This document shows, piece after piece, positions 1-35,167 of a stretch of 35,167 nucleotides of DNA. This DNA comes from Lysobacteraceae bacterium (GTDB taxonomy: Bacteria > Pseudomonadota > Gammaproteobacteria > Xanthomonadales > Rhodanobacteraceae): assembly GCA_028866435.1 (NCBI GenBank), contig JAGWIC010000031.1, forward strand, positions 1 through 35,167. Reading direction: 5' to 3'. The translations under genes were made by a program, and so were the position numbers. How positions within the stretch are numbered: position 1 is the first letter of the stretch; each line of letters begins with the position of its first letter. The notes beneath the pieces are model-generated. The model did no database searches, was not told where the DNA came from, and saw only the letters and a program-made list of their open reading frames with translations.

Positions 1-2
1 AG

Positions 3-149
3 TTGATCGCCGCTATTGACGACTACGTGGCCCACCACAACACCCACCCGAAACCGTTCATTTGGACCAAGAGCGCCAGAGACATCCTGCAGAAGGTCAT
101 CCGCGCCAACAGGCGCTTAAGTTCCAAACAGAATGAAGCACTACACTAG
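3..149 (+). mobile_element. IS630-family transposase, C-terminal fragment (cut by window edge)
   Basis: An open frame enters from the left edge and ends at TAG 147-149, giving 48 residues. The run DDYVAHHNTHPKPFIWTKSA followed by a basic tail is typical of the C-terminus of IS630-type DDE transposases, where a Y-x-x-x-H-N motif precedes PKPF-W-T. The rest of the element lies outside the window, so whether it is intact cannot be judged. I saw no clear terminal inverted repeat between 150 and 300. It borders the conserved surE locus, so an insertion lies close to housekeeping genes here. Confidence 0.8.
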
Positions 150-300
150 CAGCCCGGCCGACCAGGGCCCGGGCGGCCGCCAGCCCGCCGGCGCGATCGC
201 CGGTGAAACCGGCGGCACGCTCCGGTAGACTTCGGGGTATCGAGCATGCGCGGTCGGCGAAAGGGTTGGCGCGCACGCAGTCAGCCTTCGACGGAGCATC

Positions 301-1098
301 ATGCGAGTTCTGGTAAGTAACGACGATGGCGTGGATGCCCCGGGCATCCGCGTGTTGGCCGAACGTCTCGGCGCCGTGGCGCAGATCACCGTGGTGGCGC
401 CCGACCGGGACCGCTCCGGTGCCAGCAATTCGCTGACCCTCGACGCACCCCTGCGGGTGCTGCCGATGGGCAACGGTTACTACCGCGTGGCGGGCACGCC
501 GACCGATTGCGTTCACCTGGCCTTGTCCGGCCTGCTGGCCGAAGAGCCCGAGATGGTGGTTTCCGGTATCAACAATTCGGCCAATCTCGGCGACGACGTG
601 ATCTATTCCGGCACCGTTTCGGCCGCCATGGAAGGGCGTTTCCTGGGCCTGCCCGCGATCGCGGTGTCGCTGGTGACGTCGGACCACAAGGGCACGCACT
701 ACGATTCGGCGGCGGCGGCGGTGTTGCTGCTGATGCGGCGCCTGCTGGTCGATCCGCTACCGGCGGATACGATTCTCAACGTCAACGTGCCCGATCGCCA
801 GTGGGCGGACATCCGCGGCTTCGAAGTGACCCGGCTGGGGCGGCGCCATCGCGCCGAGCCGTGCATTGCGCAGACCGACCCGCGCGGACGGCCGATCTGG
901 TGGATCGGCCCCGCCGGCCCGGTGGACGATGCGGGCCCGGGGACCGACTTCGACGCGGTACGGCGGGGTTATATCTCGGTGACGCCGATCCACGTCGACC
1001 TGACCCGCTTCCAGGCGCTGGAGAAGGTCAGCAGCTGGATGCAGGTGTTGAGCGACGAGATGGACTCGGCGCGCCACGGCGACGAACAGGCGGCCTGA
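301..1098 (+). CDS. surE: 5'/3'-nucleotidase SurE
   Basis: SurE is a metal-dependent phosphatase acting on nucleoside 5'- and 3'-monophosphates and is linked to stationary-phase survival. The 265-residue protein has the family length. It starts [10 protein letters not shown], with the metal-binding pair D8-D9. S39 lies in DRDRSGASN, and the [13 protein letters not shown] loop supplies the conserved Asn at about 91-92, so all expected metal ligands are present. The ATG at 301 is preceded by GGAG at about 7 nt. It heads a cluster with pcm (3-nt gap), a YqaA-type gene and nlpD, the classical stationary-phase survival cluster of gammaproteobacteria. Confidence 0.96.
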
Positions 1099-1101
1099 GC
1101 C

Positions 1102-1797
1102 ATGACCGTCTATCCACTGCCGGCGGCGGACCTGAAGGGCGAGGGCATGACCTCGCAGCGCGCGCGCGACCGGCTGGCGGCCAGCCTCAGGGAGGGCGGC
1201 ATCGCCGACCCGCGGGTCATCGACGTGATCCGCAATACGCCGCGGCACCATTTCATCGACCAGGCGCTGCACTCGCGCGCCTACGAAAACACCGCCTTGC
1301 CGATCGGCCACGGCCAGACCATTTCCCAGCCCTGGGTGGTGGCACGCATGACCGAAGCCCTGCTGGAGCGCGTGGACGGAAGCCGCGGCGTGCCGCAGAA
1401 GGTACTCGAGATCGGCACCGGCTCGGGCTACCAGGCGGTCGTGCTGGCCGCCCTGGTGCCCGAGTTGTTCACGGTGGAGCGGATCGAGGAGTTGCTGCGC
1501 CAGGCACGCCGCCGCTTTCGCCAGCTCGGGCTGACCAACGTGCGTACGCGCCATGACGACGGCAAGCTGGGCTGGGCGGACGAGGCTCCGTTCGACGCGA
1601 TCATGCTCACCGCCGCCGGCGACACCATTCCCAGCCGCATCCTGGACCAGCTCAGCCCCACCGGCGTGCTGGTGGCCCCGGTGGGTTCGCCCAGCCAACA
1701 GACCCTGATCCGCATGCGCGGTGACGGCCAGGGCGATTTCATCCAGGAAGAGCTGGGTCCGGTCAGCTTCGTGCCCCTGCTCGGCGGTATCGGCTGA
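1102..1797 (+). CDS. pcm: Protein-L-isoaspartate O-methyltransferase
   Basis: Pcm methylates abnormal L-isoaspartyl residues with S-adenosylmethionine, starting repair of aged proteins in the cytoplasm. The 231 residues include the SAM-binding motif I ([11 protein letters not shown], about 101-111) and the substrate-side segment around [13 protein letters not shown] (65-77), both characteristic of the family. The ATG at 1102 lies 3 nt after the surE stop; a second in-frame ATG at 1147 ([10 protein letters not shown]) would also give a plausible protein, so the start is not certain. It overlaps the next gene by one base (TGATG), suggesting translational coupling. Confidence 0.95.
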
Positions 1798-2402
1798 TGC
1801 GGCTGTTCGGCGCACTTTATGCGCGCGCGCTGGTGTGGGCGCGCGCTCCGCGGGCGGTTTATTACCTGTGCACGCTCAGTTTTGCCGAGGCGTTCATCTT
1901 TCCGATCATGCCGGAGGTGATGCTGGCGCCGATGATGCTGGGGAAGCGGCACCGGGCGTTCTTCTACGCCAATATGTCCCTGTTGTTCTCCCTGCTGGGA
2001 TCATTGGTCGGGTATGCGCTGGGCCATTGGGCTTACGAGGCGGTCAGGCCGCTGCTCGGTGCGCACGTGCAGCAGGTCATCACCACCTGGGTGGACAACC
2101 TGCGGACGGACATGATCCAGCGCTCGCTGGCCATGCTGGGGGCGTTGATGCTGGCCGCGTTGCAGCCGGTGATCCCGATGAAATTCGTGACGTGGGCGGC
2201 CGGAATCGTTGGCGTGCCGCTGTTGCCGTTCATGTCCTGCATGGCGGTGGGGCGCGGCAAGCGCGTGTGGCTGCTGGCCTTGCTCGTGTGGTTGTTCGGC
2301 GAGCGGGCCGAACGCCTGCTGCACCAGCATGTCGAATGGATCGGCTGGGCGGCGCTGGCAGCGCTGAGCCTGCTGCTGGTGTGGTGGATATGGCTGCGCT
2401 GA
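1797..2402 (+). CDS. YqaA-family membrane protein (VTT/SNARE-associated type)
   Basis: This 201-residue inner-membrane protein resembles YqaA, a small relative of the DedA/VTT family. The N-terminal part contains AEAFIFPIMPEVMLAPMMLG, with the proline- and glutamate-bearing re-entrant style motif of this family. Hydrophobic segments sit at roughly 20-45, 55-80, 110-140, 145-165 and 180-200. No enzymatic role is established for YqaA; DedA relatives influence membrane lipid or proton homeostasis. The gene shares one base with pcm and precedes nlpD by 25 nt, so it is probably part of the same transcript. Confidence 0.85.
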   Translation: MRLFGALYARALVWARAPRAVYYLCTLSFAEAFIFPIMPEVMLAPMMLGKRHRAFFYANMSLLFSLLGSLVGYALGHWAYEAVRPLLGAHVQQVITTWVDNLRTDMIQRSLAMLGALMLAALQPVIPMKFVTWAAGIVGVPLLPFMSCMAVGRGKRVWLLALLVWLFGERAERLLHQHVEWIGWAALAALSLLLVWWIWLR

Positions 2403-2427
2403 TGAATCGTCCACGGAGCGAGCTTGC

Positions 2428-3390
2428 ATGAAAAAGCGGATCCGCCTCACGACCGCCATGGTTGCCGATCGACTGCCGCCCTGGCTTGCCGCCGCCGGCC
2501 TGTGCGCCTTGCTGGCGGCCTGCGGCACCATGCGCAGCTCGGTGGTGGTCGAGCCCCCGCCCGCTGGCGCGGGCAGCCTCGCCCGGGCCTACGCCGCACC
2601 GGCCCGCACCCGGGTTCCCGGGGGAAGCTACGAGGTGATGAAGGGCGATACGCTCTATTCGATCGCCTTTCGCAAGGGTGTGGATTTTCGCGATCTGGCG
2701 CAGTGGAACGGTATCGCCGCGCCGTACACCATCTGGCCGGGCCAGCGCCTGCGCTTGTCGCCGTCGCATGGCACTGGCCAGGCTCGCGCGGCCAGCGGGC
2801 CGGCCAGGCCGGCGGCCGCGCCCGCGGCGCCGGTCTTCGTGCCGGTAGCACCCGCCAGGGAAGTGGCGGCCGTACCGCGGCCGCCGGTACCCAAGCCGGC
2901 CGCCATCGCACCGGCCGCCAGGGCGGCCGCGACCGCCGTCGTTCCGGTGGCGGGTGCACCCGCGCCCGCTGCGCTGCCGCCGCCGGCCAAGGTCGCCGCG
3001 GGCGCGTCGCGCGCCATCGGCGGAGTCAGCTGGCGCTGGCCGGCGGATGGCCGCGTGCTCAGCCGATTCAGTGGCGGCGACGCGATTCCCGGCATCGAGA
3101 TTGCGGGCAAGTCGGGCGATGTGGTTCGCGCCGCGGCCGATGGCGTGGTGGTTTACAGCGGCAACGGCCTGGTCGGCTACGGCGAGCTGGTGATCATCAA
3201 GCACAACGACAGTTTCCTGTCGGCGTACGGCCACAATCGCAGGCGGCTGGTGAAGGAGGGACAGCGGGTCAGCGCCGGTCAGCCGATCGCCGAAATGGGC
3301 TCCACCGGGGCGACGCGCGATGAGCTGGAGTTCCAGATTCGCAAGGATGGCAACCCGGTCGATCCGCTGGACTACCTGCCGCCACGATGA
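2428..3390 (+). CDS. nlpD: NlpD-type lipoprotein, murein hydrolase activator (LysM + degenerate M23)
   Basis: The 320-residue protein has a hydrophobic signal ending in the lipobox LLAAC (lipidated C32). A LysM domain follows at about 68-110 (YEVMKGDTLYSIAFRKG), then an Ala/Pro-rich linker to about 195 and a C-terminal LytM/M23 fold at 200-318. The M23 catalytic metal ligands are not in place: the usual HxGxD becomes PGIEIAG and the HxH site reads AYGHNRR. This matches NlpD/EnvC proteins that activate amidases rather than cut peptidoglycan. It closes the surE cluster. In many gammaproteobacteria rpoS follows directly; here the next gene lies on the opposite strand. Confidence 0.93.
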   Translation: MKKRIRLTTAMVADRLPPWLAAAGLCALLAACGTMRSSVVVEPPPAGAGSLARAYAAPARTRVPGGSYEVMKGDTLYSIAFRKGVDFRDLAQWNGIAAPYTIWPGQRLRLSPSHGTGQARAASGPARPAAAPAAPVFVPVAPAREVAAVPRPPVPKPAAIAPAARAAATAVVPVAGAPAPAALPPPAKVAAGASRAIGGVSWRWPADGRVLSRFSGGDAIPGIEIAGKSGDVVRAAADGVVVYSGNGLVGYGELVIIKHNDSFLSAYGHNRRRLVKEGQRVSAGQPIAEMGSTGATRDELEFQIRKDGNPVDPLDYLPPR

Positions 3391-3426
3391 CCGCGCCGCG
3401 TCTGCGCCGCCGCTGGCAGGAACGGA

Positions 3427-3801
3427 TCAGGCCGGTGGCAGGATGAAACCGGCGACCACCCGCCTTCCGTCGGCAGCGAGCAGGTTGTAGGTGCGTGCGG
3501 CGGCGGCATTGTCCATCACTTCGACGCCGACGCCCTTGCGCAGCAAGCCGGCGAGAAAGGCCGCTGCCGGAAAGACCTGTCGCGGCCCGGTGCCGAGGAT
3601 GACCAGTTCCGGCCGCAGCGACAGCAGGGCGTCGACGTCGCCCGCCTCCAGCGCCGCGGCCGAGGCGACCGGCCACTCCACTGCCTGCTCCGGTGCCAGC
3701 AGGAAACTGCGGTTGAGCTCGCGATCGACCAGCGTGATGCGGTCCGCATCGACACGTCGCACGAACAGATAACCTTCGGGGCGATCCAGCGACAGGTCCA
3801 T
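3427..3801 (-). CDS. Mth938-like domain protein (DUF498)
   Basis: This is a single-domain protein of 124 residues. The sequence GYLFVRRVDADRITLVDRELNRSFLLAP followed by ELVILGTGPRQVFP (about 66-79) and a GVGVEVMDNAAAARTYNLL segment is the signature of the Mth938/NDUFAF3 fold. Bacterial members have no established biochemical function; the eukaryotic relative NDUFAF3 assists respiratory complex I assembly. The gene lies 9 nt downstream of the YhbY-like gene on the same strand and is convergent with nlpD, so it is probably co-transcribed with its neighbour. Confidence 0.88.
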   Translation of the reverse strand: MDLSLDRPEGYLFVRRVDADRITLVDRELNRSFLLAPEQAVEWPVASAAALEAGDVDALLSLRPELVILGTGPRQVFPAAAFLAGLLRKGVGVEVMDNAAAARTYNLLAADGRRVVAGFILPPA

Positions 3802-3810
3802 CCGTGCGTC

Positions 3811-4107
3811 CTAGCGCGGCAGGGCGACTTTCGGTTCGTCGGCGTTGCGCCGGAACAGCACAACCACATGACCGATCTGCTGCACCTGCTCGGCCTGCGT
3901 GCATCCGGCCAGCACGTCGATCTGCGCCTGCCGCTCCTCCTTGTCGCCACCGGACAGCTTCACCTTGACCAGTTCGTGGATGTCCAGCGCCTGGCCCAAT
4001 TCCTTGACCACCGCCGCGGTGGCGCCTTTGTTGCCGAGCAGGACAACCGGGCTCAGGTCATGGGCAAGGCTGCGCAGGTAACGGATCTGCGAGGAGGACA
4101 GGGGCAT
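3811..4107 (-). CDS. yhbY: YhbY-like CRM-domain RNA-binding protein
   Basis: The 98-residue protein starts MPLSSSQIRYLRSLAHDLSP and carries LLGNKGATAAVVKEL, containing the conserved GxxG loop of the CRM/YhbY fold, then HELVKVKLSGGDKEER. YhbY associates with the pre-50S ribosomal particle in Escherichia coli. The frame stays open upstream to 4173, but family alignments begin at the MxLSSxQ motif, so I place the start at 4107. It is divergent from rlmE, another large-subunit biogenesis gene; the yhbY-rlmE-ftsH order is widespread in gammaproteobacteria. Confidence 0.93.
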   Translation of the reverse strand: MPLSSSQIRYLRSLAHDLSPVVLLGNKGATAAVVKELGQALDIHELVKVKLSGGDKEERQAQIDVLAGCTQAEQVQQIGHVVVLFRRNADEPKVALPR

Positions 4108-4161
4108 GCGACGGGGCTCGATTCGCGGTAAATGAACGGCAAAGGGTATCATGAGCCATCC

Positions 4162-4181
4162 CGTTCCAATCAACGTTCCAA
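4162..4181. repeat. Tandem 8-bp direct repeat in the yhbY/rlmE divergent promoter region
   Basis: The octamer CGTTCCAA occurs at 4162-4169 and again at 4174-4181, spaced 12 bp start to start. It lies in the 93-bp gap between the divergent starts of the YhbY-like gene and rlmE. Two half-sites about one helical turn apart suggest a regulator site, but no known box was recognised. A possible -10 for rlmE, TATCAT, is at 4147-4152. Confidence 0.35.
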
Positions 4182-4200
4182 ATCAAGATGACCCCACGAC

Positions 4201-4851
4201 ATGGCCCGCAGTAAGAGCAGCGCAGTCTGGCTGCGCGAACATTTCAAGGACGAATACGTCAAGAAGGCCCAGGCCGAGGGCCTGCGTTCGCGTGCGGTGT
4301 ACAAGCTGGAGGAGCTGATCGAGCGGGATCGCCTGCTGAAGCCGGGCATCAACGTGGTCGACCTGGGCGCGGCGCCGGGCAGTTGGTCGCAACTGGTGCG
4401 CAACCGCCTGGGCGACACCGGCAAGGTGTTCGCGCTGGACATCCTGCCGATGCAGAGCATTGCCGGCGTCCAGTTCCTGCAGGGCGATTTTCGCGAAGAG
4501 GCGGTATTGCGCGAACTGGAGGCCTTGCTCGGCGGACAACTGGTGGATCTTGTGCTGTGCGATCTGGCCCCCAATATGAGTGGTGTGGCGCTGGCTGACC
4601 AGATCCGCGCGATGGCGTTGGCCGATCTGGCACTGGATTTCAGCAGGCAGTGGCTGAAGCCGGGCGGTTCGTTCCTGATCAAGTTGTTCCAGGGAGTCGG
4701 CTTCGATGAATACTTGCGCAGCTTGCGCGCGGACTTCACCCGCGTGACCATGCGTAAACCTAAGGCCTCGCGCGCACGTTCGCGTGAGGTGTACGCACTG
4801 GCCATGGGACGCAAACCCAACACAGTGACACCGGGCGGGAATCGTGCATGA
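4201..4851 (+). CDS. rlmE: 23S rRNA (uridine-2'-O-)-methyltransferase RlmE/FtsJ
   Basis: RlmE methylates the 2'-OH of U2552 in the A loop of 23S rRNA late in 50S assembly. The 216-residue protein contains the SAM motif [13 protein letters not shown] (52-64). A full catalytic K-D-K-E set is visible: K35 in AVYKLEEL, D121 in [10 protein letters not shown]161 in FLIKLFQG and E196 in SREVYAL. The stop overlaps the ftsH start as ATGA, so the two are almost certainly co-transcribed and coupled, as in E. coli, where the pair is heat-shock induced. Confidence 0.97.
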
Positions 4852-6809
4852 ATGAAACAGCGAAAAACGTATTGCTCTGGGTAATCATCGCGGTGGTGCT
4901 GTTCACCGTGTTCCAGAGCTTCAATCCGCACGGCGCGGCCTCCACCGACCTGCCTTACAGCTCGTTTGCGCAGAGCGTGGCCAGCGGCAACGTTGCCAGC
5001 GCCACGATCGGTGCCGATCAGCCGGCCACCATCAGCGGCAAGCTGAAGGACGGCAGTTCGTTCCGGACCGTCGCCCCGATGCTCGGCTTCTCCACCAATG
5101 CGGTGGTCAAGCAGATGCAGGACAAGGGGGTCGAGGTCCGGCAGGACCCCGCCGAGGGCTTTTCGTTGATCGGCCTGCTGGTCAGCTGGCTGCCGATCCT
5201 GGTGATCGTCGGCGTGTTCATCTGGTTCATGCGCCAGGCGCAGTCCGGTGGCGGTGGTCGCGGCGCGATGAGCTTCGGCCGTTCGCGGGCGAAGCTGCAG
5301 GGCGAGGACCAGATCAAGGTCAACTTCAGCGATGTCGCCGGCTGCGACGAGGCGAAGGAAGAAGTTGGCGAACTGGTCGAGTTCCTGCGCGATCCCGGTC
5401 GGTTCCAGAAACTGGGCGGCAAGATTCCGCGCGGCGTGCTGATGGTCGGCCCGCCCGGTACCGGCAAGACCTTGCTGGCCAAGGCCATCGCCGGCGAGGC
5501 CAAGGTGCCGTTCTTCGCCATCTCAGGCTCGGATTTCGTGGAGATGTTCGTCGGCGTGGGCGCCAGCCGCGTGCGCGACATGTTCGAGCAGGCCAAGAAG
5601 CATGCGCCATGCATCATCTTCATCGACGAGATCGACGCGGTCGGCCGCCATCGCGGTGCCGGCCTCGGCGGCGGTCATGACGAGCGCGAGCAGACGCTGA
5701 ACCAGTTGCTGGTCGAGATGGACGGTTTCGAGGGTACCGAGGGCATCATCGTGATCGCCGCGACCAATCGCCCGGATGTGCTTGATCCCGCCCTGCTGCG
5801 CCCGGGCCGCTTCGATCGCCAGGTCGTGGTCGGGCTGCCCGACGTGCGTGGCCGCGAACAGATCCTCAAGGTGCACATGCGCAAGGTGCCGGTGGCCGGC
5901 GACGTGAACGCGATGACGATCGCACGCGGCACGCCCGGCTTCTCCGGTGCCGACCTGGCCAACCTGGTCAACGAGGCGGCGCTGTTCGCGGCGCGCGAGA
6001 ATGCACGCGAAGTGCGCATGATCCACCTGGACAAGGCGCGCGACAAGATCCTGATGGGCACCGAGCGCCGCTCGATGGCGATGAGCGAGGACGAGAAGAA
6101 GCTCACGGCGTATCACGAGGCCGGTCACGCCATCGTCGGCCGCCTGGTGCCCGAGCACGACCCGGTCTACAAGGTCACCATCATTCCGCGCGGGCGCGCA
6201 CTCGGCGTCACCATGTACCTGCCCGAAGGCGACAAGTACAGCATCAACCGGGTGGCGATCCAGTCGCAGCTGTGCTCGCTTTACGGCGGTCGCGTCGCCG
6301 AGGAGTTGATCTTTGGCGCCGACAAGGTCACCACGGGAGCGTCCAACGATATCGAGCGGGCCACCAAGATGGCGCGCAACATGGCGACCAAGTGGGGCTT
6401 GTCCGACGAGCTGGGGCCGATCACCTACGGCGAGGACGAGGACGAAGTCTTCCTCGGTCGTTCGGTGACGCAGCACAAGAGCATTTCGAACGAGACGGCG
6501 AGCAAGATCGACGAAGTGGTGCGTGGCATTCTCGATCGCGCCTATGCACGCACGAGGGAACTGCTCACTGCGAATCTGGACAAGCTGCACACGATGGCCG
6601 AATTGCTGCTGCAGTACGAGACCATCGACGCCCACCAGATCGACGACATCATGGCTGGTCGCGAGCCGGGTCCGCCTGCGGACTGGATCAAGAACGCTCC
6701 GTCCACCGGTTCGACGCCACCACCGCCGCCGCCCAAGAGCGACGCCGGCTCGCCGGTGGGCAAGGTGGGCGACCCGGCGGCGCAGAGCCGGACGGGGCTG
6801 GAAGGATGA
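4848..6809 (+). CDS. ftsH: ATP-dependent zinc metalloprotease FtsH
   Basis: FtsH is a membrane-anchored AAA+ protease that degrades unneeded membrane proteins and short-lived regulators. The 653 residues show a transmembrane helix at about 7-24, a periplasmic segment and a second helix at about 103-124. Then come Walker A GPPGTGKT (201-208), Walker [11 protein letters not shown], the second region of homology [20 protein letters not shown], and the zinc motif HEAGH (423-427). The C-terminal tail is rich in proline and glycine. Its start overlaps rlmE by 4 nt. In many relatives folP and glmM follow; here tRNA genes follow. Confidence 0.98.
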
Positions 6810-6850
6810 TGTTCTGCAGCTAGGCGGTCGGCCGCCGGGCGATGGACAGG

Positions 6851-6875
6851 CGAGGGCGGCCATGTGCCGCCCTCG
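6851..6875 (+). terminator. Hairpin downstream of ftsH
   Basis: A perfect 10-bp GC-rich stem (6851-6860 with 6866-6875) and a 5-nt loop begin 41 nt after the ftsH stop. There is no T-run after it, so it may stabilise the 3' end or act with Rho rather than as a classical intrinsic terminator. Confidence 0.5.
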
Positions 6876-6906
6876 TGCATGTCGCCGATGCGAATCGCAA
6901 CGCGCG

Positions 6907-6958
6907 ACAAATTAATTTCAACAAAAGGGTTGACGCATGCGGGCGGAGTCTGAATAAT
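6907..6958 (+). promoter_or_regulatory. Sigma-70-type promoter with UP-like element for tRNA-Arg
   Basis: TTGACG at 6930-6935 is followed after 17 bp by AATAAT at 6953-6958. Directly upstream, 6907-6926 is AT-rich (ACAAATTAATTTCAACAAAA), unlike the surrounding GC-rich DNA, and looks like an UP element of a strong stable-RNA promoter. The tRNA-Arg gene begins about 57 nt after the expected start of transcription. Confidence 0.65.
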
Positions 6959-7022
6959 TCCGCTTCTGGCTTCACCGCCTCGACTGCCAGCTGTCGAAGC
7001 GGTGGAGTTCAAACTTTTCAGT

Positions 7023-7099
7023 GCGCCCGTAGCTCAGTTGGATAGAGTACCTGGCTACGAACTAGGTGGTCGGGAGTTCGAATCTCTCCGGGCGCACCA
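7023..7099 (+). tRNA. tRNA-Arg (anticodon ACG)
   Basis: The 77-nt gene has encoded CCA. The acceptor stem GCGCCCG pairs with CGGGCGC, the D arm is GCTC/GAGT, the T arm holds GTTCGAA, and the anticodon loop CTACGAA gives ACG, normally read as ICG after deamination. It has its own promoter and terminator and so forms a separate unit from the four tRNAs that follow. Confidence 0.96.
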
Positions 7100-7110
7100 T
7101 TTTACAAAGT

Positions 7111-7141
7111 GAGGCGGCGTGCTTGCACTCCGCCTCGTTTT
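7111..7141 (+). terminator. Intrinsic terminator after tRNA-Arg
   Basis: GAGGCGG (7111-7117) pairs with CCGCCTC (7130-7136). Inside, GTGC pairs with GCAC around a short loop. The stem is followed by GTTTT at 7137-7141. This separates tRNA-Arg(ACG) from the next tRNA group. Confidence 0.75.
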
Positions 7142-7212
7142 CAAGGCGATCGGTGCTGCTGCGATTGCCCTGGAAACGGCAAGTCTTGATGCATGGTGTG
7201 CTTCGATACGGA

Positions 7213-7241
7213 TTGACTGGGCGAGGCGTCACCCGTAACAT
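7213..7241 (+). promoter_or_regulatory. Sigma-70-type promoter for the Pro-Arg-His-Lys tRNA group
   Basis: TTGACT at 7213-7218 and TAACAT at 7236-7241 are separated by 17 bp. The predicted transcription start is about 35 nt ahead of tRNA-Pro, and the preceding unit is closed by a terminator. Confidence 0.65.
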
Positions 7242-7281
7242 TTGAAGGCTTCGGTGGCGCAAGCGATCGCGAATTCGAAAG

Positions 7282-7358
7282 CGGGGTATAGCTCAGTCTG
7301 GTAGAGCGTTGCGTTTGGGACGCAAAAGTCGGGGGTTCGAATCCCTCTGCCCCGACCA
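7282..7358 (+). tRNA. tRNA-Pro (anticodon TGG)
   Basis: The 77-nt gene has encoded CCA. The acceptor CGGGGTA pairs with TGCCCCG, starting with the C1-G72 pair typical of bacterial proline tRNAs. The anticodon loop TTTGGGA gives TGG, and the T loop is TTCGAAT. It is first in a four-tRNA transcript. Confidence 0.96.
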
Positions 7359-7381
7359 GCGACGTCTTGAAGGTTGTGACT

Positions 7382-7458
7382 GCGCCTGTAGCTCAACCGG
7401 ATAGAGCATCGGCCTTCTAAGCCGACGGTTGCAGGTTCGAGTCCTGTCTGGCGCACCA
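7382..7458 (+). tRNA. tRNA-Arg (anticodon TCT)
   Basis: The 77-nt gene has encoded CCA and the anticodon loop CTTCTAA, reading AGA/AGG codons that are rare in such GC-rich genomes. The acceptor GCGCCTG faces CTGGCGC, leaving a T-T opposition at pair 6-67 while the other six pairs form. D, anticodon and T stems are intact, so the gene appears functional. Confidence 0.94.
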
Positions 7459-7473
7459 GTTTGAAGATTTATG

Positions 7474-7550
7474 GTGGGTGTAGCTCAGCTGGTTAGAGTC
7501 CCGGATTGTGATTCCGGTTGTCGTGGGTTCGAATCCCATCACCCACCCCA
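7474..7550 (+). tRNA. tRNA-His (anticodon GTG)
   Basis: The acceptor GTGGGTG pairs with CACCCAC, the anticodon loop is TTGTGAT, and CCA is encoded. The extra G at 7473 can pair with the discriminator C at 7547, the identity element of histidine tRNAs, so the mature RNA should begin at 7473. Confidence 0.96.
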
Positions 7551-7570
7551 GTTGCATGTCCAAGTTCATT

Positions 7571-7646
<76 letters not shown>

Positions 7647-7647
7647 A

Positions 7648-7687
7648 TAAAAAGACGCCGATCGCTTGCGGTCGGCGTCTTTAGTTT
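7648..7687 (+). terminator. Intrinsic terminator of the tRNA group
   Basis: AAAGACGCCGA at 7651-7661 pairs with TCGGCGTCTTT at 7672-7682, an 11-bp stem with a 10-nt loop that ends in a T-rich tract. It begins 5 nt after the tRNA-Lys CCA. Confidence 0.85.
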
Positions 7688-7746
7688 GCGCCGCGGCCGT
7701 GCCTTGCCCAGCGCGGTTGCCGGGGCCGCCGATGCGGCGATATGGC

Positions 7747-7776
7747 TTGTGCTGCAAGGTCGGGCAACCGTAAAAT
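7747..7776 (+). promoter_or_regulatory. Possible promoter upstream of tRNA-Leu and tig
   Basis: TTGTGC at 7747-7752 and TAAAAT at 7771-7776 are separated by 18 bp. The region lies between the tRNA-Lys terminator and tRNA-Leu. The implied leader of about 130 nt ahead of the tRNA is long, so another start may exist. Confidence 0.4.
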
Positions 7777-7914
7777 GGCCCGCTTCCGTACAAGGGAAGC
7801 AGCAGCTTGGACGGGCAGTGCGCTGATATGGCGTGGGCGCCGCCAGCTGTCGTCTGGCGACCGACGAAGATCGCGGGATGCCGCGTTTGTTGCGCGTGCG
7901 ACGAGGGTGGCAAG

Positions 7915-7999
7915 GCGAGAGTGGCGGAATTGGTAGACGCACCAGATTTAGGTTCTGGCGGTTAACCCCGTGGGGGTTCGAGTCCCCCCCCTCGCACCA
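7915..7999 (+). tRNA. tRNA-Leu (anticodon TAG)
   Basis: The 85-nt class II tRNA has a long variable arm and encoded CCA. The anticodon stem CCAGA/TCTGG encloses the loop TTTAGGT, giving TAG. The acceptor GCGAGAG faces CCCTCGC with one A-C opposition at pair 6-67; the T stem is GGGGG/CCCCC. It ends 88 nt before tig, with no terminator seen between, so tRNA-Leu and tig may share a transcript. Confidence 0.93.
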
Positions 8000-8087
8000 C
8001 ACTCCACTGATTCCCTTTTTTTCAGGCGGCGACGCCGCCATGGCGCCTGTGGCAGGCCCACCACATTCGGTAGTACCAGGAGACGTC

Positions 8088-9380
8088 ATGCAGGTTTCGG
8101 TTGAAAACATCGGCACGCTCGAGCGCAAGCTCACGGTGAAATTTCCGGCGGAGCGGTTCGAGAAGCAGGTGAGTGCGCGTATCGCTGAAATGGGTCGCAC
8201 GGTCCGCTTGAAGGGGTTTCGGCCAGGCAAGGTGCCTGCGGCGGTGATTACGCAGCGGTTTGGCGACCAGGTGCGCGGTGAAGTGCTCTCCGACCTGATC
8301 GGCAGCACGCTGCGCGAAGCGGTCGATCAGGAAAAGCTGCAGCCGATCGCCAATCCCGCGATCAACACCACGGGACGCCCCGAGAACGGCGAAATCGCCT
8401 ACACCGCCACCTTCGAGATCATGCCCGAGTTTCCGGCGGTCGACGTGGCCGCACTGGAAATCAATCGTCCGGTGGCGCAGGTGACCGATGCCGACATCGA
8501 AAAGATGCTGGAGACGCTGCGCCTGCAGCGGCGCACGTTCGACGAAGTCGAGCGGGCGTCGGCCGAGGCGGACTTCGTGATGTTCGAATATTCCGCGGTC
8601 GCGGGTGACTATCGGTTCCCGGCCGAGGGTCTCGAGCGGGCCGGCAGCGTGATCGGCTCCGGCACCCTGTTCAAGGCCCTGGATGAGGCGTTGACCGGGC
8701 GCAAGGCTGACGAGAGCTTCGATAGCGAGGTCGCTTTCCCGGAAGATTTCCGCAACGACCAGCTCGCTGGCAAGACGGCCCAGGTCAGTTTCAAGATCAT
8801 CAAGGTGCAGGAGCCGAAGCTGCCCGAAATCGACGGCGAGTTTGCCAAGCTTTTCGGCATCGACGACGGCGACCTGGATACGTTCCGTAAGGAAGTGCGC
8901 GCCAATCTCGAGCGCGAGCTGAAGGCGGCCCTGATGGGTAAGCTGAAGTCGGAAGTGGCCGAAAAGCTGGCCGAGGCCCATGTCGGTCTGGACGTGCCGA
9001 AAATGATGGTGCAGTCCGAGGCGCGCAACCTGGCCGCCGGCAGCGTGCCGCAAGGTCAGGAACCGCCGCCGCAGCTGATCGAGGCCGCCATGCCGATCGC
9101 GCGCAAACGCGTGATCGCCGGCCTGCTGATGGGTGAAATCGCCCGCAAGCAGGAGATCCAGATCGACCGCAAGCGGATTGCCGAGCAGCTCGCCGCGATC
9201 GCCTCGACCTACGAGGAGCCGGAAAAGGTCATTGAACTGTACAACAGCGACCCCCAACTGATGTCCGGGCTGCAGAATCGCGTGATGGAAGATCAGGTGG
9301 CCGAGTGGGTGGCGGAACATGCCAGGACCACCAACCTGGACCAGAGCTTCGACGACGTGATGCGCCCAGCCGGTGCCTGA
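8088..9380 (+). CDS. tig: Trigger factor, ribosome-associated chaperone and prolyl isomerase
   Basis: Trigger factor docks at the ribosomal exit tunnel and shields nascent chains. The 430 residues begin [20 protein letters not shown] and show the ribosome-binding signature GFRPGK at 43-48. An FKBP-type isomerase domain follows at about 155-245 and then the helical C-terminal arms. The frame is open upstream into tRNA-Leu, but ATG 8088 has AGGAG a few bases before it and matches the family N-terminus. It precedes clpP and clpX, the standard tig-clpP-clpX order. Confidence 0.97.
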
Positions 9381-9402
9381 TCGATTCAGGCATCATGTCC
9401 AT

Positions 9403-9426
9403 CGGGCCTGAGCTGATTCAGGCCCG
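9403..9426 (+). terminator. Hairpin between tig and clpP
   Basis: CGGGCCTGA (9403-9411) pairs perfectly with TCAGGCCCG (9418-9426) around a 6-nt loop in the 80-bp tig-clpP gap. No T-run follows. It may be a processing or stability element, or a partial terminator setting the tig to clpP ratio. Confidence 0.45.
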
Positions 9427-9460
9427 ACGTAGTGTCAGGCACATCAACCGGAGAGCTGCA

Positions 9461-10090
9461 ATGGCCATGGATCAGATCCAGAACCTCAATTTGGTACCGA
9501 TGGTCGTCGAGCAGACGGCTCGTGGCGAGCGCTCCTACGACATCTACTCGCGTCTGCTGAAAGAGCGGGTGATCTTCCTCGTCGGCGAGGTGAACGACCA
9601 GGTCGCCAACCTGATCGTTGCGCAGATGCTGTTCCTGGAGTCGGAGAATCCGGACAAGGACATCAATTTCTATATCAACAGTCCGGGCGGGGCGGTAACC
9701 GCCGGCCTGGCGATCTACGACACCATGCAGTTCATCAAGCCGAGCGTCAGCACCATGTGCATCGGCCAGGCCTGCAGCATGGGTTCGTTCCTGTTGATGG
9801 CCGGTGCCAAGGGCAAGCGTTTCGCGTTGCCCAATTCGCGCATCATGATCCACCAGCCCTCGGGCGGTGCGCAGGGCCAGGCCACCGACATCGAGATCCA
9901 GGCGCGGGAAATCCTCTATATCCGCGAACGGCTCAACAAGCTTTATGTCGAACATACCGGCCAGCCGCTCGAAAAGATCGAGCTGGACATGGAGCGGGAT
10001 CGCTTCATGAACGCGGTGGACGCCAAGGCTTATGGCCTCATCGACGAAGTGCTCGACAAACGCGCCGTTGAAACGGTCAAATCGGCCTGA
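9461..10090 (+). CDS. clpP: ATP-dependent Clp protease proteolytic subunit ClpP
   Basis: ClpP forms the tetradecameric serine-protease chamber fed by ClpX or ClpA. The 209-residue protein has the catalytic triad S106 (QACSMGSF), H131 (MIHQPSGG) and D180 (MERDRF), with family spacing, and the substrate-groove motif INSPGG (72-77). ATG 9461 is preceded by GGAGAG; the frame remains open further upstream without family resemblance. The N-terminal stretch before LVPMVVEQ is about the length of the propeptide removed in ClpP. Confidence 0.97.
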
Positions 10091-10120
10091 TTTGACCGTT
10101 CTCCCCGGAGTCGCGAGGCG

Positions 10121-10160
10121 GGCTCCACGTCTGCAGGCAGACGTGGAGCCTTGTGTTATT
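10121..10160 (+). terminator. Strong hairpin between clpP and clpX
   Basis: A perfect 13-bp stem (10121-10133 with 10138-10150) around the tetraloop CAGG is followed by TTGTGTTATT. It resembles an intrinsic terminator and starts 30 nt after the clpP stop, so part of clpP transcription probably ends here and clpX may depend on read-through or on its own promoter. Confidence 0.65.
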
Positions 10161-10197
10161 CTCGCGACGCATTCAGGTTTATAGCGGGATCCAGAGT

Positions 10198-11490
10198 ATG
10201 AGTGACGACCGGCAGGGGCGTTCCAGCGACAGCGGCAAGATTCTCTATTGCTCCTTCTGTGGCAAGAGCCAGCATGAAGTGCGCAAACTGATCGCGGGTC
10301 CGTCCGTGTTCATTTGCGACGAATGCGTGGAATTGTGCAACGACATCATTCGCGAGGAGCTGGAAGAGAAGGCGGCCTCCGGGCGCACCCACCTGCCCAA
10401 GCCGCGTGAAATCCGCGAGTCGCTGGACCAGTACGTGGTCGGCCAGACCCGCGCCAAGAAGGCGCTGGCGGTGGCCGTGTACAACCACTACAAGCGCATC
10501 GAGTCGCGGCAGAAGAGCGACGAGATCGAACTGGGCAAGTCGAATATCCTGCTGATCGGCCCGACCGGATCGGGCAAGACCCTGCTGGCCGAGACCCTGG
10601 CCCGCCTGCTCAACGTGCCGTTCACGATCGCCGACGCCACCACGCTCACGGAAGCGGGTTATGTCGGCGAGGACGTCGAGAACATCATCCAGAAGCTGCT
10701 GCAGAAGTGCGACTACGATGTCGAGAAAGCGCAGTCGGGCATCGTCTACATCGACGAAATAGACAAGATCTCGCGCAAGAGCGAAAACCCGTCGATCACC
10801 CGTGACGTATCGGGCGAAGGCGTGCAGCAGGCACTGCTGAAGCTGATCGAAGGCACGCTGGCCTCGGTGCCGCCGCAGGGCGGACGCAAGCATCCCCAGC
10901 AGGAATTCCTGCAGGTCGACACCAAGAACATCCTGTTCATCTGCGGTGGCGCGTTTGCCGGTCTGGAGAAGGTCATCCAGCAGCGTTCCGAGAACACCAG
11001 CATCGGTTTTTCGGCCGAGGTGCGCAGCAAGGAGCGTACCGAGAACCTGGGCAAGGTGTTGTCGGATGTGGAGCCGGCCGACCTGGTGCGTTTCGGCCTG
11101 ATTCCCGAGTTCGTCGGCCGGCTGCCGGTGGTGGCGACGCTGGACGAATTGGACGAGGCGGCGTTGGTGAAGATTCTCACTGAGCCCAAGAACGCCGTCA
11201 CCAAGCAGTTCAAGAAGTTGTTCGAGATGGAAGAGGTCGAGCTGGAGTTCAGGCCCGAAGCCCTGCAGGCCATCGCGAAGAAGGCGCTCAAGCGCAAGAC
11301 CGGGGCACGCGGCCTGCGCACCATCCTGGAACAGGTGCTGCTCGACACCATGTACGAGCTGCCCTCGCTGGAGCACGTGAGCAAGGTCGTGGTGGACGAT
11401 GCCGTGATCGATGGCCAGGCCGAGCCGTACCTGATCTACCGCGGCAACCTGCAGCAGCGCGTTGCCAGCGATGGTGGCGACGCCGCCTGA
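10198..11490 (+). CDS. clpX: ATP-dependent Clp protease ATP-binding subunit ClpX
   Basis: ClpX is the AAA+ unfoldase that delivers substrates such as ssrA-tagged proteins to ClpP. The 430 residues contain an N-terminal zinc-binding domain (C18, C21, C40, C43), Walker A GPTGSGKT (121-128), Walker [11 protein letters not shown], the pore motif GYVGED and an IGF loop (TSIGFSAEV) for docking to ClpP. The start [10 protein letters not shown] at ATG 10198 fits the family. In many relatives lon follows; here a long gene-free stretch and a convergent gene follow. Confidence 0.98.
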
Positions 11491-11689
11491 GAGCGCTGTC
11501 GGCGCGGGAGCCGTGCAAGCGGCGTTACGGTTGTCGCCGGGCAGCCGGTCGCAACGCGGTGCAAGGCGGTCCTCCGGCCGCCGCTCGGCATGGTCCTGGG
11601 CCTGCCGATCTCGTGCCACCTCAATCCCAACCGTGCCGGCATGGGCTGTCGCCAGGCACGCATCGCGGTGCCGCCGGTGCTTTGCCGCG

Positions 11690-11864
11690 GGAGTTCTCCA
11701 CAGCAAATGTGCGCGCCTTCTGTACCAGCCTGTGGACAAGCCACGGCATGCCCTTTGCCGACAGGTACTTGCTACGCGTTGGCTAGTTTTTGCGCAGTGA
11801 CGGGCATCGCGCGCGGAGTTCTCCACAGCGGTTGTGGAGAGCGACCGGGGAAGGCTGTGGACAA
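11690..11864. repeat. Duplicated module of inverted DnaA-box-like sites downstream of clpX
   Basis: The 466-bp gap 11491-11956 contains no credible gene. Within it GGAGTTCTCCACAGC occurs at 11690-11704 and 11815-11829, and CTGTGGACAA at 11730-11739 and 11855-11864; both pairs are exactly 125 bp apart. Each module is an inverted pair, TTCTCCACAG against CTGTGGACAA. Relative to the DnaA box TTATCCACA, the 9-mers TTCTCCACA (11694, 11819) and, on the minus strand, TTGTCCACA (11731-11739, 11856-11864) each differ at one base. A fifth weaker site on the minus strand lies at 11833-11841. Sites at 11820-11827 and 11833-11840 also form a perfect 8-bp inverted repeat. The gap lies between 3' ends of convergent genes, so a promoter role is unlikely. 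Confidence 0.6.
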
Positions 11865-11956
11865 CCGGGCTATCTGTCTGATCGTGAAGGCGCTGGTGAC
11901 GGCGTGCGCAGATATTGCGCAGGTCGGTTCGGCACCGCGGCCGGCACCCTCGGTAT

Positions 11957-12520
11957 TCAGATCGGCAACGGGAAAAGCCACAGCGAGGTGGCGCCCAGGC
12001 TGCCGCCGATCGCCATCGCCGCGAGTACGTCACTGGGGTAGTGCAGGCCCAGGATGACGCGGGATGCCGCGACCAGCGAAGAGAACCCGAGCAGCAGCGG
12101 CGCCAGCGACGGATACCACGCTATCGCGACCATGCTGAAGCTCACCGCCTGCAGGGTATGCCCCGACGGGAAGCTGAATTCGTCCAGCGGCGGCACATGG
12201 GCGATCACGCCGGGGCAGGCCCGATAAGGACGGGGGCGACGGGTCCACCGCTTGAGCAGGCGGTAGAGCAGCAATGCAACGAGGCCGGTGACAGCCATGT
12301 GGGCGGCGGCGATCCACCCACGATCGCCGCCCACCACGGCCAGCACGGCCATCAGCGCATACCAGAAGATGCCGTCGCCCAGCCGGCTGACGACACCGAA
12401 GAACAGGCCCACGAGCCGTCGCGCACCCCAGCGGTTGGCGGCCACGCATACACGGCGATCCAGCGCGAAGCGGGGTCCGATGGGAAGCTCAGGCGTGGGC
12501 AGGGGTGGCAAGGTGTTCAT
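11957..12520 (-). CDS. PAP2-superfamily membrane phosphatase
   Basis: The 187-residue membrane protein carries all three PAP2 signature motifs: KRWTRRPRP (about 89-97), PSGH (118-121) and SRVILGLHYPSD (about 153-164), with both catalytic histidines present. Hydrophobic helices flank them. Such enzymes dephosphorylate phosphatidate, undecaprenyl pyrophosphate or lipid A-type substrates; which one cannot be told from sequence. The start lies inside the 3' end of the upstream glycosyltransferase gene (32-nt overlap), so the two are co-transcribed and may act on a shared lipid-linked product. Confidence 0.9.
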   Translation of the reverse strand: MNTLPPLPTPELPIGPRFALDRRVCVAANRWGARRLVGLFFGVVSRLGDGIFWYALMAVLAVVGGDRGWIAAAHMAVTGLVALLLYRLLKRWTRRPRPYRACPGVIAHVPPLDEFSFPSGHTLQAVSFSMVAIAWYPSLAPLLLGFSSLVAASRVILGLHYPSDVLAAMAIGGSLGATSLWLFPLPI

Positions 12521-13649
12521 GCGGATGTTCCTCGGCCATGTCGCGAAGAAGGGTCTCGAAATCGCGGATTACCGAATCCGGTGACAGTCCGGCCATGCTG
12601 GCGTGGGCGGCACGGCCCATGTGCCGGATCAGCCCCGGGTTGCTGGCCAGCCTGGCGGCGGCGTCGACGAAGGCTTCGGCGTCGCCGCAGGCGATGGGGT
12701 AGCCGTTGATGCCATCGACCAGGTGTTCGCGTGCGGCGCCTTCGGCATAGGCCACCACTGGCAGTCCCGCGGCGAGTGCCTCGAGGATCACGTTGCCGAA
12801 GGTCTCGCTGAGGCTGGGAAACACGAACAGGTCGGCGCTGGCGAAATGCCGTGCCAGTGCTTCGCCGCGCTGCACGCCGGCGAAGATGAAATCCGGGTGC
12901 GCCTGCTGCAGGTCGGCGCGGGCAGGGCCGTCGCCGACCCAGACGTAGCGCGCATGCGGGTTCTGCCGGCGGATCGCGGCAAACGCCCGCACCGCCAGAT
13001 CGAGGTTCTTTTCCGGAGCAATGCGTCCCACGTACAGCACCACCGGCGTCATCGCATCGGCGCCCCAGCGGCCGCGCAGGTCGTCGTCGCGCCTGTGCGG
13101 GTGGAACAGCTGCGTATCCACCGCGCGGCGGAGCAGCCGTGCATTGACGATGCCCATGCGGCGCAGCTCCTGGGAAAGCGCGTCGGTGGGCACCAGGGTG
13201 GCGGCGGCACGCTGGTGGAAGCGGCGAAGATAGTGGCGCACCAGCGGGGTGAGAAGGCCGACGCCGTAGTGATCGGCATAATGGTCGAAGCGGGTGTGGA
13301 AACCGCTGCTGACGGGAATGCCCATGCGCCTGGCGGTGCGGATGGCCGACCAGCCCAATGGACCCTCGGTGGCAATATAGACGGCATCCGGCCGCTGGTC
13401 GCGCCAATGCCTGCCCAGCTTGCGACCGGCCGGCAGGCCGAAGCGCAGGCCGGGATAACGGGGTAGCGAGCCGCCGTGCATGTTCAGCACGTCGATGCCT
13501 GGCTCGTCGTCGTGGGGCAGCGCTTGTCGCGGCCGAATCAGGTCCACGCTGTGGCCGCGCCTGGCCAGGCCCGCGGCAAGGCTGTGCACGGTAAGCGCGA
13601 CGCCGTTGACTTCCGGGGGATAGGTTTCACTGACGATGCCGATGCGCAT
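12489..13649 (-). CDS. GT4-type glycosyltransferase, MgtA/diacylglycerol-glycosyltransferase-like
   Basis: The 386-residue protein has a GT-B fold with two Rossmann halves. The N-terminus MRIGIVSETYPPEVNGVA and the loop GFHTRFDHYADHYG resemble GDP-mannose-dependent alpha-mannosyltransferases and processive glycolipid synthases of family GT4. The C-terminal half shows VLYVGRIAPEKNLDLAV and the E-x7-E motif SETFGNVILEALAAG. The frame is open further upstream, but ATG 13649 gives the family N-terminus. Paired with a PAP2 phosphatase, it probably glycosylates a membrane lipid; donor and acceptor are unknown. Confidence 0.88.
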   Translation of the reverse strand: MRIGIVSETYPPEVNGVALTVHSLAAGLARRGHSVDLIRPRQALPHDDEPGIDVLNMHGGSLPRYPGLRFGLPAGRKLGRHWRDQRPDAVYIATEGPLGWSAIRTARRMGIPVSSGFHTRFDHYADHYGVGLLTPLVRHYLRRFHQRAAATLVPTDALSQELRRMGIVNARLLRRAVDTQLFHPHRRDDDLRGRWGADAMTPVVLYVGRIAPEKNLDLAVRAFAAIRRQNPHARYVWVGDGPARADLQQAHPDFIFAGVQRGEALARHFASADLFVFPSLSETFGNVILEALAAGLPVVAYAEGAAREHLVDGINGYPIACGDAEAFVDAAARLASNPGLIRHMGRAAHASMAGLSPDSVIRDFETLLRDMAEEHPHEHLATPAHA

Positions 13650-13776
13650 GACGACGGTATCCGTGCTGGCTGGCGGCAGTGTGGGTGGCCGGCGTTGCGC
13701 GCGGATGGCGGCCGCATGACATCGCGATGACCTGGCTTTCGTGGCCGCTGCCCGCGGGAGCGGGGAAGCGGCGGCG

Positions 13777-14598
13777 TCAGTGGCCCAGGAACATGGATAT
13801 CCCCAGGCCGGCCCACCAGGCCGGCAGCGTGCCGGACAGGCGGCGGCGGAAGCCCGCGTCCAGTTGCAGTCGAGGCGTGGCTTGCCAGGCCAGGCCGCCG
13901 CCACCCAGCGTGCCGCTGACCGATCCCGCTTCGCGTTGCCATGCCGCTTCGACGTAAAGCGAAAGCGACTCGCCCAGTGCCTGGCTGTGGTTGATCACGG
14001 CGGTGTAGCTGTCGCGGCCGCCAGCGCGGACATCTTCCAGGTAGGTGCCGATGCTGCTGCGCGCGTCCAGTTGCTGGCTGGCGGACAGGCCCATCAGGTA
14101 CTGCCGCCGGCTGTTGCGGAAGGCGCGGCTGCCGTCGGTGAACTCGACGCTGCCCAGCAAGCCCCAGCTGAACGAGGGGCGAGGCGAGGGCAGCACGAAT
14201 TTCAGGGCCAGGTTGCTGTCGCCGCGCCCTACGCTGTCGGCGTGGATGCCGGCACCGCTTTGCCGCAGGTGGTTGTACAGCGAATCGCCAAGCTGCAGTT
14301 CCAGTGCGCCACCCAGGCCCAGTCGCAGCAGGCTGTCGGCGCTGTACTGGGTGCTGCCGACGCCGGCGCTCCGGTCCTGGCTCCAGCTTGGCAGCCCCTG
14401 CTCGATGGTCATCTCGCCAGCGTCCAGCACGGCGGGGGTGAAGCCCAGCCCCGGGCGGTCGTAGCCGGGGTTGTCGGCCCGCGCTGCCGGCGCGATCGCC
14501 AGGCCCAGCAGCAGCATGGCGGACAAGCCCGTTCGTCCCGGACGGGCGGGTCGCGCCGTCCGGTTCGGGTGGTTGCCGCGGTATCGGCTAAAATCCAT
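13777..14598 (-). CDS. Secreted beta-rich outer-membrane-type protein (MetA/phenol-degradation transporter-like)
   Basis: The 273-residue protein starts with a basic N-terminus and a hydrophobic signal ending in APAARA, consistent with Sec export. The rest alternates hydrophobic and polar residues with repeated glycine and aromatic positions and includes GRGDSNLALKFVLP, as in PF13557-type putative transporters annotated in phenol degradation clusters. The C-terminus WWAGLGISMFLGH looks like a final beta-strand. ATG 14598 is preceded by GGAG. Its start is only 31 bp from the divergent gltX start. Substrate unknown. Confidence 0.65.
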   Translation of the reverse strand: MDFSRYRGNHPNRTARPARPGRTGLSAMLLLGLAIAPAARADNPGYDRPGLGFTPAVLDAGEMTIEQGLPSWSQDRSAGVGSTQYSADSLLRLGLGGALELQLGDSLYNHLRQSGAGIHADSVGRGDSNLALKFVLPSPRPSFSWGLLGSVEFTDGSRAFRNSRRQYLMGLSASQQLDARSSIGTYLEDVRAGGRDSYTAVINHSQALGESLSLYVEAAWQREAGSVSGTLGGGGLAWQATPRLQLDAGFRRRLSGTLPAWWAGLGISMFLGH

Positions 14599-14629
14599 CG
14601 CTTCGCTCCATTTCTCTTGAAAAAATCCC

Positions 14630-16042
14630 ATGACCGTACGTACCCGCTTTGCCCCCAGTCCCACCGGTTTCCTGCATATCGGCGGCGCCCGCACGGCGCT
14701 GTATTGCTGGCTGGAATCGCGCCGTCGTGGCGGTGAATTCGTGCTGCGCATCGAGGACACCGACCGCGAGCGCTCGACGGACGCGGCGGTGCAGGCGATT
14801 CTCGACGCGATGCAGTGGCTGGGCCTCAACCACGATGAAGGCCCGTTCTACCAGACCCAGCGGCTGGACCGATACCGCCAGGTCGCCGATGAGCTGGTCG
14901 CCGCCGGCAAGGCCTACTACGCCTACGAGAGCAAGGACGAGATCGATGCGATGCGCGAGGCTGCCATGGCCAGGGGCGAAAAGCCACGCTACAACGGCTA
15001 CTACCGCGATCGCCATGAACCCTTGCGCGACGATCCCAACCGGGTGATCCGCTTCCGCAACCCGAATGAGGGCTCGGTGGTGTTCGAGGACAAGGTGAAG
15101 GGCCGGATCGAGTGGAGCAACAGCGAGCTGGATGACCTGGTGATCTTCCGTTCCGACGGCTGGCCGACCTACAACTTCGCCGTCGTGGTCGACGACATCG
15201 ACATGGGCATCACCGAGGTGATTCGTGGCGACGACCACGTCAACAACACGCCGCGCCAGATCAACATCTACCAGGCGCTGGGCGCCAGGGTGCCGGAGTT
15301 TGCCCATCTGCCGATGATCCTGGACAAGGAGGGCAAGAAACTCTCTAAGCGCACCAGCGCGGTGAGCGTGATGGAGTATCGCGAGGACGGCCTGCTGCCG
15401 CACGCGCTGCTGAATTACCTGGTTCGGCTGGGCTGGTCCCACGGCGACCAGGAGATTTTCTCGCGCGAGCAGATGATTGCGCTGTTCGACATTGCCGACG
15501 TGAACAAGGCCGCGTCGCGCTTCGATACCGAGAAGCTGGCCTGGCTCAACCAGCACTACCTCAAGACGGACGAGCCGCAGTCGCTGGTTGCGGAGTTCGA
15601 ATGGCATCTGCATCGTGCCGGTATCGACGTGGCCGCCGGGCCTGCGCCGATCGACGTGATCGTCGCCCTGCGCGATCGCGTGCATACGCTGAAGGAAATG
15701 GCCGAGCGGGCGAAGATCTGGTACGGGCCCATTCTGGAATGGGACGAAAAGGCCGTCGCCAAGCATCTGAAAAACGATAGCGCGGCCGCCGTGCTGGGCG
15801 AGACGAAGTCGCTGCTTGCCGATTGCGCGTGGAACCCCGAGGCGATCCATCAGGTGGTCGAGCAGGTGGCGGCAAAGCTGGCCCTGGGCATGGGCAAGAT
15901 CGCCCAGCCGCTGCGCGTGGCGATGACGGGTACCCAGGTGTCGCCTTCGATCGACCACACCATCTACCTGGCCGGTCGCGACGAGGCGCTCAGGCGGATC
16001 GATGCGGCAATCGCCCTGATCCAGGGCCGGTTGTCCCCATGA
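14630..16042 (+). CDS. gltX: Glutamyl-tRNA synthetase
   Basis: GltX charges tRNA-Glu with glutamate. The 470-residue class I synthetase has the HIGH-type motif [16 protein letters not shown] near the N-terminus and the KMSKS-type motif KLSKR at 237-241. The length is typical for discriminating bacterial GltX. A possible -10 (TAAAAT, 14589-14594) lies inside the 5' end of the divergent neighbour. A small membrane protein gene follows after 21 nt. Confidence 0.97.
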
Positions 16043-16063
16043 CCGGATCGCAGCCGCTGCCGC

Positions 16064-16384
16064 ATGAATGAGTTGCTGGCCAGGGCCACCCACGGCGTCG
16101 ACATGGATTCGCCCGGCGCGTTCTGGCACGTATTCTTCAACCTCTTGAACATGGTGCCGTGGGCGGCCATGTTCTGGTGGAACCTGGCGTTTGTCGTCGT
16201 CGGCCTGCTGCTGGGCCGGTGGCGCGGGCGGACGCTCGAAGGTGCATTATGGGCGTGGGTACTGGGGCCGATCGGCTGGGTCGTGGTGTTGCTGAGGCCT
16301 CGCCACCAGCCACGCGCGGAGCCGCCGCCATTGCACCGGGCGCGCGGGATGTCTCAACGGGAGCAGGGTGAACGCGGTGAGTGA
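16064..16384 (+). CDS. Small membrane protein of unknown function
   Basis: The 106-residue protein has two hydrophobic helices at about 23-52 (FWHVFFNLLNMVPWAAMFWWNLAFVVVGLLLG) and 60-77 (GALWAWVLGPIGWVVVLL). A short proline- and arginine-rich tail follows. I do not recognise a named family. It sits between gltX and a Fur-family repressor and overlaps the latter by 17 nt, which supports its being a real translated gene in the same transcript. Confidence 0.7.
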   Translation: MNELLARATHGVDMDSPGAFWHVFFNLLNMVPWAAMFWWNLAFVVVGLLLGRWRGRTLEGALWAWVLGPIGWVVVLLRPRHQPRAEPPPLHRARGMSQREQGERGE

Positions 16385-16862
16385 CCAAGGTAGCGACAAC
16401 CGGCACGCGCATCACCCGCATCGGCATGATGCGAAGGGGTTCGTGCGCGAGGTCGAGCGCGCCAGCAGGGAGCGCGGGCTGCGGCTGACCCCGTTGCGCA
16501 AGGAGGTGCTGGAGTTGCTGGCGATCGAACACAAGCCGGTCAAGGCCTACGACCTGCTCGACCGGCTGCGCGAAAAGCATGGCAACGCGGCGCCTCCGAC
16601 GATCTATCGCGCACTCGATTTCCTGCTCGAAAACGGCTTTATCCACAAGCTGGAGTCGATCAACGCCTTCGTGTCCTGCCACCATCCGGCCGAAGCGCAT
16701 CAGGTGCCCTTTCTGATTTGCGATGTCTGCTCCAGTGCGCAGGAAGTCTGCGACGAGCGGGTGGCCGAGCTGATCAAGGCCCAGGCCCGGTCGCTGGGTT
16801 TCCGCCCGCAGGCGCAGACCATCGAGGTGCACGGTGTCTGCAAGCGATGCCATCCGCCCTGA
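16368..16862 (+). CDS. zur: Fur-family repressor, probably the zinc sensor Zur
   Basis: The 164-residue protein has a winged-helix DNA-binding half (LRLTPLRKEVLELL to PTIYRALDFLLENGFIHKL) and a metal-binding half. The latter has C104-H105-H106, C118-x2-C121 and C158-x2-C161, the structural zinc set of Fur-like proteins. An N-terminal His-rich segment (13-20) is also present. The start is GTG 16368, with GTG 16377 in frame as an alternative. Zur rather than Fur is inferred from context: a Zur-type palindrome, a MerC-domain gene and a zinc CDF exporter lie directly downstream. Confidence 0.85.
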   Translation: MNAVSDQGSDNRHAHHPHRHDAKGFVREVERASRERGLRLTPLRKEVLELLAIEHKPVKAYDLLDRLREKHGNAAPPTIYRALDFLLENGFIHKLESINAFVSCHHPAEAHQVPFLICDVCSSAQEVCDERVAELIKAQARSLGFRPQAQTIEVHGVCKRCHPP

Positions 16863-16894
16863 TCCGTCTGACGGCAGGGTATGGCGCGAACCGG

Positions 16895-16909
16895 TGTTAC
16901 TAAGTAACA
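16895..16909. promoter_or_regulatory. Zur-box-like 7-1-7 palindrome upstream of the MerC-domain gene
   Basis: TGTTACTAAGTAACA is a perfect 7-1-7 palindrome. It closely follows the gammaproteobacterial Zur consensus TGTTATANTATAACA, with C/G replacing an A/T at one symmetric position. It lies 32 bp after the stop of the Zur-type gene and 57 bp before the MerC-domain start, where it could control that gene in response to zinc. Confidence 0.7.
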
Positions 16910-16966
16910 TTGCGGGCCGGTGTCCGAATCGCCACCTCTGGCGGTGCCGGGTCAGGTCTGGACTGG

Positions 16967-17395
16967 ATGGAATTGGAGTCGCAGCGCAAAAACCGCTGGT
17001 GGCGTGTGGCCGACCGTGTCGGCGCGGCGGCATCGTTCCTGTGCGCCATCCACTGCGCCGCGCTTCCTTTCGTGCTGGCGCTGCTGCCGTTTCTCGGGCT
17101 GGAGTTCCTCGCCGATCACCGCTTCGAACGCGGCTTCGTCACCTGTGCCTGCCTGCTGGCGACCTTTGCGATGGTGCGGGGGTTCCGCCGACACCAGCAT
17201 CCCCTGCCGTTGCTGTTGGCCGTCCCCGGGCTGGCCCTGCTGTTGCTGGGGGTTACCTATGCCGAGCATGACCCGGTTGCCGTGCACAGTGTGCTGGTGA
17301 CCTGCGGTGGGCTGCTGCTGGCCGCGGCCCATTTCGTCAATTTGCGCCGCGACAGCGGGCACGCGCACGTGCATGGGCCTTTCTGCGCCCGCTGA
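16967..17395 (+). CDS. MerC-domain membrane protein
   Basis: The 142-residue protein starts MELESQRKNRWWRVADRVGA and carries the cysteine motif FLCAIHCAALPF in the first transmembrane helix, as in MerC-type metal transporters. About four hydrophobic helices follow, with a His-rich end (HAHVHGPFC). No mer operon genes are nearby; the setting between a Zur-type regulator and a zinc exporter points to zinc or related metal handling rather than mercury resistance. The frame is open to a TTG at 16910, but ATG 16967 is more likely and leaves the operator outside the gene. Confidence 0.83.
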   Translation: MELESQRKNRWWRVADRVGAAASFLCAIHCAALPFVLALLPFLGLEFLADHRFERGFVTCACLLATFAMVRGFRRHQHPLPLLLAVPGLALLLLGVTYAEHDPVAVHSVLVTCGGLLLAAAHFVNLRRDSGHAHVHGPFCAR

Positions 17396-17452
17396 GTGGC
17401 GGATTCGCGCTTGTGATTGTGTAACGGACGGGGCCCTGCCTAGCATTCACGG

Positions 17453-18442
17453 ATGAGCATGCCCCATAACCACGACCATCCGCATACTCACGCGCACGAT
17501 TCGCATGAGGCGCATTTTCACGCCCATGCCCACGATCACCATCACGATGCGGCTCCCGCGCTTCGCGGTCGCAAACTGTTGTTCGCCTTCGTGCTGACCA
17601 CCGCCATGATGGTCATCGAGGTGATCGGCGGCCTCTGGTCCGGTTCGCTGGCGCTGCTGGCGGATGCGGGCCACATGATGGTGGACGCGTTGGCCCTGTT
17701 GCTGGCGGTGGTCGCGGTCGCCATGGCGGCGCGGCCGGCCGATGCCCGGCGCAGCTACGGCTACGGGCGAATCGAGGTGTTGGTCGGTTTTGTCAACGCG
17801 CTTAGCCAGTTCGTGCTGGTCGGCTGGATCGTCTACGAGGCCATCACCCGGCTGATCCATCCGGCGCAGATCCTTTCCGGCGTGATGTTCTTCGTGGCGA
17901 TCGCCGGCTTGCTGGTGAACATGCTGGTGCTGCGCACCTTGCACGGCCATGCGCACGACGACGTCAACCTCGCCGGCGCCAGCCTGCACGTCCTGGGCGA
18001 CCTGCTGGGCTCGTTGGCCGCCGTGGTGGCGGCCCTGCTGATCCGCTGGTTCGGCTGGCAGTGGGCCGATCCGGTGCTGTCCATGCTGGTGGCGCTGCTG
18101 ATTCTCTCCAGCGCCTGGCGGCTGTTGCGCCGGTCGACCCACATCCTGCTGGAGGGCGTGCCCGACGGCCTGGACAGTGCGGCCATGGTCGCTGCCCTGC
18201 ACGGGGCCGACCCGGCCATCCGCAATGTCCATCATCTGCACGTGTGGCAACTGGCCTCGGGCTCGCGCATGGCGACCCTGCACGTGGAGATGCGCGACGT
18301 CGCCGCCAGCGCGCGCGCGCTGCGCGCGGTCAGGCAGGTCTTGCTGGAGCGCTTCCAGGTTCAGCACGTGACCGTGCAGATCGATCCCGACGAGTGTCCG
18401 GACGGTTCGCGGGGCTGCGCCGGCCGGGATCATGCCTGCTGA
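17453..18442 (+). CDS. Cation diffusion facilitator, zinc efflux (CzcD/ZitB-like)
   Basis: The 329-residue inner-membrane antiporter begins with a strongly His-rich tail, 14 His in the first 31 residues. It has six helices with the transport-site ligands D71, H74-x3-D78 and H179-x3-D183, a second His-rich loop (HGHAHDD, 164-170) and a cytoplasmic domain with HHLHVWQLASG. The set HxxxD/HxxxD is typical of zinc-type CDFs. A second ATG lies at 17459. A possible promoter, TTGTGT 17417-17422 and TAGCAT 17441-17446, would give almost no leader. In Xanthomonas campestris, Zur is reported to activate a CDF zinc exporter, so control by the adjacent Zur is plausible. Confidence 0.93.
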   Translation: MSMPHNHDHPHTHAHDSHEAHFHAHAHDHHHDAAPALRGRKLLFAFVLTTAMMVIEVIGGLWSGSLALLADAGHMMVDALALLLAVVAVAMAARPADARRSYGYGRIEVLVGFVNALSQFVLVGWIVYEAITRLIHPAQILSGVMFFVAIAGLLVNMLVLRTLHGHAHDDVNLAGASLHVLGDLLGSLAAVVAALLIRWFGWQWADPVLSMLVALLILSSAWRLLRRSTHILLEGVPDGLDSAAMVAALHGADPAIRNVHHLHVWQLASGSRMATLHVEMRDVAASARALRAVRQVLLERFQVQHVTVQIDPDECPDGSRGCAGRDHAC

Positions 18443-18507
18443 CTATGGCGTTTGCTTCGGCACTGCTATCATGGTCGGCCGTTCATCCAACAAATCAAGG
18501 TGTTCCC

Positions 18508-18669
18508 ATGGGCAAGGGCGATCGCAAGACCCGGCGCGGCAAGATCAATCGAAGCAGCTACGGCAATACCCGTGCGCATACCGTGGTGCCGGCGGTGGTT
18601 GGCGCCAAGGCCACCGTGACCAAGCCGGCCGCAGCCAAGAAGGCCGCACCGAAGAAGAAGTCGGCCTGA
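18508..18669 (+). CDS. Small ribosomal subunit protein THX
   Basis: The 53-residue protein begins MGKGDRKTRRGKINRSSYGN, the hallmark of bacterial THX proteins that sit in the head of the 30S subunit among rRNA helices. A lysine/alanine tail (AAAKKAAPKKKSA) follows, as seen in longer members. AAGG precedes the ATG by about 7 nt and a strong terminator follows, so it appears to be a separate short transcript between the CDF gene and the his operon. Confidence 0.87.
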   Translation: MGKGDRKTRRGKINRSSYGNTRAHTVVPAVVGAKATVTKPAAAKKAAPKKKSA

Positions 18670-18699
18670 ATCGGCCACGGTTTCGGTGAGCAGCATCGA

Positions 18700-18720
18700 C
18701 CCCGCTTCGGCGGGGTTTTT
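18700..18720 (+). terminator. Intrinsic terminator after THX
   Basis: CCCCGC (18700-18705), loop TTCG and GCGGGG (18710-18715) are followed by five T residues. It begins 30 nt after the THX stop and isolates that gene from the his operon. Confidence 0.88.
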
Positions 18721-18819
18721 GTTGCGGCTGGCCGTGCCGGGCGCCCGGCTCCGGCGCGGGTCGGCTGGCCTGTCCATTGGCCCGGGCTGAACCCGGGCTT
18801 CTTCGAGCGCGGCGATGGC

Positions 18820-18848
18820 TTGCCGCACGCGCCCTTGCTGTGTATGAT
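18820..18848 (+). promoter_or_regulatory. Sigma-70-type promoter of the histidine operon
   Basis: TTGCCG at 18820-18825 and TATGAT at 18843-18848 are separated by the optimal 17 bp. Transcription would start near 18855, leaving a leader of about 25 nt. That is too short for a His-codon attenuator of the enterobacterial kind. Confidence 0.7.
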
Positions 18849-18858
18849 GCGTCTTCAC

Positions 18859-18876
18859 GTATTAATGCGTTAGTAC
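18859..18876. promoter_or_regulatory. TrpR-like operator at the his operon start
   Basis: GTATTAATGCGTTAGTAC pairs at 7 of 9 symmetric positions. Read on the minus strand its outer half-site GTACTA matches the E. coli TrpR operator pattern GTACTAGTTAACTAGTAC. It ends 3 nt before the ATG of the TrpR-family gene, covering the initial transcribed region and the place of a ribosome-binding site. A bound repressor would therefore block the whole operon. Confidence 0.6.
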
Positions 18877-18879
18877 ATT

Positions 18880-19218
18880 ATGAAGCGCCGATCGCTTGAT
18901 CCGGAAACCCCCGCCCAGTCCGCCGAGCTGAGCCTCTGCGAGGCATTGCTCTCGCTCAAGAGCACGGATGAAATGGGCGCCTTTCTGTGCGATTTGTGCA
19001 CGCCGGCCGAGCTCGAGGTGCTGGTGGATCGCTGGCGTGTGGTGCCGTTCCTGCTGGAAGGGGTGTCGTATCGGGAAATCCACGAGCGCACCGCGGTCAG
19101 CATCACCACCATCGGGCGCGTCGCGCGCTATCTCAACCAGGGCAGCGGCGGTTATCTGGCAGCGGCCGCACGGGCCGCACGGCGGCTACCCCCCGCAACA
19201 AGGAAGGCAAAGGTATGA
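18880..19218 (+). CDS. YerC/YecD-type TrpR-family regulator, presumed histidine-operon repressor (HisR type)
   Basis: The 112-residue protein matches the TrpR/YerC fold: TPAELEVLVDRWRVVPFLLEGVSYREI followed by the helix-turn-helix SITTIGRVARYLNQG. TrpR uses an amino acid as corepressor; Xanthomonadales relatives at this position have been proposed to respond to histidine and are called HisR. It is the first gene of the his operon and overlaps hisG by 4 nt (ATGA). With the palindrome just upstream, autoregulation of the whole operon is the simplest reading. The ligand is inferred, not visible. Confidence 0.88.
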   Translation: MKRRSLDPETPAQSAELSLCEALLSLKSTDEMGAFLCDLCTPAELEVLVDRWRVVPFLLEGVSYREIHERTAVSITTIGRVARYLNQGSGGYLAAAARAARRLPPATRKAKV

Positions 19219-20111
19219 AGACGCGCGATCGTTTGCGCATTGCGATGCAGAAGTCCGGCCGGCTGACCGAGCCGGCGCTGAACCTGCTCAATCGTTGCGG
19301 GCTGAGCTTCAGGCAAAGCCGCGACAAGCTGTTCTGTTTCGGCGAAGGCGAACCGGTGGACCTGTTGCTGGTGCGCGACGACGACATCCCCGGCCTGATC
19401 GCGCAGGGCGTGTGCGATCTCGGCATCGTCGGCCGCAACGTGCTCAATGAATTCCAGCTCAGCCAGTCCGGCCTCGATGCCGAGCCGCTGCAAGAGCTGC
19501 GCCCCCTCGGCTTCGGGCGATGCCGGCTTTCGATCGCCGTTCCCAATGAGCTGGACTACCAGGGGCCACGGCAGCTGGAAGGGCGTCGCATCGCCACCTC
19601 GTACCCCGGACTGCTGGGCGAGTGGTTGCGCAGCCATGGGGTGAATGCCGGCGTGGTGACGCTTGCCGGTTCGGTGGAGATCGCGCCGAAGCTGGGTACG
19701 GCCGACGCGATCTGCGATCTGGTGCAGAGCGGCGGCACCCTGGTGGCGAACCAGTTGCGCGAAGCGGATATCCTGCTGGAGAGCCAGGCCGTGCTGGCAG
19801 GGTCGCTGGCGCTGCCGGCGGACGAGCGCGGCGACATGCTCGAGCTGTTGCTGAAACGGCTGGATGGCGTGATCCAGGTACGCGAGTCGCGCCTGTTGCT
19901 GCTGCAGACCTCGCGCGCCGCGCTGGAGGCGGTGACCCGGCTCCTGCCCGGCGGTCCGCAGCCGACCCTGTTGCCGGTGCTGGGTCAGCCGGATCAGCTG
20001 ATGCTGCAGGCCCTGTGCGCCGGCGAGGTGAGTTGGCGGCAGCTGGAAGAGATCAAGAAGGCCGGTGCGCGCGAGATGCTGGTGCTGCCGGTGGAGAAGA
20101 TGCTTGCTTGA
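19215..20111 (+). CDS. hisG: ATP phosphoribosyltransferase (long form)
   Basis: HisG condenses ATP and PRPP in the first committed step of histidine synthesis and is feedback-inhibited by histidine. The 298 residues match the long, HisZ-independent form with a C-terminal regulatory ACT-like domain (about 225-298). The N-terminus reads MKTRDRLRIAMQKSGRLTEP. The ATG overlaps the stop of the regulator gene. A 60-nt gap, the largest inside the operon before hisI, separates it from hisD. Confidence 0.97.
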   Translation: MKTRDRLRIAMQKSGRLTEPALNLLNRCGLSFRQSRDKLFCFGEGEPVDLLLVRDDDIPGLIAQGVCDLGIVGRNVLNEFQLSQSGLDAEPLQELRPLGFGRCRLSIAVPNELDYQGPRQLEGRRIATSYPGLLGEWLRSHGVNAGVVTLAGSVEIAPKLGTADAICDLVQSGGTLVANQLREADILLESQAVLAGSLALPADERGDMLELLLKRLDGVIQVRESRLLLLQTSRAALEAVTRLLPGGPQPTLLPVLGQPDQLMLQALCAGEVSWRQLEEIKKAGAREMLVLPVEKMLA

Positions 20112-20171
20112 GGAACGCGCCGGCATGAACGGGAATCGCAACTGTCGCCTGGAGCTGAGGAGTGGATCGCG

Positions 20172-21488
20172 GTGAAGCGTCTGGACTGGAACACCCTGGC
20201 CGAGGCCGCTCGCATCGACGCGTTGGCGCGTCCGGCCCAGTCGCGCGCGGCGGAATTGCACGACGGCGTGGCGCAGATCATTGCCGCCGTGCGCGGGCGC
20301 GGCGATGCCGCCCTGCTGGAGTTCAGCGCCAGGTACGACCGCTGCAGCCTGTCGTCGGTCGTCGTCGAGGAAACGGAGTTTGCCGCCGCCGAGGCGGCTC
20401 TCGACCCCGCCCTCAAGGCGGCCATCGATGAGGCCGCCGGGCGGATCGAGCTGTTCCATCGCGCCACCGCGCCGCAAGCGGCAGCCGTCGACACCGCGCC
20501 AGGCGTGCGCGTGGAACGGATGCTGCGCCCGATCAGCCGGGTGGGGCTGTATGTGCCGGCCGGTTCGGCGCCGTTGCCGTCCACCGCCCTGATGCTGGGC
20601 GTGCCCGCGCGCATTGCCGGCTGTCGCGAGGTGGTGCTGTGCTCGCCCGCGCGCGCCGACGGCAGCTGCGACGAGGCGGTGCTGTATGCGGCGCGGATTA
20701 CCGGCGTGCACAAGGTATTCAAGCTCGGCGGTGCGCAGGCGATAGCGGCGATGGCCTATGGCACCGCCAGCGTGCCGCGTTGCGACAAGCTGTTCGGCCC
20801 GGGGAATTCGTGGGTGACGGAAGCCAAATTGCAGGTATCGTCCGATCCCGAGGGCGCGGCGATCGACATGCCGGCCGGTCCTTCCGAGGTGCTGGTGATC
20901 GCCGATGCCCAGGCCAACCCGGTCTTCGTCGCCGCCGACCTGCTGTCGCAGGCCGAGCACGGGCCGGATTCCCAGGTGATCCTGCTGAGCCCTTCGGCGC
21001 AGCTGCTGGACCAGGTGGCCGGCGAGGTCGAAAGGCAGTGCGCGACCCTGCCGCGTGACGGCATTGCCCGGCAGGCGCTGGCGCAGAGCCGGCTGATTGC
21101 CGTGGAGTCGCTGGCCCAGGCGGTCGAGGTGAGCAACCGCTATGCGCCGGAACACCTGATCCTGCAGGTGGCGCAACCGCGCCGGCTGCTCGAGGGCATC
21201 GACAGCGCCGGCTCGGTCTTCCTCGGCCCCTGGACGCCGGAATCGGTGGGCGACTACTGCAGCGGCAGCAACCACGTCCTGCCCACCTACGGTTATGCGC
21301 GCAGTTACAGCGGCGTGTCGGTGGCCAGTTACCAGAAGCAGATCAGCGTGCAGGAAGTCAGCGCCGAGGGGCTGCGGCGGATCGGCCCGTGTACGGCCAC
21401 GCTGGCGGCGGCCGAGCAACTGGAGGCCCATCGCCGGGCGGTCACCCTGCGGCTCGAGGCGCTCGACGCGCAGGAGTCAGGCGCATGA
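20172..21488 (+). CDS. hisD: Histidinol dehydrogenase
   Basis: HisD performs the last two steps, oxidising L-histidinol to L-histidine with NAD and zinc. The 438-residue protein has the signature from [14 protein letters not shown] through [14 protein letters not shown], the zinc-region motif [12 protein letters not shown] and the catalytic pair E327-H328 in YAPEHL. The start is a GTG at 20172, preceded by GAGGAG-like sequence. The stop overlaps hisC as ATGA. Confidence 0.97.
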
Positions 21489-22558
21489 GCGTGCTCGATC
21501 TGGCCCGGCCCGAGATTCGCGCCATGCAGCCCTATTCCTCGGCGCGGATGGAGGCCAGTGGCGGCCAGGTGTTCCTCAACGCCAATGAATCGGCATGGGC
21601 GCCGCCCGGCGACCACGGCCTAGGCTGCAACCGCTATCCGGAACCGCAGCCGGCGGCGCTGCTGGACGCGCTGGCCACCCTTTACGGCGTGCGCCGTGAA
21701 CAGGTGCTGGTCGGCCGCGGCAGCGACGAGGCGATCGACCTGCTGGTGCGCGCGTTCTGTCGCGCCGGGCAGGACGCGATCCTGATCCAGCCGCCGACCT
21801 TCGGCATGTACGCGGTGTGCGCGCGGATCCAGAACGCCGCGGTGGTCGAGGTGCCGCTGGCGGCCGACTTCGGGCTGGACGTGGACGCGGTGCTCGCGGC
21901 GGTCACCCCCGCGGTCAAGCTGGTATTCGTCTGCTCGCCGAACAACCCCAGCGGCAAGGGGGTCGCGCGCGCCGCGGTCGAACGCCTGCTGCAGGGGTTG
22001 GCCGGCCGCGCGTTGCTGGTGGTCGACGAAGCCTATGTCGAGTTTTCCGATGGCGGCAGCGTGATCGAGCTGATCGACCGCCATGAATGCCTGGCCGTGC
22101 TGCGCACCTTGTCCAAGGCCTGGGCGCTGGCGGGTGCGCGCATTGGCAGCGTGCTGGCGGATCCGGCCGTCATTGCGCTGCTGCGCCGGATCATGCCGCC
22201 GTACCCGCTGCCCTCGCCATGCGTGGCTGCCGCGCTGGCCGCGCTGTCGCCGCAAGGCCAGCAACAGGCGCACGAACACCTGGCCGTGGTGCGGCTGGAA
22301 CTGCGGCGCATGCATGCCGCGCTGGCGGCATTGCCCGGGGTGCGCGCGGTGCTGCCATCGCAGGCGAATTTCCTCGCGGTGCGGTTCGACGACCCGGCCG
22401 CGGCGTACCGGCGGCTGCTGGATGCCGGCGTGGTGGTGCGGGACGTGCGGCGTTATCCGAACCTGCAGGACGCCCTGCGCATCACGATCGGCACGCCGCA
22501 GGAGAATGAGCGGGTGTTGAGCGTGCTGGACCCAATCGCCAACGGTGAGCGTGCATGA
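21485..22558 (+). CDS. hisC: Histidinol-phosphate aminotransferase
   Basis: HisC converts imidazole acetol phosphate to histidinol phosphate using glutamate. The 357-residue class I/II PLP enzyme has the cofactor lysine K211 in [14 protein letters not shown], and conserved NPSGKGV and DEAYVEF segments. It overlaps both hisD and hisB by 4 nt (ATGA), indicating tight translational coupling. Confidence 0.97.
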
Positions 22559-23619
22559 GCCGCAAGATACTTTTCATCGATCGTGACGGCTGCCTGATCG
22601 AGGAGCCTGCCGACGAGCAGGTCGACAGCTACGCGAAATTGAACCTGTTGCCCGGCGTGATCGCCGCGCTGCAGCGGTTCGTCGGCGCGGGCTACGAGCT
22701 TGTCATGGTGACCAACCAGGACGGCCTGGGCACCAGCAGCTTCCCGCAGGGCGATTTCGACGGGCCGCACGACCTGCTGCTGGGCCTGCTCGCCTCGCAG
22801 GGAATCACTTTCCGCGAGATCCTGATCGACCGCAGTTTCCCCCATGAAGGCAAGGACACCCGCAAGCCGGGCGTCGGCATGATGCGCCACTATCTTGCCG
22901 ACGACAGCTGGAGCCGCGCGGCCTCGGCCATGGTGGGCGACCGCGAAACCGACCTGCAGTTTGCCGCGAACCTGGGTGTGCGCGGTCTGCGCGTGGGGCC
23001 GCAGGGCGTGGGCTGGAACGAACTGGCGCACCAGTTGCTGGACGCGCCGCGTACCGCGACCGTCGTGCGCAACACCAGGGAAACCCGCATCACGGTCAGC
23101 GTGGACCTGGACCGGGTGGCCGAGCCGAAGGCGCATACCGGGCTGGGCTTCTTCGATCACATGCTGGAGCAGATCGGCAAGCACGGCGGCTTCGCGCTGA
23201 CGCTAGCCTGCGACGGCGATACCCATATCGACGAGCATCACACGATCGAGGACTGCGCGCTGGCGCTGGGCCAGGCGCTGAAGCAGGCGCTGGGCGACAA
23301 GCGCGGCATCGGTCGTTACGGCTTCACCCTGCCGATGGACGAGGCCCACGCCAGCGCGGCGCTGGATCTGTCCGGGCGGCCGTATTTCGTGTTCGAGGGC
23401 CGCTTTCCGCGTGAGCGGGTGGGCGAGGTGCCGACCGAGCTGGTGCCGCATTTCTTCCATTCGCTGTGCGAAACGCTGGGGGCGAACCTGCACCTGAGCG
23501 TGCAGGGCGACAACGCGCACCACATGGTCGAGGCCTGCTTCAAGGTGGTCGCCCGCACGCTGCGCCAGGCGATCCGGCGCGAGGGCAGCGAGCTGCCCAG
23601 CACCAAGGGCACGCTGTAA
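22555..23619 (+). CDS. hisB: Bifunctional histidinol-phosphatase / imidazoleglycerol-phosphate dehydratase
   Basis: The 354-residue fusion has an N-terminal HAD phosphatase (about 1-165; nucleophile D9 and acid D11 in FIDRDGCL). The C-terminal dehydratase carries two metal-binding HxxxH/E-type segments, [19 protein letters not shown] and [14 protein letters not shown], and a repeat with [12 protein letters not shown]. It carries out steps six and eight of the pathway. The fused architecture is typical of gammaproteobacteria. It shares one base with hisH (TAATG). Confidence 0.97.
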
Positions 23620-24209
23620 TGAGCGTCGTCCTGGTGGATGCGGGCGGTACCAACATCGGCTCGGTCCGCTATGCGCTGCAGCGCCTGGGTGTGGAGGCCA
23701 GCCTGACGGCCGACCCCGCGACGATACGGGCGGCCGACAAGGTGATCCTGCCCGGCGTGGGCGCTGCCGGCCCGGGCATGGCACGCCTGCACCAGCTGGG
23801 CCTGGTCGACCTGATGCGCTCGCTGACCCAGCCCGTGCTCGGCGTGTGCCTCGGCATGCAGCTGTTGTGCGCGCATTCGGAAGAGGGCGATACCGAGTGC
23901 CTCGGCCTGATCCCGGCGCCGGTACGGCATTTTCCGCGCGACGCGGGCCTGCCCGTGCCGCACATGGGCTGGAATCGTCTGCAGGTCGAGCGCGCGCACC
24001 CGCTGCTGGCCGGGCTGAGCGGCGGCGAGCAGGCCTATTTCGTGCACAGCTACGCCGTGCCGTTGGGCGATTACAGCCTCGCGACGACGGACTACGGCGG
24101 CCCGTTCTCGGCGGTGATCGCGCGCGACAATTTCCACGGCATGCAATTCCATCCCGAGCGTTCCGCCGCCGTCGGCGCCAGATTATTGAAGAATTTCCTC
24201 GACCTATGA
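23619..24209 (+). CDS. hisH: Imidazole glycerol phosphate synthase, glutaminase subunit HisH
   Basis: HisH releases ammonia from glutamine and channels it to HisF. The 196-residue class I amidotransferase has the nucleophile C77 in GVCLGMQLL and the partners H178 and E180 in QFHPERS, with the oxyanion segment PGVGAAGPGM (45-54). Starts and stops overlap both neighbours by 1-4 nt. Confidence 0.97.
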   Translation: MSVVLVDAGGTNIGSVRYALQRLGVEASLTADPATIRAADKVILPGVGAAGPGMARLHQLGLVDLMRSLTQPVLGVCLGMQLLCAHSEEGDTECLGLIPAPVRHFPRDAGLPVPHMGWNRLQVERAHPLLAGLSGGEQAYFVHSYAVPLGDYSLATTDYGGPFSAVIARDNFHGMQFHPERSAAVGARLLKNFLDL

Positions 24210-24934
24210 CTTTCGACGTCATTCCAGCGATCGACCTGCGTGAAGGCCGGGTGGTGCGCCTGCGCCAGGGCGACTACGGGCAACAGACGAACTACGCCAC
24301 CGATCCGCGCGAGCTTGCCCGGCGCTATCTGCACGCCGGCGCCCGCTGGCTGCACCTGGTCGACCTGGATGGCGCCCGGTCCGGCGCGCTGGACAACCTC
24401 GCCGTGATCAAGGCGATCTGCGCCGACGGCATCGAGGTCCAGGCCGGTGGTGGCGTGCGCCGCGAAGACGATCTGCGGCGCCTTTTCGACGTGGGCGTGC
24501 GGCGGGTGGTGCTTGGCAGCGTGGCGATCCGTGAGCCCGACCTGGTGGCTGGCTGGCTCGACACCTACGGCAGCGAGCGCATCACCCTCGCCCTCGATAC
24601 GCGCCGTATCGGCGATGCGTGGGCGCTGCCCAGCGCCGGCTGGACCGAGATGGAGTCGCGCACGCTGGACGAGCTGGCACCCTGGTACGCCGAGCGGGGT
24701 GCCCGCCAGCTGCTGTGCACCGACATCGAGCGTGACGGCATGCTGGCCGGTTTCAATCTGGAACTGTATCGCCACCTGGCCGACACCGTGCCTGAACTGG
24801 CCGTGCAGGCATCGGGCGGGGTGCGCTCGCTGGACGATATTCGTGCCGCGCGGGAAGCCGGTGCCCGGGCCGTGATACTGGGTCGGGCGCTGCTGGAAGG
24901 GCGCTTCACCCTCGAGGACGCACTGGCATGTTGA
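24206..24934 (+). CDS. hisA: ProFAR isomerase
   Basis: HisA isomerises the ProFAR intermediate to PRFAR. The 242-residue TIM barrel shows the catalytic D10 in [13 protein letters not shown], the phosphate loops [10 protein letters not shown] and ASGGVRS, and [12 protein letters not shown] containing the second aspartate. It overlaps hisH by 4 nt and hisF by 7 nt. Confidence 0.97.
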
Positions 24935-25698
24935 GCCGACGCATCATTCCCTGCCTCGATGTGCGCGACGGCCAGGTGGTCAAGGGCGTCCGGTTCCGCG
25001 ACCACGTGGTGATGGGGGAGGTCGTGGACCTCGCCCTGCGCTATCGCGACCAGGGCGCCGACGAACTGGTGTTCTACGACATCACCGCCAGCCCCGAGGG
25101 GCGCAGTGTCGATCGCGGCTGGGTGAAGCGCGTGGCGCGGGTCATCGACATCCCCTTTTGCGTGGCCGGCGGCATCCGCTCGGTCGACGAGGCGCGCGCG
25201 GTCCTGTATGCCGGTGCGGACAAGATCTCGGTGAATTCGCCCGCCCTGGAGCGGCCGGAACTGATCGACGAGCTGGCCGCCGCGTTCGGTGTGCAGTGCG
25301 TCGTCGTCGGGATCGATTCGCTCGCCGACGCCGACGGCGAATGGCGCGTGCGCCAGTACAGCGGCGATCCCTCGAGAACGCGGGCGCTGCCGCGCAGGAC
25401 GATGGACTGGATCGTCGAGGCGCAGCAGCGCGGCGCCGGCGAGATCGTGCTCAATTGCATGGGTAGCGACGGCGTGCGTGCCGGTTATGATCTTTCGCAG
25501 CTGGTGGAGGCGCGCGGCATGTGCCAGGTGCCGCTGATTGCCTCCGGCGGCGCCGGTGCGATGGAACATTTCCGCCCGGTTTTCGCCGAGGCCGACGTGG
25601 ACGGCGCGCTGGCGGCGAGTGTGTTCCACTCGGGCGCGATCGCGATTCCCGAGCTGAAGCATTATCTGGACGTGCAGGGTGTCGCCGTAAGACTTTAG
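24928..25698 (+). CDS. hisF: Imidazole glycerol phosphate synthase, cyclase subunit HisF
   Basis: HisF uses ammonia from HisH to form imidazole glycerol phosphate and AICAR. The 256-residue barrel retains both catalytic aspartates, D11 ([10 protein letters not shown]) and D130 (VVGIDS), and phosphate loops VAGGIRS and [12 protein letters not shown] 101-nt gap follows before hisI, holding a GC-rich hairpin (GCGGGG 25700-25705 with CCCCGC 25717-25722) but no T-run. Confidence 0.97.
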
Positions 25699-25799
25699 CG
25701 CGGGGCCGCGGGCGGTCCCCGCAGGGCACGGCGCAGGCCGCTGCATGCACGGCTGTTGCCGGTGCGTCCCCTTCATCCACTGATTCGATGGTGCCTCCC

Positions 25800-26447
25800 A
25801 TGACTGATTGCGTCGCAACTACCGCCGATCTCACGCGCCTGGACTGGGCCAAGGGCGACGGCCTGTTGCCGGCGATCGTGCAGCACTGGCTGAGCGGCGA
25901 AGTGTTGATGCTCGGCTACATGAATGCCGACGCCCTCAACCGCACGCGCAGCAGCGGCCAGGTCACGTTCTACAGCCGCAGCAAGCAGCGCCTGTGGACC
26001 AAGGGCGAGAGTTCGGGCCATGTGCTGGCGTTGAAATCCATACGCATCGATTGCGACGCGGACACCCTGCTGGTGCAGGCCGAGCCGCACGGCCCGACCT
26101 GCCACAACGGCACCTCCAGCTGCTTTGGCCAGAGCGCCGAGGTGCGTCCGCCGATGGGCTTTCTCGCCGAACTCGACGCCCTGGTGGCCCGCCGCGAGGC
26201 CGAGCGCCCGCCGGGCAGCTATACCACCAGCCTGTTCGAAGGCGGTATCCGCCGGATGGCGCAGAAGGTGGGCGAGGAAGGCGTGGAAACCGCGCTGGCC
26301 GCGGTGGCCCAGGACGACGCCGAGCTGCTGGGCGAGGCGGCGGACCTGCTGTTCCATCTCACCGTGGTGCTGCGCGCCCGCGGCCTGTCGCTGACCGACG
26401 TGGCGGCGCTGTTGGCCAGGCGGCATGTACCCCGCGCTGAAAAATAG
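25800..26447 (+). CDS. hisI: Bifunctional phosphoribosyl-AMP cyclohydrolase / phosphoribosyl-ATP pyrophosphohydrolase
   Basis: The 215-residue HisIE fusion performs steps two and three. The N-terminal cyclohydrolase shows MLGYMNADAL, TFYSRSKQRLWTKGESSGH and the zinc cysteines in GPTCHNGTSSCF. The C-terminal pyrophosphohydrolase carries KVGEEGVETALAA and EAADLLFHLTV. ATG 25800 (MTDCVATT) is preferred; an in-frame ATG lies at 25788. It is separated from hisF by 101 nt, unlike the overlapping genes upstream, and ends the operon. Confidence 0.96.
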   Translation: MTDCVATTADLTRLDWAKGDGLLPAIVQHWLSGEVLMLGYMNADALNRTRSSGQVTFYSRSKQRLWTKGESSGHVLALKSIRIDCDADTLLVQAEPHGPTCHNGTSSCFGQSAEVRPPMGFLAELDALVARREAERPPGSYTTSLFEGGIRRMAQKVGEEGVETALAAVAQDDAELLGEAADLLFHLTVVLRARGLSLTDVAALLARRHVPRAEK

Positions 26448-26457
26448 GGCCTGCCAG

Positions 26458-27489
26458 CTATCGCGAGGCCGCGGACAGGCCTGTCGAGGCGGGCATGGCG
26501 GGGACAAATGGCACGGCGCGACCGGGAGTGACCTGCTTGCGCCACAGCGCCAGCTGCTCGTCGATGCCGCTGCCGATATCGATCTGCGGCTGTGACGGGG
26601 TGAGTTTGTCCTGGGTCTCCCACTGGCCGATATCGTGGCTGGCCAGGTGGAAGGCATCGACGAAGTCATCCGTGCGGTTCAGCGCATCGACCAGCCAGGC
26701 CTTGCCGAAGTAGGTGATGTCCGAGTCGCTGCCGCAGCCGAACGAGCTGCGGTCGGCGCGGGCGGCGGTGAGCACCAGGGTGCCGGGGCCTTGCAGCGGC
26801 GGCACGAAGCCGCCGGAGTAGCAGGCGTTGACCACCACGACCTTCCACTTCAGCGGGTGTTCGGCGAGGATTCCGGCCAGGTCCCGTGCGCCGATCTGGT
26901 CCAGCGGCAGCGGGTCCATGTCGACCAGCAAGGTGTGGTCTTCGCTGCCGTGGCTGGTGAGGTACAGCAGCAGGATGTCCTGCTCGGGGTGCATCACCCT
27001 GGCCAGGCCGGCGAGCGCGCCTTCCAGGTTGCTCCAGCTGGCCAGTGGATGCGTGGCCAGGGTGGCCGGGTTGTTCTCCAGCACGAGGGTGTGCGCGCTG
27101 GGGCCAAACCGGCGGGTAAAAAGCTTTGCCGCATATTCGGCTTCGTTGCGGAACACATCCTCGGCGCCGTCGCCGGCAAAGGTCAGCAGGTACAGGTTGG
27201 GCTTGCCGGCCACCCGCGGCGTCATTGCGGCCAGTGCCTGCTGCAGCAGGCGCGGCTGTGCGTAGAGCACCTGCTCGGGGCTGGGGCCCTGCGCCGGCCA
27301 GTCGTCATCGTCGTTGCTGGCGGAGGCGGGGGTGGCATTCGGCGTGCCACCGGCCGACGAGGCGCTTGCCGCCAGTGCCCCCTGCACCGGTGCCGCGGGC
27401 GCGGTGATGTGGCCGCCACGACCGGGCATCCACAGCGTCAGCAGCACGCCGGCAGCGAACGCCAGCAGGATGGTCAGTACGCTACGCAT
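26458..27489 (-). CDS. C13-family (legumain-like, caspase-fold) cysteine peptidase, membrane anchored
   Basis: The 343-residue protein has an N-terminal hydrophobic segment (3-20, signal or anchor), an Ala/Ser-rich linker with DDDD at 60-63, then a caspase-like domain. PNLYLLTFAGDGAEDVF opens the domain. The catalytic pair is visible as H180 in LLLYLTSHGSEDH and C223 in VVVVNACYSGGF, each after a hydrophobic beta-strand as in clan CD. Peptidase family C13 includes eukaryotic legumain and GPI transamidase; bacterial members have no settled role. It is convergent with hisI, with only 10 bp between stops, and lies 15 nt downstream of mtnC on the same strand. Confidence 0.85.
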   Translation of the reverse strand: MRSVLTILLAFAAGVLLTLWMPGRGGHITAPAAPVQGALAASASSAGGTPNATPASASNDDDDWPAQGPSPEQVLYAQPRLLQQALAAMTPRVAGKPNLYLLTFAGDGAEDVFRNEAEYAAKLFTRRFGPSAHTLVLENNPATLATHPLASWSNLEGALAGLARVMHPEQDILLLYLTSHGSEDHTLLVDMDPLPLDQIGARDLAGILAEHPLKWKVVVVNACYSGGFVPPLQGPGTLVLTAARADRSSFGCGSDSDITYFGKAWLVDALNRTDDFVDAFHLASHDIGQWETQDKLTPSQPQIDIGSGIDEQLALWRKQVTPGRAVPFVPAMPASTGLSAASR

Positions 27490-27504
27490 GGCGGGAGCGG
27501 CGGC

Positions 27505-28197
27505 TCATGAGGAGAGATGGATGGCGTCGAAATCAGGATAGACCCGATGGCGGGGCGCGTCGGGCAAACCCTGCGGCGCGCGGACCAGCCAGCCGGTATG
27601 GAAGCCGGCGTCCCGCGCGGCGTCGAGTTCTTCCACGATGTCGGACAAGAACAGCAGATGCCGCGGCTGCTCGTCGATCGCCGTCGCGATGCGCCGATAG
27701 GATTCGGCTTCGCGCTTGGGTCCCGTTTCGGTATCGAAGTACCCGGCGAACAGGGGGGTGAGGTCGCCGGCATCGCTGTGGCGGAAGAAAAGCTGCTGCG
27801 CGGGCACCGAGCCGGAGGAGTACACGTACAGCCGTATGCCGTCGGCGCGCCAGGCGCGCAGGCGGGCGGCCACTTCGGGGTAGACGTGCGCGCGGAAGTC
27901 GCCGGCTTCGTAGCCATCCTTCCAGATCATTCCCTGCAACGCCTTCAGCGCGGTGGACTTGCGGTCCTGGTCGATCCAGCCCAGCAGCAGTTCGATGATC
28001 TCCTGCCGCGTGGCCTCGACCAGCCCGGCCTCGCGCGCCGCCTCATGCAACCAGTGCTGCACGTCGGCCTTGTCGCCATGGGTCTCGACAAAGGCGGGCA
28101 ACCGCTTGCGCGCATAGGGAAACAGCACGTCGCGGACGAAGTGGATCGAGCTGGTCGTACCCTCGATGTCGGTGACGATGGCGCGGATTTCGATCAT
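27505..28197 (-). CDS. mtnC: Enolase-phosphatase E1 (methionine salvage)
   Basis: MtnC enolises and dephosphorylates diketo-methylthiopentyl phosphate to the acireductone. The 230-residue HAD enzyme has the nucleophile motif IVTDIEGTTSSIHFV (D10, E12), then YVYSSGSVPAQQLFF (motif II) and HLLFLSDIVEELDAA (motif III). The frame is open far upstream, but ATG 28197 gives the family N-terminus. It is separated from mtnD by 190 bp containing a REP pair. Confidence 0.95.
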   Translation of the reverse strand: MIEIRAIVTDIEGTTSSIHFVRDVLFPYARKRLPAFVETHGDKADVQHWLHEAAREAGLVEATRQEIIELLLGWIDQDRKSTALKALQGMIWKDGYEAGDFRAHVYPEVAARLRAWRADGIRLYVYSSGSVPAQQLFFRHSDAGDLTPLFAGYFDTETGPKREAESYRRIATAIDEQPRHLLFLSDIVEELDAARDAGFHTGWLVRAPQGLPDAPRHRVYPDFDAIHLSS

Positions 28198-28287
28198 GAC
28201 GATGGTGTGCTGGCGATGGGGTAGTCCAAGCATAGCCGCAGGACGGCCCGACGCGTGACCGGTGGCGGGCGCATCGGGATCGTCCGT

Positions 28288-28362
28288 GTAGGAGCCCGCT
28301 TGCGGGCGATGCTCCTGTTCTAATGCATCGACGAAGAGCATCGCCCGCCAGCGGGCTCCTAC
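28288..28362. repeat. REP/GTAG-type palindromic pair between mtnD and mtnC
   Basis: Two 27-nt arms, 28288-28314 and 28336-28362, are inverted copies of each other with one mismatch and a 21-nt spacer. Each arm begins GTAGGAGC at its outer end and has its own inner palindrome (GCCCGCNNGCGGGC). The outer GTAG and arrangement match REP elements of Xanthomonadales such as the GTAG repeats of Stenotrophomonas. A second pair with the same outer octamer lies at 34319-34396. Confidence 0.85.
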
Positions 28363-28387
28363 GGCGGAGCGGGTGGCGGCAAGGACA

Positions 28388-28942
28388 TCAGCGCGCGGGC
28401 GGTTCCATCCGCGGGAAACGCTGGGCGATCTCGTCCCCGGTGTACTGCGCCACCCATCCGTCCTTGTTGGTGAACAGCCGGATCGCCACGAAGTAGGGCG
28501 CCTCACCCATGTCGAACCAGTGGCGGGTACCGTCGGGTACCCCGATCAGGTCGCCCTGTTCGCACAGGATGTCGTAGACCTTGTCGCCGAGGTGCAGGGT
28601 GAACTGGCCCGACCCGGCGACGAAGAAGCGCACTTCGTCCTCGCTGTGGGTGTGCTCGCGCAGGAATTTCTGTCGCAGCGCCGCCCGGTCGGGGTGGTCC
28701 GGCGTCAGGCTGATCACATCCACCGCCTGATAGCCTTCCTCGGCCATCAGGCGATCGATGTCGCTGCGGTAGGCGGCGATGACCTCGTCCTGGCTGGCGC
28801 CGGGAGCGATCGGCCGACTGGCGTCCCATTGCTCGAAGCGGACGCCGGCCCTGCTCAATGCGGCGGCGATTTCGCCACGGTCGTGATAGCTGGCCAATGC
28901 CGTCTGTGGCGCGTGGTGGTCGAAAATGCGCAATCTGCTCAT
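28388..28942 (-). CDS. mtnD: Acireductone dioxygenase
   Basis: MtnD oxidises the acireductone to the methionine precursor 2-keto-4-methylthiobutyrate (iron form). The 184-residue cupin retains all metal ligands: H97, H99 and E103 in [13 protein letters not shown] and H141 in GTRHWFD, matching the family spacing. It overlaps mtnB by 4 nt and is translated from the same transcript. Confidence 0.96.
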
Positions 28943-29589
28943 GATGTCCTCAATTTTCTCAGGTCGAGCTCGCAGCCGAGCAGGAACTCCAGCGCTTCCA
29001 GTTGCCGCTCCGCCTCGTCCATGTCCCGGCCCCAGGTGTAGATGCCGTGCCCGGCGATCAGGTAGGCATGCAAGGCCTTGCCCGCATCCAGCCAGGCGTC
29101 GACCTGTGCCACCAGGTCGGGCATGTGCTGGGTGTTGGCGAATACCGGGAGGTCCAGCACGCTTTCATGCGTGTCGTAGCCGCTGATCGCCTTTTGCAAC
29201 TCCCATCCCTGCAGGCGGATCACGCCATCCCTGGCGAACAGCCGCGAGGCCACGCTCTGGGTGCGCGAATGGGTGTGCAAAACCGCGTGCATGTCCGGCC
29301 AGCGTCGGTAGATCTGGGTGTGCAGCGCCGTTTCCGCGCTGGGCCGTGCCGTCGTGCCCACGGCGCGGCCCTGCAGGTCGATCAGCATGATGTCGTCGCG
29401 GCCGAGCCGGCCCTTGTGCCGGCCGGACACGGTGATGGCGGCATGGCCGGCATCGATCCTCATCGAGAAATTGCTGCTGGTCGCGGGGGTCAGGCCCTGT
29501 GCCGCCAGTTCGCGTGCGGTGGCCGCGATGCGGTCGGCGCAGGCGTTGAAATGGCTGGCCGAGATGGTGTCTGGCAGGCTCTGGCTCAT
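28939..29589 (-). CDS. mtnB: Methylthioribulose-1-phosphate dehydratase
   Basis: MtnB dehydrates methylthioribulose 1-phosphate to the diketo intermediate used by MtnC. The 216-residue class II aldolase-fold protein shows [13 protein letters not shown], the zinc site [11 protein letters not shown] and the distal histidine in [11 protein letters not shown]. It is first of mtnB-mtnD-mtnC; the isomerase MtnA is not in this window. A perfect palindrome lies 4 nt upstream of the start codon. Confidence 0.95.
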
Positions 29590-29593
29590 GAAG

Positions 29594-29607
29594 TTTGGAC
29601 GTCCAAA
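29594..29607. promoter_or_regulatory. Palindromic operator candidate overlapping the mtnB leader
   Basis: TTTGGACGTCCAAA is a perfect 14-bp palindrome placed immediately before mtnB, where it would cover the ribosome-binding region. A -10-like TATCAT reads on the minus strand at 29622-29617. The core GGACGTCC differs from the MetJ met box AGACGTCT only at its ends, which may be coincidence. Confidence 0.45.
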
Positions 29608-29652
29608 TGAGCGCCGATGATATCACGGGCCGCGGCGGGAGCCGGCCTGAAT

Positions 29653-29665
29653 GAGAGCCATTCTC
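29653..29665. promoter_or_regulatory. Fur-box-like half palindrome upstream of the HiPIP gene
   Basis: GAGAGCCATTCTC, within AATGAGAGCCATTCTCGC, differs from the GAGAATNATTCTC core of many proteobacterial Fur boxes at two adjacent central positions. It lies in the divergent region between mtnB and the HiPIP gene, 90 bp before the latter. Iron control of an iron-sulfur protein would make sense but is unproven. Confidence 0.35.
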
Positions 29666-29754
29666 GCAAGTCAGGATCGAGTCCGGCGGGAGGCGTACCA
29701 TCAACACAGATCCGGGGCACGGTGCCCCTGACATAAAGTGACGGAGGCTTGTCC

Positions 29755-30087
29755 ATGTCGAACGGAAAAGAGATCGAATCACGTCGTCGGTTCCTGAAAA
29801 TCGCCGCTGGAACGACGGTGGCGGCCGCCTTCGCCGGCGGTTTGCCGGGTTTGGCGCGTGCTGCCGATCTGCCGCCGTTGAGCGAGAGCGATCCCACGGC
29901 GAAAGCGCTCGGCTATGTGGAGAATGCCGGCAAGACCGCCAATGCGGCGCGCAAGGCCGGCGACGACTGCTCCAACTGCCAGTTCTATTCCGGCGGCCCC
30001 ACCGGTCGCGGTCCGTGCAAGCTGTTCCCGGGCAAGTCGGTCAACGCCAAGGGCTGGTGCATCTCGCATTCGCCGAAGAAGGGCTGA
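29755..30087 (+). CDS. High-potential iron-sulfur protein (HiPIP), Tat-exported
   Basis: The 110-residue precursor has a twin-arginine motif (RRRFLK, 10-15), a hydrophobic stretch and a cleavage-like end GLARA-ADLPP at about 36-38. The mature part has the four cluster cysteines C72, C75, C88 and C102, the HiPIP spacing, with FPGKSVNAKGWC near the end. HiPIPs carry a 4Fe-4S cluster as periplasmic electron carriers to cytochrome oxidases or reaction centres. ATG 29755 is preceded by GGAGG; a TTG at 29749 is in frame. It stands as a single gene with its own terminator. Confidence 0.94.
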   Translation: MSNGKEIESRRRFLKIAAGTTVAAAFAGGLPGLARAADLPPLSESDPTAKALGYVENAGKTANAARKAGDDCSNCQFYSGGPTGRGPCKLFPGKSVNAKGWCISHSPKKG

Positions 30088-30114
30088 CGGACCGTTTGTC
30101 CACCGCTGGAATCA

Positions 30115-30147
30115 GCAGAAAGGCCGGGGCTTCCCCGGCCTTTCTGC
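30115..30147 (+). terminator. Hairpin terminator after HiPIP
   Basis: A perfect 15-bp stem (30115-30129 with 30133-30147) and a CTT loop begin 28 nt after the HiPIP stop. The stem carries AAA/TTT near its base, giving a short T tract on either strand, so it could work in both directions. Confidence 0.75.
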
Positions 30148-30549
30148 ATGCGTGCCAGGCGGGTTCGCCCGCTATCTGGGGCGCCTGTCGGGTGGGGCGC
30201 GATGGAAGGGCGGCGGCAGATCGCGAGGGGCTGGCGCTGGCGGCAGCGGACAAAGTGCGGCCCGGTGCATCAGGGTGAGGAGCTACCTACCTGACGCACC
30301 GGGCCGCGATCCGGGGCCCACTGCCAAGTGACATACCCGCGGACTGAGGATCATACTCCCGCGATCGGCGAATGGGCGACCAGCTATCCGGTTTTTCTTG
30401 AAAAGTTCTTGTTAAACATATAAAAAACAATAAGTTGCACTGCTTCGCCGGTATGGGCTCAGCAGCCAGGCCCAAGTCCCGAAAAAAACATGTTGAGGTG
30501 AATTTTCCGATTTTCGACGTAATTTCAGACTTTTCGGCGAAATATTCGA
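30148..30549. other. Gene-free region with a long hairpin and an AT-rich block
   Basis: I see no credible gene here. GCGGCCCGGTGC (30257-30268) pairs perfectly with GCACCGGGCCGC (30296-30307). The stem can extend by six pairs (30269-30274 with 30290-30295); the one non-Watson-Crick pair is G-U only in a minus-strand RNA, which favours that strand being transcribed. From about 30390 to 30549 the DNA becomes strikingly AT-rich (for example 30391-30434) against the GC-rich background. TTGAAA at 30398 and TATAAA at 30419 are promoter-like but 15 bp apart. The block reaches the stop of the downstream permease and also has recurring TTTTC(G/C)G words. Similar CATAC..CCGCG words occur at about 30331 and 30352. 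Confidence 0.5.
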
Positions 30550-32010
30550 CTAAGACATACGGGTGACAGAGGGCTGGTCCAGGCGCAGGTAGCTGTGCTT
30601 GCGGCTGTACAGGAAATAGATCGCGAAGCCGAGCAGGGTCCACGCGCCAAGCACGGCCCAGTTGAACCAGTCCAGGCTCAAGAGCAGCGCAAAACAACTC
30701 GCCACGCCCGCCAGGCAGGTGAACCAGACCCATGGCACGCGGAAGGTGCGGGGCAGTTCCGGCATCGTATGACGAAGGATCAGCACGCCGGCGCATACCG
30801 CCGAGAAGGCGATCAGCGTGCCCATCGAGGTGAGGTTGGCCAGCAGGTCGAGCGGGAACAGGGCCGCCAGCAGGGCAATCATGCTGCCGGTGATCAGCGT
30901 GTTGACGTACGGCGTCCGGTAGCGCGGGTGCACCTTGGCGAAGACCTTCGGCAGCATGCCGTCGCGCGCCATGATCATGAAGATGCGCGGCTGCGCGATG
31001 ATCATGACCAGGATCACCGACGACAGCCCGATCATCGCGCCGATCTCCACCACCAGGCGCAGCCAGTCCAGCTGCGGATGCGCGGCCACCGCGGTGACGA
31101 CCGGCTCGGAGGTGTCGAGCACGCTGTACGGCACCAGGCCGGTAAGCACGGCGGCCATTGCCAGGTACAGCACGGTGCAGATCACCAGCGAAACGAGGAT
31201 GCCGAAGGGCAGGTCGCGCTGGGGGTTCTTGCACTCCTGGGCTGCGGTGGAGGTGGCCTCGAAACCGATATAGGCAAAGAACACCATCGCCGCGCCGCGC
31301 ATGATGCCGGACCAGCCATACTTGCCGTCGCCCTGCGGCTCGGGGATGAACGGGTGCCAGTTGGCCGGGTTCACGTAGCGGTAGCCGGCCACCACCACGA
31401 TGATGATCAGGCCGACCTTGACCAGCACCATCAGCGCATTCAGCCCCGACGATTCGCGGATGCCGATGTAGCAAAGCCAGGTCAATGCCATCACGATGGC
31501 CACCGCGGGCAGGTTGAACAGGTGTCCGGTGGCAACGAGGTGGCCATCGGTAAATGCCAGCGGGGCCTCGGTGAGCGCCGCCGGCAGATGGATGCCCATA
31601 TGGTCGAGCAGGCTGGTGAAGTAGCCGGTCCAGCTCGCCGCCACCGCCGAGGCGGATATGCCGTATTCGGCCACCATGTTCCAGCCGATGAACCAGGCGG
31701 CCAGTTCGCCCAGCGAGGCGTAGGCGTAGGAATAGGAACTGCCCGAGATCGGGATCAGGGTGGCGAACTCGGCGTAGCACAGCGCGCTGAAACCGCTGCA
31801 GATCGCCGCGATCACGAACGACAGCAGCACCGCCGGGCCGGCGTGCTCGGCGGCGGCGGTGCCGGTCACGACGAAGATGCCGGTGCCGATGACGGCCCCG
31901 ATGCCCAGCGCGGTAATGCCCCACGGGCCCAGGGTGCGCCGCAAGCCGGGGCCATGGACGCTGTCGTCGTTACTGAAATCGGTCTTGCGGGCGAGCAACT
32001 GCTTGAGCAT
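30550..32010 (-). CDS. APC-family amino acid permease
   Basis: This 486-residue inner-membrane transporter of the amino acid-polyamine-organocation superfamily has about 12 helices. The first carries GIGAVIGTGIFVVTGTAAAEHAGP, the substrate-binding GxG(I/A)xxGTGIF motif. FAYIGFEATSTAAQECKNPQRD is the conserved loop at helix 6. It resembles cationic or general amino acid permeases of the YfnA type. ATG 32010 (MLKQLLARKTDFS) is preferred to upstream in-frame codons, although no strong ribosome site is seen. It follows a close paralogue after a 68-nt gap, probably on one transcript. Substrate unproven. Confidence 0.9.
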   Translation of the reverse strand: MLKQLLARKTDFSNDDSVHGPGLRRTLGPWGITALGIGAVIGTGIFVVTGTAAAEHAGPAVLLSFVIAAICSGFSALCYAEFATLIPISGSSYSYAYASLGELAAWFIGWNMVAEYGISASAVAASWTGYFTSLLDHMGIHLPAALTEAPLAFTDGHLVATGHLFNLPAVAIVMALTWLCYIGIRESSGLNALMVLVKVGLIIIVVVAGYRYVNPANWHPFIPEPQGDGKYGWSGIMRGAAMVFFAYIGFEATSTAAQECKNPQRDLPFGILVSLVICTVLYLAMAAVLTGLVPYSVLDTSEPVVTAVAAHPQLDWLRLVVEIGAMIGLSSVILVMIIAQPRIFMIMARDGMLPKVFAKVHPRYRTPYVNTLITGSMIALLAALFPLDLLANLTSMGTLIAFSAVCAGVLILRHTMPELPRTFRVPWVWFTCLAGVASCFALLLSLDWFNWAVLGAWTLLGFAIYFLYSRKHSYLRLDQPSVTRMS

Positions 32011-32078
32011 GGGAGAGGGCGTCTTGGTAGGGCGGGGCGTCGAGCATCGAGGTTCGGATCGGTGCGGGCCGTCGTTGG

Positions 32079-33605
32079 TCAGGGTGACTGGCTGCGCAGC
32101 TTGCTGTGGCGGTAGCCGTAGAACCCGTAGATCAGGAAGCCGAGGATCATCCAGCTCAGCAGCAGCGGCCAGCGCACCACGAACGCCTGCCAGAACAGGA
32201 ACAGGCATGAGGCGGCGCCGAGCGTGCAGACCAGCCATGGCCACGGCACGCGAAACGAACGGGGCAGTTCAGGCCGGGTCCGGCGCAGCACCAGCACACC
32301 GATGCAGACCGTGGCGAACGCCAGCAGGGTGCCCATCGACACCAGGTCGCCGAGCACGTCGACCGGGAACAACCCCGCCAGGGTGGCGGCGATCACGCCG
32401 ACGATGACGGTGCCGATGTACGGCGTACGGAACTTCGGGTGCAGGACACCCAGCAGCCTGGGCATCAAGCCGTCGCGGGACATCGAATAGAAGATGCGGG
32501 GCTGGCCCATCAGCATCACCAGGACCACCGAGCTCAGCCCGGCCAGCGCGGCAAACACCACCAGCACCTTGAGCACGCCGAGGATGTGGCTGGCAGCGCC
32601 ACTCCCGGCAGCTGTGCTCATGACGTAGCTGATTGCGGTAGCCACCGGCTCGGGCGTATTGAGCATGCGGAACGGCGCGACGCCGGTCATGGTGGCGGCC
32701 ATGGCGATATAGAGCACGGTGCAGATCAGCAGCGAGCCGAGGATGCCGATCGGCATGTCGCGTTGCGGATTCTTGGCTTCGCCGGCGGCGGTGGAAACCG
32801 CATCGAAACCGATGTAGGCGAAGAACACCAGGGTCGCGCCGCGGTAGACGCCGCTCCAGCCGAATTTCGAGCCGCCTTCATTGGGCGGGATGAACGGGTG
32901 CCAGAAATCCGTGTTGATGAAATGGAACATCACCACCAGAAACAGCAGGATCACGATGACCTTGATCGCCACGATGATCGCGTTGACCGTCGCCGACTGG
33001 GTGATGCCGCGGTAGCACAGCCAGCTGATCGCGGCGACGATCAGGATCGCCGGCAGGTTGATCAGGGTGCCGGTAGTGACCAGATGGCCGGCTTCGTTGA
33101 AGGTGAAGGGGGCCGACGAAAGCGCCGCCGGCAGGGTCATGGACAGGCCGGTGGCCGCGCTCAGCGTGCGCAGCAACTCGCCGAAATAGCCGGACCACGC
33201 CACCGCCACCGTGGCGGCGGCGAACAGATACTCCAGCACCAGGCTCCAGCCCACGAACCAGGCGACCACTTCGCCCAGCGTGGCGTACGAATACGAATAC
33301 GCACTGCCCGACACCGGCAGCATCGCGGCGAATTCCGCATAGCACATGCCGGCCAGCGCACAGGCAAAGCCGGCGATGATGAAGCTGATGACCAGGGCCG
33401 GGCCGGCAAACTGGGCGGCGGCGGTGCCGGTGATGGCGAAGATGCCCGCGCCGATGACGGCGCCGATGCCGAGCATCACCAGATGTCTCGCGGTCAATGC
33501 CCGTTTCAGGGTAACTTCACCCTCCGCTCCGCCCTCGACGGGTTCACCCGCGTCCACGTGCGGCATGGCTTCGATGGAGTGCGTGGCAAAAAGACCTTTA
33601 ATCAT
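32079..33605 (-). CDS. APC-family amino acid permease (paralogue)
   Basis: The 508-residue transporter has the same 12-helix pattern, with GIGAVIGAGIFAITGTAAAQFAGP and FAYIGFDAVSTAAGEAKNPQRD. It is clearly similar to the following gene along the full length, indicating a tandem duplication. The start at 33605 is supported by GAGGGGAG just upstream and by a clear promoter. The N-terminal 35 residues are acidic and differ from the paralogue. Both probably import amino acids; difference in specificity cannot be read here. Confidence 0.92.
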   Translation of the reverse strand: MIKGLFATHSIEAMPHVDAGEPVEGGAEGEVTLKRALTARHLVMLGIGAVIGAGIFAITGTAAAQFAGPALVISFIIAGFACALAGMCYAEFAAMLPVSGSAYSYSYATLGEVVAWFVGWSLVLEYLFAAATVAVAWSGYFGELLRTLSAATGLSMTLPAALSSAPFTFNEAGHLVTTGTLINLPAILIVAAISWLCYRGITQSATVNAIIVAIKVIVILLFLVVMFHFINTDFWHPFIPPNEGGSKFGWSGVYRGATLVFFAYIGFDAVSTAAGEAKNPQRDMPIGILGSLLICTVLYIAMAATMTGVAPFRMLNTPEPVATAISYVMSTAAGSGAASHILGVLKVLVVFAALAGLSSVVLVMLMGQPRIFYSMSRDGLMPRLLGVLHPKFRTPYIGTVIVGVIAATLAGLFPVDVLGDLVSMGTLLAFATVCIGVLVLRRTRPELPRSFRVPWPWLVCTLGAASCLFLFWQAFVVRWPLLLSWMILGFLIYGFYGYRHSKLRSQSP

Positions 33606-33682
33606 CGAGCTCCCCTCAAGTGATGCTGTCCGTTTCCGCTCTGTGGCGTTACGTAGTTGCTGCGGACAGGCAATGGCGGGTC

Positions 33683-33711
33683 AACATAGCCCAGCGGTAA
33701 GGGTTGTACAA
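33683..33711 (-). promoter_or_regulatory. Sigma-70-type promoter of the permease pair
   Basis: On the minus strand TTGTAC (33711-33706) and TATGTT (33688-33683) are separated by exactly 17 bp. The expected transcription start is about 70 nt before the permease start codon. Confidence 0.65.
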
Positions 33712-33773
33712 GCTTCGTTCAGCGAGCGTTGGCGGCGGTCGCGCGCCACCGTGCAGCAGGTGATCGGGTATCC

Positions 33774-34322
33774 ATGCAATCGACGACGATTTCCATCAGC
33801 GAGGCACTTGCCCGCTATCGTGACCGGTGGCCGGTGGAGGCCGCGACGGTCGACCTGTTCGCCAGCTTCCTGCGCGAAGGTCCGAGCGCTTTCGAGCGCA
33901 GTCACGCGGCGGGCCATTTTACCGGCTCGGCGTGGCTGGTCAGTGCCGATGGTGCGCGCGTGCTGCTGCTGCATCATCGAAAACTCGATCGATGGCTGCA
34001 GCCGGGCGGCCATGCCGACGGCGATCTCGATCTGGCGCGCGTGGCGTTGCGCGAAGCGCGGGAGGAAACCGGGCTGGCCGGCCTGGGTGTCGAGGGCGAG
34101 ATTTTCGACTTGGACCGGCATCTCATTCCGGCACGCGCCAGCGAACCCGGGCACTGGCATTACGACGTGCGATACGTCGTCCGTGCCGCGGCGGACGAGC
34201 GCTTCCTCGTCAACCCGGAATCGCATGCGCTGGCATGGCGAGCGGTGGCCGCGGTGGCCGCTGACGCCAGCCTCGACGGTTCCTTGCGGCGCATGGCCGA
34301 AAAATGGTTGACACGCCCGTAG
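33774..34322 (+). CDS. Nudix hydrolase
   Basis: The 182-residue protein carries the Nudix box GGHADGDLDLARVALREAREETGL with the catalytic REAREETG intact; the first Glu of the classical box is Leu. The preceding strand reads VLLLHHRKLDRWLQPGG. Substrates of this family are nucleoside diphosphates linked to another group; which one is unknown. ATG 33774 gives a sensible start; the frame is open to 33729. Its TAG stop is formed by the outer end of a REP element. Confidence 0.88.
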   Translation: MQSTTISISEALARYRDRWPVEAATVDLFASFLREGPSAFERSHAAGHFTGSAWLVSADGARVLLLHHRKLDRWLQPGGHADGDLDLARVALREAREETGLAGLGVEGEIFDLDRHLIPARASEPGHWHYDVRYVVRAAADERFLVNPESHALAWRAVAAVAADASLDGSLRRMAEKWLTRP

Positions 34323-34396
34323 GAGCGCACCCTGTGCGCGATGGCCTTTCGCTCCGATCGGAGCATACGGTCATCGCGCACAGGGTGCGCTCCTAC
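34319..34396. repeat. REP/GTAG-type palindromic pair that supplies both flanking stop codons
   Basis: Arms 34319-34342 and 34373-34396 are perfect 24-nt inverted copies, each starting GTAGGAGC at the outer end. The centre has another perfect palindrome, GCTCCGATCGGAGC (34351-34364). The TAG of the left GTAG is the Nudix stop (34320-34322) and the TAG of the right one, read on the minus strand, is the stop of the dioxygenase gene (34395-34393). The hairpin can also act as a bidirectional terminator. Confidence 0.88.
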
Positions 34397-34914
34397 CGGT
34401 ATTTGGCGGGCGCCGGATTGATGTGGCCGCAGGCCGTGCAGGTTCTCGCCTCGAGCGAACCGTAGTAGCGGTCGAATACCGGCGGGAAGTCGTGCTCGAT
34501 GTCGTCGAGCACGAAATACTCCTCGTACAGCTTGTGGTTGCACTGCTCGCAGAACCACAGCAGGCCGTCCTTTTCGTGGGGCAGGCGGCGGCGCTCGATC
34601 ACCAGGCCGATCGAGGTGGGCATGCGCTGCGGCGAATGGGGCACGCGCGGCGGCAGGTAGAACATCTCGCCGGCGCGGATCGGGATGTCGCGGCGGGAGC
34701 CCTCGTCCTGCACCTTGAGCACCATCTCGCCTTCGAGCTGGTAGAAGAATTCCGGGCCTTCTTCGAGGTGGTAGTCGGTGCGTGCGTTGGGGCCGCCGAC
34801 GATCATGATGATGAAGTCGCCATCGACGATGCACTTGTTGCCCACCGGTGGTTGCAGCAGGTGGCGGTGCGAATCGATCCAGTGCCTGAGGTCGAGTGGC
34901 GGCAGCAGGGCCAT
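34393..34914 (-). CDS. nbaC: 3-hydroxyanthranilate 3,4-dioxygenase
   Basis: The enzyme opens the ring of 3-hydroxyanthranilate in the kynurenine pathway, leading to quinolinate for NAD synthesis or to further degradation. The 173-residue cupin has the catalytic iron ligands H49, E55 and H93. The second rubredoxin-like metal site typical of bacterial enzymes is present as C122-x2-C125 and C159-x2-C162. No other kynurenine-pathway gene is in the window. The C-terminal PAPAKYR is followed by a stop provided by a REP element. It lies downstream of parE in the same direction. Confidence 0.95.
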
Positions 34915-34996
34915 GGGGTTTGCTCGGAAAAGGCCAGAGCGAACGATAGCGCTGCGCCGCCGGCAAAAAAAGCCGTTCGGGCATCGCCCCGCCCGC

Positions 34997-35167
34997 TCAG
35001 GCGTCCAGCGTCGCCAGATCGCCCTTTTCCTCCAGCCAGGCCTTGCGGTCGCCGGCGCGTTTCTTCGCCAGCAGCATGTCCATCAGCTTGCCGGTGCCGT
35101 CGTCGTCGCCGACGGTCAGCTGCACCAGCCGCCGCGTGTCGGGGTGGATGGTGGATTCGCGCAGCTG
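34997..35167 (-). CDS. parE: DNA topoisomerase IV subunit B, C-terminal fragment (cut by window edge)
   Basis: The last 56 codons are visible: [20 protein letters not shown], then [28 protein letters not shown] and TGA at 34997-34999. The block MxMLLAKKRxxDRxxWLxxKGD is the end of type IIA topoisomerase B subunits, and the match is to ParE rather than GyrB. ParE with ParC separates daughter chromosomes. A run of seven T on the minus strand (34971-34965) downstream of the stop, with a weak stem before it, may be its terminator. Confidence 0.9.

Follow-up and report, generated by a model that had tools for sequence, protein, structure and literature searches.

The closest described relatives of the locus reported here are the DnaA-reactivating sequences DARS1 and DARS2 of E. 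coli. Both read 0/+14/+26, with a DnaA box on the plus strand at position 0 and boxes on the minus strand at +14 and +26. The accessible part of PMC5742627 states that the box spacing is identical at DARS1 and DARS2, and the accessible part of PMC10380432 that the head-to-head pair of boxes I and II is essential and characteristic of DARS. According to an excerpt of PMC4245941 the DARS2 core is restricted to the relatives of E. coli among the gamma-proteobacteria, which counts against a DARS-like reading of the locus discussed below. E. coli DARS2 has in addition IHF sites flanking the core at its box III end, with IHF-like matches at +93 and +109; Fis sites are a further mark of the DARS2 type. 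The locus datA likewise combines an IHF site with DnaA boxes in intergenic DNA, and its boxes in E. coli are found at 2178+, 2245+, 2407+ and 2419- of the extracted locus (L116) when two mismatches are allowed. Furthermore, box pairs lying close together, with gaps of 2 or 3 bp, are preferred by E. coli DnaA, as described in the available part of PMC11317965.

The stretch of DNA analysed here (the window, 35,167 bp, from a Rhodanobacter-like genome) contains a convergent gap of 466 bp which holds two modules of 46 bp. In each module box I lies on the plus strand at 0, and the minus strand carries box II (+14), a degenerate box termed III' (+25) and box IV (+37). By comparison with the E. coli loci it seems likely that the gap comprises two modules of a DARS-like DnaA-reactivating array which is one helical turn longer. 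The features of the gap and its neighbours are as follows.

10186..11487, plus strand: clpX (Pfam), the left-hand neighbour in the present assembly; in relatives accD is usual at this place
11694..11739, plus strand: module 1, from box I to box IV; matches TNNTCCACA-N5-TGTG-N19-TGTGGANAA, with homologues in 33 of the 35 other genomes of the genus
11694..11702, plus strand: module 1 box I, TTCTCCACA; mean major-base frequency 0.996 across homologous loci
11708..11716, minus strand: module 1 box II, degenerate, register +14; reads TGTGCGCGC on the plus strand and retains TGTG alone
11719..11727, minus strand: module 1 putative low-affinity box III', register +25, the best spacer register for a DnaA box in sister genera and f2-type modules
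11731..11739, minus strand: module 1 box IV, TTGTCCACA; 0.996 across homologous loci
11740..11797, plus strand: module 1 tail, partly conserved in the column profiles, ending in TTTTGCGCAG
11819..11864, plus strand: module 2, 46 bp, a match to the pattern
11819..11827, plus strand: module 2 box I, TTCTCCACA; 0.920 across homologous loci
11833..11841, minus strand: module 2 box II, CTCTCCACA, facing box I at +14 like its counterparts in DARS1 and DARS2; 0.892
11844..11852, minus strand: module 2 putative low-affinity box III', register +25, from the family-level register score; 0.778 in the genus
11856..11864, minus strand: module 2 box IV, TTGTCCACA; 0.997 across homologous loci
11865..11922, plus strand: module 2 tail in the same register, diverged further; the homology of many relatives reaches to about 11922
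11957..12520, minus strand: PAP2-family phosphatase (PF01569), by synteny the usual right-hand neighbour

An earlier note on this DNA, made from the letters alone, had described four motif copies with a period of 125 bp, and within the window both the motifs and the period are confirmed. The period does not extend to the relatives: in same-genus loci the distance from module to module varies from 113 to 162 bp, and what is constant is the distance of 37 bp which separates the outer boxes of every listed pair. The loci of the genus that were read carry one to three modules each. The fifth site of the earlier note, TGTGGAGAG (11833-11841), corresponds to box II of module 2, its counterpart in module 1 retaining the TGTG half alone (11708).

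The motif TTNTCCACA is enriched: six copies are present in the window, four of them in the gap, against a mean of 0.29 in shuffled sequences, and none of 100 shuffles reached six. A search of the whole assembly (3.08 Mb, 89.4% complete) for the outer pair TTNTCCACA-(20-45 bp)-TGTGGANAA gave three places, always with an offset of 37 bp and with no match in the control; these are the two modules of the window and one module beside accD on contig C27. The pattern of the I/II pair also has three places in the assembly and none in the control, namely module 2, the C27 module and a core upstream of priA which is treated below. Elsewhere in the window there are further single boxes, TTATCCACA at 16639-16647 (plus strand) and TTCTCCACA at 29916-29924 (minus strand), and a cluster of six tRNA genes at 7023-7996.

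When the DNA of the gap was searched against the 35 other genomes of the genus, all except G022 and G027 gave a match, and G027 nevertheless has a match to the strict +37 pattern. Outside of the genus one of 24 genomes matched the gap, over 25 bp. The alignment of the 33 homologous loci was drawn from homology and not from the motif, and columns with at least 10 loci were scored. Boxes I and IV are nearly invariant (0.996 and 0.996 in module 1, 0.920 and 0.997 in module 2), whereas the 159 other columns average 0.747, with 40 of them reaching 0.95. Boxes II are less conserved (0.764 in module 1 and 0.892 in module 2), and box II of module 1 and both boxes III' (0.778) are barely above the filler in the genus; within box II of module 1 the columns of TGTG reach 0.92, 1.00, 1.00 and 1.00, respectively. 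Box III' is weak or degenerate in Rhodanobacter itself, and the third box base of the Rhodanobacter modules is rarely A, which is a further difference to DARS1 and DARS2. The module sets used for column profiles, registers, IHF-like sites and arm pairing come from search patterns in which most of the box letters are fixed, and therefore in these sets the free columns alone count as evidence. Independent tests are provided by the homology-based alignment and by the searches with free spacers.

In the search across the class both spacers were left free (12 x 23 lengths) in 369 genomes of Gammaproteobacteria, five of them from the order of the window. This search yielded 37 matches in 29 genomes and none in the control, and box II is located at +14 in all 37. 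The last box lies at +26 in 25 of the matches (24 genomes, none of the window's order) and at +37 in 11 (four genomes, all of the window's order); in the remaining match it lies at +34 (G820:C261:5100-5142, L278). Within the window's family, a search with the distance between box I and the last box left free (24-54) matched 100 of 147 genomes, and the control matched in two. Among the matches listed there are 75 distinct places, which by eye fall into +37 (49), +26 (18), +25 (6) and +38 (2), and some of these matches carry an altered box II (TGGGGA). One genome of genus g22 (G062, L219) has its outer boxes 38 bp and not 37 bp apart at the place between accD and PAP2. In genera g32, g36 and g22 a second locus with TGGGGA as box II was found, with the last box at +37 (L216, L217, L218) or +25 (L220); it sits between a short-chain dehydrogenase gene and a DegV gene (Pfam, for L216 only) and, judging by the listed coordinates, its distance to the canonical core is about 5-7.5 kb in several genomes. 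Genera g23 and g44 have 0/+14/+26 cores elsewhere (L205-L215), of which two are doubled at a distance of 174 bp and one at a distance of 3.9 kb, and L205 is adjoined by genes for ETF-alpha and an M48 peptidase.

The strict +37 pattern is present in 72 of the 147 genomes and 15 of the 26 genera of the family and absent from the other 75 genomes. Across the order 156 of 398 genomes, from 24 of 98 genera, carry it, all from families f1 and f2 in the table; neither control had a match. With a looser pattern, matches were obtained in 18 of 30 selected genomes, including four Stenotrophomonas, Thermomonas hydrothermalis, R. spathiphylli and Rhodanobacter sp. PCA2. In 12 of the 30 it had no match, among them Lysobacter silvestris, another Thermomonas, Rehaibacterium terrae, Pseudomonas and Azotobacter. 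In f2-type genomes the modules are scattered over several loci.

The additional box at +25 emerges when the spacer between boxes II and IV is scored for DnaA boxes outside of the genus. Among 22 spacer registers the best is +25 on the minus strand, with 4.25 of 7 consensus letters in 102 sister-genus modules (1.62 after shuffling) and 4.45 of 7 in 47 f2-type modules (shuffled 1.80); the runner-up is +24 on the opposite strand with 3.21 and 3.55, respectively. The better-kept free columns of the spacer (28, 30, 32 and 33) are those of TTnTnC. For this scoring the 102 listed sequences of the family were used with genus g1 left out and an identical pair counted once, the f2-type set consisted of 47 of 51 rows after removal of three identical copies and of G047:C1:991776, and the shuffles permuted positions 20-36. 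With III' in this register, the co-oriented boxes II and III' would be 2 bp apart and III' and IV 3 bp apart, which would resemble the double DnaA box described in the available part of PMC11317965; in contrast to it, III' is degenerate and the opposed box I is without counterpart there.

IHF-like sites (at most one mismatch, +46 to +146) accompany part of the modules: 17 of 76 in the genus, 24 of 58 in other f1 genera and 2 of 27 of the f2 type, with 1.8%, 2.5% and 1.1% in the shuffled sequences. In the modules the site, where present, is often found at +65 (15 plus-strand matches in genus modules and 11 in other f1 genera) and thus at another distance than the matches of DARS2. By reading, the two modules of the window have no IHF-like match at +65, including module 1, the tail of which covers this register, and the accD-side module on C27 has one. 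A match to the ihfA family above the cut-off was obtained in all five of five genomes.

Besides the array the same genome contains a triad with the spacing of E. coli. On contig C79 of G000 from 8832 (L227 1501-1535) two consensus TTATCCACA boxes and a weaker third box form a 0/+14/+26 core upstream of priA. This core shares the opposed I/II pair with the +37 module and differs from it by the E. coli spacing and by its place beside a gene start. The canonical-core pattern matched 274 of 299 genomes and 79 of 85 genera of the order without any match in the control; one match is found in the window's genome and in most listed rows of f1 and f2, often two in f9, f10 and f12. A PriA-like sequence is encoded in 27 of 55 stretches around such cores from the order and the class, once about 1.8 kb away; many of these stretches are short, and the class matches G795 and G843 were left out. 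The 240 bp upstream of E. coli priA contain no such triad. Since the conservation of DARS-like sequences in many proteobacteria is already reported in the accessible part of PMC10380432, we do not claim the canonical core as new.

The usual order of genes in f1 is accD, the modules, PAP2 and a glycosyltransferase-like gene. Across 45 loci, 37 ORFs fell into the accD cluster and 27 into the PAP2 cluster, the ORFs having been picked by a script that missed some. The names accD (carboxyl transferase domain), glycosyltransferase, gltX, trpA/trpB, tig and clpP are from reading the translations. The position downstream of clpX given in the earlier note holds for the present assembly; in the relatives accD is the usual upstream neighbour. 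In this assembly one module remains with accD beside lon on C27 and the other two adjoin clpX, thus the break lies between modules. At window 11490-11690 and in L126 the accD/PAP2 and clpX/lon neighbourhoods are recombined within the array. Relative to the array clpX has the opposite orientation in G013, G021, G024 and G030 and the same orientation in G001, G026, G032 and G033; in G008 and G035 both are on separate contigs. The neighbourhood of clpX could be due to a rearrangement, for which one inversion could suffice, or to an assembly join. In three Stenotrophomonas loci and one further genome (L184, L198, L201 and L187) the same two neighbour clusters flank the module, by Pfam an ABC transporter and a prephenate-dehydrogenase-like protein in L198. 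As the locus is syntenic in f1 and has the same flanks in these four loci, a recent mobile element is unlikely.

In four relatives the array is non-coding, away from oriC and at a similar position of the replichore. The distance from dnaA is 1.48 Mb in G030, 1.43 Mb in G024, 1.50 Mb in G032 and 1.54 Mb in G026, which corresponds to 0.70, 0.81, 0.77 and 0.75 of the half-genome when the terminus is taken opposite to oriC. For comparison, DARS1 of E. coli lies near 0.66 and DARS2 near 0.41 by their coordinates relative to oriC. With dnaA on another contig (C119) in the window's genome and at these distances in the four relatives, a reading of the array as oriC is not supported.

The array agrees with DARS1 and DARS2 in being intergenic and away from oriC, in the opposed I/II pair at +14, which in module 1 includes a half-box as box II, and in a further box oriented as box II. 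On the contrary, a box III in this orientation at +26 is not present; the last strong box is one turn further at +37, a degenerate box is found at +25, and up to three modules stand in tandem in the genus loci read. Because of the spacing of box III we class the locus as a DARS variant and not as a member of DARS. Of the DnaA loci considered in the earlier note, which had named datA as well as DARS, the DARS kind is best supported by the comparison, namely by the opposed pair at +14 and by the recurrence of the arrangement in two families while the filler diverges. The layout of datA differs: its boxes have other spacings and orientations without an opposed pair at +14, and the array does not reproduce the arrangement of the datA boxes around the IHF site.

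Could the boxes simply sequester DnaA, their geometry reflecting cooperative binding without nucleotide exchange? The preference of E. coli DnaA for closely spaced pairs (PMC11317965, in its available part) and the several strong boxes in tandem would suit such a titration sink. Nevertheless, all 37 class matches have boxes I and II opposed at exactly +14; such a pair is described as characteristic of DARS (PMC10380432, accessible part) and would not be expected from titration alone, and the datA boxes of E. coli are arranged differently, so that we regard a sink as unlikely. The canonical +26 core upstream of priA, with PriA-like sequences in about half of the core stretches, indicates that such cores can sit at promoters and raises the question of whether the array is a DnaA site controlling the transcription of a neighbour or the local chromosome structure. 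The array, however, is located between convergent 3' ends, those of accD and PAP2 in the relatives and of clpX and PAP2 in the window, and a scan limited to promoters of the sigma-70 type found none at the locus; this role is therefore quite improbable.

The duplicated small RNA which the earlier note had offered as an alternative, with the inverted boxes as arms of a hairpin, fits the data poorly and is very unlikely. The arms are largely complementary, and module 2 folds somewhat better than shuffled sequences on both strands (z -1.60 and -1.68), but module 1 does not (z 0.56 and 0.78), the gap has no Rfam match, and sigma-70-like promoters or terminator-like sites were not found. For the most variable arm position within the boxes (2 versus 43), 30% of 162 distinct modules show pairing, where 25% are expected under independence, and position 1, which is variable in f2-type modules, pairs in 71% only. 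Neither the compensated stem nor the transcript signals of a structured small RNA were thus seen. Finally, the assignment of the boxes to DnaA is derived from sequence comparison, and the motif might in principle belong to an unrelated protein whose site resembles DnaA boxes. We consider this extremely unlikely, as the sister genus g29 has consensus TTATCCACA boxes at the same register and the Rhodanobacter dnaA loci carry boxes of the same types, TTATCCACA and TTTTCCACA.

For a DARS-like array we suggest the following mode of action, in analogy to E. coli. ADP-DnaA would assemble on the module, in which the head-to-head pair I/II has the distance known from DARS and the co-oriented boxes II, III' and IV would follow one another with gaps of 2 and 3 bp. 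With this arrangement the module could seat about four DnaA protomers and thus probably one more than the DARS core of E. coli. The head-to-head contact at I/II would loosen ADP, and the freed DnaA would rebind ATP, so that more ATP-DnaA would be available before initiation and its timing might be affected. It is conceivable, and we put it forward tentatively, that two families have evolved a second class of DnaA-reactivating sequences beside the canonical core, one turn longer, with four protomers and in tandem or at multiple loci, the number of modules setting the dose of ATP-DnaA.

With regard to novelty, the earlier note had considered the locus possibly undescribed. DARS-like sequences as such are already known from many proteobacteria (PMC10380432, accessible part), and the features that look new are the spacing of +37 and the arrangement in tandem. 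Our literature search, which covered few subscription papers, found no reports on DARS in Xanthomonas or Stenotrophomonas and none on DnaA boxes in Rhodanobacter. A natural variant which has the same opposed pair, an extra helical turn and a variable copy number would show which geometry matters for reactivation. The DARS biochemistry found in the literature is that of E. coli, and the variant would open up cell-cycle control in the order of the window, where the array may help to set the start of replication in Rhodanobacter and its relatives.
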